DNA of 64,000 bases from Mesorhizobium sp. (GTDB lineage Bacteria; Pseudomonadota; Alphaproteobacteria; Rhizobiales; Rhizobiaceae). The stretch lies in the NCBI GenBank assembly GCA_022833215.1, contig JAIPUZ010000061.1, positions 37,927 through 101,926 on the forward strand. The letters run 5' to 3'. The position numbers and the translations under genes were made by a program. The stretch's first letter is position 1; each line of letters opens with the position of its first letter. This document shows, piece after piece, positions 1-64,000 of the stretch. Below the pieces are notes generated by a model. It searched no databases. It was not told the DNA's origin and saw only the letters and a program-made list of their open reading frames with translations.

Positions 1-1
1 G

Positions 2-952
2 GCCGACACCGCAGCCCTCGGTTCGGTGATGCTTCCGACCATGAAGGCGCGCGGCTACAGCGTCGAATTCGCATCGGCGCTCACGATTTCCGGCGCGATC
101 ATGGCGCCGATCCTGCCGCCAAGCCTGATCATGGTGATCTATGCGATCCCGACCAAGCTTTCCATCGGTGCGCTGTTCTTTGCCGGCATCGTGCCGGCGC
201 TGATGATCGCCTTGTTGCTCATGCTCTATGTCGCATACGCCTGCCGCAACCATCCGATCGTGCAGGACAAGGCGCTTGGCCTGCAAGTGATGGCGATGGC
301 CACGCTGACGGCGCTGCCGGTGCTGGCGGCGCCACTTCTGATCGTCGGAGGGGTGCGCGGCGGCTTTTTTACCGCGACGGAAGCGGCTGCGGTCCTGTGC
401 GGCTATGCGTTGTTTCTGTGTGTCATCGCATACCGCTCCGTCGGACCGCGCAAGCTGGCCGAGGTGTTCCGCGAGAGCGCCCTGACCACGGCGACCATCA
501 TGATCATCGTGGCCACGTCCAATCTGTTCGCCTGGTATCTGGCCATGGAGAACGTTCCCAACGCCACGCGGGCGCTGTTCCAGTCGATGACGGACAATCC
601 GTTCCTGTTCCTGCTGATCGTGAACATATTCCTGCTGGTGGTGGGCGCGTTCGTCGACACGGTGCCGGCGATCCTGATCTTCGTGCCGATCCTTCAGCCC
701 ACCGCCGTGCAGTTCGGCATCGACCCGATCCACTTCGCCATCATCGTCATCGTCAATCTGATGATCGGCCTCAACACGCCTCCGGTCGGCACCAATCTCT
801 TCGTCATCTCGTCCATTGCGGGCAAGTCGATGTTGCAGATATCGAAGGCGCTCCTGCCCTTCTATGTCGTCAAGCTCGTGGCACTGGCGCTCATCACCTA
901 TGTGCCGGCGATTTCGCTGTGGCTGCCGCGCGTTGCCGGCCTGATCAACTGA
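2..952 (+). CDS. dctM: TRAP transporter large permease (DctM family), 5' truncated by window edge
   Basis: This is the C-terminal part (about 316 codons) of a DctM/SiaM-type TRAP transporter large membrane subunit, the Na+ or H+ driven channel that works with a periplasmic binding protein and a small DctQ subunit. The reading frame is open to the window edge, so the true start lies upstream. Visible features are many hydrophobic helices, the family-typical segment APILPPSLIMVIYAI near the start, and the conserved NLMIGLNTPPVGTNLFV stretch near the end. The next gene is a 2-hydroxyacid dehydrogenase 74 nt downstream, so the transported substrate may be a hydroxy or sugar acid; that is inference. 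Confidence 0.93.
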   Translation, partial: ADTAALGSVMLPTMKARGYSVEFASALTISGAIMAPILPPSLIMVIYAIPTKLSIGALFFAGIVPALMIALLLMLYVAYACRNHPIVQDKALGLQVMAMATLTALPVLAAPLLIVGGVRGGFFTATEAAAVLCGYALFLCVIAYRSVGPRKLAEVFRESALTTATIMIIVATSNLFAWYLAMENVPNATRALFQSMTDNPFLFLLIVNIFLLVVGAFVDTVPAILIFVPILQPTAVQFGIDPIHFAIIVIVNLMIGLNTPPVGTNLFVISSIAGKSMLQISKALLPFYVVKLVALALITYVPAISLWLPRVAGLIN

Positions 953-1026
953 TCCGCATCGTTACCTGAACTGCCGTTCGACCCGATGCCGGCGAGGCAT
1001 CGGCTGTGCCCAACAAGGAGAATGAA

Positions 1027-2076
1027 ATGTCCAACATCGTCTTGCAGCCGGATGTCCAGTTCGAAGGCGATCCCGATCTGGAGCAGGCGATCTACGGCGC
1101 GCTCTATCGCGTCCATGCCTCGCAGAGCAAGAACCTCGCCAGCATTCCCGAGGGTGTCTGGAAGTCGAGCGTGGCTCTGGTCTGTTATCATGAGATCGAG
1201 GTGAACGACGCGGTGCTCGACCGCATGCCTTCCTGCCGCGTCGTGGTGCGCGCGGGTGTCGGTTTCGACAATATCGATCTGGCGGCGGCCGGACGCAGGG
1301 GTGTGGCCGTCTGCAACACGCCCGACTACGGCACCATGGACGTGGCCGACCACGCGATAGCCATGACGCTGGCGTTTCTGCGCGGTATCGTCCACTACAA
1401 CGACGCGATCTACGCCGATCCGGTGAAAGGCTGGCGTTTTCAGGACCCCACCCAGATACGCAGATTGTCGACGCAGGTTTTCGGCGTCATCGGCCTCGGC
1501 CGCATCGGCACGGCAGCGGCGTTGCGCGCCAGGGCTCTGGGCATGCGGGTCATCTTCTACGATCCGTTCAGGCCGACCGGCACCGAACTGGCCGTGGGGC
1601 TGGAACGTGTCCATTCGCTCGAGGCCCTGCTTGGGCAGGCCGACATCGTTTCGCTGCATACGCCGCTGACGCCGCAAACCCGGCATCTGATCTCGACGCC
1701 GCAGTTCGAGGCGATGAAGCAGGATGCGCTGCTCATCAACACCGCACGCGGAGGTGTGGTCGATCTGGTGGCACTCGCCACAGCGCTTGAATCGGGCAGG
1801 CTGGCCGGCGCGGGGCTCGATGTTCTGGAACAGGAGCCGCTTTCCCCCGATCACCCGTTGCTGAAGCTTTGGATGGCGCCGGGTTCGGCCTTCCGTCACA
1901 AGCTCATTCTCTCGCCGCATGCCGCCTTCTACAGCCCTTCGAGCCTCGTCGACATCCGCGAGAAGTCGGCCCGGACGGCCTTCGGCTATCTGGAGACCGG
2001 AACATCGCGCGACTGCGTCAATGCCGAGTTTCTGGATGCGGATGCCGCTGAGCGGTTGAAGAGCAAGGCTGCATGA
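1027..2076 (+). CDS. D-isomer-specific 2-hydroxyacid dehydrogenase (C-terminal-binding-protein-like)
   Basis: This is a 349-residue NAD-dependent dehydrogenase that reduces or oxidises a 2-oxo/2-hydroxy acid. The Rossmann motif GVIGLGRIG sits near residue 153. The catalytic set is present: Arg in LINTARGGVVD, Glu in EQEPLSPDHPLL and His in SPHAAF. I chose ATG 1027 because AAGGAG at 1015-1020 lies 6 nt upstream; an in-frame GTG at 1006 has no such site. It follows the TRAP permease in the same direction and ends before a strong hairpin, so the two are probably co-transcribed. The acid substrate cannot be read from sequence. Confidence 0.9.
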   Translation: MSNIVLQPDVQFEGDPDLEQAIYGALYRVHASQSKNLASIPEGVWKSSVALVCYHEIEVNDAVLDRMPSCRVVVRAGVGFDNIDLAAAGRRGVAVCNTPDYGTMDVADHAIAMTLAFLRGIVHYNDAIYADPVKGWRFQDPTQIRRLSTQVFGVIGLGRIGTAAALRARALGMRVIFYDPFRPTGTELAVGLERVHSLEALLGQADIVSLHTPLTPQTRHLISTPQFEAMKQDALLINTARGGVVDLVALATALESGRLAGAGLDVLEQEPLSPDHPLLKLWMAPGSAFRHKLILSPHAAFYSPSSLVDIREKSARTAFGYLETGTSRDCVNAEFLDADAAERLKSKAA

Positions 2077-2120
2077 CCTCATTGCCGCCAATGCTGCATA
2101 GCGGGTAGGAACCCGGATCG

Positions 2121-2160
2121 AAGCGGCGGCCAACCCGGTGGGTGGCCGCCGCTTTGCCGT
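2121..2160 (+). terminator. Strong hairpin, probable intrinsic terminator
   Basis: AAGCGGCGGCCA (2121-2132) and TGGCCGCCGCTT (2143-2154) form a perfect 12-bp stem with a 10-nt loop, followed by a short T-containing tail (TTGCCGTTT). It lies 45 nt after the 2-hydroxyacid dehydrogenase and separates that unit from the ABC transporter operon. The T-tract is poor, so termination strength is uncertain. Confidence 0.65.
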
Positions 2161-2370
2161 TTCCGGAGAGGCGCGGTCGTGCGGCGATGTTCCGCCGATT
2201 GAAGAAAACGGACGTTTGCTCCTGACCGTGGGTCAACAGGATCCTGCAGGAGGGGGATTGTCTTTGCCTGTAAGAACGGATTGTATTTCCCCGGTGGCGG
2301 TCGCTACAGCGGGCAAAAGCCGGCTATGGCGGATCGTGGCAGCAAGTTCGTCAGGAACGGAGAGTCGAAC

Positions 2371-4020
2371 ATGACAATGGGGAAAATCAACACGCGTTTC
2401 CGTCCGCTTCTCGCTGGAGCGGCGATGTCGCTGCTGCTCGTTTCGGGCGGTATGGCGCCCGCCTTCGCGGCGACGCCGGCCGATACATTGGTTCAGGCAT
2501 GGGCATTCGACGACACAATCACGCTCGATCCCGCCGAATCCTTCGAGCTGAGCCCGGCCGAATTCATCGGCAATGCCTATGACATGCTCGTACGCCTCGA
2601 CATCGACGACACCACCAAGGTCAAGCCCGGTGTCGCAGAGAGCTGGGAAATTTCCGATGATGGCCTTACCTACACCTTCAAGCTGAAGCCGGGCATCAAA
2701 TTCGCTTCCGGCAACCCGCTGACGGCCGAGGATGTGGCGTGGTCGTTCGAGCGCGTCGTCAAGCTGGACAAGAGCCCCGCCTTCATCCTCACCCAGTTCG
2801 GCCTCACCGGCGACAACGTCACCGAAAAGGCCAGGGCGGTGGACGACACCACCTTCGTATTCACCGTCGACAAGCCCTATGCGCCGAGCTTCGTGCTCAA
2901 CTGCCTGACCGCTACCGTCGGCGCGATCCTCGACAAGAAGCTCGTAACGGAACATGCGCAGGCCACGACGCCGAGCGACGACTACAAGTACGATACCGAT
3001 TTCGGCTATGCGTGGATGAAGACCAACTATGCCGGCTCCGGACCGTTCAAGATTCGCGACTGGCGCGCCAACGAGATTCTGGTGCTTGAGCGCAACGACA
3101 ATTACTATGGCGAGAAGCCGGCTCTGGCCCGGGTTATCTACCGCCATGTGAAGGAAAGCGCCACGCAGCGGCTGATGCTGGAGGCCGGCGACGTGGACGT
3201 CGCCCGCAATCTGGAGCCCGGCGACTATGATGCCGTTCAGAAAAACGCCGACCTGACCACGACGGATGCGCCGAAGGGCACGGTCTACTACATCAGCCTC
3301 AATCAGAAGAACGAGGCATTGGCCAAGCCGGAAGTGCGCGAAGCGTTCAAGTACCTCGTCGATTACGACGCCATCGGCGCCACGCTGATCAAGGGCATCG
3401 GCGAGATTCACCAGACCTATCAGGTCAAGGGTGTGCTCGGTGCGCTCGATTCCAACCCCTACAAGTTCGACGTGGCCAAGGCCAGGGAGCTGCTTGAGAA
3501 GGCTGGCCTGAAGGACGGTTTCTCCGTCACCTTCGACGTGCGCAACACCCAGCCTGTGACCGGCATCGCCGAATCCTTCCAGCAGACGGCGGCGCAGGCC
3601 GGCGTGAAGATCGAGATCATCCCCGGGGACGGCAAGCAGACGCTGACCAAGTACCGTGCCCGCAACCACGACCTGTATATCGGTCAGTGGGGCATGGACT
3701 ATTGGGATCCGAACACCAACGCCGATGCCTTCACCTCGAACCCGGACAACGGCGACGACGCGGCGGTGAAGTCGCTGGCATGGCGCAATGCCTGGGACAT
3801 TCCGGAACTGACCGAGCAGGTCAAGGCAGCGCTTCTGGAACGTGACAACGACAAGCGTGCCGAACTCTACCAGAAGCTTCAGCAGGAGGCGCTGGATTCG
3901 AGCCCGTTCGTCATGATCTACCAGCAGATCGAGGTTGCGGGCGTGCGCGGCAACGTGAAAGGCTACAGGCTCGGGCCAAGCTTCGATTCCAACCCGCTCG
4001 CACCTGTCACCAAGGAATGA
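2371..4020 (+). CDS. ABC transporter substrate-binding protein, family 5 (dipeptide/oligopeptide/nickel type)
   Basis: This is a 549-residue periplasmic binding protein of the SBP_bac_5 family that delivers a peptide-like or opine-like ligand to the permeases encoded next. The N-terminus MTMGKINTRFRPLL, a hydrophobic core and APAFA before ATPAD form a Sec signal peptide cut near residue 30. The family pattern VKPGVAESWEISDDGLTYTF follows at about residues 72-91. I chose ATG 2371 because GGAACGGAG lies just upstream and the signal peptide starts there. It is the first gene of a five-gene operon (2371-7602). The ligand is unknown. Confidence 0.93.
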   Translation: MTMGKINTRFRPLLAGAAMSLLLVSGGMAPAFAATPADTLVQAWAFDDTITLDPAESFELSPAEFIGNAYDMLVRLDIDDTTKVKPGVAESWEISDDGLTYTFKLKPGIKFASGNPLTAEDVAWSFERVVKLDKSPAFILTQFGLTGDNVTEKARAVDDTTFVFTVDKPYAPSFVLNCLTATVGAILDKKLVTEHAQATTPSDDYKYDTDFGYAWMKTNYAGSGPFKIRDWRANEILVLERNDNYYGEKPALARVIYRHVKESATQRLMLEAGDVDVARNLEPGDYDAVQKNADLTTTDAPKGTVYYISLNQKNEALAKPEVREAFKYLVDYDAIGATLIKGIGEIHQTYQVKGVLGALDSNPYKFDVAKARELLEKAGLKDGFSVTFDVRNTQPVTGIAESFQQTAAQAGVKIEIIPGDGKQTLTKYRARNHDLYIGQWGMDYWDPNTNADAFTSNPDNGDDAAVKSLAWRNAWDIPELTEQVKAALLERDNDKRAELYQKLQQEALDSSPFVMIYQQIEVAGVRGNVKGYRLGPSFDSNPLAPVTKE

Positions 4021-4038
4021 TCCGGCAGGGTCAATCCG

Positions 4039-5103
4039 GTGAGCACAACTGATACGCCAATGCCGGCAAGGCGCGCCAACCGGCGCGCCTGGGCCTTGCT
4101 CAAATCGGTAGCCAGTTTCGTGGTGATCGTCTTCACCACCTATCTGGGCCTGCTGGCCGTCACCTTCTTCATCGGCCGCGTCGTGCCGATCGATCCTGTG
4201 CTGGCCATCGTCGGCGACCGCGCGCCCGCTCATGTGGTGGAGCGCGTACGGCAGGAAATGGGCCTCAACCTGCCTTATTACCAGCAGTTCATCCTTTACG
4301 TGAAAGGTGTCCTGCACGGTGATTTCGGTACGTCCGTTCTGACCACAAATCCGGTTATGACGGACATCCGCCGGGTGTTTCCGGCAACCATGGAACTTGC
4401 CACCGTCGGCACCATCATCGGTGCGGCCTTCGGCATTCCGCTGGGCGTTCTGGCAGCGGTGCGGCGTGGCAGCCTCGCCGACCAGATCGTGCGTATCATC
4501 GGCCTGATCGGCTATTCCGTGCCGATCTTCTGGCTCGGCCTGCTGGCGCTGCTGGTGTTTTACGCAAAACTCGGCTGGACTTCCGGACCCGGCCGCATCG
4601 ATGTCGTGTTCGAATATACGTTCACGCCCGTGACCGGCTTCTATCTCATCGATGCGGTCATCAACCGTGACTGGGCCGCGTTCCGGGATATCTTCTCGCA
4701 CATCATCCTGCCGGCGTCGCTGCTCGGCTATTTTTCTCTGGCCTATATCAGCCGCATGACGCGCTCCTTCATGCTGAACGAGCTGAGCCAGGAATATATC
4801 GTCGCCGCGCGCGCCAAGGGGCTTTCGGAAACGCGCATCATCTGGGGCCACGCCCTGCGCAACGCGGCGGTGCCGCTGGTGACGGTGATCGCGCTTTCCT
4901 ATGCCGGTCTGCTCGAAGGCTCGGTGCTGACCGAGACCGTGTTCGCATGGCCCGGCCTCGGGCTCTACATCACCAACTCGCTGCAGAACGCCGACATGAA
5001 CGCGGTGCTTGGCGGCACCATCGTCATCGGCTCGGTGTTCATCGCAATCAACCTTCTGTCCGACGTGCTCTACCGCATGCTCGATCCCCGCACGAGGAAC
5101 TGA
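4039..5103 (+). CDS. ABC transporter permease, DppB type
   Basis: This is a 354-residue inner-membrane permease of the BPD_transp_1 family, the first membrane subunit of a dipeptide/nickel-type importer. It has a GTG start 18 nt after the binding protein. An N-terminal helix is followed by the conserved motif RVVPIDPVLAIVGDRAP and, near residue 250, the cytoplasmic EAA loop (EYIVAARAKGLSETRI) that docks on the ATPase. It ends 5 nt before the DppC-like subunit. Confidence 0.93.
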   Translation: MSTTDTPMPARRANRRAWALLKSVASFVVIVFTTYLGLLAVTFFIGRVVPIDPVLAIVGDRAPAHVVERVRQEMGLNLPYYQQFILYVKGVLHGDFGTSVLTTNPVMTDIRRVFPATMELATVGTIIGAAFGIPLGVLAAVRRGSLADQIVRIIGLIGYSVPIFWLGLLALLVFYAKLGWTSGPGRIDVVFEYTFTPVTGFYLIDAVINRDWAAFRDIFSHIILPASLLGYFSLAYISRMTRSFMLNELSQEYIVAARAKGLSETRIIWGHALRNAAVPLVTVIALSYAGLLEGSVLTETVFAWPGLGLYITNSLQNADMNAVLGGTIVIGSVFIAINLLSDVLYRMLDPRTRN

Positions 5104-5108
5104 CGAGG

Positions 5109-6026
5109 ATGAGCGAGACCGCTATGACCCGTCGCGAATGGCTCCTGACCGACAGGCCGCAGTCGCGCCTTCAGGCAAGGTTGGGCCGCGCCTATGTCAC
5201 ATGGCGGCGCTTCACCGCAAACAGGCTCGCCGTCCTCGGCATGCTGATCATTCTGGCGCTGGTGCTGGTTGCGATCTTTGCGCCTGCGCTGGCGCCTCAT
5301 TCGCCCTATGTCGGCGATCTGGCCGGCAAGCGCCTGCTGGCGCCGGGAGCGGAACACTGGCTTGGCACCGACGATCAGGGCCGCGACATCCTCTCGCGCC
5401 TGATCTACGGTTCGCGGCTGACCTTGCAGGTGGTTCTGCTGGTGGCGATCATCGCCGCCCCCATCGGCCTGCTGGTCGGCACGGTCGCGGGCTATGCAGG
5501 CGGCTGGGTGGATGCGGTGCTGATGCGCATCACCGACATCTTCCTCGCCTTCCCGAAGCTGGTGCTGGCGCTCGCATTCGTGGCGGCCCTTGGTCCCGGC
5601 ATCGGCAACGCCATCATCGCCATCGCCATCACCTCGTGGCCGCCTTATGCGCGCATCGCGCGGGCCGAGACGCTGACGGTGCGCAATTCCGACTACATTT
5701 CAGCGGTGCGGCTGATGGGCGCCTCGCCATGGCGCATCGTGCTGCGCCATATCATGCCCTTGTGCATCTCATCGCTCATCGTGCGCGTGACGCTCGACAT
5801 GGCCGGCATCATCCTCACCGCCGCCGGGCTCGGCTTCCTCGGGCTGGGGGCGCAGCCGCCGCTGCCCGAATGGGGCGCCATGATCGCTTCCGGCCGCCGC
5901 TTCATCCTCGACCAGTGGTGGGTGGCGGCCATGCCGGGCTTCGCCATCCTCATCGTCAGCCTCGGCTTCAATCTGCTGGGCGACGGGTTGCGCGATGCGC
6001 TCGATCCCAAAGGAAGCGGCCAATGA
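5109..6026 (+). CDS. ABC transporter permease, DppC type
   Basis: This is a 305-residue second membrane subunit of the same importer. It shows the N-terminal domain typical of DppC (RFTANRLAVLGMLIILALVL), the GTDDQGRDILSRLIYGSR motif near residue 85 and the EAA loop SAVRLMGASPWRIVLRHIMP. ATG 5109 was chosen because it lies directly after GACGAGG and fits the expected N-terminus; longer in-frame extensions overlap the previous gene. It overlaps the next gene by ATGA. Confidence 0.93.
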   Translation: MSETAMTRREWLLTDRPQSRLQARLGRAYVTWRRFTANRLAVLGMLIILALVLVAIFAPALAPHSPYVGDLAGKRLLAPGAEHWLGTDDQGRDILSRLIYGSRLTLQVVLLVAIIAAPIGLLVGTVAGYAGGWVDAVLMRITDIFLAFPKLVLALAFVAALGPGIGNAIIAIAITSWPPYARIARAETLTVRNSDYISAVRLMGASPWRIVLRHIMPLCISSLIVRVTLDMAGIILTAAGLGFLGLGAQPPLPEWGAMIASGRRFILDQWWVAAMPGFAILIVSLGFNLLGDGLRDALDPKGSGQ

Positions 6027-6856
6027 GTGCGCTTCTTGAAGTCGAGGACCTGCGGGTTTCCTTCCCCACCCGCGCCGGCGTGGTCGAGGCTGTACGCGGC
6101 GTTTCGTTCACGCTCGGCCGCGAGCGGCTGGGCATCGTCGGCGAGTCCGGTTCAGGCAAGTCGCAGACCGGCCGTGCCATCATGGGGCTGACCGCGGAGC
6201 ACGGCCAGATCAGCGCAAGGAAGCTGGAGTTCAGCGGCATCGATCTGCTTGCGGTCTCGAAAGCCGGGCGGCGGGCGCTGCGCGGCAACCGCATCGCCAT
6301 GATCCTGCAAGACCCGAAATATTCGCTAAACCCGGTGATGACCATCGGGCGCCAGATCGTCGAGACCTTGCACACGCACGAGAAGGTTTCGGGGACAGAG
6401 GCGCGCAAGCGCGCTCTCGATATGCTGGCCGCGGTGCAGATCCGCGATCCTGAACGCGTCTTTGGCCTTTACCCGCATGAAGTGTCCGGCGGCATGGGCC
6501 AGCGTGCCATGATCGCAATGATGCTGGTGGCCGGTCCCGAACTGCTGATTGCCGACGAGCCGACCTCGGCGCTCGACGTGACGGTGCAGCTCGAGGTGCT
6601 GGGCATTCTCAACCGGCTGGTTGCCGAGCGTGGAATGGGCCTGATTTTCATCTCGCATGACCTGAGGCTGGTTTCCTCCTTCTGCGACCGCGTCATCGTC
6701 ATGTATGCCGGCCGCATCGTCGAAGAACTGCAGGCCGGCGAACTGGCGCATGCCAGGCATCCCTATACGCAGGGCCTGCTCAACTGCATGCCGCGCATCG
6801 GCGCCGACCGCCATCCGCTCCCGGTTCTCGACCGCAAGCCGGAGTGGGCGCTATGA
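6023..6856 (+). CDS. ABC transporter ATP-binding protein, DppD/NikD type
   Basis: This 277-residue ATPase is one of the two nucleotide-binding subunits of the importer. It has Walker A GESGSGKSQT (about residues 38-47), signature VSGGMGQRAMIA and Walker [13 protein letters not shown], followed by ISHDL (H-loop). Start and stop overlap as ATGA with both neighbours, which fixes the start and implies translational coupling. It is shorter than full DppD proteins (about 325) because the C-terminal oligopeptide extension is nearly absent; in length it is closer to NikD. Confidence 0.93.
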   Translation: MSALLEVEDLRVSFPTRAGVVEAVRGVSFTLGRERLGIVGESGSGKSQTGRAIMGLTAEHGQISARKLEFSGIDLLAVSKAGRRALRGNRIAMILQDPKYSLNPVMTIGRQIVETLHTHEKVSGTEARKRALDMLAAVQIRDPERVFGLYPHEVSGGMGQRAMIAMMLVAGPELLIADEPTSALDVTVQLEVLGILNRLVAERGMGLIFISHDLRLVSSFCDRVIVMYAGRIVEELQAGELAHARHPYTQGLLNCMPRIGADRHPLPVLDRKPEWAL

Positions 6857-7602
6857 GGCCGGCACTCGCCATAGACAGTCTGCGCGTCACCTTCGACGAC
6901 TTCGTCGCGCTGGACGATGTGAGCCTCGCCGTCGCGCCCGGCGAGTCCTTCGGGTTGGTGGGCGAATCCGGTTCCGGCAAATCGACGCTGCTGCGTGCCG
7001 TCGCCGGGCTCGCACCGGTCAGCGGCGGAACCATCGAGGTCGACGGCAAGCGGCTCGACGGCAAGCGCAGCAAGGCATTCTACCGTCAGGTGCAGATGGT
7101 GTTCCAGGATCCGTACGGATCGCTGCATCCGCGCCAGACGGTTGACCGGCTGCTGCTGGAGCCGCTGGCGATTCATGGTTTTGACGATACCGAAAGGCGC
7201 ATCGTTAGGGCGCTGGACGAGGTGGGACTGGGGCCCGGCTTCCGCTTCCGTTACTCGCATCAGCTCTCCGGCGGCCAGCGCCAGCGCGTGGCCATTGCGC
7301 GCGCGCTTATCCTTGAGCCGTCGATCCTGCTGCTCGACGAGCCGACCTCGGCGCTCGACGCCTCGGTGCAGGCAGAGGTGCTGAACCTGCTGGAGGAGGT
7401 GCGCACGGCGCGCAAGCTCACCTTCGTCATGGTCAGCCACGACCTCGCCGTCGTCACTCATATGTGCGACCGGCTGATGGTGATGCAGAATGGCCGCGAG
7501 GTCGAGCTTCTGACAGCTGCCGATCTCGCCAGCCGCAATGTCGGGCAGGACTATACGCGCAGCCTTCTCGTTGCCAGCGAGGGCTTCCGCCGCAGCGCCT
7601 GA
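6853..7602 (+). CDS. ABC transporter ATP-binding protein, DppF/NikE type
   Basis: This 249-residue ATPase is the second nucleotide-binding subunit and the last gene of the operon. It has Walker A GESGSGKSTLLRAVAG, signature LSGGQRQRVAIA, Walker [13 protein letters not shown] and an H-loop in MVSHDLAVV. ATG 6853 is used because it overlaps the previous stop as ATGA; a GTG at 6844 is possible. Like its partner it lacks the C-terminal extension of DppF, which again resembles the nickel-type subgroup. It converges with the otn operon 73 nt downstream. Confidence 0.92.
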   Translation: MRPALAIDSLRVTFDDFVALDDVSLAVAPGESFGLVGESGSGKSTLLRAVAGLAPVSGGTIEVDGKRLDGKRSKAFYRQVQMVFQDPYGSLHPRQTVDRLLLEPLAIHGFDDTERRIVRALDEVGLGPGFRFRYSHQLSGGQRQRVAIARALILEPSILLLDEPTSALDASVQAEVLNLLEEVRTARKLTFVMVSHDLAVVTHMCDRLMVMQNGREVELLTAADLASRNVGQDYTRSLLVASEGFRRSA

Positions 7603-7675
7603 TGCCGCAGGACCACCGTACCGCTTCGCATGTGTCCGGTGTGCAACGGCTCCCGTTCAAATGAGCTGGGCAGCC

Positions 7676-8443
7676 TCAGCGCCAGGCCGCCAGCCAGCCA
7701 AGCCCGGCTTCTGTTGTGCTGCGCGGCCTGTATTCCGCGCCGAAGTGGCCGCGATAGCCGCCTTCGGCCAGCTTGGGCAGGAGGCAGGCGAAATCGATTT
7801 CGCCTGAATCCGGCTCGCCGCGGTCCGGAACGGCGGCGAACTGGACATGGCCGATCCTGTCCTTGTGGGCCTCGAATTCCTCCAGCACCGGCTTTCCCGC
7901 GCGGCCGACATGATAGCAGTCGAACATGATGCGGATATTGGCACGGCCGGCTTCTGCGATGATCGCAGAAGCCGTTGCGTTGTCGCTGAGGAAATAGCCC
8001 GGCGCGTCGTGCCGGTTGATCGGCTCGATCAGGATCGTGATGCCAGAGGGCGCTGCCTGGTCGGCGGCATAGCGCAGGTTGGCGATGAAGGTTTCGCGCG
8101 CTTCCGGCGCATCGGTCTTGCCGGCCATGACGTGGACTGCGCTTGCGCCGATCTCCTCAGCATAGGCCAGCGCCTGATCGATGGCTTCGCGGGCATCCTG
8201 CTCGCGGCCCGGCAGGGCGGACAGTCCGAAATCGCCGTTTTCCAGATTGCCGCGCGATGTGTTGAGCCCAAGCACCGGCAGGCCGGTTTCGGCCAGCGCC
8301 TGCTTCATCTCCATTGCATCTGTCGCATAAGGCCAGTGCAGTTCCACAGCCGTAAACCCGGCACGTTTTGCGGCATGTACGGCATCCGGCAGCGACAGTT
8401 CCGTCCACAGGAAGCCGAGATTGGCCGAAAAGGACAGGCTCAT
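7676..8443 (-). CDS. otnI: 2-oxo-tetronate isomerase (hydroxypyruvate isomerase family)
   Basis: This is a 255-residue TIM-barrel isomerase of the Hyi/AP-endonuclease-2 family. In the known tetronate pathway OtnI converts 2-oxo-tetronate to 3-oxo-tetronate. The first strand FSANLGFLWTELSL, the acidic metal/catalytic segments ILIEPINRHD and IRIMFDCYHVGR, and HVQFAAVPDRGEPDSGEIDF are typical. ATG 8443 follows the otnC stop by 2 nt. Hydroxypyruvate isomerase is the alternative on sequence alone, but four tetronate genes upstream in one operon favour OtnI. Confidence 0.88.
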   Translation of the reverse strand: MSLSFSANLGFLWTELSLPDAVHAAKRAGFTAVELHWPYATDAMEMKQALAETGLPVLGLNTSRGNLENGDFGLSALPGREQDAREAIDQALAYAEEIGASAVHVMAGKTDAPEARETFIANLRYAADQAAPSGITILIEPINRHDAPGYFLSDNATASAIIAEAGRANIRIMFDCYHVGRAGKPVLEEFEAHKDRIGHVQFAAVPDRGEPDSGEIDFACLLPKLAEGGYRGHFGAEYRPRSTTEAGLGWLAAWR

Positions 8444-8445
8444 GA

Positions 8446-9096
8446 TTATTCCCACTCGATATTGAAATGATCGACGATGTCCCGCACCTGCGCGGGCGTC
8501 AGCATTTTTGGCGACATGCCACGCGTCAGCAGGGCAAGGCGCGCGGTCTCCTCAAGCTCTTCCATGGCGTAAAGTGCTGCTTCCAGATCTTTGGCGGCGA
8601 CCACCGGCCCGTGATTGGCCAGAAGCACGGCGCTGCGCTTGCCGGCAAGGCCACGGATCGCCTCGCCAATGGCCGCGTCGCCCGGCCGGAAATAGGGCAA
8701 CAGCTTCACCTTGCCGAGCCGCATGATCGAATAGGGTGTCAGCGGCGGCAGCACATTGTCCGGATCGGTTTCCGGCAGCATCGAAAGCGCAACGGAATGG
8801 GTGGAATGCAGATGCACGATGGCGCCGGACTTCGCGCCGCGTGTCTCGTAGAAGGCCGAATGAAGCGGCATTTCCTTGGTCGGCGCGTCGCCGCAAGTCA
8901 GGCGGCCCTGCGTGTCGAGCAGCGAAAGGCGGGCGGGATCGAGCGCGCCCAGCGATGAGCCTGTGGGGGTGACGAGCAGGCGGCCATCGGAAAGGCGGGC
9001 GGAAATATTGCCGGATGCGCCGCCGGTCAGCCCGCGCTCGAAGATCGAACGCGCCATGGTGCAGATCGTTTCGCGCAGGCGCGCTTCTTCGCTCAC
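8446..9096 (-). CDS. otnC: 3-oxo-tetronate 4-phosphate decarboxylase (class II aldolase family)
   Basis: This 216-residue protein is of the zinc-dependent class II aldolase/adducin family. OtnC decarboxylates 3-oxo-tetronate 4-phosphate to dihydroxyacetone phosphate. The metal-binding HLHSTHSVALS segment near residue 98 and a third His in LLANHGPVV are present, with GGASGNISARL near the N-terminus. The start overlaps the end of otnK by 4 nt. The gene lies between the kinase and the isomerase, the usual order in tetronate operons. Confidence 0.9.
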   Translation of the reverse strand: MSEEARLRETICTMARSIFERGLTGGASGNISARLSDGRLLVTPTGSSLGALDPARLSLLDTQGRLTCGDAPTKEMPLHSAFYETRGAKSGAIVHLHSTHSVALSMLPETDPDNVLPPLTPYSIMRLGKVKLLPYFRPGDAAIGEAIRGLAGKRSAVLLANHGPVVAAKDLEAALYAMEELEETARLALLTRGMSPKMLTPAQVRDIVDHFNIEWE

Positions 9097-10352
9097 CCCT
9101 GTCTCCCTTCTAGCATGGCCAGCGCTTTGGAGAAGAAATCCTCCGAGCCGAAATTACCAGACTTGAGGGCGAGCCCGAAATCCTCGTCGCCAAGACGCAG
9201 CATCGGCACGCCGGGGTCGATCTCCGGGCCGACCTGCAAGGCTTCGCAGGCAAGGCCCTGCACCACCGCGCCGGATGTTTCGCCACCGGCGGAGACCAGT
9301 CGCCTCACGCCGAGGTCGCGCGCCTGTGCCGCCAGACCGGCAAAGAAGGCTTCGATGCGGCCCGCAAGCTCTTCGGTTCCATAGCGTTGCTGGGCGTGGC
9401 CGACTTCTTCCGGGTCGGCGGAAGAAAACACCAGCGGCGCACCCTCAAGGTTCTGCTGGAGCCACACGGCAGCGGAGGCAGTCGTCATGTCGCCGGCCAT
9501 CAGGGCATCGGCCTTGATTTCCAGAGAAGGATGGCCGGCGCGGTAGTGTGCAACCTGCGCGCGCGTGGCACGCGAGCACGAGCCGGAAAGTACGGCGCCC
9601 GGTCCTTCGATCGCGTTCCACTGAACGTCGCGGTTGCCGATCAGACCCTTGCGGCGGAAGTTCTCCGGCAGGCCGAGTGCAACGCCGGAACCTCCGGTGA
9701 TGAGCGGAAGGTCCGCTGCCGCTTCGCCGATTGCGATCAGGTCTTCGTCCTGCACCGCATCCACCACCACCAGCGTGCTGCCCTGCGCCTGCTGTCGCGT
9801 GAGCGCTTCGCCAATGGCCTGCGCGCCGCGCCGCACATCGCTAAAGCCGACATGCCCGACCGGCAGCGCCGTCTGATGCTGAAGCCAGCGGCGAATGTCG
9901 GGATCGGTCATCGGGGTGAGCGGATGCGCCTCCATCCCGGATTCGCTGAGCAGCCTGTCGCCCACGAACAGATGGCCCTGATAGATGGTGCGGCCGGTCG
10001 CCGGAAAGGCCGGGCACACGATGACCTTCTCCGCACCCAGCGCCTTGACCAGCGCTTCGGCCACGGGTCCGATGTTGCCCTGCGGCGTGGAATCGAAGGT
10101 CGAGCAATATTTGAAGAAGAACTGGCGGCAGCCCTGTTCACGCAGCCATTCCAGCGCCTCGAGCGATTGTGCGACAGCCTGCTCCGGGGCGATGCTGCGC
10201 GTCTTCAGCGCCACGACGCCGGCTTCGACGCCGGCGTCGGCCTTTCCGCGCGGCACGCCGCAATATTGTGTTGTCGCCATGCCGTTCTTGACCAGCGTAT
10301 TGGCCAGATCGGACGATCCGGTGAAGTCGTCGCCTATGCAGCCCAGCAGCAT
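9093..10352 (-). CDS. otnK: 3-oxo-tetronate kinase (four-carbon acid sugar kinase)
   Basis: This 419-residue kinase has the two-domain fold formerly called DUF1537. OtnK phosphorylates 3-oxo-tetronate at C4. GCIGDDFTGSSDLANTL at residues 4-20 marks the N-terminal substrate domain, and VSAGGETSGAVVQGL near residue 355 is the nucleotide-binding signature. ATG 10352 gives the family-typical N-terminus MLLGCIGDD and follows the dehydrogenase stop by 1 nt. It is the committed step of the operon. Confidence 0.93.
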   Translation of the reverse strand: MLLGCIGDDFTGSSDLANTLVKNGMATTQYCGVPRGKADAGVEAGVVALKTRSIAPEQAVAQSLEALEWLREQGCRQFFFKYCSTFDSTPQGNIGPVAEALVKALGAEKVIVCPAFPATGRTIYQGHLFVGDRLLSESGMEAHPLTPMTDPDIRRWLQHQTALPVGHVGFSDVRRGAQAIGEALTRQQAQGSTLVVVDAVQDEDLIAIGEAAADLPLITGGSGVALGLPENFRRKGLIGNRDVQWNAIEGPGAVLSGSCSRATRAQVAHYRAGHPSLEIKADALMAGDMTTASAAVWLQQNLEGAPLVFSSADPEEVGHAQQRYGTEELAGRIEAFFAGLAAQARDLGVRRLVSAGGETSGAVVQGLACEALQVGPEIDPGVPMLRLGDEDFGLALKSGNFGSEDFFSKALAMLEGRQG

Positions 10353-10353
10353 G

Positions 10354-11292
10354 TTACCCGTCCTCGTAGCGTTTCGGCGGCAGGTCGATGCCGCTTTGGG
10401 CGGCGTAGAGCTTGACCAGTGCCACATCCCCCTCGCGCCCCATGCCTGCGGCGGAAGCCGCGCGGTAGCGCTCGAGCGCGGCCTGCGAAACCGGCAAGTC
10501 CAGCTTCGCGCCGGCCGCCGCATCGGTGACGATGCCCAGATCCTTGACGAAGATGTCGACCGCCGAATGTGGCCGGTAGTCGCCATCGGCGATGTAGGGG
10601 CCACGGTTCTGGAACATCCATGAAGAGCCCGCGCAGGCGGGAATGACCTGCATGATCTGGTCCGCGTCCAGCCCCTGCGCGATGCCGAAGGCAAAGGCTT
10701 CCGCCGTGGCTGCAATGTGGATTCCGGCCAGAAGCTGGTTGACGCTCTTCATCGCCGAGCCGGGTCCGGCCCTGTCGCCGAGCCGGAACAGGGTCTCGGC
10801 CATGGCATCCAGAGCGGGTTCGGCTTTCGCAAAAGCTTCGGGGCTGCCGGAGGCCATGATCGAAAGCTTGCCCTGAGCGGCGCGCGCCGAGCCGCCGGAA
10901 ATCGGGGCGTCGAGAAAGAGGATGCCCTTTCCGGCAAGCTGTTGTTCGAACGCGATGGCCTGCTGCGGGTCGATGGTGGCGCAACTGATCACCACCGCGC
11001 CCGGCTTCAGCCTTTCGGCAAGGCCGTTGGTCCCGAACAGGGCTTCGCGCGTCTGCGCGGCGTTGACCACGACGAGGATTGCACCGTCTGCTTCGCCGGC
11101 TGCTTCCGCCAGCGGGCGGTCAATCCCGGCTTCGGCGCGGAAGCGTGCCTGCGTGTCCGCGTTCAGGTCGAATCCGTCCACGCAAAGCCCTGCGCGCAGC
11201 AGCGAACGGCCCATGCCGTAGCCCATCGCGCCGAGGCCGATCAGAAGGAAATGTCGGCCGGCCGCGGAAGTTTCCTGCGCTTTCGTCGTCAA
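10354..11292 (-). CDS. ltnD: L-threonate dehydrogenase-like (3-hydroxyisobutyrate dehydrogenase family)
   Basis: This 312-residue NAD-dependent dehydrogenase is of the 6-phosphogluconate/3-hydroxyisobutyrate type. LtnD oxidises L-threonate to 2-oxo-tetronate. GLGAMGYGMGRSLLRAGL (about residues 19-36) is the dinucleotide fold, DAPISGGSARAAQGKLSI binds substrate, and Lys in SAMKSVNQLLAG is the catalytic residue. The start is a TTG that overlaps the denD stop as TTGA, with GGAG 8 nt upstream; no earlier in-frame ATG fits. Specificity (threonate versus related acids) is inferred from the operon. Confidence 0.87.
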   Translation of the reverse strand: MTTKAQETSAAGRHFLLIGLGAMGYGMGRSLLRAGLCVDGFDLNADTQARFRAEAGIDRPLAEAAGEADGAILVVVNAAQTREALFGTNGLAERLKPGAVVISCATIDPQQAIAFEQQLAGKGILFLDAPISGGSARAAQGKLSIMASGSPEAFAKAEPALDAMAETLFRLGDRAGPGSAMKSVNQLLAGIHIAATAEAFAFGIAQGLDADQIMQVIPACAGSSWMFQNRGPYIADGDYRPHSAVDIFVKDLGIVTDAAAGAKLDLPVSQAALERYRAASAAGMGREGDVALVKLYAAQSGIDLPPKRYEDG

Positions 11293-12284
11293 GATGCGCG
11301 CTCCGCAGCCGGTGCGTAATCCTCAAGATAGGCGTGCACGATAGCTTCGAACGACTCGTCCGCAGCGAAGCCAAGCCTGAGTGCCTGGCTGGCGTCGAAC
11401 GCCTGGGGCCACGTGGAGATGATCGCCTCGACGGCGGGATCTTTCTCGTGACGGATAAGGGCGACGGCCGCATCGCCGGCAATGGCGCGCAATGCCTCGA
11501 TCTCGTCGGCCACGGTTGCCGAGACGCCGGGCATGGTCATGTTGCGGCGTTCGGCAAGCAACTCGCTGCTGACGGCCGCGGCATGGGCCATGAAGCCGAT
11601 CGCGGCGCGCGGGCTGGCGAACCAGTGCCGCACGGAAGTGTCGACCGGCAGGGTTGCCGGCAGGCCCGCCAGCGGTTCGCGCAAGATGCCGGAGAAGAAG
11701 CCGGAGGCGGCGGCGTTCGGTTTGCCGGGGCGAATGCAGATGGTCGGCAGGCGGATGCCGATGCCGTCGAGAAAACCGCGCCGGCTGTAGTCGGCAAGCA
11801 GCAACTCGCCGATTGCCTTCTGCGTGCCGTAGCTGGAACGCGGGGTGATGATGTAGTCGTCGCCGATGACATCGGGCAGGGGCGAGCCGAACACCGCCAG
11901 CGACGAGGTGAACACCACCCGCGGGCAGTAGCCGTCGATCTCGCTGGCCTTGCGGATCGCCTCGAACAGGTGGCGGGTGCCGTCCAGATTGATGCGATAG
12001 CCCTTTTCGAAATCCCGCTCCGCCTCCCCCGATACGATGGCCGCCAGATGGAAGATCACGTCGGGACGGGATGCGATGAGACGCGCCGCCGTTTCCGGCG
12101 CCGAGATGTCGCCTGTCTCAACCGTTGCCGCCACCTCTTCTGTCGCGGGCACATTCGCGGGGACGATGTCGAATAGAGTCATCCGCCCGACCTTGCGGCC
12201 ACCAATTTCGCCATCCTTCACGAGGCGCTTTGCCAGCCCGTCGCCGAGCATGCCGGCCGCGCCGATGATAAGGCAGTGAAGCAT
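11289..12284 (-). CDS. denD: D-erythronate dehydrogenase-like NAD-dependent epimerase/dehydratase family protein
   Basis: This 331-residue extended short-chain dehydrogenase has GAAGMLGDGLAKRLV (NAD fold, residues 7-21) and the active-site SSYGTQKAIGE (YxxxK). DenD oxidises D-erythronate to 3-oxo-D-erythronate, feeding otnK directly. ATG 12284 was chosen because the Rossmann motif then begins at the usual distance; a start 36 nt upstream is possible. It is the first gene of the five-gene minus-strand operon, so its promoter lies in 12285-12347. Confidence 0.88.
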   Translation of the reverse strand: MLHCLIIGAAGMLGDGLAKRLVKDGEIGGRKVGRMTLFDIVPANVPATEEVAATVETGDISAPETAARLIASRPDVIFHLAAIVSGEAERDFEKGYRINLDGTRHLFEAIRKASEIDGYCPRVVFTSSLAVFGSPLPDVIGDDYIITPRSSYGTQKAIGELLLADYSRRGFLDGIGIRLPTICIRPGKPNAAASGFFSGILREPLAGLPATLPVDTSVRHWFASPRAAIGFMAHAAAVSSELLAERRNMTMPGVSATVADEIEALRAIAGDAAVALIRHEKDPAVEAIISTWPQAFDASQALRLGFAADESFEAIVHAYLEDYAPAAERAS

Positions 12285-12347
12285 TTTCACAGAACTCCGA
12301 ATGATATGCCTGCGGCTCATTGGTCAGGCCGCGTGATATGGGAGAGA

Positions 12348-13580
12348 TCAGCCCGCCTTGGCGGCGCTGGACAATTGCTTGAGGCGTTGGGGGCCCTCTG
12401 CGATATCCGCTGCCGTGGGGCTGATGCCGGCTGCGAGAAGCCGCCGCGCGATCATATGGTCGGCTGGCCGGTTGATGGAATCGACGGCGACCAGCTTCTC
12501 GCCGCTGAAATGATAGACGGAAAAGGCGTTGGTTTCGGGATCGCCCGAAACGATGCACTTGTCCGCACTGGCCGACAGCCCGGCGGTCTGGAGCTTCATG
12601 TCGCCCTGATCGGACCAGAACCAGGCCACCTCGGCGTAGGGGCGCGGGCGGCCGGTGAGAGCCAGTGCGACATGCCGTGCATGGTCGGTTGCGTTCTGCA
12701 CCGATTCCAGACGCACCCGCGTTTTGAGCTGATGGTGATCGAAGCTGACGCAATCGCCGATGGCGTGGATGTTCGCTGCCGAGCTGCGCAGATTCGGATC
12801 GACGACGATGCCGTTTGCGATTTCAAGTCCAGCGTTGGCGGCAAGCTCTACATTGGGCACCGCGCCAATCCCCATCACGACCATATCGGCATCGAAACGG
12901 CGGCCGTCCGCGGCGGAAACGGCGACAACACGCCCGTTTTCGCCGTGGATGGCGGCAAGCTGCGCACCGGTGATCAGTTCGATGCCGGCAGAGCGGCTGC
13001 GCTGCTCGACATGGGCGGAAACGACCGGCGCGACCGAACGGGCAAGCACGCGCAGCGCGGCCTCGATGAGCGTGACAGACTTGCCAAGACCGATGCAGCT
13101 ATGCGCCATTTCCATGCCGATGAAGCCGCCGCCGACGATCACCACATTCCCAACCCGGGGCATTGCCGCGCGGATGCGGCGTGCATCCTCCATGGTGCGC
13201 AGCGTGACGATGCCGTCGAGTTCCAGGCCGGAAAGCTCGGGCATCCTTGCCCGCGCGCCCGTTGCCAGAACGAGGTCGGTGAATTCCAGCTCGCGGCCGC
13301 CCGCCAGAACCAGCCGCTTGGCGCCCGCGTCGATTCGCTCGGCGCGGGCGCCAAGTTCGAGTTCCACGGCATTGTCGCGGTAGACGGTCTCGGTGCGCAG
13401 CACCAGCCCTTCCGCATCAGGGGCTTTCAGGTAGGACTTCGACAGCGGAGGCCGGTGATAGGGCAGGTCCCTTTCGTCGCTGACCAGCACGATCTCGCCG
13501 GAATATCCTTCCTGACGCAGGCTGATCGCGGCCTGCGAGCCGCCATGCCCGGCACCGACGATGATGCATCTCTCGACCAT
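12348..13580 (-). CDS. Ferredoxin reductase, FAD-dependent (rhodocoxin/putidaredoxin reductase type)
   Basis: This 410-residue flavoprotein transfers electrons from NAD(P)H to a [2Fe-2S] ferredoxin. The FAD motif GAGHGGSQAAISLR is at residues 8-21, PYHRPPLSKSYLKA follows near residue 42, a second dinucleotide fold VVIVGGGFIGMEMAHS lies near residue 150, and HAIGDCVSFDHH is the C-terminal FAD contact. GGAGGGCTT directly precedes ATG 13580. The likely partner is the ferredoxin at 20864-21184, across the divergently transcribed creatininase locus. No oxygenase is visible in the window. Confidence 0.92.
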   Translation of the reverse strand: MVERCIIVGAGHGGSQAAISLRQEGYSGEIVLVSDERDLPYHRPPLSKSYLKAPDAEGLVLRTETVYRDNAVELELGARAERIDAGAKRLVLAGGRELEFTDLVLATGARARMPELSGLELDGIVTLRTMEDARRIRAAMPRVGNVVIVGGGFIGMEMAHSCIGLGKSVTLIEAALRVLARSVAPVVSAHVEQRSRSAGIELITGAQLAAIHGENGRVVAVSAADGRRFDADMVVMGIGAVPNVELAANAGLEIANGIVVDPNLRSSAANIHAIGDCVSFDHHQLKTRVRLESVQNATDHARHVALALTGRPRPYAEVAWFWSDQGDMKLQTAGLSASADKCIVSGDPETNAFSVYHFSGEKLVAVDSINRPADHMIARRLLAAGISPTAADIAEGPQRLKQLSSAAKAG

Positions 13581-13921
13581 AAGCCCTCCACTGGCGGGCC
13601 TCGCCGCAGCGATCTGCGTCAAGGCACTTTTCATCCGGCCCGCCCGGCACGCAAGCCGCGCGCTTCGCTCCCTCGACCGGGCCGCGAGATATTTCGTTGC
13701 ATATTCCCGGAGAAATTTAAACAATTAGTTTGACCGATTGATCAGATCGTTTAGTAGTACCGCTGACGACGTCGGCCGGACCCATCGGAGGTGGGAAGGA
13801 AGCCGACGGCGGCATGGGTGGAGAGCCGGCTCTGGAGGTGTGCGTCGCAGTTCGATGCATGGAGCCATGTCCGTGTGCGCGTGGCCGGGCCGCGTCGATG
13901 CACGAGGGAGGAATTCGGGTT
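13581..13921. promoter_or_regulatory. Divergent intergenic region between ferredoxin reductase and creatininase operon
   Basis: No gene is supported in these 341 nt. The AT-rich core at about 13700-13755 contrasts with its GC-rich flanks and probably holds both divergent promoters. It contains a quasi-dyad AAACAATTAGTTT (13720-13732) next to TTGACCGATTGATCAG (13730-13745), listed separately. A GAGGGAGG Shine-Dalgarno at 13905-13912 serves the creatininase gene. Confidence 0.55.
13730..13745. promoter_or_regulatory. Candidate TetR/RutR-like operator
   Basis: TTGACCGATTGATCAG resembles the RutR operator consensus TTGACCANNTGGTCAA: the left half is perfect, the right half differs at two positions and one spacer-edge base also differs. 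The locus encodes a TetR-family protein with a RutR-like C-terminus at 20114-20773, which may be the cognate regulator. The link is inference. Confidence 0.35.
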
Positions 13922-14734
13922 TTGAAGAGATATTGGTCGGATTACACGAGCGAGGAGTTTTCCCGACTCGATCGTGGAAGCATCGTCGCGGTGCTTCCGG
14001 TCGGCGCGACAGAGCAGCACGGGCCTCATCTGCCGTTGTCGGTCGATTCGGCGATCGTCAGTGGAATGGTCGCAGCCATCGTCGAGCGCCTGCCTGAGGC
14101 AAGCAGGGCCCTGTTCCTGCCGATGCAGCCGATCGGCAAGAGCAACGAGCACGCGCGCTATCCCGGCACGCTGACCTTTTCGGCGCAGACGCTCATTTCC
14201 ATGTGGTGCGAGATCGGTGCGTGCGTTGCCGCCAGCGGCGTGCGCAAGCTGGTTCTGCTCAACAGTCACGGCGGCCAGATCAGCATCATGGACATTGTCG
14301 CGCGCGAGTTGCGCGCGCGTCACGGCATGATGGTGTTCTCGGTCAACTGGTTCGGGCAGGGTTTGCCGGAAGGTCTCTACGGCGATCATGAAATGCAGCA
14401 CGGCATTCATGCCGGCGACATGGAGACCTCGGTCATGCTCGCCCTGCATCCCGACCTCGTGGTGATGGGCAAGGCGCAGAATTTCGAGGCTCTCACCGAG
14501 ACCTTCGCCAGCGAATACCGCCATATCTCGCTGTCGGGCGCGAAGCCCGGCTGGCAGATGCACGACATCAATCCCTTCGGCGCAGCCGGCAATGCCGCGG
14601 CTGCGACTGCCGAAAAGGGCCGCCAGACAATCGACCATGCCGCCGACCGTCTGGTCGAGCTGCTCGCGGAAATCGAACGCGCTCCTTTGTCCTGGCTCGA
14701 TAACAACCCGGCTTGGGGTGAGGAGAAGCAATGA
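13922..14734 (+). CDS. Creatininase family hydrolase
   Basis: This protein of about 270 residues is of the creatininase/formamide-amidase family, metal-dependent amidohydrolases that open cyclic amides or cleave N-formyl groups. Metal-ligand motifs are visible: GATEQHGPHLPLSVDSAI near residue 30, NEHARYPGTLTF, LLNSHGGQ and DMETSVMLALHPDL. I chose TTG 13922 because GAGGGAGG lies 9 nt upstream; ATG 13898 in frame would add 8 residues. It starts an operon with an ABC transporter, an amidohydrolase and an FAD oxidase, so its substrate is probably made or imported by these. True creatininase activity is not shown. Confidence 0.87.
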   Translation: MKRYWSDYTSEEFSRLDRGSIVAVLPVGATEQHGPHLPLSVDSAIVSGMVAAIVERLPEASRALFLPMQPIGKSNEHARYPGTLTFSAQTLISMWCEIGACVAASGVRKLVLLNSHGGQISIMDIVARELRARHGMMVFSVNWFGQGLPEGLYGDHEMQHGIHAGDMETSVMLALHPDLVVMGKAQNFEALTETFASEYRHISLSGAKPGWQMHDINPFGAAGNAAAATAEKGRQTIDHAADRLVELLAEIERAPLSWLDNNPAWGEEKQ

Positions 14735-15534
14735 GCGCAGCAGCTACGACCGTTTCGCAGCCACTGATCGAGATCAGGAACGTCTACAAGCAATATGGTA
14801 CCGGTGTGGTGGCTGTCCGCGACATGTCGCTCGCCATCGAAGACGGACAGTTCGTCAGCTTCCTTGGACCGTCGGGGTGCGGCAAGAGCACGGCGCTGCG
14901 CATGATTGCCGGCCTGTCCGAGGTGTCCGCCGGCACGATCACCGTGAACGGCCATGCGCCGGACAGTGCCAGCGGTCCGCAGGATGTGGGCTTCGTGTTT
15001 CAGGAGCCGACCCTCATGCCCTGGGCGTCTGTTTTCGACAATGTGTTCCTGCCGTTGCGCCTTGGCGGCATGTCTCGCGCGCAAGCATCGCCCCGCGTCG
15101 AGGAAGTGCTGGCCCAGGTCGGGCTGAGCAAGTTCGCGAACGCCTATCCGCGTGAGCTTTCGGGCGGCATGAAGATGCGCGTTTCGATTGCGCGCGCCAT
15201 AGTGACCAAGCCTCGCCTGCTGCTCATGGACGAGCCGTTCGCAGCGCTCGACGAGATGACCCGCTTCAAGCTCAACAACGACGTGCTTCGTCTGTGGCAG
15301 GAGCACGGGCTGACCGTGATCTTCGTTACCCACAGCGTTTATGAGTCGGTCTATCTGTCCAACCGCGTCGTGGTCATGGCTGCACGGCCCGGCCGCGTCG
15401 TGGCCGATATCGCCATTCCGGGAGCCTATCCGCGTGCGGACAATTTCCGCACCACCCGCGAATATACCGAAAGCTGTGAAATCGTGTCCGATGCGCTCAA
15501 CCAGACGCTCGGCAGCGACGACATCGACCATTGA
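14731..15534 (+). CDS. ABC transporter ATP-binding protein, NitT/TauT/SsuB type
   Basis: This 267-residue ATPase has Walker A GPSGCGKSTALRMIAGL, signature LSGGMKMRVSIARA and Walker B LLLMDEPFAALDEMTR, with THSVYESVYLSNRV as the H-loop region characteristic of the nitrate/taurine/thiamine-precursor group. It overlaps the creatininase stop as ATGA, so the two are translationally coupled. The permease follows 10 nt downstream and the binding protein is at the end of the operon (19040). Confidence 0.93.
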   Translation: MSAAATTVSQPLIEIRNVYKQYGTGVVAVRDMSLAIEDGQFVSFLGPSGCGKSTALRMIAGLSEVSAGTITVNGHAPDSASGPQDVGFVFQEPTLMPWASVFDNVFLPLRLGGMSRAQASPRVEEVLAQVGLSKFANAYPRELSGGMKMRVSIARAIVTKPRLLLMDEPFAALDEMTRFKLNNDVLRLWQEHGLTVIFVTHSVYESVYLSNRVVVMAARPGRVVADIAIPGAYPRADNFRTTREYTESCEIVSDALNQTLGSDDIDH

Positions 15535-15544
15535 GGGCCTCGCC

Positions 15545-16378
15545 ATGACAACCGAGACGCCGGTACTCAATTCCGAACAGAACCGCCGCGCGCGCGTCGA
15601 GCGCCGCAAGGCGGTCATCATGCCGACCATGGCCATCGTCATCGCACTTCTCGTGTGGGAAGGGCTTGTCCGCTATTATCAGGTTCCGCACTACGTCATC
15701 CCCGCGCCGTCGCTGATCGCACAAACGCTGGTGAAGGATTGGTCCTCGCTGATGAACTCGATGATGTTCACGGTGAAGCTGACCATGCTTTCGCTTGCCT
15801 GCGCCATTGCCGGCGGCGTCCTGCTGGGCATGATCTTCGCCCTGTCGCGCACGGTGGAGATGAGCTTCTTCCCCTTCGCGGTGATCCTTCAGGTCACGCC
15901 CGTCGTCGCGATTGCGCCGCTGATCCTCATCTATGTGCGCGACACGTTCACCGCGCTGCTCATCTGCGCGTGGATCGTGGCCTTCTTCCCGATCCTGTCG
16001 AACACGGTGATCGGCCTGCGCAGCGCCGATCATAACCTGCGCGACCTGTTCAAGCTCTATCGGGCGACCCCGGTGCAGCGCCTGCGCTTCCTTCTGGCCC
16101 CCAGCGCCCTGCCTTATTTCATGGCAGCGCTGAAGATTGCCGGCGGACTGGCGCTGATCGGTGCCGTCGTGGCGGAGTTCGTGGCGGGAACCGCAGGCCA
16201 GAACACCGGTCTTGCCTCGCGCATTCTGGAATCGAGCTTCCGTAACGAGATACCGCGCATGTTCGCAGCCCTGTTCCTCGTTTCCGTTCTCGGCATCGTC
16301 ATCTTCCTGGCGACGAGCTGGCTGTCGCGCCTCGTGCTCGGCCGCTGGCACGAAAGCGAAATCCGCCGGGAGACCTGA
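15545..16378 (+). CDS. ABC transporter permease, NitT/TauT/SsuC type
   Basis: This 277-residue inner-membrane permease has about six helices and the EAA-like loop LRDLFKLYRATPVQRLRFLLAPSALP near residue 165. ATG 15545 gives a short soluble N-terminus followed by the first helix (MPTMAIVIALLVWEGLV). It pairs with the upstream ATPase and the Thi5/NMT1-like binding protein at 19040. It ends 2 nt before the amidohydrolase. Confidence 0.93.
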   Translation: MTTETPVLNSEQNRRARVERRKAVIMPTMAIVIALLVWEGLVRYYQVPHYVIPAPSLIAQTLVKDWSSLMNSMMFTVKLTMLSLACAIAGGVLLGMIFALSRTVEMSFFPFAVILQVTPVVAIAPLILIYVRDTFTALLICAWIVAFFPILSNTVIGLRSADHNLRDLFKLYRATPVQRLRFLLAPSALPYFMAALKIAGGLALIGAVVAEFVAGTAGQNTGLASRILESSFRNEIPRMFAALFLVSVLGIVIFLATSWLSRLVLGRWHESEIRRET

Positions 16379-16380
16379 GC

Positions 16381-17631
16381 GTGACCAACGGGCACGACAT
16401 TCCGCACGCTGCCGCGCCGGACGGGACATTGCGCCTGTCGGGCGTGGGCGTGGCCGGGCTTCCCGGTCGCCACGATATCGTGGTGAAGGACGGCGTCGTC
16501 GCCGATGTCGTTCCCGCCGGGTCCGCTGTTGTCGAGGCGGGGGGCGGCTTCGTCACGCCTTTGCTTGCCGATGCGCATGTGCATCTCGACAAGACCCACA
16601 CCATTGGGCGCATCAGAGCCGGCGTTCCGGCTCCCATCGAATCCCTCTTCGATGCCATCGCGCTGATGGAGGAGGACCGGCCGAACTGGACCGCTGCCGA
16701 TATCCGCCTGCGTGCCAGCCGCGCGCTGGAGGCGGCCTTCGCACATGGTGTCGGCGTTGTGCGCAGTCATGTCGACTGGGTGTCTTTGGACATGCCTGCC
16801 GCATGGCCGGTGCTTTGCGAACTGCGCGAAGAGTGGAAAGGCCGGGTCGATCTGGAGATAGCTGCGCTGCTGCGCGGAGACCTGTTGCCGGATGCGGGGG
16901 CCGAAATCGCCGCGCAGGTCAGGCGCGATGAGGCTGTATTCGGAGCGTTCTTCTATCGCAATGCCGATCTGGAAACCAGGGTCGGAACCATGTTCGCGCT
17001 CGCCGCGCACCATGACCTCAAGCTCGACTTCCATGTCGATGAGGGGTTGGAGCCCGAAGCCGATGGACTGTCGCTGATCATCGATGCGACTGCGCGCTTC
17101 GGCATGGCCGGTCGCGTGCTGTGCGGCCATGCCTGCTCGCTATCGCTGCGCTCTCAGGACGAGGTGAAGCGGATCGTCGATGCCGGTGCGAGTGCCGGCG
17201 TGGGGCTGGTGGTCCTTCCGACCACCAACCTTCATCTGCAGGATCGCGGGACCGGTCGCACGCCGCGCCTGCGGGGCCTCGCTCCGCTGAAGGAGGCGCG
17301 CGCAGCCGGCATGGACGTGATGATCGCCTCAGACAATGTGGGCGATGCCTTCTATCCGTATGGAGACTACGACCCGCTGTCCGTGCTGCGGCTGGCGGTT
17401 CCGGTCGCGCATCTGGAACCGGATGCTTGGCTGGACAGCATAACCTCGCTCCCCGCGCGCTGGTGCGGGAGCGATCTTTCCATGCCCATCGCAAAGGGCA
17501 TGCCGGCCGATTTCATCTGGCATGCCGCAACCGATATGGGCGACCTCATCAGCCGGCCCCGGAGCGAACGCATCGTCTATCGGCGCGGTGCGCCGCTGCC
17601 GGCCCAAAACCACGATTGGAGAAACGCATGA
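16381..17631 (+). CDS. Amidohydrolase family protein (cytosine deaminase-like)
   Basis: This 416-residue protein resembles cytosine deaminase CodA and related cyclic amine deaminases. Expected metal and catalytic motifs are present: DAHVHLDKTHT near residue 62, FHVDEGLEPEADG near residue 218 (His and catalytic Glu), GHACSLS near residue 247 and ASDNVGDAFYPYG near residue 317 (Asp). The start is GTG, 2 nt after the permease stop. It probably hydrolyses a C-N bond in an imported heterocycle; the actual ring is unknown. It overlaps the FAD oxidase as ATGA. Confidence 0.88.
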   Translation: MTNGHDIPHAAAPDGTLRLSGVGVAGLPGRHDIVVKDGVVADVVPAGSAVVEAGGGFVTPLLADAHVHLDKTHTIGRIRAGVPAPIESLFDAIALMEEDRPNWTAADIRLRASRALEAAFAHGVGVVRSHVDWVSLDMPAAWPVLCELREEWKGRVDLEIAALLRGDLLPDAGAEIAAQVRRDEAVFGAFFYRNADLETRVGTMFALAAHHDLKLDFHVDEGLEPEADGLSLIIDATARFGMAGRVLCGHACSLSLRSQDEVKRIVDAGASAGVGLVVLPTTNLHLQDRGTGRTPRLRGLAPLKEARAAGMDVMIASDNVGDAFYPYGDYDPLSVLRLAVPVAHLEPDAWLDSITSLPARWCGSDLSMPIAKGMPADFIWHAATDMGDLISRPRSERIVYRRGAPLPAQNHDWRNA

Positions 17632-19010
17632 ACGTCGCGACAAAGCCCGCCCGCGCCTATGACTGGGCCGCCTTCCGCAGCGAGATCGATGGCATCCGCG
17701 TCTATGACGATCCGAAGCAGGTCGAACTGCGTTCGCGCGACTATTTCTGGTACAGCCCGATCCTCAGCGAGGATATCGGCCATTTCGTGGGCGATCTGGT
17801 GGTTATCCCCGCAGATCAGGACGAGGTGCGCCGGGTGGCGGCAGCAGCCGCCAAGCTGCGTATCCCGATCACCATTCGCGGTGGCGGCACCGGCAATTAC
17901 GGCCAGTGTGTGCCGCTGGAAGGCGGCATCATCCTCGACATGACCAAGATCGACAAGGTGCTGTCGATCGAGCCGGGTCGTGTGCGCGTGCAGGCCGGCG
18001 CGCGCATCGCGCGGCTTGACGATGCCGTGCGCGAAACGGGGCAGGAGCTTCTGATGTACCCGTCGACGCGCCGCATCGCCACCATCGGCGGCTTCTTCAC
18101 CGGCGGTTCGGGCGGCATCGGTTCGCTGCGCCATGGCATGCTGCGCGACGATGGCAACATCTATTCGGTGAAGGTGATGACGGTGGAGCCGGAGCCGAAG
18201 ATCATCGAACTGCATGGCCACGACATCCAGAAGGTGCAGCACGCCTACGGCACCAACGGCATCGTCATGGAACTGGAGATCGGTCTGACGAAGGCCACCG
18301 ACTGGATCCATACCGCGGCCCTATTCGAAAGCTACGACGCCACGCTGCGTTTCTGCCTCAAGGCGCTGGAAGACAAGTTGGACTGCTATCTGCTGACAAC
18401 GGTGGATCGCCGTTTCTCGCGCTTCTACACCAAGTTCGGAGAGCTGTTCCCGGCGGACCGCGATGCGGTGTTCGCGATGATCGCACCCGAAGAGCAGGCG
18501 CGTTTTGCCGGGTTGGTGGCATCGTTCGGCGGCCGGGTTTCGTTCGGCATGACGCAGGACGAGCTTCATGCAAAGGGATTGCAGCCCGCTTACGAATGCG
18601 GCTGGAACCACACCACCTTGCAGGCGCTGAAGGCCGAGGAAGGCTGGACCTATCTGCAGGTCGCCTATCCGCGTCCCTTCGATCCGGATGTGGTTCTGCG
18701 CCAGATGGAGCGTTATGGCGACGACCAGTACATGCACCATGAAATGGCGCGGCTGGAAGGCGAAGTGCAGATCTTCGGCCTGCCGCTGGTGCGCTACAAG
18801 GACCGCGACGACACCTACCGCGTCATCCGCGAACTGGAGGAACAGGACGGCTGCGACATCTACGATCCGCACGCCTTTACCATCGAGGATGGCGGCATGA
18901 AGCAGATCGACACCATCCAGATCGAATTCAAGAAGCTGGCCGATCCCTATGGCCTGCTGAACCCCGGCAAGACCCGTGGCTGGACGGCCGACATGGTCGC
19001 CACAGACTGA
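17628..19010 (+). CDS. FAD-linked oxidase/dehydrogenase (VAO/FAD_binding_4 family)
   Basis: This 460-residue flavoprotein has a PCMH-type FAD-binding domain in its first half: VVIPADQDEVRRVAAAAAKL, then IRGGGTGNYGQCVPLEGGII near residue 83 and GGFFTGGSGGIGSLRHGML near residue 153. The C-terminal half ends with LADPYGLLNPGKTRG, the usual end of glycolate-oxidase/GlcD-like proteins. It lies between a heterocycle-type amidohydrolase and a transporter binding protein, so it may oxidise the imported compound or an early product. No His or Cys attachment site for covalent FAD is clear to me. Confidence 0.87.
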   Translation: MNVATKPARAYDWAAFRSEIDGIRVYDDPKQVELRSRDYFWYSPILSEDIGHFVGDLVVIPADQDEVRRVAAAAAKLRIPITIRGGGTGNYGQCVPLEGGIILDMTKIDKVLSIEPGRVRVQAGARIARLDDAVRETGQELLMYPSTRRIATIGGFFTGGSGGIGSLRHGMLRDDGNIYSVKVMTVEPEPKIIELHGHDIQKVQHAYGTNGIVMELEIGLTKATDWIHTAALFESYDATLRFCLKALEDKLDCYLLTTVDRRFSRFYTKFGELFPADRDAVFAMIAPEEQARFAGLVASFGGRVSFGMTQDELHAKGLQPAYECGWNHTTLQALKAEEGWTYLQVAYPRPFDPDVVLRQMERYGDDQYMHHEMARLEGEVQIFGLPLVRYKDRDDTYRVIRELEEQDGCDIYDPHAFTIEDGGMKQIDTIQIEFKKLADPYGLLNPGKTRGWTADMVATD

Positions 19011-19039
19011 ACCGAAGAACCAATGGGAGTACAGTTCTG

Positions 19040-20050
19040 ATGACAAACATGCTCAAAGTGGCGATGACCGCCGCAACGCTTGTGGTGTCCACGCAATTTG
19101 CGATGGCGCTGGACAAGGTCACGCTCGGCACCAACTGGCTGGCGCAGGCCGGCCATGGCGGCTTCTATCAGGCGGTGGCCGATGGCACTTATGAGAAGTA
19201 CGGCCTCGACGTCACCATCGAAATGGGCGGCCCGCAGGTCAACAACCGTCCGATGCTGGCTGCCGGGCGGCTGGATTTCCTGCTGACGGGAAATCTGCTT
19301 TTGTCGTTCCACAACACGGCCAACGATATTCCGACAACCGTCGTCGCTTCCTTCTACCAGAAGGACCCGCAGGCGCTGATGGCGCATGAGGGCGCCTACA
19401 AGGACTTTCAGGACCTGACCAATGCACCCTCGGTGCTGATGGCCAAGGACACCCAGTACGGTTTCTGGCGCTGGCTGGTCAGCGATTTCGGGTTCAGGGA
19501 CGAGCAGATCCGCCCCTATGGCTACAGCCTCGCCCAGTTCCTGAGCGATCCGAAGATGGTGCAGCAGGCCTATGCCACGGCCGAGCCGCTTTACGCGCAG
19601 AAGGAAGGCGCGAAGGTCACCACCTATCTGCTGGCAGACTACGGCTACAGCACCTATGCCAACACGATCGAAACGCGCCTGGATCTGGTCGATAACAATC
19701 CGGACCTCGTTCAGCGCTTCGTGGATGCGAGCATCATTGGCTGGAACAATTTCCTCTACGGCGACCGCAGCAAGGCCTATGAGCTGATCCTGAAGGACAA
19801 CCCCGACATGAGCACCGAGACGCTGGACGGCGAGATCGAGATGCTGAAGAAGCTGGAGATGATCGACAGCGGCGATACGCTGGAAAAGGGCATCGGCGCG
19901 ATCTCGCTCGAGCGCGTGAAGCAGTTCTACGATCTCGCGGTCAAGTCCGGCATTGTCGAGGACGGCAAGATCGATATTTCCAGGGTCGCGACGGATGCCT
20001 TCGTCAACAAGGGCGTTGGGCTCGACCTGAAGAAGCAGCTCAACCCATAA
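19040..20050 (+). CDS. ABC transporter substrate-binding protein (NMT1/THI5-like)
   Basis: This 336-residue periplasmic protein has a Sec signal peptide (MTNMLKVAMTAATLVVSTQF then AMA, cleavage about residue 23). The mature N-terminus LDKVTLGTNWLAQAGHGGFYQAVADG matches the NMT1/THI5/SsuA-like group, which binds thiamine-pyrimidine precursors, taurine, nitrate and various aromatics. It completes the transporter begun at 14731 but sits after the two enzymes. Given the deaminase-like and creatininase-like neighbours, a cyclic nitrogenous ligand is likely but unproven. Confidence 0.9.
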   Translation: MTNMLKVAMTAATLVVSTQFAMALDKVTLGTNWLAQAGHGGFYQAVADGTYEKYGLDVTIEMGGPQVNNRPMLAAGRLDFLLTGNLLLSFHNTANDIPTTVVASFYQKDPQALMAHEGAYKDFQDLTNAPSVLMAKDTQYGFWRWLVSDFGFRDEQIRPYGYSLAQFLSDPKMVQQAYATAEPLYAQKEGAKVTTYLLADYGYSTYANTIETRLDLVDNNPDLVQRFVDASIIGWNNFLYGDRSKAYELILKDNPDMSTETLDGEIEMLKKLEMIDSGDTLEKGIGAISLERVKQFYDLAVKSGIVEDGKIDISRVATDAFVNKGVGLDLKKQLNP

Positions 20051-20071
20051 TCAGAAAAAACGGAAAATGGA

Positions 20072-20098
20072 GCGATGGGCAGCCTGGCTGCCCATCGC
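20072..20098 (+). terminator. 27-nt near-perfect palindrome after the binding protein, probable terminator/attenuator
   Basis: GCGATGGGCAGCC (20072-20084) and GGCTGCCCATCGC (20086-20098) are exact reverse complements separated by one T. The hairpin begins 22 nt after the binding-protein stop. It contains an in-frame ATG at 20075 that would otherwise look like the TetR start. There is no real T-tract, so it could act as an operator or mRNA-stabilising stem instead. Confidence 0.5.
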
Positions 20099-20113
20099 CT
20101 TCGTGTACAGGCA

Positions 20114-20773
20114 ATGACACAGCAAAAGGCTGGAAATCCGGAACCGCAGGTGTCCAGCGCCAGGGACAAGGTCCTTGAGCGCCGGCGCACGATCCTTGCC
20201 GCCATCCGCGATGCGGCAATCGACGAGTTCGCCAGCAAGGGGCTTATAGGGGCTTCCACACAGGCGATTGCGCAGCGCGCCGGGCTGACCAAGCCGCAGC
20301 TCCACTACTACATTTCCAGCAAGGAAGAGCTTTACGAGGATATACTGGTCTATATCCTCGATGAGTGGCGGGAACTGTTTCTCACGGCCTCCACCGGCGA
20401 CAGCCCGGCAGAGGTGATCCGCGCCTATGTCCACAAGAAGCTGGAATACGGACGCAGGAACCCGAAAGCTTCGCGCCTTTTCACCACCGAGATCGCCAAT
20501 GGCGCCCCGGTACTCGGCCGCCACTGGGCGCCCTATCAGGCTTCGACGCTGGAAGCCGTCAGGCTGATCCAGTCCTGGGTCGATCAGGGACTTGTCCGGC
20601 CGGTCGACCCCCTGCTGTTCCAGATGCATATCTGGGCGGTTACCCAGCACTATGCGGATTTCGAGGTGCAGGTCCGCAACATGATGCATCTGGGCGATGG
20701 CGAGGAACCCGACTACGAGCGGATCGAGAAAGAGGTTGCCTCGCTTTTCCTGCGCGCGCTGGGGATCGAATAG
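20114..20773 (+). CDS. TetR-family transcriptional regulator (RutR-like C-terminal domain)
   Basis: This 219-residue repressor has an N-terminal helix-turn-helix (IAQRAGLTKPQLHYYISSKEELYEDIL, given here as positions about 43-69) and a C-terminal ligand domain resembling that of RutR/YcdC, the pyrimidine-responsive regulator. I prefer ATG 20114 to ATG 20075, which lies inside a 13-bp inverted repeat. It probably controls the 13922-21184 locus, and the amidohydrolase content fits a pyrimidine-like effector. The ligand is inference. Confidence 0.85.
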   Translation: MTQQKAGNPEPQVSSARDKVLERRRTILAAIRDAAIDEFASKGLIGASTQAIAQRAGLTKPQLHYYISSKEELYEDILVYILDEWRELFLTASTGDSPAEVIRAYVHKKLEYGRRNPKASRLFTTEIANGAPVLGRHWAPYQASTLEAVRLIQSWVDQGLVRPVDPLLFQMHIWAVTQHYADFEVQVRNMMHLGDGEEPDYERIEKEVASLFLRALGIE

Positions 20774-20863
20774 CTAACCCGCAACCTACCAACCAAGGCA
20801 AACCGGCCTCGCCAGCGAACGCAGCCGGGCCGGCCACCAGACAGGACCCGAGAGATCATTCCC

Positions 20864-21184
20864 ATGGCACGCATCACCTATGTGACCCACGATAACCAGC
20901 GCTTCGAGCTGGACGCGGAAAACGGGTCCACCGTCATGGAAGCGGCCGTGCGGGCAGGGGTGCCCGGCATCGAGGCAGAGTGCGGCGGGGCCTGCGCCTG
21001 CGCAACCTGCCACGTCTATGTCGAGCCGCAATTCATGGAATCGGTCGGTGAGGCTGACGGCATGGAAACCGACATGCTGGATTTTGCCTGGGAACCATCG
21101 GCCAATTCGCGTCTCTCCTGCCAGCTCAGGGTAACCGACGCGCTCGACGGCCTCGTCGTGCGCATTCCCGAACGTCAGGGATAG
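20864..21184 (+). CDS. [2Fe-2S] ferredoxin, adrenodoxin/putidaredoxin type
   Basis: This 106-residue electron carrier has the vertebrate-type ligand pattern Cys40, Cys46, Cys49 (in ECGGACACATCHVYVEP) and Cys86 in SRLSCQLRV. The partner reductase is most likely the flavoprotein at 12348-13580. Such pairs normally feed a P450 or Rieske oxygenase, but none is encoded in this window, so the terminal oxygenase is missing or elsewhere. It follows the TetR gene by 90 nt. Confidence 0.95.
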   Translation: MARITYVTHDNQRFELDAENGSTVMEAAVRAGVPGIEAECGGACACATCHVYVEPQFMESVGEADGMETDMLDFAWEPSANSRLSCQLRVTDALDGLVVRIPERQG

Positions 21185-21302
21185 AGCCGAGCGGCGGCAT
21201 CGCCCTCCAATGCAGCATCTGAAACCCTGACCGGGCCGGCAACACCAGTTCCCGGCCCGCATGGCGTGCATCCGCATGGGTGGCGCCATCGAAACGCATA
21301 TT

Positions 21303-21342
21303 GAACATATGTTTTTTATTGTATAAGAAAAAACAAGTGTTC
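21303..21342. promoter_or_regulatory. AT-rich dyad upstream of aldehyde dehydrogenase, candidate RpiR operator/promoter
   Basis: The stretch is strongly AT-rich within GC-rich DNA. TGTTTTTTAT (21310-21319) is mirrored by ATAAGAAAAAACA ending at 21335, and an outer GAACA (21303) is mirrored by TGTTC ending at 21342. A long dyad of this kind 56-95 nt before an SD-led gene is a plausible site for the RpiR-family regulator encoded two genes away. Confidence 0.45.
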
Positions 21343-21397
21343 CGATATGTGCCGACTGACGGGCGGCTGCCGGCAATTGCAGGGAGATAGAGTGTTG

Positions 21398-22978
21398 ATG
21401 TCGTTGCCGCGTGTTACCTACACAAATCTGGGCGAGGATTTTTCCGGGGTACATGCGCGCCTCGACGCCGAACTTGAAAAGCTGGCAGCGGAAACGCTGG
21501 GCCGTACACATGCCGCCTCCATCGGCGGCAGGGATGAGGCGGGTTCCTCGACATTCTCCATCTCCTCGCCCATCGACCGCGATGTCGTGCTTGGCAATTT
21601 CGCCGCTTGCGATGCTGCGATCATCGGGCAGGCGGTGGCTGCGGCGCGGGCAGGGGCCGCGCAGTGGGCGAGGCAGCCCTGGCAGGAGCGTGTTGCGAAG
21701 CTGCGCCGTGCCGCCGACATTCTGGAGCAGCGGAAGTATTCGATCTCCGCCGCCTGCCTTGTCGAAGTCGGCAAGTCGCGCATGGAAGCGGTGGGCGAGG
21801 TCGAGGAAGCAATAGACCTGATCCGCTATTACAGCGGCGAGCTGGAGCGCAATGACGGCTATGAGGCAGAAGGCGAGAAGGCCCTGCCGCAGGAGCGCAG
21901 CTGGTCGCGCCTGCGGCCTTACGGCGTCTTCGCCGTCATCGCGCCGTTCAATTTCCCGGTGGCGCTTTCGATTGGCATGTCCACGGCCGCACTTCTCGGC
22001 GGCAATGCGGTTGTGTTCAAGCCCAACGAGATGAGCGCGCTGACGGGCCGCCTGCTGGCCGAATGCTTCCTCGCTGCCGGTCTGCCGGCCGGCGTCTTCA
22101 ATCTCGTCTATGGCGGTGCGGAAGTCGGCCGGGCGCTGGCCGGGCATCCGGATGTCGATGGCATTGCCTTTACCGGCTCCAACGCCGTCGGGATGGAACT
22201 GCTGCGCCATTACACTTCGGGCCGCGCGGCCAAGCCGGTTCTCGCCGAAATGGGTGGCAAGAACTCGACCTTCGTAGCGGCCGATGCCGATCTCGATGTC
22301 GCGGCGGCCGGGGTCATGCGCTCCGCTTTCGGTCTTCAGGGCCAGAAGTGCAGCGCGCTGTCCAAGGTCTATGTCGCAAGCGCCGTGCGCGCCGCCTTCG
22401 TGGAAAAGCTGCTGGTGCAGATGTCTGGCATCGTCATCGGCGATCCGCGCCGGGCAGACGTTTATATGGGGCCGGTCATCAATGAACAGGCAGTGGCGCG
22501 CTTCGAGAAGGCTGCGGCGGAAGCCGCGCGCGCCGGGCAGGTTCTGGCCGGCGGCAAGCGTCTGGCCGAAGGTGCGATGGCGCGCGGCCTGTTCGTCGAG
22601 CCAACGCTGGTCGCGGGTCTCGACGCCGATCACCCCATCAACCGTGAGGAACTGTTCCTGCCGTTCCTGTCCTTGCAGGAATTCACGTCTCTCGATGTCG
22701 CCATCGCCGACGCCAACCGCGATGCCTATGGCCTGACCTGCGGTATCTACACCCGCAGCAGGGCAACGCTGGACACCTTTCTCGACACCATTCAGGCCGG
22801 CGTGCTCTACGCCAATCGCGCCACCGGCGCGACCACGGGCGCTTGGCCGGGCATCCAGACCTTCTGTGGCTGGAAGGGTTCGGGCACGACCGGCAAGGGC
22901 GGTCTCGGGCGCTGGTACCTGCCGCAGTTCATGCGCGAGCAGAGCCTGACGGTGTTCGGCCAGCCGGCGAACGCCTGA
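21398..22978 (+). CDS. Aldehyde dehydrogenase
   Basis: This NAD(P)-dependent aldehyde dehydrogenase of about 526 residues has the catalytic Cys in GQKCSALSKVYV (about residue 318), the general-base Glu in AEMGGKNSTFVAADADLD, the cofactor-binding FTGSNAVG and the N-terminal APFNFPVALSIG. The length and C-terminal segment resemble the 1-pyrroline-5-carboxylate/2,5-dioxovalerate dehydrogenase branch more than short ALDHs. ATG 21398 follows AGGGAG; GTG 21392 and TTG 21395 are also in frame and at good spacing. It precedes an RpiR regulator and an aminotransferase remnant, suggesting oxidation of an amino-acid-derived semialdehyde. Confidence 0.87.
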   Translation: MSLPRVTYTNLGEDFSGVHARLDAELEKLAAETLGRTHAASIGGRDEAGSSTFSISSPIDRDVVLGNFAACDAAIIGQAVAAARAGAAQWARQPWQERVAKLRRAADILEQRKYSISAACLVEVGKSRMEAVGEVEEAIDLIRYYSGELERNDGYEAEGEKALPQERSWSRLRPYGVFAVIAPFNFPVALSIGMSTAALLGGNAVVFKPNEMSALTGRLLAECFLAAGLPAGVFNLVYGGAEVGRALAGHPDVDGIAFTGSNAVGMELLRHYTSGRAAKPVLAEMGGKNSTFVAADADLDVAAAGVMRSAFGLQGQKCSALSKVYVASAVRAAFVEKLLVQMSGIVIGDPRRADVYMGPVINEQAVARFEKAAAEAARAGQVLAGGKRLAEGAMARGLFVEPTLVAGLDADHPINREELFLPFLSLQEFTSLDVAIADANRDAYGLTCGIYTRSRATLDTFLDTIQAGVLYANRATGATTGAWPGIQTFCGWKGSGTTGKGGLGRWYLPQFMREQSLTVFGQPANA

Positions 22979-23122
22979 CCGCGACGACCTGTGCCACGTC
23001 GCCGGTCGTCCGCGACCTGCGCATGGGCTTCAGGCAGCTTGCGGGGCTCAACTGCGGCGATCTCGGCGGCATGGCATAATGTGGTGGCTGCCGCCGTCGA
23101 CATCACGGGGAGCAAGCGGCAA

Positions 23123-24100
23123 ATGGCAAGGGATATCATTGACCGGGGGCAGTCGACGGCAATGCCGATGGGTGAACTGACCGCTGCCATTCACGAGCGG
23201 ATAACGGCCATGCCGGCGCAGCTTGCCGCCGGTGCCCGCTTCATCCTCGACCACCCCGATGTGGTGGTGACATCCTCGATGCGCGACATCGCCATGTCGA
23301 TAGGTGTGGCCCCGGCAACGCTGGTGCGGCTGGCGCGGGCGCTCGGCTTCCCCGACTGGTCGTCGCTGCGTGAAATATACGTCGCCTCCTATCGCGGCAC
23401 GCCGGGGCTTTACGCGCGAGGGGCATCCGCGCTGGTCGAGGGCGGGGGAGAGGAAAGCCTGCTTGGCCGCATGACCGGCACCCTGGCGGCGGACACGACG
23501 CGCCTCGGCCTCGTCAACGATGCCGCGACCTTCGACGCGGCCGTGCGCCGGCTGGCGGAAGCGCCGCGCATCTATGTGGCGGCCTTCCTGTCCTGCCGCG
23601 CGCCGGGGCTGACCTTCACCTACATCTCGCGCCTGTTCCGTGATGAGGTGCATCTGAGCGAGGCGTCGGGTTCCTCGCTGGTCACCGAGCTTGCCACGCT
23701 CAGCGAGAAGGACGTGGTGCTGTCGATCAACTTCAGCCCCTATTCGCGCGACTCCCTGCTGGTTGGCGGCGCGGTGAAGCGTTCGGAAGCGGGGCTGATC
23801 TCGCTGGCCGACAGCCGCGTAACCCCGCTGACCGACGTGGCCGAGCACGTTCTGCTGTTCGAGACGGCAAGCCCCTCCTTCTTTCCCACCATCGTCGCGG
23901 CCACGGCGCTGGTCGAAGCGCTGGCTGCCGGCATGATGCGCCATCTCGGCGTGAAGGCGGCCGAACATCTGACGCGCGTGGAGGAAAGCCTCTACGCCGC
24001 CGACACCTATGTGGAGGCCAATGCCCGCAGCCGCGACCCCAACCCCGGCTCTGACCCCACCCCGAAATCAGGTCCACCCACCACCGGAAACCAGTCATGA
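23123..24100 (+). CDS. RpiR/MurR-family transcriptional regulator (HTH + SIS domain)
   Basis: This 325-residue regulator has an N-terminal HTH_6 domain (SMRDIAMSIGVAPATLVRLA, positions about 53-72) and a C-terminal SIS domain (FLSCRAPGLTFTYISRLF onward) that normally senses a phosphorylated sugar or related metabolite. ATG 23123 follows GGGGAG by about 10 nt. Its C-terminal tail after residue 300 is low-complexity and Pro-rich (PNPGSDPTPKSGPP). It overlaps the next small gene as ATGA. Confidence 0.87.
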   Translation: MARDIIDRGQSTAMPMGELTAAIHERITAMPAQLAAGARFILDHPDVVVTSSMRDIAMSIGVAPATLVRLARALGFPDWSSLREIYVASYRGTPGLYARGASALVEGGGEESLLGRMTGTLAADTTRLGLVNDAATFDAAVRRLAEAPRIYVAAFLSCRAPGLTFTYISRLFRDEVHLSEASGSSLVTELATLSEKDVVLSINFSPYSRDSLLVGGAVKRSEAGLISLADSRVTPLTDVAEHVLLFETASPSFFPTIVAATALVEALAAGMMRHLGVKAAEHLTRVEESLYAADTYVEANARSRDPNPGSDPTPKSGPPTTGNQS

Positions 24101-24282
24101 CCACGCATGTCTTCCACCGCGCACTGAAGTCGGTTCTGCCTTATGTGGCGGGCTGCGTCGATGGCCGCGCGGGCGACCACATCCTGCTGGCGCCGCCCCA
24201 CACCGTCACTCCGGCCGACATCGAAGAGATCGTCTCGCGCCCCGGCGAGGTCGTGGATGCCACGCTCGCGGCGGTCACCTGA
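24097..24282 (+). pseudogene. Class III aminotransferase remnant with large internal deletion
   Basis: This 61-codon frame joins what looks like the extreme N-terminus of a class III (omega-type) aminotransferase, MTTHVFHRALKSVLPYVA, to its extreme C-terminus, DGRAGDHILLAPPHTVTPAD followed by IEEIVSRPGEVVDA. About 380 residues, including the PLP Lys, would be missing, so it cannot be catalytic. The start codon and ATGA coupling to the RpiR gene are preserved, and the frame is intact across the junction (near 24150). Such aminotransferases commonly sit with RpiR and aldehyde dehydrogenase genes. A genuine small protein is the alternative. Confidence 0.65.
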
Positions 24283-24304
24283 AAAGCGACATGCGCCGGG
24301 ACAC

Positions 24305-25447
24305 TCATCTGGACAGGTCGCCGGCGATGATGATCCGCTGGATGTCGCTCGTTCCTTCGTAGATCCGGCAGATTCGGGCGTCGCGATAGATGCGCTCGAC
24401 GGGAAAATCCTTGAGATAGCCATAGCCGCCGTGGATCTGGATGGCTTCGGACGCTACCTTTTCGGCAAGCTCCGATGCGAAAAGCTTCGCCATGGCGGCC
24501 TCGCTCTTGCATGGTGCGCCGGCGTCGCGCAGCCGCGCCACCTGATGGAGGAAGCTGCGCGCCACCTCCACCTCGGTGCACATGTCGGCCAGCCGGAAGC
24601 CGACCGCCTGATGCTGGATGATCGGCTTGCCGAAGGTCTGCCGGTCCCTTGCATAGGCATGCGCCTGCTCGAACGCCGCCCGCGCCAGACCGACGGATTG
24701 CGCCGCGATGCCCAGCCTGCCTAGTTCCAGCGTGCTCATGGCCAGCGCGTAGCCGCCTCCGGGCTGGCCCAGAACATCCTCGTCGGCAACGAACACCTCG
24801 TCCAGCTGAACCTGACAGGTTTCCGAAGCGGAGAGGCCGAGCTTTTCCTCGACGCGCGTGGCGCGATATCCTTCGGCCGCCGTCGACACCAGAAAGGCAG
24901 TGATACGGCGGCGTGGATCGTCGCTTTCCGTGGCGGCGAATACGATCGCCACATCTGCGGACTTGCCGTTCGACATGAATTGCTTGGCCCCCGAAATCCG
25001 GTAGCCGCCGGGACATTTCATCGCTCTGGTGCGGATGGCGAAGGCATTGGAACCGGCTTCCGGTTCAGTGAGGCCAAAAGCGCCGTTCATCGTGCCGCGT
25101 GCGAGCGGGCGCAGGAAGCGCTCCTTCTGATCCTGCGTGCCGTGCGTGCGAATGGGTGTGCTGACGAGGCCGTTGTGGAGCGCCATCATCGCGCCGATAC
25201 TGCCGTCCGCCACAGTTATTTCCTCGACTGCAAGCACATAGCTTACGTGATCGCTTCCCACCCCGCCCCATTCCTCGGGAACGAGCATGCCGAGGAATCC
25301 GAGTTCTCCAAGCGCGGCCATCTCGGCGCGTGGAAATGCCTTGTTGATGTCGCGTTCCGATGCTCCTGCAGCAAGAACGTCGCGCGCGAAAGCGCGTGCG
25401 CTGTCGCGGATCATTCGCTGGTCGTCGTTCAACAGACAATCGTGCAT
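24305..25447 (-). CDS. Acyl-CoA dehydrogenase
   Basis: This 380-residue flavoenzyme introduces an alpha,beta double bond in an acyl-CoA. It shows GAFGLTEPEAGSNAFAIRT near residue 120, KQFMSNGKSADVAIVFA, and the C-terminal RIYEGTSDIQRIIIAGDL segment that carries the catalytic Glu. ATG 25447 was chosen for MHDCLLNDDQRMIRDSAR, the usual N-terminus. It follows the family III CoA-transferase by 13 nt, so the pair probably activates and oxidises one carboxylic acid. Confidence 0.94.
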   Translation of the reverse strand: MHDCLLNDDQRMIRDSARAFARDVLAAGASERDINKAFPRAEMAALGELGFLGMLVPEEWGGVGSDHVSYVLAVEEITVADGSIGAMMALHNGLVSTPIRTHGTQDQKERFLRPLARGTMNGAFGLTEPEAGSNAFAIRTRAMKCPGGYRISGAKQFMSNGKSADVAIVFAATESDDPRRRITAFLVSTAAEGYRATRVEEKLGLSASETCQVQLDEVFVADEDVLGQPGGGYALAMSTLELGRLGIAAQSVGLARAAFEQAHAYARDRQTFGKPIIQHQAVGFRLADMCTEVEVARSFLHQVARLRDAGAPCKSEAAMAKLFASELAEKVASEAIQIHGGYGYLKDFPVERIYRDARICRIYEGTSDIQRIIIAGDLSR

Positions 25448-25460
25448 GATGCGCCTTCCC

Positions 25461-26660
25461 CTATCGTTCGTTTGCGAGCACGCCATCGCGCACCAGAATG
25501 TCTATCTGCCCGGCATCCATGCCGAGCACTTCCGACAGCACCTGCCGTCCATCCGCGCCCAGCCTTGGAGGAGGCGAACTGCGCGATACCGCCATGCCCG
25601 AGAACCTGACCGGCTGGGTCATGGTGGTGATGCGCGTTCCTTCAGGCGTGTCGATTGCGTGCAGCACTCCGCGTTGGCGGGCCTGAGGACTCGCGATTGC
25701 CTGGCTTGCCGTCAGGATCGGTGAACAGGGCACGTCGTGGTGCTGGAGGGTGTTAATGACCTCCTCGACGCTGCGCGTGCCGCTCCATGCCTCGATATAT
25801 TGTTTGAGCTGTTCGTGATTTTCATTGCGCCGGCCGTTGTCGCAAAACCGCTCGTCTCGTGAAAGGTCGGGGTTGCCCATAGCCTCGGCGAGGCGCGCGA
25901 ACTGTTTCGGATTGAGGACGGCGATGGTGAAGTGCCCGTCACGGGCCCGGAAGACGCCGAAGGGAGCTCCCAGAGGGTGGCGGTTGCCGACGCGTGAGGG
26001 CGGCGCCTCGCCATAGAAATGCTGTGCCAGCGCGGCTGGAAGGAAGCTGGTCAGGCAGTCATGCATGGCGACATCCACATATTGTCCCCGCCCACTGCGT
26101 TCGCGGGCGAGCAGCGCTGCAAGCACCGACCATGATGCGAACAGGCCGGTCGTCAGGTCCGCAACGGACTCGCCGGTCATCATCGGCGGCCCGTCAGGGT
26201 CGCCGTTGAGGTCGAGAAAGCCGGTCATTGCCTGGATGATGAGGTCGTAAGCGGGAAGGTTGCCCATCGAGCTTGTCTGACCGAACCCCGAGATGGAAAC
26301 ATAGACGAGGCGCGGGTTGATGGCCGAAAGTTCCGGATATCCGAGGCCCATCCGTTCCATGACGTCGGGGCGGAAATTCTCCACCAGCACATCGCATTGC
26401 CCGACAAGTTCGCGCACGATGCGACGCCCTTCGTCTGAGCGAAGGTCGATGGACAGGCTTTTCTTGTTCCGGTTGAGCAGGAGGAAAAGGCCGCCCGTGC
26501 CGTCGGATATGGGGGGAACGTGCCGATAATCGTCCCCCTCGGGCGCTTCGATCTTTATCACCTCGGCGCCAAGGTCGCCCAGCAGGGCCGTGCAAAACGG
26601 GCCAGCCAGAACACGTGTGAAATCAAGGATACGGATATCGTCGAGAAAGGGCTGGGCCAT
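25461..26660 (-). CDS. CaiB/BaiF family III CoA-transferase
   Basis: This 399-residue family III CoA-transferase moves CoA between carboxylic acids. LDFTRVLAGPFCTALLGDLG (residues 15-34) and VENFRPDVMERMGLGY are family hallmarks, and the Asp in GESVADLTTGLFA near residue 169 is at the expected nucleophile position. GGAGG precedes ATG 26660. It forms an operon with the acyl-CoA dehydrogenase and is divergent from a LysR regulator across a 91-nt gap. Confidence 0.94.
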   Translation of the reverse strand: MAQPFLDDIRILDFTRVLAGPFCTALLGDLGAEVIKIEAPEGDDYRHVPPISDGTGGLFLLLNRNKKSLSIDLRSDEGRRIVRELVGQCDVLVENFRPDVMERMGLGYPELSAINPRLVYVSISGFGQTSSMGNLPAYDLIIQAMTGFLDLNGDPDGPPMMTGESVADLTTGLFASWSVLAALLARERSGRGQYVDVAMHDCLTSFLPAALAQHFYGEAPPSRVGNRHPLGAPFGVFRARDGHFTIAVLNPKQFARLAEAMGNPDLSRDERFCDNGRRNENHEQLKQYIEAWSGTRSVEEVINTLQHHDVPCSPILTASQAIASPQARQRGVLHAIDTPEGTRITTMTQPVRFSGMAVSRSSPPPRLGADGRQVLSEVLGMDAGQIDILVRDGVLANER

Positions 26661-26751
26661 GGGGACCTCCGAAGTGATCCGCCTCAGCGTAAAGCCTCGA
26701 CATAAAAGAAAAAGAATTGATTTCGATTAGCTGATATTGGAAAATCTTATA

Positions 26752-27648
26752 ATGATTTCGTTGCGGCAACTTCACTATTTCGTAGCGGCGGCGCAGGCGG
26801 GATCGGCCACGCGCGCGGCCGAGCGCCTCAATGTATCCCAGCCATCCATCTCCACCGCGATACGCGAGCTGGAGGGGCAATTCGGGCAGCCGCTGTTCGA
26901 GCGACGGCAAGCTCTCGGACTGGAGCTGACGAGGTTCGGTGTCGAAAAGCTGGCTGAGGCGCGGCTGGTTCTGGATCGAATGGAGCATTTCGCCACGGTC
27001 TCCGGCGCGGGCCCGTCGCCCCGGCTCAGCCTTGCCTATTTCGCCACCATCGGGCCTTCCTGCCTGCCGCCGGTGCTGGCAAGGCTTCTGCGGGAGATGC
27101 CGCAATTGCAGGTGGATTTGCGCGAATGCGATCTGGACGCACTGTCCAGATCGCTGGAAAAGGGCATCGTCGATCTCGCGCTCACCTATGACGTGGGCCT
27201 GCCTGCCAGTATTTCGCGCGAAGTGCTTGTCGAGTATCAGCCGCATGCGGTGATGGCCGCAGACCATCTTCTTGCGCGACAGCCAGACGTCTCGCTTGCC
27301 GAACTCGCGCAACATCCCTTCATACTCATCGACCTGCCGCTGAGCCGCGAGTTCCTGATGGTGCCGTTCTGGCAGCAGGGCTTGTCCCCCAATGTGATAT
27401 TGAGAACCGCATCTGTCGAAATGGTGCACAGCATGGCGGCCAACGGCCTGGGTGTCTCGATGCTCTTCAGCCGGTCCCGTAACGATATGAGCCGGGATGG
27501 AAAGCCGGTTGCCTGCCTGCCGATCCGCGACGCGCCACCCGGCCAGAGGCTGGTCGCGGCCTATGCGTCCGGAACTCCCGTGACGGCAGCGGCAAAAGCG
27601 GCGCTGTCCATCATCCGCTCTCATTTTTCGGGAACGGACGAAGGATAA
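26752..27648 (+). CDS. LysR-family transcriptional regulator
   Basis: This 298-residue regulator has the N-terminal HTH (LRQLHYFVAAAQAGSATRAA then ERLNVSQPSISTAIRELE) and a C-terminal periplasmic-binding-like effector domain. ATG 26752 gives MISLRQLHYFV, the standard LysR start; an upstream TTG at 26737 is less likely. Divergence from the CoA-transferase operon with a short AT-rich spacer (26661-26751) suggests it controls that operon, which is the classic LysR arrangement. Confidence 0.93.
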   Translation: MISLRQLHYFVAAAQAGSATRAAERLNVSQPSISTAIRELEGQFGQPLFERRQALGLELTRFGVEKLAEARLVLDRMEHFATVSGAGPSPRLSLAYFATIGPSCLPPVLARLLREMPQLQVDLRECDLDALSRSLEKGIVDLALTYDVGLPASISREVLVEYQPHAVMAADHLLARQPDVSLAELAQHPFILIDLPLSREFLMVPFWQQGLSPNVILRTASVEMVHSMAANGLGVSMLFSRSRNDMSRDGKPVACLPIRDAPPGQRLVAAYASGTPVTAAAKAALSIIRSHFSGTDEG

Positions 27649-27701
27649 GGCCGCGATTTCGTCGCATGCGAGGCTGCCGTTGAAAGCCTCGCGCAGTCGG
27701 T

Positions 27702-28883
27702 TTACGGCCGGCCGCCTCCCGCCGGCATGGCTGTTTCGACCAGCCGTGCCCACAAAGAAACGCCATAGGGGATCGCATCGTCGCTGAAATCATAGGCGGG
27801 ATGGTGGAGCGCCGCGCTGTCGCCGTTGCCCACGAAGAGATAGGCTCCCGGCCGTGCGTTGAGCATCTCGGCGAAGTCTTCCGCGCCCATCATGGCAGGC
27901 ATGTCGGTGACGATGTTGTCTTCTCCGACAATCCCGCTGGCGACACGCTCCAGAAGAGCAGCCTGCTCGGGCCGATTGATCATGGCGGGAACTTCGCGAC
28001 TGTAAGCCGTCTCGGCTTGCGAGCCGAAAGCCGCCGCTATCTGGCAGGCGATCTCTCCGAGCCGCTTTTCCACGAGGTCCTGCACCTGTGCAGAGAAGGT
28101 GCGCACGGTGCCGAGTATCTCGGCGCTGTGCGGAATGACGTTGAAGGCATCCCCGGCGCTGATGCGTCCAACCGACACCACAGCGCGCTCCAGAGAATCC
28201 ACGTCGCGGGAAACGATCGATTGCAGGGCGGTGACGAGGTGGCAGGCCGCGACGATCGGGTCCCGCCCCATATGCGGCATCGCCGCGTGCGCGCCTTTGC
28301 CGTTGAGGGTGATGCGGAACGTATCGGCAGCAGCCATGACAGGGCCCGCTCTCACGGCAAAGCGGCCGACCTCCATGCCGGGGAGGTTGTGCATGCCGTA
28401 TATTTCCTGGATGCCGAAGCGCTCCATCAGGCCGTCGTCCAGCATCGCCCTTGCGCCATCTGCGCCTTCTTCCGCCGGCTGGAACACCAGAACGGCCTCG
28501 CCGTCGAAATTGCGGGTCTCGGCCAGATATCTGGCAGCACCCAGCAACATTGCGGTGTGGCCGTCATGTCCACAGGCGTGCATCTTGCCCGGCACCTGAG
28601 AACGATAACCGGCCTCGCCGATCTCCTCGATAGGCAAGGCGTCCATGTCGGCGCGCAGGCCGATGCGACGGCGGGAGCCGCCGCTGCGGCCGCGTATGAC
28701 CGCGACCACGCCGCTCTGTCCGATGCCTGTCTCAACGATATCGCAACCGAATTCCCGCAGCTTTTCGGCGACAAAGGCCGAAGTGCCGGCGAGATCGAAC
28801 AGAAGTTCGGGATTGCGATGCAGATGCTGACGCCATCCGGCGATTTCCGGCGTAAATTCGGCAACACGATTGATGACAGCCAT
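27702..28883 (-). CDS. M20-family amidohydrolase (hippurate hydrolase-like)
   Basis: This 393-residue metallopeptidase/aminoacylase has RADMDALPIEE, MHACGHDGHTAMLLG, PAEEGADGARAM and the C-terminal HHPAYDFSDDAIPYGV, all metal or active-site segments of the M20D group that hydrolyse N-acyl amino acids. GAGGAG precedes ATG 28883. It is the last gene of a minus-strand operon with a binding-protein-like gene and an aldolase. A second, similar M20 enzyme is at 35872-37056. Confidence 0.93.
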   Translation of the reverse strand: MAVINRVAEFTPEIAGWRQHLHRNPELLFDLAGTSAFVAEKLREFGCDIVETGIGQSGVVAVIRGRSGGSRRRIGLRADMDALPIEEIGEAGYRSQVPGKMHACGHDGHTAMLLGAARYLAETRNFDGEAVLVFQPAEEGADGARAMLDDGLMERFGIQEIYGMHNLPGMEVGRFAVRAGPVMAAADTFRITLNGKGAHAAMPHMGRDPIVAACHLVTALQSIVSRDVDSLERAVVSVGRISAGDAFNVIPHSAEILGTVRTFSAQVQDLVEKRLGEIACQIAAAFGSQAETAYSREVPAMINRPEQAALLERVASGIVGEDNIVTDMPAMMGAEDFAEMLNARPGAYLFVGNGDSAALHHPAYDFSDDAIPYGVSLWARLVETAMPAGGGRP

Positions 28884-28909
28884 GGCACGGCTCCTCTGTG
28901 AATTCCGGA

Positions 28910-29890
28910 TCAGGCAGATTCTGCGAGCATTGCCTCGAACTCGGCGAACAGTTGCTCCGGATCGGCGGGCGATTCCACCAGTCCCTGTTCGAACTGTTCG
29001 CGGCACATCGCGGCCAGCATTCGCCGGGTCGCCGGACCCGTGCTTCCGAAGGGCGGCGTATCTTCGGCAAAATCAGCGAGCATGGTTTCGACCTCGGCGG
29101 TCGCCCATGGCGATGTCTCGCCGAATTTCTTCGCCTTGGTGAACCATTGCTGCCATGAGGCGCGCAGCGCGTTGTAGACGGCAACGACCGCGGCCGGATG
29201 GCGCTCTGCGAAATCGCGTCTGAAAGCCATGATGTGGAATGCGGGATAGATGCCGGTGCGCTTGTGGAACTCGGCCTCCGCCGACCGGAAATCGACAACC
29301 AGCCGTCGTGCCGCGCCATTCGGCGCGAACACCATATCCGGCATGAAGGCGGTGGTGATGGCATCGATTCTGCCTGCCATCATCTCCGCCATCAGGTTGC
29401 GGTCATCGGAAAGGAATTCGGTTCCGGGCGGCGGCACGACATCCTGCGGCGTGCGCGGCTTGAGGCCCGTAGTTTCGTCCAGATGACCGATCACCCACTG
29501 GACGTCGCCCATATCGACGCCGGAATCGCGCAACGCCTGCCGGGCCCACAGCGTGCCGCTGTCGCTCCATGAGTTGCAGCCTATGCGCTTGCCGCGCAGA
29601 TCGGACAGCCGGGTCAGGCCGGAATCGCGGCGCACGATGTAGTTCCGGTGCCTGAAACCGCGCAGCACGAATGCCGGCAAGCCGACAAGGCCACGGTCGC
29701 CGTTGGCATAACCCATAACATAGCGGTTGAACGAGACTTCTCCGACGTCGCGGCCATCGGAAAATTCGTTGCCGATGTCGGCATGGTGATCGATGATCAG
29801 ATCGATGCCGGGTGTGGCCACATTGCCGAGGATCAGCGGGCAGAACTGGTCATAGGCCCGCAGGACCATGTTGACGGATATGCTGGACAT
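28910..29890 (-). CDS. 4,5-dihydroxyphthalate decarboxylase-like / periplasmic-binding-fold protein, copy 1
   Basis: This 326-residue protein has the PBP2-like fold seen in NMT1-type and 4,5-dihydroxyphthalate decarboxylase-like proteins. The segments VGEVSFNRYVMGYANGD, GFRHRNYIVRRDSGLTRLSD and LRGKRIGCNSWSDSGTLWAR are shared almost in register with the protein at 32288-33259. I see no signal peptide, which favours a cytoplasmic enzyme or ligand sensor over a transporter subunit. ATG 29890 follows GGTGGCG. It lies between the aldolase and the M20 amidohydrolase. The exact function is unknown. Confidence 0.8.
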   Translation of the reverse strand: MSSISVNMVLRAYDQFCPLILGNVATPGIDLIIDHHADIGNEFSDGRDVGEVSFNRYVMGYANGDRGLVGLPAFVLRGFRHRNYIVRRDSGLTRLSDLRGKRIGCNSWSDSGTLWARQALRDSGVDMGDVQWVIGHLDETTGLKPRTPQDVVPPPGTEFLSDDRNLMAEMMAGRIDAITTAFMPDMVFAPNGAARRLVVDFRSAEAEFHKRTGIYPAFHIMAFRRDFAERHPAAVVAVYNALRASWQQWFTKAKKFGETSPWATAEVETMLADFAEDTPPFGSTGPATRRMLAAMCREQFEQGLVESPADPEQLFAEFEAMLAESA

Positions 29891-29900
29891 GGCGCCACCC

Positions 29901-30704
29901 TCAGTCCGCTTGATCGGGATCGACAGGCAGGCCGACCGCTTCCCGGAAGCGCCTGATGTCGGCCACGCAGGCATCGTGCAAACGGCTGGCGTCGGACCCG
30001 CTGGAGATAAGCGCGTAGCCGCGCTCATACATGTCTCCGAGCGACTTGCCGGGCCACAGCACCGAACCGAGGGATTTACCGGCGACCTTCGCGGCCCGCT
30101 CGACGCTTTCGATCATCTCCACCACGCCGGGATGCGACATCTGGCCCATCACCCCGGCCGAGGCGGAGAGATCGTAGGGTCCGATGAAGATCATGTCGAT
30201 GCCGTCGACAGCGGCTATCTCTGCGGCATTGCGCACGCCTTCCACCGTTTCGATCTGCACCGCCAGCAGCACATTGTCGTTGGCGGTGGCCGCATAGTCC
30301 CTTGCCCTGATGCCGAAACCCGAGGCGCGGATGGTGCCGGGCGCTGCGCCCCGGTTGCCATGGGGCGGGTAGCGGCACCAGTCGACGATTTGGCGCGCTT
30401 CGTCGGCGGTCTCGACCGACGGCGTCACGAGCCCGGCCGCGCCGAGGTCGAGAACCCGCCGCATATAGTTCCCGTCCATGCGGGGCACGCGCACCAATGC
30501 GACCGTTGGCGAAGATTCCAGTGCCAGCAACTGCACGCCCAACGACATGTGGTCGCCTATGCCGTGCTCATGGTCGATGATGATGAAGTCGAAACCGGCC
30601 TCGCAGATTACCTGCGTTGCGAAGGGGCTGCCGAGCACACTCCAGCTTCCATAGACCTTTTCGCCCCGCGCGATGCGCTGCTTCAACGTGTTCGGTCGAT
30701 ACAT
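29901..30704 (-). CDS. HpcH/HpaI aldolase family protein
   Basis: This 267-residue class II metal aldolase cleaves 2-oxo-4-hydroxy acids to pyruvate plus an aldehyde. GFDFIIIDHEHG (near residue 40), VALVRVPRMDGNYMRRVLDL, the metal Glu in VQIETVEGVRN and DGIDMIFIGPYDLSAS are present. It is the first gene of a three-gene minus-strand operon. The combination of aldolase, decarboxylase-like protein and amidohydrolase suggests breakdown of a hydroxylated aromatic or branched acid amide; the substrate is not determinable here. Confidence 0.91.
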   Translation of the reverse strand: MYRPNTLKQRIARGEKVYGSWSVLGSPFATQVICEAGFDFIIIDHEHGIGDHMSLGVQLLALESSPTVALVRVPRMDGNYMRRVLDLGAAGLVTPSVETADEARQIVDWCRYPPHGNRGAAPGTIRASGFGIRARDYAATANDNVLLAVQIETVEGVRNAAEIAAVDGIDMIFIGPYDLSASAGVMGQMSHPGVVEMIESVERAAKVAGKSLGSVLWPGKSLGDMYERGYALISSGSDASRLHDACVADIRRFREAVGLPVDPDQAD

Positions 30705-30850
30705 GGTTCGTCTTCCGCCTTGGCTTGCGAGCTTGTGGATCTGCCCCTTCGGGCAAGGTCAGCGAAAGATAGGCGGCGGGGTCTGCAAGGAAATCGAAAT
30801 AATCTTCGAATGGCATAAGGGCTGGCTATGTCCGACCGTGTGGCCGGACG

Positions 30851-32185
30851 CTATCTGGGAACTGCGCAAGCCGCCTTTATGGCCCTGGCAACGCGTTCGG
30901 TTTCCTCCAGAGGCATGACGCTGGTGGCCACGCGTATGGTGTTGGCGGGCTTCAGCGAGAATTTCGAGCCGGGATGAACGGCGATTCCGTGTGCCGCAAG
31001 CGTGACCAGTGCATAGCTTTCCGATATCACGGGGATGAGCACGCTCAAACCGTCGCCGGTCTCGAACTCTATTCCGTGTCTATACAGGGACGCTGCCAGG
31101 GCGTGCCTGCGTTCGCGATAGGCGGCTTTTGCCCCGCCGACAGTTGCATGCGTTCCGGCGTCCCGGAGCAGCCAGGACACTGCCCCCTGAAGCACCCTGC
31201 TCGTCCAGCCGGCGCTGAAGCTGCGATAGGACTGGATCTGCTCGACAAGGCTGGCCGAGCTCGACAGGACCGCCATCCTCAGGTCCGGTCCGAGCGTTTT
31301 CGAGTAGGAAAGGATGTGGATGACCCGATCGGGAAAGCGTCTGCCCAGCGAATGCCGCTTCGTTTCGGAAATGTCTCCGACGCCATCATCCTCGATGACA
31401 AGCGTTTCGCTGCCTTCAAGCACATCGCCAAGCGCCTCCAGCCTTTCAGTGGTCACCGAAGTGCCATCGACCGAATGGACGCGGGGCTGAAACAGAAAGG
31501 CCACGGGTTTCGATTTCATCGCAGCGGCCAGCGACTCCGGAACGGGACCAAACCTGTCGCGCGCCACGGGTATGATCGGGACGTTGATATCCTCTAGAAT
31601 GTCCAGAAGACGCAGGGCGGTCGGGTCTTCGATCGCAACCGGCGCGCCGGGGGGGACGAGGGCGTGCAGCAGCGTGTAAACGGCATTGTACCCGCCGTTC
31701 GTGACCAGAAAGGCACCGGGGTCGTAAGGCCATGTGGACCTCACCACCGCTTCGAGCTCGGGCAGGATGCGCTCGCGCTCGTAACTGTTCAGTTGCGCGG
31801 CTTTCGCCCCGTGCGCCAGTGCCCCTTCGAGGGCGGGCAGGAACGCAAGGTCGGGAGAGGCGATGGCCAGATTGAGCACCCCCGGCCCGAAATTCCCGAC
31901 GCTCACCAGCCGGGTGGGCCGCGGCGCAAAACGGTTGCCCATGACCCACGCGCCGTTTCTTCCTCGTCCGCCGATAATCTTGTGCCGGCGAAGGTCGGAC
32001 CAGGCAATGGAGACAGTCGCCGGACTTATCCCCAGTGCGAAAGCAAGGTCGCGAACCGGAGGCAGCTTGGTTCCGACCGGCAGGGCGCCGGAGCGGATAA
32101 GCGCTCCCGTTTCCAGCGCTATGCCGCGCGATGTCCTGTCGCCGAGGCGATCCGCAAACCATTGAGCATCGTAGGTATTCGCCAT
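30851..32185 (-). CDS. MocR-type regulator (GntR winged helix fused to aminotransferase-like domain)
   Basis: This 444-residue regulator has an N-terminal GntR HTH (LPPVRDLAFALGISPATVSI, positions about 41-60) fused to a fold-type I aminotransferase-like domain with the PLP-binding Lys in SYSKTLGPDLRMAVLSS. MocR proteins often control genes next to them through PLP-linked effectors. ATG 32185 is used; an in-frame TTG 9 nt upstream is less likely. It is divergent from the binding-protein/ABC operon at 32288 across a 102-nt spacer with matched repeats. Confidence 0.92.
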   Translation of the reverse strand: MANTYDAQWFADRLGDRTSRGIALETGALIRSGALPVGTKLPPVRDLAFALGISPATVSIAWSDLRRHKIIGGRGRNGAWVMGNRFAPRPTRLVSVGNFGPGVLNLAIASPDLAFLPALEGALAHGAKAAQLNSYERERILPELEAVVRSTWPYDPGAFLVTNGGYNAVYTLLHALVPPGAPVAIEDPTALRLLDILEDINVPIIPVARDRFGPVPESLAAAMKSKPVAFLFQPRVHSVDGTSVTTERLEALGDVLEGSETLVIEDDGVGDISETKRHSLGRRFPDRVIHILSYSKTLGPDLRMAVLSSSASLVEQIQSYRSFSAGWTSRVLQGAVSWLLRDAGTHATVGGAKAAYRERRHALAASLYRHGIEFETGDGLSVLIPVISESYALVTLAAHGIAVHPGSKFSLKPANTIRVATSVMPLEETERVARAIKAACAVPR

Positions 32186-32197
32186 CGCTGACAACTT

Positions 32198-32247
32198 TAA
32201 ATGTTTAATGTCATAATAACATTTGATAGGTTCGGCTTAAACATTTA
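32198..32247. promoter_or_regulatory. Inverted repeats in the MocR divergent promoter
   Basis: TAAATGTTTAA (32198-32208) and TTAAACATTTA (32237-32247) are exact reverse complements with centres 39 nt apart, and AACATTT recurs at 32218-32224 between them. The spacing is about four helical turns, which fits binding of a dimeric regulator to both arms. The cognate protein is presumably the adjacent MocR. Confidence 0.55.
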
Positions 32248-32287
32248 CGGAGCCTTCGTCAAACCGTTTGGGTAAAAGAGGAAGTGC

Positions 32288-33259
32288 ATGCGGGTTCCGG
32301 TCAAAATCGCCACCCGGGATTGGGATTACCTGACGCCACTGGTTCTCGGCGAAGTCAGTTCGGAGCGGATTGACCTTCAGGTGGACAGGGTGGGAACGCT
32401 GATCCCGGATCTTGGCACCAGCGACATCTACGATGCCGCCGAAGTGTCGTTCAGCCGCTACACCTCTGCCATGGCTGCGGGCGACGACGCCGTTATCGGC
32501 ATCCCCTGCTTCATCATGCGTGGCTTCCGTCACCGATGCATCATCACGGCTGAAGAAAGCCCCATGACGCGCTTGTCGGACCTCGCCGGAAAGCGCATAG
32601 GCGTCACAGGCTGGCGGGACTCGGGCAACACCTGGACGCGTGCGGCGCTGCGCCGTGAAGGCGTCGGTGTGGAGGATGCATTCTGGTTTGCCGGCCGCCT
32701 GACGGCGAGCCACCCGATCACCGACCGTCTGTACGGCTTTGGCCGCCCTGGCCGCATCGAGGCCGCACCGGGCGAGCGCCCCATGATGGAACTGCTTGCC
32801 GAAGGTGAACTCGATGCCGTCTTCACGCCCTTCATGCCGGACGGTTATTTCGAGAACGGTTCCGGCTTTCGCCAGCTGCTGCCGGATTTTGTGAAAGCGG
32901 AAAAGGCTTATTTCGACGATGTCGGTTACGTGCCTGGCATGCATATAGTGGCGGTCAAGGCCAGGCTGGCCGAGCAGCATCCCTGGTTGCCGGCCGAACT
33001 GACGCGACTGGTGGACGAGAGCCAGCGGGTCTGGACATCGAGGCGTCGCAAATATGCGGAAACAACGCCATGGATGTTCGGGGAACTGCTGCGTTCCGCG
33101 CGCGATCTTCCGGCGGACTGGAACGCCAGCGGGCTTGGCGTCAATTCCGCTATGATTGCCGATTTCGTCACCGAACTGCGGGAGCAGGGCATCCTGCAGT
33201 CCAGTCTTACGCCTCAATCGCTCTTTCCCTTTGAGGCAGAACTTTCCGTCAAAGCCTGA
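32288..33259 (+). CDS. 4,5-dihydroxyphthalate decarboxylase-like / periplasmic-binding-fold protein, copy 2
   Basis: This 323-residue protein is homologous to that at 28910-29890: AAEVSFSRYTSAMAAGDDAV, GFRHRCIITAEESPMTRLSD and LAGKRIGVTGWRDSGNTWTR align with the other copy. It too lacks a clear signal peptide. It begins the plus-strand operon that continues into a complete amino acid ABC transporter and an M20 amidohydrolase, and is divergent from MocR. It is either an enzyme with a binding-protein fold or a cytoplasmic ligand-binding protein; I cannot decide. Confidence 0.8.
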   Translation: MRVPVKIATRDWDYLTPLVLGEVSSERIDLQVDRVGTLIPDLGTSDIYDAAEVSFSRYTSAMAAGDDAVIGIPCFIMRGFRHRCIITAEESPMTRLSDLAGKRIGVTGWRDSGNTWTRAALRREGVGVEDAFWFAGRLTASHPITDRLYGFGRPGRIEAAPGERPMMELLAEGELDAVFTPFMPDGYFENGSGFRQLLPDFVKAEKAYFDDVGYVPGMHIVAVKARLAEQHPWLPAELTRLVDESQRVWTSRRRKYAETTPWMFGELLRSARDLPADWNASGLGVNSAMIADFVTELREQGILQSSLTPQSLFPFEAELSVKA

Positions 33260-33291
33260 AACAACTCATCCAGATCACGGAGGAGAATACC

Positions 33292-34164
33292 ATGAGAAAA
33301 TCGATCTGCATTCTTGCCTCGCTGACGATGACGTTCGCTGCCGGCGCTGCCTGGTCGCAGGATATCCAGAAGCAGACCCTCAACGAAGAGCTGCGCGCCC
33401 GCCTGCCGCAGGAAATTCTCGACGCAGGCAGGATGGTGGCCGTCAACAACGGTTCGTTCCCCCCCTACGAGATCGTCACCGGAACGGAGCTGACCGGAGC
33501 GACCAGGGACATTTCCGACGCCATTGGCGAGATCCTCGGCGTGACCATCGATCATGCGTCCGTTGCGGGCCTGCCTGCCTTGCTGAGCGGCATCAATTCC
33601 GGACGCTATCAGTTCTCGATGGGGCCGGTCGGCGATTATCCGGATCGCCAGAAGGCGAACGACTTCATCGACTGGGCGCGCGAATACGTCGTTTTCGCCG
33701 TCGAGAAAGGAAATCCCCCGGGCATCACCTCGCTTGACACGAGCTGCGGCAAGCGGATCGCCGTGATGGCCGGCGGCTCGGCGGAAAAGGTCATCAAGGA
33801 ACAGTCCGAAAAATGCGTTGCCGACGGGAAATCTGCTGTGGAGGTCCAGTCCTTCACGGATCAGCCGAGCTCCATTCTGGCCGTTCGCTCGAAGCGCTCC
33901 GATGCGTTCTTCTCCTCGCAGGCTCCCCTCACCTACTTCGTGCAACAGGCCAATGGCCAGCTTGAGCTGTCCGGCATCGGACAGGCCAACGGCTTCAAGG
34001 ACATCTATCAGGGTGCTGTCGTGAAGAAGGACTCTCCGCTGGGCGGTGTGCTGCTCGATTCCTTCAAGATCCTGATCGACAATGGCACATACGGCGAGAT
34101 CATGAAGAAATGGGGCCTGGAAAACAACATGACCGATGCCCCGGGCATCAATCAGGGGCAGTAA
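33292..34164 (+). CDS. ABC transporter substrate-binding protein, family 3 (polar amino acid type)
   Basis: This 290-residue periplasmic protein has a Sec signal peptide (MRKSICILASLTMTFAAGAA then WSQ, cleavage about residue 23) and SBP_bac_3 hallmarks, including ATRDISDAIGEILGV, RYQFSMGPVGDYPDRQK and the C-terminal YGEIMKKWGLE. GGAGGAG precedes the start. Its permease and ATPase follow directly. The ligand is likely an amino acid or N-acyl amino acid, given the M20 hydrolase at the end of the operon. Confidence 0.93.
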   Translation: MRKSICILASLTMTFAAGAAWSQDIQKQTLNEELRARLPQEILDAGRMVAVNNGSFPPYEIVTGTELTGATRDISDAIGEILGVTIDHASVAGLPALLSGINSGRYQFSMGPVGDYPDRQKANDFIDWAREYVVFAVEKGNPPGITSLDTSCGKRIAVMAGGSAEKVIKEQSEKCVADGKSAVEVQSFTDQPSSILAVRSKRSDAFFSSQAPLTYFVQQANGQLELSGIGQANGFKDIYQGAVVKKDSPLGGVLLDSFKILIDNGTYGEIMKKWGLENNMTDAPGINQGQ

Positions 34165-34170
34165 AGGTCC

Positions 34171-35079
34171 ATGTCCAGCACCGCTTCGATCCACACCGAC
34201 GATGCGCTGCGCGATGTAAAGCGCGCGCATGTGCCCTTCCCCGTCACCCGGCTGGCCCTGTGGGTCTTCACATTGGCCGTCGCGCTTGGGTTCGCCTATA
34301 TCGTGGCGATCAATCCCAACTTCGGCTGGCCGGTCGTCGCCCAGTATTTATTCGACCCAACGGTCATGCAGGGACTTTGGGTGACGCTGGGCCTGACGGT
34401 CGTCGCGATGATCATCGGCGTGGCGCTGGGCCTCATCCTCGCCATCGCGCGCATGTCGAACGACCGGCTGGCGTCTTCGCTCGCCGGTCTCTTCATCTGG
34501 TTCTTCCGCGGCACGCCGCTGCTGGTCCAGCTCATCTTCTGGTACAACATGTCCACCTTGTTCCCGCGCATTTCCATCGGGATCGCAAGCTGGAACACCA
34601 ACGACCTCATCACTCCGCTGACGGCTGCCATCATCGGTCTGGCCCTCAACGAGGCTGCCTACATGGCCGAGATCATACGCGGCGGTCTTCTGTCGGTTGA
34701 CAAGGGGCAGGCAGAGACGGCGCAGGCATTCGGCATGACCAGGGCGCGCGCCCTGTGGCGCATCATCATTCCGCAGGCCATGAAGTCCATCGTTCCGCCG
34801 ACCGGCAATCAGCTGATCAGCATGATCAAGGCCACGTCGCTGGTCAGCGTCATCGCCATGGCCGACCTGCTCTATTCCGTTCAGTCGATCTACAATCGCA
34901 CGTTCGAGATCATCCCGATGCTTCTGGTCGCGGTGCTCTGGTACCTGTTCATCACCTCGATCCTGAATGTCGGACAGGGCGCCATCGAGCGCTACTACAA
35001 TCGTGGCGACCGGGGCGCTCCGGATCGCACCAGGGCAAATTCCACGACTGCAGCGGGAGCAGCCGATGAGCACGTCTGA
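34171..35079 (+). CDS. ABC transporter permease, polar amino acid (HisM/GlnP) type
   Basis: This 302-residue permease has an N-terminal soluble extension, then helices, the conserved [15 protein letters not shown] motif and the EAA-like loop [20 protein letters not shown] near residue 180. A single fused-length permease of this size may work as a homodimer. It overlaps the ATPase by 14 nt. Confidence 0.92.
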
Positions 35080-35839
35080 AAACATTCTGGTTCGGGCCCG
35101 CAACGTTTACAAGGCGTTCGGCGATCTGGACGTTCTCAAGGGCATCGACCTCGACGTCGCAGCCGGCGAGGTCGTGGTGATCCTCGGTCCATCGGGGTCG
35201 GGAAAATCGACCTTCCTGCGCTGTATCAACCATCTCGAGAGCATCGATCAGGGCTTCATCGAAGTGGCTGGCGAGCAGATCGGCTATCGCCTCAGGAACG
35301 GCCGCCTCAACAAGATGACGAACCGCGAGATTGCCGCCCAGCGCAGCAAGATCGGAATGGTGTTCCAGCAGTTCAACCTCTACCCGCACATGACGGCGCT
35401 CCAGAATGTCATCGAGGCTCCGATCGGCGTTCACAGGCAGAACCGGGACGAGGCCACTCGCTATGCCCGCGAGCTTCTTGCGCGGGTGGGGCTTGCCGAG
35501 AAGTTCGGTGCCTATCCGCGGCAACTGTCCGGCGGCCAGCAGCAGCGCGTTGCGATTGCCCGCGCGCTGGCCATTCGCCCGCGCCTGATGCTGTTCGACG
35601 AACCCACCTCCGCGCTCGATCCCGAACTGGTGGGCGAGGTTCTGGCGACCATGCGCGATCTTGCGAACGAGGGCCTCACCATGATCGTGGTCACGCACGA
35701 GATCGGTTTTGCCAAAGAGGCGGCCGATCGGGTCGTGTTCATGGATGGCGGCGTGGTGGTCGAGCAGGGGCCGCCTTCCGAAGTGCTGACCGACCCGAAG
35801 CATCCACGCACCAGAAGTTTCCTCAGCCGCTTCATCTGA
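35066..35839 (+). CDS. ABC transporter ATP-binding protein, polar amino acid (GlnQ/HisP) type
   Basis: This 257-residue ATPase has Walker [14 protein letters not shown], signature [16 protein letters not shown], Walker [15 protein letters not shown] and [20 protein letters not shown], typical of the GlnQ/HisP group. ATG 35066 follows GGGAGC and overlaps the permease end. It is followed 32 nt later by the M20 amidohydrolase. Confidence 0.94.
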
Positions 35840-35871
35840 ACCAACCCGCCTGATCAGGGAAGAAATCCGCA

Positions 35872-37056
35872 ATGTCTCAAGCATCAAACCAGTTCGCCCG
35901 CATTCAGGACTTCGAGGACCGGGCGGGAGAGCTCATCGAGACGCGCAGGCATCTGCACGCGCATCCGGAACTCTCCTTCGAAGAGCATGAGACCGCCGCC
36001 TATGTCGCGGAACATCTGGAGCGCTGGGGCTACGAGGTGACGCGCAATGTCGGCGGGCTTGGCGTGGTCGGCCGGCTGAAGCAGGGCGAAGGCGGCCGCA
36101 GCATCGCGATCCGCGCCGACATGGATGCCCTGCCCATTCAGGAGGCGACCGGCCTGCCCTATGCCAGTAAGGCCCACGGCAAGATGCATGCCTGCGGTCA
36201 TGACGGACATACCGCCATGCTGCTCGGCGCAGCCGAATATCTGGCGCGCACCCGCCATTTCAACGGCACCGTGAACCTCGTTTTCCAGCCGGCGGAGGAA
36301 GCGGGCAAGATCAGCGGCGCGCAGGCGATGATCGCCGACGGACTGTTTGAGCGCTTCCCCTGCGATGCGATCTTCGGCCTGCACAACCATCCGGGCGCGC
36401 CGGCCGGAACCTTCCTGATGCGTGCGGGACCGCTTATGGCGGCAGCCGACACAGCCACCATCACCATTACCGGCCGTGGCGGCCACGCTTCGCGCCCCCA
36501 TCTCACGGTCGATCCGATCGTGGTCGCGGCCAATCTGGTCATGACGCTTCAGACGGTCGTGGCCCGCAATGTGAATCCCACGGAAACGGCCGTGGTGACA
36601 GTCGGGACCATCCATGGCGGCACGGCGTCGAACGTCATCCCCGAAAGTGCGGAGATCGCAGTCAGCATCCGTTCCTTCTCCGCAGAGGTGCGCGACCTGC
36701 TGGAAACCCGCGTCCGCGACATCTCGACATCCATCGCCGCGGCGCATGGCGCCAGCGTTTCCATCGACTACGAGCGCGGTTATCCGGTCGTGGTCAATTC
36801 GCAGGAGGAAACGGATTTTGCCACGGCGGTGGTCAGGGAACTGGTGGGCGAGGACAAGGTCGGCGTCTGCCCGATGATCCCCGGCAGCGAGGACTTCGCC
36901 TATTTCCTCGAACACAAGCCCGGCTGCTTCCTGCGCCTCGGCAACGGGGAGAACTCGGCGATCCTGCACAGCTCGAAATATGACTTCAACGACGACAGCC
37001 TGACCACCGGGGCTGCCATGTGGGCTCGCCTGGCGGAACGCTTCCTGTCCGCTTGA
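35872..37056 (+). CDS. M20-family amidohydrolase (hippurate hydrolase-like), second copy
   Basis: This 394-residue M20D enzyme has RADMDALPIQEATGLPYAS, MHACGHDGHTAMLLG and PAEEAGKISGAQAMI as metal/active-site segments and a dimerisation region starting ITITGRGGHASRPH. It ends an operon that imports a polar amino-acid-like compound, so it probably deacylates the imported molecule. It is a paralogue of the enzyme at 27702-28883. Confidence 0.94.
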   Translation: MSQASNQFARIQDFEDRAGELIETRRHLHAHPELSFEEHETAAYVAEHLERWGYEVTRNVGGLGVVGRLKQGEGGRSIAIRADMDALPIQEATGLPYASKAHGKMHACGHDGHTAMLLGAAEYLARTRHFNGTVNLVFQPAEEAGKISGAQAMIADGLFERFPCDAIFGLHNHPGAPAGTFLMRAGPLMAAADTATITITGRGGHASRPHLTVDPIVVAANLVMTLQTVVARNVNPTETAVVTVGTIHGGTASNVIPESAEIAVSIRSFSAEVRDLLETRVRDISTSIAAAHGASVSIDYERGYPVVVNSQEETDFATAVVRELVGEDKVGVCPMIPGSEDFAYFLEHKPGCFLRLGNGENSAILHSSKYDFNDDSLTTGAAMWARLAERFLSA

Positions 37057-37275
37057 GGTGTCGCGGAAAAGCCCGCTTCCTCCGCATTCCGGCGGTCGGA
37101 ACCATGCCGACGCAGACTTGCTGGAAGCGTTTCCCTTGCGGCTCCGGCCGCAGGGCGTGCTTGATCTTTGAAACCGCGTCCTGCACCGTTGGAAATCCCG
37201 ACACGAATCGATGGAGCCGTGTCCGGACAAACAGGCGGTTTGCGAAGTACCCGACGAATTGATGCAGGAACCTGA

Positions 37276-37920
37276 ATGAAAGCTGTGATGGCGAGCCTCG
37301 TTGCAGCGATCGTTCTGCTGTTTGCCCGTGCCATTACCGCCGTCCGGGCCATCTGGCATGAAAGCGGGCCGCCGCGCCGGCAATCCGTCTACTTCGCAAA
37401 CCACGCCAGCCATGGGGATTTCATCCTCGTCTGGGCGGTGTTGCCGCCACGGCTGCGCCGGCGCGTGCGTCCTGTGGCGGGGGCGGATTACTGGCTGAAA
37501 TCCGGGCTCCGCAGCTTTATCGGCCGGGATGTGTTCAATGCGGTGCTCATCCAGCGGGTGCGTGACGAACGCGATGGCGATCCCGTGACCATCATGGCCG
37601 AGGCGCTGGACGAACATTCCTCGCTCATCTTCTTTCCCGAAGGCACGCGCAACCAGACCGACCTGCCCCTGCTGCCCTTCAAGTCCGGTCTGTTCCATCT
37701 GGCAAGCGCCAGGCCGGATGTCGACTTCGTGCCTGTATGGATCGCCAATCTCAACCGGGTGATGCCGAAGGGCGAGTTCGTGCCGATTCCGCTGATCTGT
37801 ACGGTCACGTTCGGAGAGCCGATGCGCTTGCGGGCGGGTGAGCAAAAGGAAGCTTTCATCGAGCGGGCGCAGGCGGCGCTGCTTGAACTTTCCCCCAGGC
37901 AGGCGGGCAACGGCGAATGA
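37276..37920 (+). CDS. 1-acyl-glycerol-3-phosphate acyltransferase (PlsC-like)
   Basis: This 214-residue membrane-associated acyltransferase has an N-terminal hydrophobic helix, the catalytic NHASHGDFIL (HX4D) at about residues 40-49 and the substrate-binding FPEGTRNQTDLPLLPFK near residue 119. It would make phosphatidic acid. It overlaps the CdsA-like gene as ATGA and starts a four-gene unit of phospholipid enzymes. It is short relative to chromosomal PlsC (about 240-260). Confidence 0.91.
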   Translation: MKAVMASLVAAIVLLFARAITAVRAIWHESGPPRRQSVYFANHASHGDFILVWAVLPPRLRRRVRPVAGADYWLKSGLRSFIGRDVFNAVLIQRVRDERDGDPVTIMAEALDEHSSLIFFPEGTRNQTDLPLLPFKSGLFHLASARPDVDFVPVWIANLNRVMPKGEFVPIPLICTVTFGEPMRLRAGEQKEAFIERAQAALLELSPRQAGNGE

Positions 37921-38867
37921 GCGCGACCGGGTATGACATGCTGCTTCTGGTGGCCGGCATCGGCGGGGTTCTCGTCCTCGCCTCGCTTGTCGGGCGCATA
38001 TTGCAGTGGCGATTGTCGCCGGATGGCTCGAACGCGACCATCGAGAACCTGAATGCCCGCATCAACGCGTGGTGGATCATGGCGATCCTCATCTCCATCT
38101 CCTTCATCGCCGGGCGCATCGGTGTGATTTTCCTGTTCGCTTTCTGCTCCTTTGCGGCGCTGCGCGAATTCGTAACGCTCACCAACACCCGCCGCGCCGA
38201 CCACTGGGCGCTGGCCGCGGCCTTCTTCATCGTGCTGCCCGTTCAGTATTTCCTGCTGTGGACGGAAGATTATGGCATCTTCTCGGTGTTCATCCCGGTC
38301 TATGCCTTCCTGCTGATGCCCATCATCGCAGTGGTGCGGGGCGATACCCGCAATTTTCTTGTCCGGGTCGCGGAGGTGCAATGGGCGCTGATGATCTGCG
38401 TCTTCTGCGCCTCGCATGTCCCTGCCCTGCTGACGCTGACCATTCCCGGCTATGAAGGCCGCAACGTGCTTCTGATCGCCTTCCTCGTCATTGTCGTTCA
38501 GCTCAGCGACGTGCTGCAATATGTCTGGGGCAAGCTGTTCGGCCGCATCAGGATCGCCCCCAACCTCTCGCCCTCGAAGACGGTCGAAGGGTTCGTCGGC
38601 GGTGTCGCCAGCGCCACGCTGATCGGCGCCGGCCTGTGGTGGATCACGCCCTTCACTCCGCTGCAGGCCGGCCTGATGGCCTTCGTCATCGCGATGATGG
38701 GCTTCTTCGGCGGTCTGGTGATGTCGGCGATCAAGCGCGACCGGGGCGTGAAGGACTGGGGCCATCTGATCGAAGGTCACGGCGGTCTCATCGACAGGCT
38801 GGATTCGGTGGTGTTTTCGGCACCCATCTTCTTCCATCTCACCCGATACTGGTGGTCGCTGACATGA
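37917..38867 (+). CDS. Phosphatidate cytidylyltransferase (CdsA-like)
   Basis: This 316-residue multi-helix membrane protein converts phosphatidic acid and CTP to CDP-diacylglycerol. The CdsA signature is complete near the C-terminus: SAIKRDRGVKDWGHLIEGHG followed by GLIDRLDSVVF. SPSKTVEGFVGG, the metal/substrate segment, precedes it. Both ends overlap neighbours as ATGA. It is probably an accessory copy, since every bacterium of this type needs a chromosomal cdsA; that is inference. Confidence 0.92.
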   Translation: MSATGYDMLLLVAGIGGVLVLASLVGRILQWRLSPDGSNATIENLNARINAWWIMAILISISFIAGRIGVIFLFAFCSFAALREFVTLTNTRRADHWALAAAFFIVLPVQYFLLWTEDYGIFSVFIPVYAFLLMPIIAVVRGDTRNFLVRVAEVQWALMICVFCASHVPALLTLTIPGYEGRNVLLIAFLVIVVQLSDVLQYVWGKLFGRIRIAPNLSPSKTVEGFVGGVASATLIGAGLWWITPFTPLQAGLMAFVIAMMGFFGGLVMSAIKRDRGVKDWGHLIEGHGGLIDRLDSVVFSAPIFFHLTRYWWSLT

Positions 38868-39253
38868 TGGCGAGGCTGCGGGCGCTCGCTGCCAGCGGGC
38901 GGGTGCATGTCGCCTTTGCGTTCGTTGCGATGGGCGGCTGGGCGGTGTTCGCCAACCGTGTCCATCCCATGCCCCGCCCTCTTCTTTCGGGCATAGTTCA
39001 GGGTGCCGTTTCGGCGCTGCTGACGCTGTGCCTGAAATCGATCATAGACACCCTGTCGCGCCGCTTTTCCGGCGGTTTGCGCTTTTGGGTCCCTCCCCTT
39101 CTCGCCTGCCTTGTCACGACCGGCATCCTGCTGGCCATTCACGCGCTTGCAGGCACCCCGGAAATACTTCCCACCATTGCCATGCCGCTGTTCGTCTCCA
39201 CCAGCTATGCGGTGGTCTACAGCGGTTCGATTTTCCGGCAAGGAGCCAGATGA
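38864..39253 (+). CDS. Small integral membrane protein of the phospholipid cassette
   Basis: This 129-residue protein has three to four predicted helices (HVAFAFVAMGGWAVFA, GIVQGAVSALLTLCLKSI, FWVPPLLACLVTTGILLAIH, IAMPLFVSTSYAVVYSGSIF). It has no motif I recognise. It is coupled by ATGA overlaps to the CdsA-like gene before it and the CDP-alcohol phosphotransferase after it, so it probably works with them, for example as a flippase, scaffold or modifier. The function is unknown. Confidence 0.85.
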   Translation: MMARLRALAASGRVHVAFAFVAMGGWAVFANRVHPMPRPLLSGIVQGAVSALLTLCLKSIIDTLSRRFSGGLRFWVPPLLACLVTTGILLAIHALAGTPEILPTIAMPLFVSTSYAVVYSGSIFRQGAR

Positions 39254-39906
39254 ACATGGAAACAGGCGAGCGCAGACCGCTGGCAAGCCGCAACACACGC
39301 TGGGCGCAAACGACAGCCAGGCATATGGCCGCGATGTCGATCACACCGAACGCGATCTCGCAGGCAAGCATGGTCATGGCCGCATTTGCCGGCATCGCAT
39401 TCTGGTGCGCCGGCGGCAGGGACGAAGTCGCCCGCATCCTGCTGCTGTTGGCGGCGGCGCTGTTTTGCCAGCTTCGTCTGTTGTGCAACCTTTTCGACGG
39501 CATGGTTGCCGTGGAGGGCGGCAAGGCGCAGGCCGACGGGCCTTTCTGGAACGAATTTCCCGATCGTGCAGCCGATATCATGATCTTTGCCGGGATCGGC
39601 TACGGCATCGGGCAGCCGGGGCTCGGCTGGGCGGCTGCATGCTTTGCCGTGCTGACGGCCTATGTGCGTGAGCTCGGCCGTGGCAACGGAACACCGGGCG
39701 ACTTCGGTGGACCCATGGCCAAGCAGCATCGGATGGCGGCCGTCACGCTGGCGGGTTTGCTTTCCGCAATCGAGCCGCTGTGGAGCGGGAGGAACGAAGT
39801 TCTGGCCGCGGCGCTATGGATCGTCGCGGTTGGCGCCGCCTTCACCGCGATGCGACGCGGCCACCGTCAGGTGAACCTGCTTCGGGCAAAGAACCGGCTT
39901 CCATGA
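39250..39906 (+). CDS. CDP-alcohol phosphatidyltransferase family protein with variant active-site motif
   Basis: This 218-residue membrane enzyme links a CDP-activated lipid to an alcohol. The DG...A...G...D...D motif is present near residue 83 but altered: DGMVAVEGGKAQADGPFWNE followed by FPDRAAD. The usual Arg after Ala is Val and the third Asp is Asn, while NExPDRxxD is conserved as in a subgroup of the family. The acceptor alcohol is unknown. It is the last gene of the cassette and stops just before a strong hairpin. Confidence 0.88.
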   Translation: MNMETGERRPLASRNTRWAQTTARHMAAMSITPNAISQASMVMAAFAGIAFWCAGGRDEVARILLLLAAALFCQLRLLCNLFDGMVAVEGGKAQADGPFWNEFPDRAADIMIFAGIGYGIGQPGLGWAAACFAVLTAYVRELGRGNGTPGDFGGPMAKQHRMAAVTLAGLLSAIEPLWSGRNEVLAAALWIVAVGAAFTAMRRGHRQVNLLRAKNRLP

Positions 39907-39919
39907 TGGAAACGTCCAG

Positions 39920-39945
39920 CCCCCGGCGTGAAGGCACGCCGGGGG
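39920..39945. terminator. Bidirectional terminator-like hairpin
   Basis: CCCCCGGCGTG (39920-39930) and CACGCCGGGGG (39935-39945) form a perfect 11-bp stem with a 4-nt loop AAGG. It lies between two convergent genes, the CDP-alcohol phosphotransferase and the universal stress gene. T-tracts are weak on both sides. Confidence 0.6.
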
Positions 39946-39959
39946 AAGATTTGGGTTCG

Positions 39960-40796
39960 TCAATGCGAAAGCAGTACGGGCATGAGCAGGCTGGAGAGCA
40001 CACCCTGCGTGGCGCCGCCGAGCACGAAATCGCGCAACCGCGAGTGGCCGTAACCGCCCATGACGAGCAACTGGCAACCTCTTTCGATGGCGGTTTGCTG
40101 AAGCGTCTGGGCAATCGGGCAGTCCTGCCCCGTGATCGTTACCGCCTCGGCGTCGACACCGCGCTGGCGTAGGGCCGAAGCCAGCCGCTCCTCGGGCGCC
40201 TTTTCCTTCAGCGGCTTCTCGTCGACCACGGTGAGCACCGAAACGCGATGGGCGCGTTTCAGGAGCGAGTGCGCATCCGCAACGGCGCGTGCCGCAACCC
40301 GGCTGCCGTCCCAGGCGATGGCGATATGGTCGAATGACGAGACGTCGACCAGTTCAGGCAAGAGGATCGTCGGCCGGCCGGAGCCGAAGACCACGGCTTC
40401 CGCCGTAGCCTGCGCAGTGGAATTTCCCGCTTCCCAGCCCACAAGGCTGAGATCGTGGTAGCGGGCATGATCGGCCGCCACCTCGGTCATCAGGGGCAAC
40501 GGAGCCGACACGGCTTCACCGGTAAAATCTATGCCGGTTGCTGTCGCCTTCTCCTTGAGAAGAGCCAGAAGCTGGTTGCCGCGTTCGCGGCTGGCGGTTT
40601 CAGCCTGACGGATCAGTTCGGGAGTGTCGAGCAGCATTCGCGACAGGGCATTCGACACCCTGGGAATGCTGGCATTTACCGCCAGCGCATGGATGCCGGC
40701 GCCAAGAATGGCGGCAGCGGCGGTGGCATGAGCGCCGAACGCATCCGAATTCGCTTCAGGATGGGTGACGAGGGGAACGAAAGCCTGCGTTTTCAA
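39960..40796 (-). CDS. Universal stress protein, tandem UspA type
   Basis: This 278-residue protein consists of two UspA-like halves; the second carries the ATP-binding-type motif GGYGHSRLRDFVLGGATQGVL near the C-terminus. Tandem Usps in alphaproteobacteria are often induced by low oxygen or stationary phase. I chose a TTG start at 40796 because AAGGAG lies 7 nt upstream and gives MKTQAFVPLV; a longer N-terminus lacks an SD. An FNR/FixK-type box lies 91-104 nt upstream. Confidence 0.88.
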   Translation of the reverse strand: MKTQAFVPLVTHPEANSDAFGAHATAAAAILGAGIHALAVNASIPRVSNALSRMLLDTPELIRQAETASRERGNQLLALLKEKATATGIDFTGEAVSAPLPLMTEVAADHARYHDLSLVGWEAGNSTAQATAEAVVFGSGRPTILLPELVDVSSFDHIAIAWDGSRVAARAVADAHSLLKRAHRVSVLTVVDEKPLKEKAPEERLASALRQRGVDAEAVTITGQDCPIAQTLQQTAIERGCQLLVMGGYGHSRLRDFVLGGATQGVLSSLLMPVLLSH

Positions 40797-40886
40797 GCTG
40801 TTTCTCCTTTGCGGCAAGCGCCCTGCCCCACCGGGACCGGGACCGTCTGTATTTTCACAGAATTGTCCGATCCGGAAAACCGGTCA

Positions 40887-40900
40887 TTGATCCAGCTCAA
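40887..40900 (-). promoter_or_regulatory. FNR/FixK-type box upstream of the universal stress gene
   Basis: On the minus strand this reads TTGAGCTGGATCAA, a match to TTGA-N6-TCAA, the core of FNR/FixK/Anr sites. Its centre (40893.5) lies about 97 nt before the TTG start of the universal stress gene. I see no strong -10 at the ideal distance. The 293-nt spacer 40797-41089 holds no gene that I can support. Confidence 0.5.
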
Positions 40901-41089
40901 CTGTGCCGCATTGGCTGATCAGATTTTTACCCCCGCAACCGACTGGCCACCTGCAAAGAACGAACCGGTCGGTCGCTGCCTGTATTTTCTACCCGAACCG
41001 ATAGTCGGTCTGAATGTTCGGTTCGTGGCGCTCCCATGGTGAATCTGGCCCCTGGCGCATCCCTCCATTCCAGGGAAAACAACGCACCA

Positions 41090-41962
41090 TCAAAACCCGG
41101 GATCAAGCGCCTGGATACATCCGGTGATTTCCAGCAGGCGCCCATTCGCAGGTGCCGCTTCCAGTGACTTCTTGGTCATGTTCTCGGCCGCTGTCGTCAC
41201 GATAAGGGACTGCCCCTGCTGGCCACCAACCGTGCAGCAAGTCGGTTGAGAGACGGGCAGCATGATCTCCATTGCCACCTTTCCGTCATGCGTCGAGCAG
41301 ACCACGCAGCCTCCCCCATAAAATGCCGTCCAAAGCCGCCCCCTGGAATCAAGGCAGGAACCGTCCGGAATCCCGGGAATGCCGCTGCAATCGAGGTGCA
41401 GCGCCCGTTGCCGAAACCGGCCGGTCGCAATGTCGACCGAGTACCTGTCCACGCGCCGTTTCATCGAATCCGCGAACCAGGCTGTACGACCGTCAGGCGC
41501 GAACGCCAGCGAGTTGGAAACGCATATGCCGTCGAGGATCGTTTGTACCTCCCCTTCCGGCGACACCGCCCAGAGGGCGCCCAGGTCTTCTGCACAGGCT
41601 TCGTCCATCGAGCCCGCATAGAACCAGCCCGTTGGCGAGAGCTTGCCATCATTGAACCGGATGCGGCCCCCCAGTTGATAGGGCCGTACAATCCATTCGG
41701 TGTCGCAGGTCTCAAGGCAGTATCTGGCAATTCCGGTCTCGAAGGCGGCTATCATGCTGCCGTCGTTACGGAAGGCAAAGCTGCACAGACGTTCCGGCAT
41801 ATCCCATCCTGCGATCTCACCCGTGCCGTTGCGCCGCCAGAGCCGCCGGTTATGAATGTCCGTCCAATATACCGCGTTCTCTCTTTCGACCCAGACCGGC
41901 CCTTCACCGAGAGCGCAGACCGGGGTGTCGAGCGGTGTGACGACGATATCGCCTTGGGTCAT
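41090..41962 (-). CDS. SMP-30/gluconolactonase-family sugar lactonase
   Basis: This 290-residue six-bladed propeller lactonase opens aldonolactones to aldonates. Metal ligands are in place: Glu in ALGEGPVWVE (residue about 19), Asn in RIRFNDGKLSPTG, Asn in CVSNSLAFAPDG and Asp in WFADSMKRRVDRY. It overlaps the end of the aldehyde dehydrogenase as TGATG. In this locus it fits the step between the sugar dehydrogenase and the IlvD/EDD dehydratase. Confidence 0.92.
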   Translation of the reverse strand: MTQGDIVVTPLDTPVCALGEGPVWVERENAVYWTDIHNRRLWRRNGTGEIAGWDMPERLCSFAFRNDGSMIAAFETGIARYCLETCDTEWIVRPYQLGGRIRFNDGKLSPTGWFYAGSMDEACAEDLGALWAVSPEGEVQTILDGICVSNSLAFAPDGRTAWFADSMKRRVDRYSVDIATGRFRQRALHLDCSGIPGIPDGSCLDSRGRLWTAFYGGGCVVCSTHDGKVAMEIMLPVSQPTCCTVGGQQGQSLIVTTAAENMTKKSLEAAPANGRLLEITGCIQALDPGF

Positions 41963-43398
41963 CAGCCTGCCCGCGTGTAAGCCGTCTTGAGCGTGGTGAA
42001 GAATTCTGCCGCGTAGCGCCCCTGCTCACGCGGGCCGAAGCTGGATCCCTTGCGACCGCCGAACGGCACATGAAAATCGACGCCTGCCGTGGGCAGATTC
42101 ACCATCACCATGCCCGCCTCGGCGTTTCGCCTGAAGTCCGTCGCGTATTTGAGACTGCTGGTGCAAATTCCCGCCGACAAGCCAAAGTCAGTGTCATTCG
42201 CCACAGCCAGCGCCTCGTCGTAGTCCCTGACGCGGATGACGCTGGCAACCGGCCCAAAAATCTCTTCGCGTGAAATGCGCATGGCGTTTGTCGTATCGGT
42301 GAAAAGCGCTGGCTGGAGGTAGAAGCCGTCTTTCGGGCGGCTCAGCCGTTCACCTCCGTAAGCGAGCGTGGCGCCCTCCTTCCGGCCGATTTCGATGTAA
42401 TCGAGGTCCTGTTGCAACTGTGTCTGATCGACAACAGGGCCGATATCAATTCCATCGTCCCGCGCGTCGCCGATCCGAAGCGCAGCCATCCGTTCGATCA
42501 CGGCGCAGACAAAGTCATCGTGAATACCCTCTGTGACGATCAGGCGTGAAGATGCGGTGCATCTCTGGCCGGTCGAGAAGAATGCGCCCTGAACCGCGCA
42601 ATCGACGGCGATCTCAAGGTCTGCGTCATCAAGAACGACGAGCGGATTTTTACCCCCCATCTCGAGCTGGAACTTCCGTCCCCTTGCGACAGAGCTTTCA
42701 GCCACACGCCGCCCGGTTCCGGCCGATCCGGTAAACGTGATCGCATCAAGTTCGTCGCTGTCCAGCATGACCTGCCCGACGACCCCGCCCCGCCCCATGA
42801 CGAGGTTCAGCACACCGTCTGGCAAGCCGGCACGATGCAGGATGTCGACCAGGGTCCATGCGCAGCCGGGAACCAGATCGGCCGGCTTGAAGACGACTGT
42901 GTTCCCGTAGCAGAGGGCTGGAGCGATCTTCCAGGCAGGGATCGCGATAGGGAAGTTCCAGGGCGTGATAATTCCCACGACACCGACAGGTTCACGCGTG
43001 ATTTCGACCCCGACGCCCGGACGAACCGAGGGAAGTGTCTCGCCCGCAAGCCGAAGCGCCTCGCCAGCAAAAAAATCGAAGATCTGTGCTGCACGGACGG
43101 TCTCGCCTATCCCTTCGGCCTTCGTCTTGCCTTCCTCCCGGGCCAGAAGATCGCCGATTTCTTCCTTGCGGTTCAGGATCTCATGTGCCGCGGTGGAAAG
43201 AACGGCGTGCCTTTCCAGAATTCCGGATCTTGACCAGTCCGGCGCCGCCGCTTTCGCTGCGGCAATTGCGGCGGTCATCTCGGCCGCGCTGCCTTGTGCA
43301 TACTCGCCGATCACATCCGAGATATCCGATGGATTGAGGTTGGGTCTCCATTCCGAGGCCATCCTCTTCCTGTCAATCAGATTGTCATATCTCGTCAT
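41962..43398 (-). CDS. Aldehyde dehydrogenase, probable 2,5-dioxovalerate (alpha-ketoglutarate semialdehyde) dehydrogenase
   Basis: This 478-residue NAD(P)-dependent enzyme has the catalytic Cys in STGQRCTASSRL (about residue 280), the Glu in LEMGGKNPLVVLDDADLE and FTGSAGTGRRV. AGGAG precedes ATG 43398. In a complete non-phosphorylative pentose pathway the last step oxidises 2-oxoglutarate semialdehyde to 2-oxoglutarate, and this is the only aldehyde dehydrogenase in the locus. The assignment to that substrate rests on context. Confidence 0.87.
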   Translation of the reverse strand: MTRYDNLIDRKRMASEWRPNLNPSDISDVIGEYAQGSAAEMTAAIAAAKAAAPDWSRSGILERHAVLSTAAHEILNRKEEIGDLLAREEGKTKAEGIGETVRAAQIFDFFAGEALRLAGETLPSVRPGVGVEITREPVGVVGIITPWNFPIAIPAWKIAPALCYGNTVVFKPADLVPGCAWTLVDILHRAGLPDGVLNLVMGRGGVVGQVMLDSDELDAITFTGSAGTGRRVAESSVARGRKFQLEMGGKNPLVVLDDADLEIAVDCAVQGAFFSTGQRCTASSRLIVTEGIHDDFVCAVIERMAALRIGDARDDGIDIGPVVDQTQLQQDLDYIEIGRKEGATLAYGGERLSRPKDGFYLQPALFTDTTNAMRISREEIFGPVASVIRVRDYDEALAVANDTDFGLSAGICTSSLKYATDFRRNAEAGMVMVNLPTAGVDFHVPFGGRKGSSFGPREQGRYAAEFFTTLKTAYTRAG

Positions 43399-43699
43399 GG
43401 TAGTGGCTTCTCCTAAAACTGACACTTTTCGAGGGCCTGCAGGGCCATCTCAGAGTGCATATGAAGAAATGAGAGGTCGAGATGCATGGATCGAAGATTG
43501 ATCCAAGTGATCTCCCTCATTCGTTATTCAGTGGCAATCGAACAGTTCGGAGGCGACAATGCCGATATTCTGGCCTTTCACACGCCGCGTGATCGCATTG
43601 TTGCAAAACTACCTGGCTCCAATCCCAGATCGGCGGCATAAACGCTTTTGAATTTCATCAAATTCCGTTTGCTGCCAGGTCGAGGCTGTAACGGGAGGT
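43399..43699. promoter_or_regulatory. Gap within the minus-strand sugar operon
   Basis: These 301 nt separate the permease from the aldehyde dehydrogenase on the minus strand and have lower GC than the flanks. They probably hold a separate promoter for the dehydrogenase-lactonase pair. A 37-codon plus-strand frame (43531-43641) begins GTG and reads AIEQFGGDNADILAFHTPRD; it has no recognisable family and may be a remnant. No clear hairpin or operator is visible to me. Confidence 0.35.
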
Positions 43700-45382
43700 T
43701 CATTTGAACATCTCCGACATTGAACGCCCGGCCAGACGGCTGGCGGCAACAATCAGCACCAGCGTGGCGACGTTACAGATTGTGCCAAGTGCGCTGGCGC
43801 GTGCAAGTTCGTTGCCCAGAACCCGCTCGTATATCGCGATCGAGATCGGCTTCCAGTTCGCCGAATAGAGCAGGACGGTAGCGCTGATCTCGCCGATAAG
43901 CGTAGCGAAAACAAGGATGGCAGCCGCCAGCAATCCCGGTGCAAGAAGAGGGATAACGATCCTGCGCATGGTATGCAGCCACGACGCTCCGCAAACGGAG
44001 GAAGCTTCCTCGATTTTCGGGTCAATCTGAACGACGGCAGCAGATGCAGAGCGGAATACGAACGCTACACGGCGTGTAAAATAGGCAAGTACAAGTATGG
44101 TCGCCGTGCCGGTGAGCAACAAGGGCCGATCGTTGAAGGCGGCCAGATAGGCGACGCCGACGACCAGACCTGGCAGCACGAAAGGCAGCATTATCGTGAG
44201 GTCAACGGCCCACTTGGCCGCAACCCTTCCCCGCACTGTGGCATAGGCCATCACCGCGCCGAAAATGATGCAGATTAAGGTGGTGGCGCCCGAAAGGATC
44301 ACACTGTTGCCCATTGTCGTGAACGCTTCGACCCAGACGTCACGGTAGTTGTCGAAACCGTAACTTGACGGAAACAACGTGTCTCCCCAGCGCAGGGAAA
44401 AAGAATAGAGGGCCACCATCAACTGCGGCAGCAACGCCAGGAACAGGACGATCCATATGAAACCGTTAGCGACAACACGAGCAGCCAGCGTGTTGGTGCG
44501 CACAGCGCCGCGCGACGAACCGGTCAGCGTCGATACGTTCTTGCGGTTGACGAAAGCCAGCAAGCCCAGTCCCGCCACAGTGAGCATAACGTTGACGATG
44601 GCTATGGCGGCGCCGGCATTCAAATTGAAGAAGCCGTGGATCTGATAATAGATCAGTGTAGGCAGGACCTGCATCTCGCCACCCAGGATCGAGGGCACAC
44701 CAAAGTCGCCGAGAGCCTTGACGAATACGATAAGCATTCCAGCGGCAATCGCCGGTGCGGCAAGCGGCAATGTGATGGTGCGCAAGATCCGGGCATTGGA
44801 AGCGCCTGTCATGCGCGCCGCTTCTTCTACCATCGGATCCCCGGTTGCGATCGCGCCCTGAACCACCAGAAACAGATAGGGCAGATAGCTCAGCGCAAGC
44901 GCGATGGAGACGCCCCACGGCCCATAGATGGGCGGTGGCCGGATACCGAGATAGTTAACCATCAACTGGGTCAGGATGCCGTTGTTTCCCAGTATCATCA
45001 CCCAGGCATATGCACCTATGAAAGGCGGTGCGATCAGAGGGATTACGGATAACGCAAGAACAAGCGGTCGCCACGCGATCTCGACGCGGGCGACAGCGAA
45101 GGCCAACGGCACGCCCAGCGCAGCCGCCAGAAGCGTCGCGCCACCACTGGTAAGGATAGAATTGAAAAGAGCGCGTTTGTAGCTTGTCGAGATGAAGAAG
45201 CGCTCGAAATTCGCCAGGGTCAGATTGCCCAACGAGAGTGAATCACCGCTGCGCAAGAAGGCCAGAACAAGTCCGTTGATGAGCGGATAGGCAAGAAACG
45301 CTGCAGCGACCAGGATCGCAAAAAACCCAACCAGCAGAGCGACAGGGTCGCGGCCACGAAAGAACAGAAGAGCCCTGCTCAT
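43700..45382 (-). CDS. ABC transporter permease with two fused domains (FbpB/AfuB-like)
   Basis: This 560-residue protein has two BPD_transp_1 domains in tandem, with EAA-type loops EEAARMTGASNARILRTITL near residue 195 and EEASSVCGASWLHTMRRIVI near residue 460, and about twelve helices. This architecture is typical of Fe3+, phosphonate and some sugar transporters. It overlaps the ATPase as ATGA. In this locus it probably imports a pentose or sugar acid rather than iron. Confidence 0.91.
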   Translation of the reverse strand: MSRALLFFRGRDPVALLVGFFAILVAAAFLAYPLINGLVLAFLRSGDSLSLGNLTLANFERFFISTSYKRALFNSILTSGGATLLAAALGVPLAFAVARVEIAWRPLVLALSVIPLIAPPFIGAYAWVMILGNNGILTQLMVNYLGIRPPPIYGPWGVSIALALSYLPYLFLVVQGAIATGDPMVEEAARMTGASNARILRTITLPLAAPAIAAGMLIVFVKALGDFGVPSILGGEMQVLPTLIYYQIHGFFNLNAGAAIAIVNVMLTVAGLGLLAFVNRKNVSTLTGSSRGAVRTNTLAARVVANGFIWIVLFLALLPQLMVALYSFSLRWGDTLFPSSYGFDNYRDVWVEAFTTMGNSVILSGATTLICIIFGAVMAYATVRGRVAAKWAVDLTIMLPFVLPGLVVGVAYLAAFNDRPLLLTGTATILVLAYFTRRVAFVFRSASAAVVQIDPKIEEASSVCGASWLHTMRRIVIPLLAPGLLAAAILVFATLIGEISATVLLYSANWKPISIAIYERVLGNELARASALGTICNVATLVLIVAASRLAGRSMSEMFK

Positions 45383-46476
45383 ACCGCCCCTCCGAACAAA
45401 GTGATGTCCGCAGAGCGGAAGCCCAGACGGCAGTTTTCTCCTTCCTTCAGCAGGCGTTGTGCATTGCGTGGCAGGTCGACGATCACTTCATTGTCCACAC
45501 CCTCCACTGACACGAAACTGCGGGACAGAGACCCCAGGTGCTGCACGCGCTCGACGTGGCCACGTAACGGACCGTCATCGGACGGGGCAAGACGCTCAGG
45601 TCGCACCATCAGAAGCCCGTCAGCCCCACCCGGCAAGGTGTCGCGCTCATGTGGCGCGAGCGGCACGACGCGACCGGGGTGTAGCGCTGTCCCGCAGTGC
45701 AACAGACACTGGCCTGTACCGGCTCCATCGTTGCAGACCGGCAGGAAGTTGGCCTTGCCGATAAAATCAGCGACGAACAGGGAGCCTGGACGGTCGTAGA
45801 TCTCTTCGGGTGCCCCGATCTGCGCCACCCTGCCCCTGTCGAATATCGCGATCCGATCGGAAACGGCCATCGCCTCTTCCTGATCGTGTGTCACGTAGAG
45901 CACCATAATGCCAAGCGAGCGCTGGACACGGTGTATTTCATCGCGCATCTGCACCCGGAGCTTGGCGTCCAGATTGGCAAGCGGCTCATCGAGCAACAGC
46001 ACCGGCGGCCTGTAAACCAGTGCGCGAGCAATGGAAACACGTTGTTGCTGTCCGCCGGACAGCTGCCCGGGCAGCCGCTGGGCAAGTGGCGTCAATGCCA
46101 GGAGGTCAAGGCACTCATCGACCTTCCTGCCGATCTCGTTTTCCGGAAGTCGCCGTACGCGCAGGCCATAGGCAACATTTTCATAGATGGAGAGATGGGG
46201 GAACAGCGCGTATGACTGGAAAACCATCCCGATATTACGCAGCCGCGCCGGCGTTCTCGTCGCATCCTTGCCAGCGATGACAACGCTGCCTTCTGACACG
46301 GTTTCGAGGCCCGCGATCATACGCAAGGTTGTCGTCTTGCCGCAGCCGGACGGGCCGAGCATTGTGAAGAACTCACCAGGCGCAACGTCGAGATCGACAT
46401 CGGACACAACCGTAAGGTCAACGCCGTTGGTGGAATAAATCTTCTTCAGTTTTCTGACACTCAAACCGCCGGACAT
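45379..46476 (-). CDS. ABC transporter ATP-binding protein (FbpC/PotA-like)
   Basis: This 365-residue ATPase has Walker A GPSGCGKTTTLRMIAGL, signature [15 protein letters not shown], Walker B VLLLDEPLANLDAKLR and a C-terminal TOBE-type regulatory region. It belongs to the Fe3+/spermidine/putrescine group. It follows the binding protein across an 81-nt spacer with a hairpin and overlaps the permease. Confidence 0.92.
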   Translation of the reverse strand: MSGGLSVRKLKKIYSTNGVDLTVVSDVDLDVAPGEFFTMLGPSGCGKTTTLRMIAGLETVSEGSVVIAGKDATRTPARLRNIGMVFQSYALFPHLSIYENVAYGLRVRRLPENEIGRKVDECLDLLALTPLAQRLPGQLSGGQQQRVSIARALVYRPPVLLLDEPLANLDAKLRVQMRDEIHRVQRSLGIMVLYVTHDQEEAMAVSDRIAIFDRGRVAQIGAPEEIYDRPGSLFVADFIGKANFLPVCNDGAGTGQCLLHCGTALHPGRVVPLAPHERDTLPGGADGLLMVRPERLAPSDDGPLRGHVERVQHLGSLSRSFVSVEGVDNEVIVDLPRNAQRLLKEGENCRLGFRSADITLFGGAV

Positions 46477-46513
46477 GCCGTCGTTACCCCATCGCTTGTC
46501 TTTTGAAAGAAAC

Positions 46514-46537
46514 GTCCGGCGGGTGATGCCGCCGGAC
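46514..46537 (-). terminator. Intercistronic hairpin after the binding protein
   Basis: GTCCGGCGG and CCGCCGGAC pair as a perfect 9-bp stem with a 6-nt loop. On the minus strand it is followed by GTTTCTTTC. The position between binding protein and ATPase is typical of a partial terminator or 3'-end stabiliser that keeps the binding protein in excess. Confidence 0.55.
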
Positions 46538-46557
46538 TGGATTTCCCGGACGCAGTG

Positions 46558-47544
46558 CTATTTTTGCGAGAAAGTCTCGTCGAAGCGCTCGAGCTCCGCA
46601 TCCTTATCCCTGGCTGCTGACACCGTGTCGTAGCTGACCACGTTGATCGTGCCGATGTCGGCCAGTCCTTCAGGCGGGGCAACGTCCTTGCGGGCCGAGC
46701 GTCTGCCATCAAGCTTGACCAGCATCTCATGCGCCGGTCTGGAGTTTACGAAATCGATAAACTTCCTCGCCTCCTCGGGGTTTGGGCCGCCTGCAATGAT
46801 GGCACTGGCATCGACCACCAGAGCGGTACCGTCCTCCGGGTAGACTGCCTCAACGGGATAGCCGTCATTTTTGGATTGCAGCACGTTGAATTCGCTGGTG
46901 AGGCCAAGCGCGATTTCGCCTTTTGCGATGTTCTGAAATGCCAGCTTGGAACTGGAAACGAAGGTCGCGTTGGCGATGATGTCATCCATTACGTCCCAGC
47001 CATGCAGCGCGATGATCTGATGAAGCTGGGAGAATGCCGATCCCGATTGCGCCGGATTTGCCATAAGGATTTTGCCTTTGTACTCCGGCTTGGCCAGATC
47101 CTTCCAGCTTTTCGGTGTTTCCTCGGCAGACATCATCTTGGTGTTTACGATGAACACCTGGAAGTTGGTCGAAAAACCCGCATACTTGTGCTCAGGCTGT
47201 AGCGCTGCTGCATCGAAGGCAGAGCTTTCAGGCGACTCGTAGCTCTCAAACAAGGAAAGATCAGAATCAAACGTATCGGCATCCGGCCCAAGCAGCACAT
47301 CGCCCAGAGGATTGTTACGCTCGGCCTTGACACGCGTAAGCAACTCGCCGCTGCCGCCGCTGATCACCTGAACGCTGATGTCGGGATTATCCTTCTGGAA
47401 GGCATCGACGAACGCCTGCATCAGCTTTGTACTGATCGCGCTGTAGACAACTACAGTTCCGGCCGCAAAAGCGCCTGAACCGGACAGCATTGCAAAGCTG
47501 ACTGCAGTAAGTCCCGATAAGAGTAAACGGTGTTTTTTTGTCAT
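46558..47544 (-). CDS. ABC transporter substrate-binding protein (FbpA/AfuA-like)
   Basis: This 328-residue periplasmic protein has a Sec signal peptide (MTKKHRLLLSGLTAVSFAML, then SGSGAFA, cleavage about residue 28) and mature VVVYSAISTKLMQAFVDAFQ, typical of the Fe3+ binding-protein fold (SBP_bac_6/8). The YxxY iron-ligand pair of FbpA is not evident to me, and the neighbours are sugar-acid enzymes, so the ligand is more likely a sugar or sugar acid. It follows the mutarotase by 21 nt. Confidence 0.89.
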   Translation of the reverse strand: MTKKHRLLLSGLTAVSFAMLSGSGAFAAGTVVVYSAISTKLMQAFVDAFQKDNPDISVQVISGGSGELLTRVKAERNNPLGDVLLGPDADTFDSDLSLFESYESPESSAFDAAALQPEHKYAGFSTNFQVFIVNTKMMSAEETPKSWKDLAKPEYKGKILMANPAQSGSAFSQLHQIIALHGWDVMDDIIANATFVSSSKLAFQNIAKGEIALGLTSEFNVLQSKNDGYPVEAVYPEDGTALVVDASAIIAGGPNPEEARKFIDFVNSRPAHEMLVKLDGRRSARKDVAPPEGLADIGTINVVSYDTVSAARDKDAELERFDETFSQK

Positions 47545-47565
47545 AAAGTTTCCCTCCCTTTAGGT

Positions 47566-48498
47566 TCATGACGCTTGCACAATCGCGTGCGGCGTGAAGC
47601 GAACGGTCGCTGAACAGCCTTCGCCCGCTTCGAGCACGCGATGCCCGGTTTCGTCCCATTGTTCAGGACTGAAATTAAATGCGTCGGTAGCGTTACTGAC
47701 CGGCTCCGCGCAGAAATAGGACTCGCCCGCAGGCGTATAGATCACGAGAAAATCCAGCGGCGCATCGGCCTCGATCTCCAGCCTTCGATCTGGCCAGACA
47801 AGGTGCGCGCGGCGTGACCATCCTGAAAATACATTGTCCAGGTTTGAGCCAGCCACATTTATCGGCTGCCCCCTGTCGACCCGCCGCAATAACCGCACGG
47901 GCAACACCTCGGCGTCGACCTCCCACATTGCAGCCACCTCTGTCTCGATCCGGGGCGCGCCGTCGGCTGGAAAAAAAGGATGGAAGCCAAACCCGAACGG
48001 CATGGGGGTTTGGGCCAGATTGAGCAATGAAAGACGGACCTCCAAAGTCCCGCCCGACAAAGAGATTTCCTGTCTGGCCTCATATCGCCAGGGCCATTGA
48101 TCGGGTTCATGCCGGTAGCGCAGGGTGGCGCTGGAAGCCTCACAGCTGACCAGGGTCCACGGCTGGCGCCAGCCGTGCCCATGCTCGAAATGCGGGTCCT
48201 GCTTCGTCGCAGGCAACTGGACGCTCTGTCCTTCGAATTCGAACCGGCCGCCACGTACGCGGTTCGAAAAAGGCACCAGCGGAAAGCAAGCCATGCCGGC
48301 CGGGTCGCGGGCGACCAGGGCGGTGGCATCAGCCGGACGCAGCCAGTCGATCACCTTGTCTCCCGCCGTCCAGCGGAACCAGGAAAGGGAGCCGCCAACC
48401 TCCGGAGCGATCGCTACCGAGGCAAACGCGTCGCGAAGCTCGATAAGCTTTGTCGCATGTCCATCCTTCGACCCGGAGCCTGGTTTCATGTCCGCCAT
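47566..48498 (-). CDS. Aldose 1-epimerase (mutarotase) family protein
   Basis: This 310-residue protein interconverts alpha and beta anomers of aldoses. FPLVPFSNRVRGGRFEFEG (near residue 78) carries the conserved Asn-Arg, HFEHGHGWRQPW has the first catalytic His and FGFGFHPFF the second. ATG 48498 was chosen; ATG 48489 is also in frame. It is divergent from the GntR gene (42 nt apart) and starts the minus-strand half of the pentose regulon. Confidence 0.9.
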   Translation of the reverse strand: MADMKPGSGSKDGHATKLIELRDAFASVAIAPEVGGSLSWFRWTAGDKVIDWLRPADATALVARDPAGMACFPLVPFSNRVRGGRFEFEGQSVQLPATKQDPHFEHGHGWRQPWTLVSCEASSATLRYRHEPDQWPWRYEARQEISLSGGTLEVRLSLLNLAQTPMPFGFGFHPFFPADGAPRIETEVAAMWEVDAEVLPVRLLRRVDRGQPINVAGSNLDNVFSGWSRRAHLVWPDRRLEIEADAPLDFLVIYTPAGESYFCAEPVSNATDAFNFSPEQWDETGHRVLEAGEGCSATVRFTPHAIVQAS

Positions 48499-48533
48499 GC
48501 GTATTGACGTCCTTCCCCATTTCTTATAAAAGC

Positions 48534-48549
48534 TATTATATGAATAATA
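48534..48549. promoter_or_regulatory. Dyad at the GntR start, candidate autoregulatory operator
   Basis: TATTAT (48534-48539) and ATAATA (48544-48549) are exact reverse complements around ATGA, which includes the first possible GntR ATG. The whole divergent spacer is AT-rich. A FadR-subfamily GntR protein could repress both directions from here. Confidence 0.45.
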
Positions 48550-49346
48550 TGAAGAATGCAACTCCCTCCATGAAGCCTCGCTCCACTCTGGCTGCGCAAG
48601 CCCACCGACTCGCCGTGACCCGCGCCTCCGGCTCGGCGTCTGCGGGCCTGCACGCAATGGTGCTCAATCAAATTGGCCTGAGCATCGTGCAGGGCGAACT
48701 CGCGCCCGGAGACCCTCTTCCGAATGCCGATGACTGGAGTGCTGCGTATGGCGTAAGTCGCACGGTGCTGCGCGAGGTGATCAAGGTGCTCGCCGGCAAG
48801 GGCCTGATCGAGTCTCGGACCAAGACCGGCATGAGGGTTCGTCCACGTTCGAACTGGAACTTTCTCGATCCCGACGTGCTGGCCTGGCGCTATTCCGCGC
48901 GGGTAAGCGAGGCAGACGTGCGCGAATTGTTCGAACTGCGCCGCGCCATCGAGCCGATGGCTGGCGCACTCGCGGCAGAGCGTGCGACGCCTGATCAGAT
49001 CGCGCAGCTTGAAGCCGTGCTGGTCGAGATGGAAGGCGTTGCCGATGACGGTGAACGGTTTGCCGAGCCCGACCTCGTTTTCCACCAGATGATACTGCGC
49101 ATGACCGGCAATGAGTTGATTGGCTCGCTGGCCGCTTTGATCGAGACCGCGCTCCTGATGAGCTTCCGGCTTTCCAATGACAATCCGCACGGCCACCGCC
49201 ATTCCATGCCGTTGCACCGGGATGTGGCCGGGAGCATTTCAGGGCGCGATGCGACAGGCGCGCGGCAGGCGTTGCTGGCTCTGCTCGATCAGGCCGAAGA
49301 AGACGTTCGAAGGGCCATCGCGGCCCGTAGCAGAATACAGGAATAG
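48540..49346 (+). CDS. GntR-family (FadR subfamily) transcriptional regulator
   Basis: This 268-residue regulator has an N-terminal winged helix (GDPLPNADDWSAAYGVSRTV then LREVIKVLAGKGLIESRTKT) and an all-helical FCD effector domain (ADVRELFELRRAIEPMAGAL onward) with metal-binding-type His residues. It has three candidate starts: 48540, 48549 and 48570; none has a good SD, and 48540 sits in a dyad. It lies at the divergent node of the pentose locus and probably responds to a sugar acid intermediate. Confidence 0.9.
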   Translation: MNNMKNATPSMKPRSTLAAQAHRLAVTRASGSASAGLHAMVLNQIGLSIVQGELAPGDPLPNADDWSAAYGVSRTVLREVIKVLAGKGLIESRTKTGMRVRPRSNWNFLDPDVLAWRYSARVSEADVRELFELRRAIEPMAGALAAERATPDQIAQLEAVLVEMEGVADDGERFAEPDLVFHQMILRMTGNELIGSLAALIETALLMSFRLSNDNPHGHRHSMPLHRDVAGSISGRDATGARQALLALLDQAEEDVRRAIAARSRIQE

Positions 49347-49361
49347 CGTCGGGGAAGAGCT

Positions 49362-51089
49362 ATGTCGGAGCAAAAGAAGCTGCGGTCCGCCGCCTGGTTC
49401 GGGGGAACAGGCAAGAATGCATTCATGCATCGAAGCTGGATGAAAAATCAGGGTATTCCGGATGATCTGTTCGATGGCCGGCCGGTGATCGGTATCTGCA
49501 ACACATGGTCGGAATTGACGCCTTGTAACGCGCATCTGCGCAATCTTGCAGAACATGTGAAGCGTGGCGTTTATGAAGCGGGAGGCATGCCGGTCGAATT
49601 TCCGGTGATGTCGCTCGGCGAATCCAACATGCGCCCAACGGCCATGCTCTTCCGCAATCTCGCAAGCATGGATGTCGAGGAGTCGATCAGGAGCAATCCG
49701 ATGGATGGCGTCATCCTGCTGGTCGGCTGCGACAAGACCACTCCCGCATTGTTGATGGGCGCAGCGAGCTGCAACCTGCCGGCGATCGCCGTTTCAGGTG
49801 GACCAATGCTGAACGGAAACTTCCGCGGCCAAACCATCGGCTCGGGTACACACGTCTGGAAATTTCATGAAGATGTGAAAGCCGGCCGCATGTCGGTCGA
49901 GGATTTCATCGGTGCCGAACAGGGGCAAAGCCGCTCTGCCGGAAGCTGCATGACGATGGGCACTGCTTCAACAATGGCAAGCGTGATCGAAGCACTTGGA
50001 ATTGGCCTGCCGGACAACGCTGCCATTCCCGCGGTGGATTCGCGGCGCGGTGTGCTCGCTCATCTTGCCGGTCGACGCATTGTCGAAATGGTCAGGCAGG
50101 ATGTAACCATGTCGCGCATCCTGACACGTGCTGCTTTCGAGAATGCCATTCGGGTGAACGGTGCGATCGGAGGCTCCACAAATGCCGTTATTCATCTGAT
50201 CGCGATTGCACGGCGTATCGGCGTCGATCTCAACCTCGACGATTGGGACAGGCTCGGGCGCGATATCCCAACAATCGTCGACCTGATGCCTTCGGGTCGT
50301 TTCCTGATGGAAGATTTCTACTATGCCGGCGGCCTGCGCGCCGTCATGCGCGCGCTCGACGAGGCCGGACTGTTCAACAGCGATGCCGAAACCGTCACCG
50401 GCGCTACTATTGGTGAGATCATCAAAGATGCGCCGAATTACAACGCCGAGGTTATCCGGTCTCTTGGCAATCCGCTGACGGAGAATGGCGGCATCGCCGT
50501 ATTGCGTGGCAATCTCGCCCCAAACGGTGCGGTCATCAAGCCTTCCGCAGCGTCACCGGACCTGATGCAGCATCGCGGCCGCGCCGTGGTCTTCGAAACC
50601 ATCGAAGACTATCACGCCCGCATCGATGACCCGGACCTCGATATCGATGCCAATTGCGTGATGGTACTCAAGAACTGCGGGCCCCGCGGTTATCCGGGTA
50701 TGGCCGAAGTGGGCAATATGGCACTCCCGGCCAAGCTTTTGAAACAAGGCGTTTCCGACATGGTCCGGATTTCCGATGCCCGCATGAGTGGAACCGCCTA
50801 TGGCACGGTTATATTGCATGTCGCACCGGAGGCAGCCTGCGGCGGAACCCTGGCGCTTGTGCGTAATGGCGACATCATAGAGTTGGATGTCGCCAACCGG
50901 CGGCTGGAACTTCTGGTCGATGAAGCGGAACTCGCCGCACGCCGGCAAGAGTGGTCGCCTCCGCCACCACCGCCGGGCGGCGGTTATCAAAGCCTGTTTA
51001 TCGAGCGCGTATTGCAGGCCGATGAAGGGTGCGACTTCGACTTTCTGGTAGGCCGGCGCGACGCAGGCATCCCCCGCCACTCCCACTGA
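49362..51089 (+). CDS. Sugar acid dehydratase, IlvD/EDD family (probable L-arabinonate dehydratase)
   Basis: This 575-residue iron-sulfur enzyme dehydrates an aldonate to a 2-oxo-3-deoxy acid. The cluster cysteines are Cys46 (GICNTWSELTPC), Cys123 (VGCDKTTP) and Cys197 (AGSCMTMGT), and GAIGGSTNAVIHLIAIARR is the family hallmark. The C-terminal GGYQSLFIERVLQADEG and GIPRHSH match the pentonate dehydratase group. GGGGAAGAG precedes ATG 49362. L-arabinonate is favoured because an AraD1 dehydratase follows; D-xylonate is the alternative. Confidence 0.89.
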   Translation: MSEQKKLRSAAWFGGTGKNAFMHRSWMKNQGIPDDLFDGRPVIGICNTWSELTPCNAHLRNLAEHVKRGVYEAGGMPVEFPVMSLGESNMRPTAMLFRNLASMDVEESIRSNPMDGVILLVGCDKTTPALLMGAASCNLPAIAVSGGPMLNGNFRGQTIGSGTHVWKFHEDVKAGRMSVEDFIGAEQGQSRSAGSCMTMGTASTMASVIEALGIGLPDNAAIPAVDSRRGVLAHLAGRRIVEMVRQDVTMSRILTRAAFENAIRVNGAIGGSTNAVIHLIAIARRIGVDLNLDDWDRLGRDIPTIVDLMPSGRFLMEDFYYAGGLRAVMRALDEAGLFNSDAETVTGATIGEIIKDAPNYNAEVIRSLGNPLTENGGIAVLRGNLAPNGAVIKPSAASPDLMQHRGRAVVFETIEDYHARIDDPDLDIDANCVMVLKNCGPRGYPGMAEVGNMALPAKLLKQGVSDMVRISDARMSGTAYGTVILHVAPEAACGGTLALVRNGDIIELDVANRRLELLVDEAELAARRQEWSPPPPPPGGGYQSLFIERVLQADEGCDFDFLVGRRDAGIPRHSH

Positions 51090-51097
51090 GGCTGATC

Positions 51098-51877
51098 ATG
51101 ACCGGTGAAATTGGAAACGGGGCGCTCTATCCCAGCCTCAAGGACCGCAGTGTCTTCATTACAGGTGGCGGCAGCGGCATTGGCGAAAGCCTGGTCGAGC
51201 ATTTTTGCGCGCAGGGCAGTCGCGTCGCTTTCGTCGATATTATGGAAGAACCGTCACGCAAGCTCGTTGAACGCATCCGCCATAAAGGCGATCCCGCACC
51301 GCATTTCATGGCATGCGATCTGCGCGACATTGAAAGCCTGCGTTTCGCCATAGCCGAAGCAGCAGAGCGGAACGGCCCGATCCGGGTGCTGTGCAACAAT
51401 GCGGGCAATGATGACCGTCACCGTATGGAGGACGTGACCGTTGACTACTGGGATGACCGCATGGCCGTGAACGTCCGGCATCAGTTCTTTGCTGCCCAGG
51501 CGGTGCGCCCACTGATGAAGGCCGCCGGCGGTGGTTCCATAATCAATTTCGGCTCAATTACCTGGATGGTCGGCGATGGCGACTGCCCGGCCTATGTTAC
51601 GTCCAAGGCGGCAATCACTGGCATGACCAGAGCTCTGGCCCGTGAGCTGGGCCCCGAACGTATCCGGGTCAACTGTATGATCCCCGGCTGGGTCATGACC
51701 GAGCGCCAGGTGCGTCTGTGGCTCAATACCGAGGGCGAGCGTCAGATAACGGAGCGCCAGTGCCTGCCCGACCGTCTCTATGCGCCGGATATTGCACGTA
51801 TGGCGTTGTTTCTCGGTGCGGACGACAGCCGCATGTGCTCGTCACAACAATTCATCGTCGACGGAGGCTGGGTTTGA
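51098..51877 (+). CDS. SDR-family sugar 1-dehydrogenase (L-arabinose/D-galactose type)
   Basis: This 259-residue short-chain dehydrogenase has TGGGSGIGESLVEHF (NAD(P) fold, residues 24-38), NNAGND, catalytic Ser in NFGSITWM and YVTSKAAITGM (YxxxK). YPSLKDRSVFITGG at the N-terminus is the style of pentose/galactose 1-dehydrogenases. It probably oxidises the free pentose to its lactone, the first step of the pathway. It follows the dehydratase by 8 nt. Confidence 0.88.
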   Translation: MTGEIGNGALYPSLKDRSVFITGGGSGIGESLVEHFCAQGSRVAFVDIMEEPSRKLVERIRHKGDPAPHFMACDLRDIESLRFAIAEAAERNGPIRVLCNNAGNDDRHRMEDVTVDYWDDRMAVNVRHQFFAAQAVRPLMKAAGGGSIINFGSITWMVGDGDCPAYVTSKAAITGMTRALARELGPERIRVNCMIPGWVMTERQVRLWLNTEGERQITERQCLPDRLYAPDIARMALFLGADDSRMCSSQQFIVDGGWV

Positions 51878-51915
51878 GGCTTCCGCGGACGGAAAACAGC
51901 AAGATGGGGGTACCT

Positions 51916-52914
51916 ATGCGTCTCGTTCAATACACTGATGCTGCTGACAAGCGTGCGGTCGGTGTTGTCACCAGGGACGGCGACCATCTTCATCGGCTTG
52001 CTGGCGTTACGTCCGTTTTCGAGCTCGCCAATCGCGCCATCGCAACCGAGACTTCGCTTAGCGAAGTAGCACTAAAGGCGGCCACCGACGAAATTGTCGA
52101 CTACGATGCCCTTTTAAACGCGGGCCGTGTCCTGCCGCCAGTGGACCATCCCGAGCCCGCACGCATGCTGGTAACGGGCACCGGCCTTACCCATATCGGC
52201 AGCGCTTCGGCTCGCAACAAAATGCATCAGCTGACTCATGGCGAGGATGCAGACGAGTCGGATTCGATGAAAATTTTCAAAATGGGCATAACCGGTGGCA
52301 AGCCGGCTCCCGGTGAGTTGGGCGTGCAACCGGAATGGTTTTTCAAGGGCGTCGGCACCTGTATCGTCCGGCCTGGCGCTGCGCTGCCGCTACCGGCCTT
52401 CGCGCTGGCCGGGGCTGAAGAGGCAGAAATAGTCGGCCTTTATATCATCGGCCCGGACGGCACGCCGTTCCGCATCGGATATGCTCTCGGCAACGAATAT
52501 TCCGATCATGTCACCGAAGCCAGAAACTACCTCTATCTTGCGCATTCCAAATTGCGTGCCTGCTCGATCGGCCCGGAATTGCTGGTTGGCGACCTGCCGC
52601 ACGAAATACGTGGCACCTCCCGTATCCATCGTGGCGGTGCTGTCTTGTGGGAAGAAGAATTTCTCTCCGGCGAGAAGCACATGTCTCACTCCATAGCCAA
52701 TCTGGAGCATCATCATTTCCGTTATCAGCTGCATCGCCGGCCCGGCGACCTGCACGCTTATTTCTTCGGGGCGGCCGTCATGAGTTTCGCTTCCGGTGTC
52801 GTGACGCAGGCAGGCGACGAATATGAGATGTCGGCATCGGTCTTCGGCAAGCCATTGCGCAACCGCATGGAAGAAGTTCCCGATGAAGGTCTTGTCACTG
52901 TCAGTGCCCTGTAG
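51916..52914 (+). CDS. araD1: 2-oxo-3-deoxy-pentonate dehydratase (AraD1/GguC, FAH family)
   Basis: This 332-residue protein is a fumarylacetoacetate-hydrolase-fold enzyme. MLVTGTGLTHIGSASARNKM near residue 85, FFKGVGTCIVRP, and the metal-binding EEAEIVGLYIIG are features of the AraD1/GguC group that dehydrates L-2-keto-3-deoxyarabonate to 2-oxoglutarate semialdehyde. ATG 51916 has a G-rich SD 6 nt before; ATG 51904 is also in frame. Together with the dehydratase and the aldehyde dehydrogenase it completes the Weimberg-type route. Confidence 0.88.
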   Translation: MRLVQYTDAADKRAVGVVTRDGDHLHRLAGVTSVFELANRAIATETSLSEVALKAATDEIVDYDALLNAGRVLPPVDHPEPARMLVTGTGLTHIGSASARNKMHQLTHGEDADESDSMKIFKMGITGGKPAPGELGVQPEWFFKGVGTCIVRPGAALPLPAFALAGAEEAEIVGLYIIGPDGTPFRIGYALGNEYSDHVTEARNYLYLAHSKLRACSIGPELLVGDLPHEIRGTSRIHRGGAVLWEEEFLSGEKHMSHSIANLEHHHFRYQLHRRPGDLHAYFFGAAVMSFASGVVTQAGDEYEMSASVFGKPLRNRMEEVPDEGLVTVSAL

Positions 52915-52925
52915 GTGGAAACGAA

Positions 52926-53705
52926 ATGAGCGAGGAGACTTCACGTCGCCATCAGTTTGCTCAGGAAATCGCGAGGGAAGCGGGAGCAATAGCACGCCGG
53001 TACTTTCGCTCGGGCGATGGCTTGCGCGTCACCGAAAAAGGAGCGCACGATCTGGTGACGCAAGCGGATCTGGAGATAGACCGCTTGCTGATAAAGCGCC
53101 TGACCACCATGTTTCCCGAAGATGGTATTCTGACCGAAGAGTCGGGCGGCATTGCCGCACAGCGTCTCTGGGTGATCGACCCAATCGACGGGACACAGAA
53201 TTTTGCGCGCGGCATAGCCCATTTCGCGATCTCGATTGCCTTTCACGCCGATGGGGAAACTCAATGCGGTGTCATTTACGACCCTGTCTCGGAAGAAATG
53301 TTTACGGCGCAACGGGGATTGGGCGCCTTCCTCAATGGCAATCGTCTTCATGTTCGCAATCCGGCGAGTCCGAACCAGGCAATCGTCGATGCAGGCTATT
53401 CGCTCAACCGGCCGGTCAGCGATTATGCCGAACTGGTGAACCGCCTTCTGTGCGCTGGTTACGGTTTTTTACAAGGCGGTTCGGCAGCTATCGGTCTGGC
53501 ACAGGTGGCCTGCGGCCGGACAGATGCTTATTGCGAGCTGTTCCTGAACAGTTGGGACGTGCTTGCCGGCCTTCTCCTGATAGAAGAAGCTGGCGGGTGG
53601 GTCAGCGATTTCACCGCGAATGGTGGCCTGTACCACGGCAATGCTGTTCTGGCTTGCGCGCCACCACTTCGCGATCAACTCTCCCAGCTTTCACGAATAT
53701 TTTGA
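52926..53705 (+). CDS. Inositol monophosphatase-family phosphatase
   Basis: This 259-residue Mg2+-dependent phosphatase has ILTEESGG (metal Glu) near residue 70, WVIDPIDGTQNFARGIAHFAIS (metal/phosphate motif) and WDVLAGLLLIEEAGGWVSD near the C-terminus. The family includes inositol, fructose-1,6-bis- and histidinol phosphatases. It is the last gene of the plus-strand half of the pentose locus. Its role there is unclear; it may recycle a phosphorylated by-product. Confidence 0.92.
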   Translation: MSEETSRRHQFAQEIAREAGAIARRYFRSGDGLRVTEKGAHDLVTQADLEIDRLLIKRLTTMFPEDGILTEESGGIAAQRLWVIDPIDGTQNFARGIAHFAISIAFHADGETQCGVIYDPVSEEMFTAQRGLGAFLNGNRLHVRNPASPNQAIVDAGYSLNRPVSDYAELVNRLLCAGYGFLQGGSAAIGLAQVACGRTDAYCELFLNSWDVLAGLLLIEEAGGWVSDFTANGGLYHGNAVLACAPPLRDQLSQLSRIF

Positions 53706-53893
53706 TGCGGGAGAACGGGGATGTTCGGTAAGGCAAGAATCCCCAGCAACCCTATGGCCCAGACCAGATAAGTGTCCACGGTTCTGAGAAGCCATGCCCT
53801 GCGAATTCATCTGCAAGGCATGGACCTCATAGCGCGGACGGTTCGCTGTAAAGCCGCTCCGGCAGTGCCGGGAGGCAAACGGCGGGGATGGCC

Positions 53894-54565
53894 TCAGCGG
53901 GCGGTGCCTACGGGCTGGATGTAGGTCACGATCGAGCCTTCCGGCAGTTCGAGCGCTTTTGCAATGGCCTCCCGGTTGGCCGCGCCGCCGATCAGGCAGG
54001 TGCCGAGTCCTTCGGCAACGCAGGCGAGATAGACATTCTGGGCGCAGATTGCCGCATTGACGTGCGCACCGACGGCAAGAGCCTGTTCGTCCGCGCCCTC
54101 GGCGGCCTTGCGCAGCGCCTCACCGTCGGAAACGAAGATCAGCAGAGCCGGTGCGCGCGAGACGAAAGCGCTGTCGCTCGATTCGGCCCGGATATCGGTA
54201 TCGCCAATCTTCTCCAGCGTATTTGTTTCATGTGCGTGGCGAAACAGGCCCTCGGCGGTGGCGACATAGATGATCGTATCGTTCGCGGAACGCCAGGAGG
54301 GCGAGGTGCGGCCGCCGCTGTCGGGGCGGTTGATGCCGTTGGCGGCCCACAAAAGCCGAAGCAGCGCGTCCTCTGCGACCGGGGTCGGCGCGAAACGCCG
54401 CGACGACTGGCGGCCTTCCAGCGCGGCCTTGAGGGTGATATCGCCGATGGCGGCGGCAGCGGGCGTTGCGGTGGCCAGTGCGATGGGGGCCAGTGCGATG
54501 GGAGCCAGTGCGACCGGAGCGGATGCGGACGCGGCGAGGAACAGGCGGCGGTTGAAGTCAGTCAT
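53894..54565 (-). CDS. Nitroreductase-family protein with Tat-type signal peptide
   Basis: This 223-residue FMN-type protein starts MTDFNRRLFLAASASAPVAL, a twin-arginine-like signal, followed by a repetitive Ala/Pro/Leu core and probable cleavage after ATATPAAAA. LEGRQSSRRFAPTPVAEDAL and ANGINRPDSGGRTSPS are nitroreductase features, as is GLGTCLIGGAANREAIAKAL. A periplasmic nitroreductase is unusual. It lies at the 3' end of the nqr unit, with a CBS protein between. The signal region contains a 15-nt tandem repeat. Confidence 0.87.
   Translation of the reverse strand: MTDFNRRLFLAASASAPVALAPIALAPIALATATPAAAAIGDITLKAALEGRQSSRRFAPTPVAEDALLRLLWAANGINRPDSGGRTSPSWRSANDTIIYVATAEGLFRHAHETNTLEKIGDTDIRAESSDSAFVSRAPALLIFVSDGEALRKAAEGADEQALAVGAHVNAAICAQNVYLACVAEGLGTCLIGGAANREAIAKALELPEGSIVTYIQPVGTAR
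54471..54515. repeat. 15-nt tandem repeat in the nitroreductase signal peptide
   Basis: Three consecutive 15-nt units share GCCAGTGCGA (54471-54485, 54486-54500, 54501-54515), with a fourth degenerate copy after them. Each unit encodes the five residues APIAL or a variant. Repeat number changes would lengthen the signal peptide by five residues without breaking the frame. Confidence 0.85.
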
Positions 54566-54595
54566 CGGGGTCTCTCCTTTGCTGTGCGAGACGGT

Positions 54596-54997
54596 TCAGC
54601 GCCACTGTTTCGACAGGGCGCGCAGGACGTCGGTGCGGCTGATCTGCCCGACCAGCCGGCCGTCGTTCAGGACGGGAAAGCGGCGATAGGCGCTGTCGAC
54701 GAAGCGCTGGGCGGCGGAGACGAGATCGAGCTCCGCCTCAAGCGTTTCCAGTTCGGTTGACATGAGGTCGGAAACCGAGCCGCCCCATTCCTTGTAGTAG
54801 GCGGCGTTGAGAGCGGCTTTCAGGCAATCGCGCTTCGACAGAACGCCGACGAGGTTGCCCTCCTCGTCCAGAACGCATGCGCCCGACACGCCGGTGTCGA
54901 GCAGTATGGTGACCGCGCGGATAATTTCCATGTCGGCGGTCAGGGTAACCAGATCGGTCTGCATGTGATCCGCCACCGTGGCAATGGCCTCGCTCAT
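54596..54997 (-). CDS. Two-CBS-domain protein
   Basis: This 133-residue protein is made almost entirely of a CBS pair (VTLTADMEIIRAVTILLDTG then SGACVLDEEGNLVGVLSKRD; and FVDSAYRRFPVLNDGRLVGQ). Such stand-alone modules bind adenine nucleotides and regulate partner proteins. It overlaps the nqrM stop as ATGA, so it is translationally coupled to the NQR operon and may sense adenylate or NAD status for it. That role is inference. Confidence 0.9.
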   Translation of the reverse strand: MSEAIATVADHMQTDLVTLTADMEIIRAVTILLDTGVSGACVLDEEGNLVGVLSKRDCLKAALNAAYYKEWGGSVSDLMSTELETLEAELDLVSAAQRFVDSAYRRFPVLNDGRLVGQISRTDVLRALSKQWR

Positions 54998-55161
54998 GTG
55001 CGGTCTTCCTCATGGCGTTTGCGCGGGCAGGCATGGCAGGCGTTGCGGCAGGCGAGACCGCCGCACGAGCCCTTCAGTGGCGTTCGCTGGAAAAACAGAC
55101 CGAGGCCAAGACCCAGCATTGCCAGGGTGAAAACGGCGAAGGTCAGGAATGTCGTCTGCAT
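54994..55161 (-). CDS. nqrM: Na+-NQR maturation protein NqrM (small Cys-rich protein)
   Basis: This 55-residue protein has an N-terminal helix (MQTTFLTFAVFTLAMLGLGL) and a Cys-rich tail CGGLACRNACHACPRKR with four cysteines (residues 33, 38, 42, 45). NqrM is required to insert iron into the NqrD/E site. Position directly after apbE and before the ATGA-coupled CBS gene is the normal place for nqrM. It is short and easily missed by gene callers. Confidence 0.9.
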   Translation of the reverse strand: MQTTFLTFAVFTLAMLGLGLGLFFQRTPLKGSCGGLACRNACHACPRKRHEEDRT

Positions 55162-55171
55162 GGTCGTTTCC

Positions 55172-56101
55172 TCAGATCATGTGCGACTTGAAGGCGGTAT
55201 TCATGCTGGCTCGCAGCAAACCGCGGTCACGGATCAGATAAAGTGCGCCGACACCCTGTTCGTCGGCGAAGGCAAGCCCCCTCTCCTCTCCCATCACCAG
55301 AAGAGCGGTCGCCAGCGCGTCGGCGTGCATGGCGCTTTCCGCAATGACGGACACCGACGCGATGTTGTCCGCAACAGGTTTTCCGGTCGCAGGGTCGATG
55401 GTGTGGGAATAGCGGCGACCGCCGATGTCATAGTGGTTGACGGCATCGCCCGAGGTGGCCACCGCGCAAGAGCCGAGACGAATGCGGCTATGCACGCCGC
55501 CCTTGTCAGGGTCGGCTATTCCCACCGGCCAATCGCCCTTCGTTCGGATTTCTCCTCCGATTTCAACAATGAAATCAGATGTTTGAGTTGATACAAGTTC
55601 CGCAAGCCTGTCCACGGCGAAGCCTTTGGCGATGCCGCAGAGGTCGAGCGTCACGCTGCCTTGCCGCAACAGGTGACCATCTGCGCAGGCGATCTGTCTC
55701 CAGTCCCCTGCCCTCCCCCGGATCGGGCCGAAACCATAACGCGCGACCGCAGGGCCGACGGTCGGGTCGAAGGCTCCGTCCGAGATGCGCGCCATGTCGA
55801 GTGCAGCTTGCGCAACCTCGGCGAAGTCACCGGATACCCTCACCCGGGGCGCGGTCATGTTGAAGCGGGTGAGTGCGCTGTCGGGGCGAAACGGGCTCAT
55901 CTGCGCATCGATTTCGTCAAGGAGTGCGCCTATCCGCGGTGCGAGCGCCTCGGGAGCGGCCAGATCGCGCGCAACGACATGCCATGTCGTGCCAAAAGCC
56001 CGTCCGGAAAGGCGGACGCGACCCGCGGCGAACGCTTTCATCGGACCGAGACCGGCAATTGCCGCAAGGCCGAAAAGGGCGCTGCGCCTGGTGATGCGCA
56101 T
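55172..56101 (-). CDS. apbE: FAD:protein FMN transferase
   Basis: This 309-residue flavin transferase attaches FMN to Thr of NqrC (and normally NqrB) in the periplasm. MRITRRSALFGLAAIAGLGP at the N-terminus is a twin-arginine-type signal. FGTTWHVVARDL, LDLCGIAKGFAVDRLAEL and the metal-binding VIAESAMHADALATALLVMG are ApbE motifs. ATG 56101 lies 4 nt after the nqrF stop. Its presence shows that covalent FMN attachment still occurs in this complex. Confidence 0.94.
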   Translation of the reverse strand: MRITRRSALFGLAAIAGLGPMKAFAAGRVRLSGRAFGTTWHVVARDLAAPEALAPRIGALLDEIDAQMSPFRPDSALTRFNMTAPRVRVSGDFAEVAQAALDMARISDGAFDPTVGPAVARYGFGPIRGRAGDWRQIACADGHLLRQGSVTLDLCGIAKGFAVDRLAELVSTQTSDFIVEIGGEIRTKGDWPVGIADPDKGGVHSRIRLGSCAVATSGDAVNHYDIGGRRYSHTIDPATGKPVADNIASVSVIAESAMHADALATALLVMGEERGLAFADEQGVGALYLIRDRGLLRASMNTAFKSHMI

Positions 56102-56105
56102 GGGA

Positions 56106-57326
56106 CTAGATTCCGAAATCGTCATTGTGGATGTCCTCCGGATCGACGCCGCAATCGTCGAGCATCGCATAGACCGCCTGGATCATGAGGGGCGGACCGC
56201 ACAGGTAATATTCGCAGTTCTCCGGCTCGGGATGGTCACGGAGATAGTTGCGGAACGCCACATCATGGATGAAGCCGGCAGCACCTTGCCAGTCGTCTCC
56301 CCTGGCTGGCTGCGAAAGTGCAGGAACCCAGCGGAAATTCGGGTGGCGGGCCGCTAACTCCTCGAACTCCTGCGCGTAGAACAGTTCCGCTCTGGCGCGC
56401 GCGCCATACCAGAAGCTCATCTTGCGGCTGGTCCCGACCTGCCCGAGTTGTTCATGGATCATCGCCCGCAGCGGCGCCATGCCGACACCGCCACCGATGA
56501 AGATCATCTCCTTGTCCGTATCCTGCACCCTGAACTCGCCATAGGGCCCCGCAACGCCGACCTCTTCGCCGGGCATGAGCCCGAACAGCCATGATGAAAC
56601 GATCCCGGGCGGCGCATCCGGGTTTCCGGGCGGCGGAGTGGCAAGCCGGATATTCAGCACAATGTTGCCCTTGTCCTGCGGACGGCTGGCCACTGAATAG
56701 GCACGCGATACAGGTTCCGGACCTGCGGCGACGAGGTCGAGAATGCCGAGCCGCTGCCACTCGGCGCGGAAGGTCTCGGGCTGGACGATGTCACGATAGG
56801 CGCGCCGGTAGGCCGGAGCGGTCACCTGAATGAAATTGCCGGCGCGGAAATTGAAATCCGCTCCTTCGGGCAGAGCCAGCACGATCTCGCGAATGAGTGG
56901 CGTCACGCTGCGGGTCGAGGCGACGGTGCAGGAATAGCTGGCGGAACCCAGCACATCTGCGGGCACGCTCAGTTTCATGTCGCCGCGCACCGTAACCTGA
57001 CAGGCCAGCCGCACGCCGGCACGGAGGTCGGCTGCGGAAAGGCGGGCGGCTTCGGTGGCGAGAGGCCCCTGGGTGCCCGTTACATCGGAGACGCGACACA
57101 ACCCGCAGGTGCCCTGCCCCGCACAGCCGGAAGGCACCGGGACGCCGGCTGCATTGAGAACGTCCAGCAACTTCTCGTTGCTGAGCCCTTCGATCCTGCG
57201 ATGTCCGTTAATCGTAAGGCTGACAGGCCAGGATGGCAGAAGCCTTGCCCGCACGCTTTGCAGCAGAACGGCGAGAAGGACGGTCAGGCCGGTGAGGAAG
57301 AGAAAGGCGACGGCGATCTCGGTCAT
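56106..57326 (-). CDS. nqrF: Na+-translocating NADH:quinone oxidoreductase subunit F
   Basis: This 406-residue NADH-oxidising subunit has an N-terminal membrane helix, a [2Fe-2S] domain with Cys68, Cys74, Cys77 and Cys109 in the spacing of other NqrF proteins, an FAD domain ([13 protein letters not shown]) and an NADH domain ([15 protein letters not shown]). ATG 57326 overlaps nqrE as ATGA. The full length matches the family (about 407). Confidence 0.95.
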
Positions 57327-57925
57327 GGCAGGCTCACCCCCGCGAAGGCGGAAAAGCCCATGGACATGATGCCGGCGACGATGAAGGCTGCGCCAAGCCC
57401 TTCGAGGCCTTCGGGAATATCCGCGTAGCGAAGCCGCTCGCGGATGGCGGCGAAGGCCGTGATTGCCAGCGCCCATCCGATGCCGGTGCCGAGGCCGTAG
57501 ACCGCGCTTTGCGCGAGATCATAGTCGCGTTCGACCATGAACAGGCTGCCGCCGATGATCGCGCAGTTGATCGCCAGCAATGGCAGATAGATGCCCATGG
57601 CGACATGCAGCGCCGGCGCATAGCGCTCCAGCACCATTTCAAGCACCTGCACCAGCGCCGCGACGATGCCGAGGAAGGTGATGAGACGCAGGAAATTGAG
57701 GTCTACGTCGCCGAGCCCGGCCCATGCCAGCGCCCCCGGACCAAGAACATGGGCATAAAGGAGATGGTTCATCGGCACGCTGATGCCCTGCACGACGATC
57801 AGCGAGATGCCGACGCCGATGGCGGTCTTCACCTGCCGCGAGACGGCGAGGAAGGTGCACATGCCGAGGAAGAAGGACAATGCGAGATTTTCCTCGAATA
57901 TCGAGCGCTGAAAGAGGTCCATCAT
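57323..57925 (-). CDS. nqrE: Na+-NQR subunit E
   Basis: This 200-residue integral membrane subunit has about six helices. Cys23 ([10 protein letters not shown]) and Cys121 ([13 protein letters not shown]) are the conserved ligands that, with two of NqrD, hold the intramembrane iron centre. It starts with two Met codons and overlaps nqrD as ATGA. Confidence 0.95.
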
Positions 57926-58575
57926 GGCCGCGCCTCCGGCCTGCTCTCGCGCAGCGCGAACTCACGCGCCTCGACGAGGCGAGGCCGCCATGCACGAAGC
58001 GCCCAGATCAGAAGGCCGAGAATGATGAAGGCCGACGGAGCGAGGAGCATGAGACGCAGCGGCACAAACCATCCGCCATCGGCCTGCGTGATGAGCACCT
58101 GCATGCCGAACAGCGAACCTGCCCCGAACAGTTCGCGGATCGCGGCCACGGTCATCAGCACGAGGCTGTAGCCGAACCCGTTGCCCATGGCGTCGAGCAT
58201 GGCGGGAACGGGAGGGTTATGCATGGCGTAGGCTTCGGTGCGGCCAAGGACGATGCAGTTTGTGGCGATCAGCGAAACGAAGACCGTCAGCCGCTGGCTC
58301 ATTTCGAAGGCGAAAGCCTGCAACATCTGGTCGGCCACGATCACCAGCGTCGCGATGATGGTGAGTTGCAGGATGATGCGGACCTGGTTCGGAATATGGG
58401 CGCGGATCGCCGAAATGATCCCGGCGGCCAGCGTCACCACGACCGTCAGCGCCACCGACATGGTGAGCGCCGTCGACATGGAGGTGGTGACCGCAAGCGC
58501 CGAACAGATGCCGAGGATGTGGACGGCAACGGGGTTCTTGTCGATCAGCGGATCGGAAAGCTGTTTCAGGGCCAT
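57922..58575 (-). CDS. nqrD: Na+-NQR subunit D
   Basis: This 217-residue membrane subunit is homologous to NqrE. Cys24 in [11 protein letters not shown] and Cys107 in [13 protein letters not shown] are the conserved iron ligands. It overlaps nqrC by 10 nt. It fits NqrD rather than RnfE by the neighbouring nqrA, nqrF and nqrM. Confidence 0.94.
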
Positions 58576-59351
58576 GCCGTACCTTCCCGCAGATTTTCGA
58601 TGAATGGACCGAAGCCGTGCTCGCCCAGCCAGAAGTGCACCATGTCCACGGTGCCGTAGGTGGTGACTGAAGCGCCCGAGATCATCTCGACCTCGTACGG
58701 GCCGGAAGCGCCAGCCGAGGCGTCGATCATGATTGACCCCTCCTCCGCGATCTTCTTGCCGGCCCAGCCACGTGAAAATTCAGCTTCGGCGACACGGGAG
58801 CCGAGACCCGGCGTTTCGCCCTGCTCGTAGACAGTGAAGGCTGCGACCGTATTGAGGTCGCCTTCAAGCGCCAGATAGGCGCGAATGGTGGACTGGTAAC
58901 CTGCACCCCGGACGGGCAGGACCAGAAGTTTCACTTCGCCCTTGTCGCGCACCATCCACACCAGCGCTTCGTTTTCCCGCCTCGATATGGCGGCAAGATC
59001 GGTCGCCGGCGAGAGAGCGATGCTGCGGTCGGGATCGGCGGCGGCTGCATTCTGATCGAATGTGGCTGCATCCGTATCCGAGATCCTGCCGGCGTCGAGA
59101 TCGACGACGAATGTTTCGATACCGCCTCCGTCCAGCAACTCGGCGATCCCCGGTACGCCTTCAAGCATGGCGCTCATCTGGCCGGCGCGCGCCGCGAGAC
59201 GATTGTCCTCGATCTTCGGGCGAAGTGCCACTGCCGTGACCGACACGATCAGCGCGCAGCAGGCTGCAACGACGGCTGCCATGCCGATGGATTTCACCGG
59301 GTCGCTGTTTGGACGCTCCAGAAGACGGCGGATCGGGTTCTTTCTAGACAT
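58566..59351 (-). CDS. nqrC: Na+-NQR subunit C
   Basis: This 261-residue subunit has an N-terminal membrane helix and a periplasmic FMN-binding domain. MISGASVTTYGTVDMVHFWL near residues 222-241 contains the S-G-A-x-x-T motif with the Thr (about residue 229) that receives FMN from ApbE. ATG 59351 overlaps nqrB by 8 nt. Confidence 0.94.
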   Translation of the reverse strand: MSRKNPIRRLLERPNSDPVKSIGMAAVVAACCALIVSVTAVALRPKIEDNRLAARAGQMSAMLEGVPGIAELLDGGGIETFVVDLDAGRISDTDAATFDQNAAAADPDRSIALSPATDLAAISRRENEALVWMVRDKGEVKLLVLPVRGAGYQSTIRAYLALEGDLNTVAAFTVYEQGETPGLGSRVAEAEFSRGWAGKKIAEEGSIMIDASAGASGPYEVEMISGASVTTYGTVDMVHFWLGEHGFGPFIENLREGTAWP

Positions 59352-60126
59352 GGCGTAGCCTCCGGGCACGACGCCGCATCAACCGGGTATGGACGGAAGC
59401 AACCATATGGTCGAGCAAGGGGGCGAAGATCGATGCCAGCAGGGTTGCAAAGACAAGGGCGCCGAAAGCTGGTCCTCCGGTGCTGAAAAGGGCTGTAAGC
59501 ACTCCGGCAAGAAGACCGTAGAGAATCCGGCCCGCGGTGGTGGAGCCTGAGGTAACAGGATCGGCAGTCAGGAAAAGCAGTGCAAGGAGCATTGTCCCGC
59601 TCTGGAAAAACGCGGCAGGAAGCTCCGGCGAAATCAGGGATGCGAGCACGGCGACGGCGATTGCGAAGGCGATGAGCACCGACAGACGCGCCTGCCCGGC
59701 GCCGACAAGCAAGACAAGAGCAGGCAGAACGGCAACTATCGGCAGGCTTGCGCCTTCGCGCCATGGCTGGTCCGCGAACGAGAAGGCGAGGAAGGCGAGC
59801 GTCAGGACGACTGGCTGCACGAAATTGCGCCCTCGCCCGCCGAATACGGCCTCGCCCAGCACAAAGCCGAAGCTGATGCCGATCGCCAGTTGCCAGAACG
59901 GTGCGGAGGCCGGAACGTAAATTGCGACCAGTGCGGCCGCGACGAGGCCGTGAGCGGTAACCCCCTGCCCGCGCATGAGGGCAAAAGCGGATTGCCATCC
60001 GATAACCAGAACGGCGCAAAAAAGCAGGCGCGCTGCAAACCATGAATCCTGCGAGGCCAGCATAAGCGCCGGAGCCAGGAGGCTGGCCAACCCCGGCAGG
60101 TTATCGCGAACGAATCCGTGCCTCAT
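59344..60126 (-). CDS. nqrB: Na+-NQR subunit B, shortened form lacking the FMN-site region
   Basis: This 260-residue membrane protein aligns with NqrB in two blocks: GISFGFVLGEAVFGGRGRNF at about residues 83-102, and the C-terminal FLTADPVTSGSTTAGRILYG at about residues 184-203 followed by APLLDHMVAS. Typical NqrB is about 410 residues. The N-terminal arm and the central region that carries the SGAT motif and its FMN-bearing Thr are absent. All other subunits look intact. Overlaps with nqrA and nqrC are preserved and no frameshift is visible, so it looks like a stable variant. Confidence 0.86.
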   Translation of the reverse strand: MRHGFVRDNLPGLASLLAPALMLASQDSWFAARLLFCAVLVIGWQSAFALMRGQGVTAHGLVAAALVAIYVPASAPFWQLAIGISFGFVLGEAVFGGRGRNFVQPVVLTLAFLAFSFADQPWREGASLPIVAVLPALVLLVGAGQARLSVLIAFAIAVAVLASLISPELPAAFFQSGTMLLALLFLTADPVTSGSTTAGRILYGLLAGVLTALFSTGGPAFGALVFATLLASIFAPLLDHMVASVHTRLMRRRARRLRHV

Positions 60127-61349
60127 GCTATGGTCTCCAACTCGTCGAGGGTCTGGCGCAGCAGGACTGTGTAATCCACCCCGTTTCTGTCGCGACCGCC
60201 AAGGCGGTGGTTCAGGGCGGCAATGTCTTCTTCGACAAGACCCAGCACGCCAAGATCGCGCGCAGTTTCGGCATCCCCGGCAGCCAAAGCACGCAGGAGC
60301 GGTATTGGCAGGATTCCCGACGGGCTTGCGGTTTCGTCCCAGAAGTTGGGGATCAGTGCCGGGCGCCGGGATTTGATCATCCTGTTCAGACCGTGGGTAT
60401 GGGCGGGCTTCTCATGATGGAAAAGTGCCGTGATCTGACGAATACCGGGTGTGAGGAACGGTGTGGCCACCCCGGTTTCGACGCTGCCTGCCAGAAGCCG
60501 AAGGGGCGCATCGGCCAGTCTGTCGGCCGCGATATGGTGGAGCCGGGCGCCCGGGGTTGCGGCAACAAGGCCGGGGCGTGTGGCCGCGGGGCCTGACACA
60601 GAGACGATGCGCTGCCCCCAGATGCGGCTGGTCTCCAGAAGATAACCAAGCGCGATGACTTCCTGCCATCCGATCTGCCATACCATGCCCCCATGCGCTA
60701 CCGGGTGCAGTGTATGGATGTGGTCGCCTGGCAGTCCGCCCGAAAACGCCCTTGTTGTAATGCCGGGCACATCCGGCGCGGGTAGCCCTTCTGCATGGCA
60801 AAGACAGGTTCGCCCGGCACCCAGAACGGGGAGCGCGCGAAGGCCGCGCCGGAATGCGTCTTCATAGGAAGCGATGACCGGACCGGGATCCGGCGCACCG
60901 TCGAATGCCTCGGTGGCGGTAACGAAAAGCGCTTCGGGGACATCGGCCGGATCGGCAACCTTGCCAAAGGGCCGCGCCTTTATCGACGCCCACAGACCGG
61001 CCTTGACCATCAGGTCGATCAACCCATCGCGGGTGTCGCTCGTGGAGAGGTCGAAGCTGATTGCGTTCTCGCCCTCGGGAGTGATTTCGAGCGCGGCGAT
61101 GCTCCTGCGCGGACCCGGATCGAGCCGGGAGACAATGCCTGCCGCCGGCGAGACAGCCGAGATCCAGGGACGCTTCCGGTCATGGAAGAGAATGCTTCCT
61201 GCGGCGACCTTCTGTCCTTCCTTGACGGTCACGACAGGTCTGAAGGAGGGGATTTCGGCTCCGAAGAAGCTGAGCGGACCCTTGGGGCTCGCCGTTTCCA
61301 CTGGGCCTGAAATCAGCGAAAGGCCTCCTGGCCATTTCGGGAATCGCAT
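60123..61349 (-). CDS. nqrA: Na+-NQR subunit A
   Basis: This 408-residue peripheral cytoplasmic subunit lacks helices. The N-terminal FPKWPGGLSL then a barrel-sandwich-like region (VTVKEGQKVAAGSILFHDRK), the central GDHIHTLHPV and the C-terminal LGVLGLVEEDIAALNHRL are NqrA features. It is somewhat shorter than usual (about 446). It is the first gene of the operon, with an FNR-type promoter about 65-115 nt upstream. Confidence 0.91.
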   Translation of the reverse strand: MRFPKWPGGLSLISGPVETASPKGPLSFFGAEIPSFRPVVTVKEGQKVAAGSILFHDRKRPWISAVSPAAGIVSRLDPGPRRSIAALEITPEGENAISFDLSTSDTRDGLIDLMVKAGLWASIKARPFGKVADPADVPEALFVTATEAFDGAPDPGPVIASYEDAFRRGLRALPVLGAGRTCLCHAEGLPAPDVPGITTRAFSGGLPGDHIHTLHPVAHGGMVWQIGWQEVIALGYLLETSRIWGQRIVSVSGPAATRPGLVAATPGARLHHIAADRLADAPLRLLAGSVETGVATPFLTPGIRQITALFHHEKPAHTHGLNRMIKSRRPALIPNFWDETASPSGILPIPLLRALAAGDAETARDLGVLGLVEEDIAALNHRLGGRDRNGVDYTVLLRQTLDELETIA

Positions 61350-61414
61350 CCCACCCCCATTTCTTCCGGTGTCGAGGCAATGTTCTGGATGGGCGACGCC
61401 CTGGGCGACGCGCT

Positions 61415-61463
61415 GTGGAAATAAATAGTGCGATGTCGGTCAACGCGCGTTGATCTGCGTCAA
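61415..61463 (-). promoter_or_regulatory. FNR/FixK-type promoter of the nqr operon
   Basis: On the minus strand TTGACGCAGATCAA (61450-61463) matches TTGA-N6-TCAA. A -10-like TATTTA (61422-61427) predicts a start at 61415, which places the box centre exactly at -41.5, the class II position for FNR/FixK activators. The leader to nqrA would be 65 nt. Confidence 0.6.
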
Positions 61464-61470
61464 TCGGCAT

Positions 61471-61501
61471 GCAGGGCCTCCGAAAGGTCCAGAGGCCCTG
61501 C
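61471..61501. other. Perfect inverted repeat between nqr and rep promoters
   Basis: GCAGGGCCTC (61471-61480) and GAGGCCCTGC (61492-61501) are exact reverse complements around an 11-nt loop. It has no T-tract on either side, so it is not a normal intrinsic terminator. It may insulate the divergent nqr and rep units or bind a protein. Confidence 0.55.
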
Positions 61502-61579
61502 TTCGTCGCTTTGTGTATCGGGGATAAAGGGAGGCCCACGAATCGGAATATGGTGCCTTGCGAGTGCAGAGGCCGGAAA

Positions 61580-61595
61580 GTTGACTGCAGTCAAC
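61580..61595. other. parS: parS site upstream of repA
   Basis: GTTGACTGCAGTCAAC is a perfect 16-bp palindrome that fits the repABC parS consensus GTTNNCNGCNGNNAAC. RepB binds such sites for plasmid partition. It lies 125 nt before the repA start, within the 370-nt nqrA-repA spacer, which also holds the hairpin at 61471 and an AT-rich stretch (61620-61645) likely to be part of the rep promoter. Confidence 0.9.
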
Positions 61596-61719
61596 AATGC
61601 GCGCCCTGGACGCGTTAACTATTCGTTAATATTAAATTTCTTGCTGCTGCAAGAGAATCGGGCATAAATGCGGTTTTAGAGCCGTAACGGCTTTTGAAGT
61701 GCATGTGCGGAAAATTTCG

Positions 61720-62922
61720 ATGAATCTGAAAGCCGATATTCCGGACGAAGTCGATGAAGTTGACCTGCTGGTGACGCAGCAAGCCAACGACCTGTCCGCC
61801 ATGCTTCATGAGCACCGGCTGGAGATGTTTCCGCCGGATGCCCGCAAAACCCTGCGTTCTTTCCAGCTTGCCGAAGTGGCTCAGTATCTCGGGGTGACCA
61901 GCGGCTACCTGAAGAACCTGTCTCTCGAAGGGAAGGGGCCGCAGCCGATGGTGACCCCGTCCGGCCGGCGCTCCTACACTGCCGAGCAGATGCTGGAAAT
62001 GCGCCACTTCCTGAACCGACATAGTCGCACGGCCAGATATGTCCCGCATCGAAGCGGCAGCGAGCACCTGCAGGTTCTGTCGGTGGTCAACTTCAAGGGC
62101 GGGTCCGCCAAGACCACCAGCGCTGCTCATTTGGCGCAACATCTGGCGCTGACCGGACACCGTGTTCTGGCCATCGATCTCGATCCGCAGGCTTCTCTTT
62201 CTGCTCTCTACGGCTTTCAGCCCGAGATCGATCATAACGAGTCGCTTTACGAAGCCCTGCGTTACGACGATCAGAGAAAGCCGCTATCCGCCCTGGTCAG
62301 GAAAACCAATTTCCCGGGGCTGGATGTCGTTCCCGCCAATCTCGAACTGCAGGAATATGAATACGATACGCCGCTGGCGCTGTCCCGGAACGATGGTTCC
62401 ATGGGGCGCATATTCTTTGGCCGGCTGGACGAAGCACTGGCGGATGTGGCCTATGACTATGACGTCGTTGTCATCGACTGTCCGCCGCAGCTTGGATATC
62501 TCACGCTGACTGCGCTTTCGTCATCCACGGGGATATTGATCACCGTTCATCCCCAGATGCTGGACGTCATGTCGATGTGCCAGTTTCTCATCATGATGGG
62601 CGAGGTGATGGGCACGCTGAAGCGGGCCGGGGCCAATATGCGGCTCGACTGGCTGCGCTATCTGGTCACTCGTTACGAACCGACCGATGGCCCGCAGAGC
62701 CAGATGGTTGCCTTCATGCGGGCGATCTTCAAGCAGCATGTTCTGGTGAACGAGATGCTGAAGTCGACGGCAATTTCGGACGCCGGCATTACCAAGCAGA
62801 CGCTTTATGAAGTCGAGCGTTCCCAGTTCACGCGGGCAACCTATGACAGGGCGATGGAGTCCCTTCATCGCGTGAACGGAGAGATCACCGAACTCATCCA
62901 CAAGGCATGGAGGCGTCGCTGA
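61720..62922 (+). CDS. repA: Plasmid partitioning protein RepA (ParA ATPase of repABC)
   Basis: This 400-residue ParA-type ATPase has an N-terminal HTH region (LAEVAQYLGVTSGYLKNLSL), deviant Walker A VNFKGGSAKTTSAAHLAQHL near residue 125, and YDVVVIDCPPQLGYLTLTAL. RepA represses the repABC operon and drives segregation. ATG 61720 is used; GTG 61699 is in frame. It overlaps repB as TGATG. Full length for the family. Confidence 0.95.
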   Translation: MNLKADIPDEVDEVDLLVTQQANDLSAMLHEHRLEMFPPDARKTLRSFQLAEVAQYLGVTSGYLKNLSLEGKGPQPMVTPSGRRSYTAEQMLEMRHFLNRHSRTARYVPHRSGSEHLQVLSVVNFKGGSAKTTSAAHLAQHLALTGHRVLAIDLDPQASLSALYGFQPEIDHNESLYEALRYDDQRKPLSALVRKTNFPGLDVVPANLELQEYEYDTPLALSRNDGSMGRIFFGRLDEALADVAYDYDVVVIDCPPQLGYLTLTALSSSTGILITVHPQMLDVMSMCQFLIMMGEVMGTLKRAGANMRLDWLRYLVTRYEPTDGPQSQMVAFMRAIFKQHVLVNEMLKSTAISDAGITKQTLYEVERSQFTRATYDRAMESLHRVNGEITELIHKAWRRR

Positions 62923-63959
62923 TGTCGAGAAAGAATCTCCTGGCTTCGCTGACCGAGCGGAAGTTGACCGCAGTCAACTCGAGCCCTTCGGACGCGGTTT
63001 CGCCATCTTCGGCTCTGGAGCGGAACCGCAACCGGGGCGCCTTCGGTGCGATCACGAGATCCATCGACGAGCTTGCCGAGAAAGCGCAGGCTGCCAAGGT
63101 GATGGAAGCGCGCTTGCTCGAGGGCGCGTCGATCATTGAAATCGATCCGGAACTGGTCGACGCCTCATTCGTCGCCGACCGCATGGGAGATGACGAGGCA
63201 GCTTTCGACGAGCTTCTGGAAGCCATTCGCGAGCAGGGACAGGATTCACCGATTCTGGTGCGACCTCATCCGGACGGCGAAGGGCGCTATATGATCGTTT
63301 TCGGCCACAGACGCCATCGCGTGGCGAAGACGCTTGGCCGGAAGGTGAGGGCGGTGGTCAGGGATCTCACGGATCAGGATCACGTCATCGCCCAGGGGCA
63401 GGAGAACTCGGCCCGCGCGGATCTGTCCTTCATCGAAAAGGCGGTCTTTGCACGTAATCTGGAGCGAAACGGCTATGACCGCGACGTCATCATGCAGGCG
63501 CTCGCCGTGGACAAGAGCGTCGTTTCCAAGATGATTTCCGTCACCAGCGATATTCCGGCTGAAATCATAGACGCTGTGGGCCCGGCCAGAAACAGTGGAC
63601 GGGATCGCTGGTACAAGCTGGCCATCAAATGCCGCGATCGGGCATCCGCTGCCAAGGCCGCGGCGGTGATTTCGACGGGCGAGTTTCGTAACGCAGACAG
63701 CGACGACCGGCTTTCTCTCCTGACCAGCCGCCTGGAGGGGGACGGGTCGAAGAAGAAGCCTGGCCGCCGCCCACCGGTCGTGAAACCCTGGGCGCCACGT
63801 GACAAGTCCGTTTCCGTTATAGCGAGACCCCGTGCAAAGGGCTTTTCGCTCGATCTCACGGATAAAGAAGCAAAGCCGTTTGGCGAATGGATTTCGAGGA
63901 ATCTGGACAGCCTCTATGAGGCGTTCAGGACGTCGGAGAAGACTGAACAGGAGAACTGA
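62922..63959 (+). CDS. repB: Plasmid partitioning protein RepB (ParB of repABC)
   Basis: This 345-residue ParB-type protein has the ParB N-terminal domain (GHRRHRVAKTLGRKVRAV) and the RepB-typical GQENSARADLSFIEKAVFAR, then an HTH (DRDVIMQALAVDKSVVSKMI). It binds parS and loads RepA. ATG 62922 overlaps the repA stop. A parS site lies inside its own 5' coding region (codons about 14-19). It is followed by the repB-repC spacer; repC is outside the window. Confidence 0.95.
   Translation: MSRKNLLASLTERKLTAVNSSPSDAVSPSSALERNRNRGAFGAITRSIDELAEKAQAAKVMEARLLEGASIIEIDPELVDASFVADRMGDDEAAFDELLEAIREQGQDSPILVRPHPDGEGRYMIVFGHRRHRVAKTLGRKVRAVVRDLTDQDHVIAQGQENSARADLSFIEKAVFARNLERNGYDRDVIMQALAVDKSVVSKMISVTSDIPAEIIDAVGPARNSGRDRWYKLAIKCRDRASAAKAAAVISTGEFRNADSDDRLSLLTSRLEGDGSKKKPGRRPPVVKPWAPRDKSVSVIARPRAKGFSLDLTDKEAKPFGEWISRNLDSLYEAFRTSEKTEQEN
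62963..62978. other. parS: parS site inside repB
   Basis: GTTGACCGCAGTCAAC fits the repABC parS consensus GTTNNCNGCNGNNAAC and differs from the upstream site by one base. It encodes part of the RepB residues LTAVN. Intragenic parS sites are known in some repABC loci. Confidence 0.85.
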
Positions 63960-64000
63960 AGCAGCAAAAGAAAAAGGCCCCCAAGCGACCTGCGTCGTGG
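63960..64000 (-). ncRNA. incA: Probable 3' end of the IncA antisense RNA (ctRNA), truncated by window edge
   Basis: In repABC operons the repB-repC spacer encodes a small antisense RNA that limits RepC. On the minus strand the spacer ends GGGGGCCTTTTTC, a G-rich element followed by a T-tract like the terminator of a ctRNA. The rest of the gene and repC lie beyond the window, so the call rests mainly on position. Confidence 0.4.

Follow-up and report, generated by a model that had tools for sequence, protein, structure and literature searches.

The locus examined here raises the question of how an Nqr-type complex could pass on its electrons when its NqrB subunit has lost the region that carries the covalent FMN. 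It lies on a contig of Mesorhizobium sp. (JAIPUZ010000061.1), of which a stretch of 64,000 nucleotides, hereafter the window, was analyzed. The six subunits NqrA-F are encoded there in one operon together with ApbE (Table 1). The first-pass annotation of this DNA had described a truncated NqrB inside an otherwise complete operon and had proposed that the pump works with one flavin less or that its electrons take a different path.

The short NqrB and its operon in the window

The lack of the N-terminal arm and of the FMN-threonine region in the window NqrB was confirmed by the 260-aa open reading frame, by a check of its start and by alignment to V. cholerae NqrB, which showed that the arm is missing together with the TM1-2 loop and with some 40 residues of the FMN loop. 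The gene starts with an ATG that overlaps the nqrA stop, and its frame is open upstream too (355 codons). As the annotated ATG is the first ATG, GTG or TTG downstream of the preceding stop, a hidden upstream start was ruled out and the missing arm is not due to a wrongly chosen start. PF03116 only is present in the short NqrB (99.5 bits in the window protein), and the NCBIfam nqrB models score far under their own cut-offs. In its own genome, which also encodes the complex I 49-kDa subunit, this is the only protein matched by PF03116. AlphaFold2 models of the protein alone (pLDDT 56.7, pTM 0.31) and with those of loci L003 and L004 (pLDDT 47.8, pTM 0.28) were too poor for interpretation; the helices of the poor model hint at about ten, NqrB-like, and six segments stood out strongly in a hydropathy scan.

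Two objections to a genuine loss were addressed. A displaced SGAT motif was rejected, as any [ST]G[AS][ST] occurs in just 6 of 58 short NqrBs and is not conserved; the SGST of the window NqrB sits after the DPV motif, in the D346 region. A sequencing deletion was ruled out because relatives have the same deletion, and the search for other short NqrBs beside nqr genes, recommended in the first-pass annotation, gathered 61 loci.

The cofactor sites that had been read as intact in the rest of the window operon proved to be so, namely the NqrC FMN motif (with Ser rather than Thr as acceptor), the two plus two iron cysteines of NqrD and NqrE and the four cluster cysteines of NqrF. Both apbE and an nqrM-like gene are present, the latter lying just over the PF04400 cut-off (22.9 against 22 bits) with no NCBIfam match. 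The entry subunits match the NqrA and NqrF models, not RnfC or RnfB. The operon is not unchanged outside nqrB either: NqrA has lost part of its C-terminal segment, which measures 10-15 aa in 25/25 short-NqrB operons; in full-length operons it spans 35-37 aa (20/21) or, once, 26 aa. The NqrC motif [ST]GA[ST] was found in all 25 short-NqrB loci checked, and the NqrD, NqrE and NqrF cysteines are kept in 24/24 loci holding these genes, the denominator being 24 because L035 is without them. The CBS-domain gene occurs in most short-NqrB operons and in some full-length ones.

Table 1. Genes of the nqr operon in the window
Feature	Position	Strand	Remarks
nqrA, 408 aa, shortened	60123..61349	(-)	C-terminal segment cut as in the short group
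short nqrB, 260 aa	59344..60126	(-)	without N-terminal arm, TM1-2 loop and FMN loop
nqrC	58566..59351	(-)	FMN motif SGAS kept; start set at the ATG of MSRKNP
nqrD	57922..58575	(-)	both cluster Cys kept
nqrE	57323..57925	(-)	both cluster Cys kept
nqrF	56106..57326	(-)	four [2Fe-2S] Cys; FAD and NAD domains
apbE, flavin transferase	55172..56170	(-)	
nqrM-like gene, 55 aa	54994..55161	(-)	PF04400
CBS-domain protein	54596..54997	(-)	
nitroreductase-family protein	53894..54565	(-)	begins MTDFNRRLFLAA, Tat-like by reading

Plasmid partition genes adjoin the operon (ParA-like at 61699, RepB at 62907) and resemble those of rhizobial plasmids at 70-75%; the nearest named relatives are Rhodobacterales records. 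Among the genomes listed, 8/8 of the same genus are without a short nqrB gene. Possibly the operon is carried on a plasmid, or the contig is foreign (contamination 4.43). On the other side, at 49362-53731, lie dehydratase-, SDR-, fumarylacetoacetate-hydrolase- and inositol-monophosphatase-like ORFs, named by reading only, which are perhaps a sugar catabolic cluster.

Loss of NqrB sites and descent of the short-NqrB family

Residues were counted in 59 alignable short NqrBs and 41 full-length ones; L182 and L183 were left out, no NqrB ORF being given by the script, and two of the 59 short rows are gapped at residues 140-162. The roles of the residues follow passages of PMC10643135, PMC9325719 and PMC4014512. 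The FMN-threonine T236, absent in the window, is found in 0/59 short and 41/41 full-length proteins. The quinone site is lost along with it: N156 is kept in 0/59 short vs 38/41 full-length rows, E157 in 0/59 vs 40/41, F159 in 1/59 vs 40/41, and G140 and G141 together in 1/59 vs 39/41. Besides E157, other acidic residues are likewise depleted (D52, 10/59 vs 40/41; E144, 9/59 vs 40/41), and the median lengths fall from 51 to 10 residues for the N-terminal arm, from 37 to 0 for the TM1-2 loop and from 47 to 7 for the FMN-loop stretch.

The riboflavin pocket is partly retained in the short NqrBs, with G198 in 59/59, D346 in 56/59 (14/41 in full-length rows, the rest having E), T162 in 40/59, N200 in 35/59 and N203 in 29/59, and this suggests that a flavin may still be bound. 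It speaks for a pump that still reduces quinone but has one flavin less, in which the NqrC FMN would reduce a non-covalent NqrB flavin and then quinone, any cytochrome or nitroreductase being accessory. The presence of NqrA in nearly all loci fits this as well, and in the sections of PMC10979944 dealing with two-subunit complexes an NqrB/RnfD-like subunit without flavinylation site is described, with the NqrC-like flavin modelled close to a non-covalent flavin site. The window protein, however, has A at T162 and Q at N203, and the N-terminal arm and the quinone-site residues are gone. Since degradation reaches beyond FMN_B to the quinone site and to the acidic residues of Na+ entry, D52 and E157, the first proposal of the earlier annotation is weakened and we regard such a pump as unlikely. 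A solved V. cholerae NqrB chain in which SGAT reads SGAY, apparently T236Y (PDB 9ud3_B), offers a helpful reference for NqrBs that have no FMN.

The short family aligns with full-length NqrB by hhalign with probability 100, the largest gap falling at the FMN loop. Database records label its members "RnfABCDGE type subunit D" or name the complex Na+-transporting. Relatives at 62-63% occur in Pseudogemmobacter and Xinfangfangia, and others stand on plasmid records of Paracoccus, Shinella, Pseudooceanicola and Nitratireductor. Hosts from the environment include Paracoccus seriniphilus DSM 14827, Shinella sp. HZN7 and Pseudogemmobacter bohemicus. In the same order, 17/397 genomes (the own one included) have a single match over most of the short NqrB, and in another sampled family of the same class a match of E 1e-40 or better was found in 34/295 genomes. 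Among 398 genomes taken phylum-wide, the five near-full-length matches listed (G000, G646, G1047, G1030 and G1069) all belong to the class of the window, and the matches listed outside the class each cover about half of the short NqrB, in open frames of at least 350 aa.

The 61 short-NqrB loci were set against 41 full-length operons (L041, L058-L077 and L185-L204). In a tree of NqrD, NqrE and NqrF (58 short and 41 full-length rows; L035, L172 and L179 are absent, an NqrD, NqrE or NqrF ORF being missing) a single branch with support 100 separates the two groups. Midpoint rooting placed full-length Nqr within the short group and was discarded; with eight Rnf operons as outgroup, a tree of NqrD and NqrE (52 short, 34 full-length and 8 Rnf rows) gave the short rows as one clade (SH-aLRT 93). 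This rooted tree omits 13 loci with near-copies or long or broken rows (L004, L182, L065, L183, L184, L049, L047, L072, L069, L075, L063, L193 and L203). With F_L068 unresolved and a warning from the tool of long branches meeting, the Rnf root is only moderate, so that there is moderate evidence for monophyly of the short group; by this tree, the loss of the FMN and quinone sites would have occurred once.

That NqrB is simply degenerating in a decaying operon with a non-working complex appears very improbable. Broken frames do occur in L179 and L183, and in P. aminophilus pAMI8 the operon breaks off after nqrC at a Tn3 element, but nearly every locus has intact frames and cofactor motifs, with 31-62% identity to the window, and the group is one clade with its own partner genes (see below). 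In pAMI8 (L035, 9001-15272) a recombinase, a Tn3 transposase and an IS5-like element lie past nqrC; in Nitratireductor sp. OM-1 (L039, 11960-12936) two adjacent ORFs are both annotated FAD:protein FMN transferase.

Redox partner genes beside the operon

Beyond the short NqrB itself, the new finding of this analysis is a redox partner gene next to the operon. We scanned the flanks of the 61 short-NqrB loci for ORFs with at least two CxxCH motifs, on which the haem counts rest, and for the nitroreductase of the window; L035, with its operon cut off at nqrC, and L184, which ends in nqrB, were not assessable. A partner was present in 55/59 assessable loci, comprising 49 c-type cytochromes and 6 nitroreductases. 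As the loci belong mostly to one lineage, these are not 55 independent events. A search of open-licence PMC papers found no description of a short NqrB with a cytochrome partner.

The cytochromes are pentahaem in 46 loci, and a Sec-like start was recognized by a crude rule in 46/46 of them. The ORF with five motifs adjoins nqrA in divergent orientation in 45 loci and stands at the far end in L049. The same divergent position beside nqrA is occupied in L165 by a free tetrahaem cytochrome and in L171 by an EB_dh-type protein (192.7 bits) with one CxxCH, below the threshold of the screen and picked up by reading. In L053, whose operon consists of two halves, nqrABC and nqrDEF-apbE-CBS, in divergent orientation, NqrC is continuous with a PF14537 tetrahaem domain (7837-9207, (-) strand; 65.9 bits) resembling the free tetrahaem protein of L165 (blastp 3e-9), and no separate cytochrome ORF with at least four motifs was found. 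The window belongs to the remaining type: most relatives have a multihaem cytochrome gene beside the operon and the window does not, a pentahaem query giving no match in its genome. Its nitroreductase is shared with L003, L004, L036, L042 and L043, and these six operons form one clade with support 100. An RR motif is present in 6/6 of these proteins (five by pattern, the window by reading). We propose this link on six operons of one clade, as a rarer and less understood partner type.

Outside the 55, L122 has a four-motif cytochrome more than 1 kb away with an ORF between, counted as weak, L179 and L183 have cytochrome pieces in broken frames, and the flank scan of L176, which has a short NqrB, found no partner. 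In L122 (8364-14412) there is no nqrA ORF, nqrBCDEF, apbE and the CBS gene being kept; its NqrB is the most degraded, with no FGGxG block and no D at the equivalent of residue 346. In the flanks of the 41 full-length operons, the same scan found 0 ORFs with at least two haem motifs and 0 nitroreductases. These controls have 14 single-motif ORFs, three of them near nqrA, of which one is NqrM-like and another (501 aa) directly precedes nqrA in L068.

The haem or flavin partner tracks the loss in NqrB, which, together with the existence of an NqrC-haem fusion, argues further against a quinone pump lacking just one flavin. The partners, the fusion and the lost quinone-site residues instead support the second suggestion of the earlier annotation, a re-routed electron path.

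A putative electron route to the periplasm

With the flavin and quinone sites of NqrB lost and an exported redox gene nearly always adjacent, electrons are probably sent to the periplasm and not to quinone. We favor, with fair confidence, an Nqr that keeps the outward half of its electron path and whose exit leads through the NqrC FMN to an exported partner. Electrons would pass from NADH to the FAD and [2Fe-2S] cluster of NqrF, then to the [2Fe-2S] cluster between NqrD and NqrE, to the covalently bound FMN of NqrC, which faces the periplasm, and finally to a dedicated exported redox protein, presumably a pentahaem cytochrome c in most relatives and a nitroreductase-like flavoprotein with a Tat-like start in the clade of the window. 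The exchange of partner type with the short NqrB constant, together with the NqrC-haem fusion, points to a contact at NqrC. NqrB would act as a scaffold in the membrane and might still provide a flavin or a path for ions; with the loss of FMN_B and of the quinone site, a return of electrons to the membrane is no longer required, and on the most economical reading this return arm was given up once the NqrC flavin had acquired an exported partner. The sites lost and the motifs kept, the association with partner genes, the single NqrC-haem fusion and descent in one clade were observed; the direction of the electrons, the physical contact, the final acceptor and whether ions are pumped are matters of inference. 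The retention of NqrA in nearly all short-NqrB loci counts against a periplasmic exit, which leaves this subunit unaccounted for; L122, with the other five subunits but no nqrA ORF, speaks in its favor.

Direction is not fixed by anatomy, and Rnf relatives operate in both directions according to PMC12174285. In a reverse flow a periplasmic protein would feed the NqrC FMN and the ion gradient would be spent on NAD+ reduction. We consider this quite unlikely: the Na+-entry acids D52 and E157 are depleted in the short group, as counted above, and a nitroreductase-family protein would be an improbable donor.

Among the closest known systems is Na+-NQR of the V. cholerae type, which shares with the window operon the six genes, their order, apbE, the NqrC FMN motif and the NqrD/E and NqrF cysteines, and has an NqrB core that aligns at the hhalign probability given above. 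The operons of the short group differ from it: their NqrB has lost the N-terminal arm, the loop of the covalent FMN and the quinone-site residues, their NqrA is shorter, and a gene for an exported redox partner is added. The proposed periplasmic exit from the NqrC FMN to a haem or flavin partner has a parallel in archaeal Rnf of Methanosarcina acetivorans, a six-subunit relative with the multihaem cytochrome c gene mmcA beside it. In the relevant parts of PMC4023990 and PMC6703419, the periplasmic flavin of RnfG is proposed as distal acceptor and Rnf as reductant of MmcA, and RnfD has six predicted helices and a potential motif, SGTF; with 285 positions, the NCBIfam model of archaeal RnfD is also short. 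That complex, however, is archaeal, takes electrons from ferredoxin and has RnfB and RnfC in place of NqrF and NqrA, and the parallel is weakened by the report in the same sources that MmcA deletion left growth on acetate unimpaired. The two-subunit Nqr/Rnf-like complexes, as portrayed in portions of PMC8238504 and PMC10979944, share an NqrB/RnfD-like subunit without conserved flavinylation site, and their electrons are proposed to run in one direction, from NAD(P)H to an acceptor outside the cytosol. They consist only of an NqrB-like protein with NAD-binding domain and an NqrC-like protein, whereas the window encodes all six Nqr subunits, NqrB and NqrF being separate.

A wider reading, to which we give an even chance, is that in this alphaproteobacterial branch of Nqr the semicircular pump became a one-way NADH:periplasm oxidoreductase, possibly still ion-coupled, in which the NqrC flavin would serve exchangeable exit modules: pentahaem, tetrahaem (free or NqrC-fused) and EB_dh-type cytochromes, and the Tat-like nitroreductase-like flavoprotein. 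In PMC10643135, FMN_B and the channel of NqrB are at the center of the discussion of how electron flow is coupled to ion movement in Na+-NQR. A conserved Nqr of six subunits that naturally has neither FMN_B nor the quinone site would offer a test of the pumping steps: should it still move ions, coupling would lie at NqrD/E-NqrC. If the proposed route is true, these operons, in records now named Rnf subunit D or Na+-transporting, would represent a bacterial route by which electrons of cytoplasmic NADH reach the periplasm.
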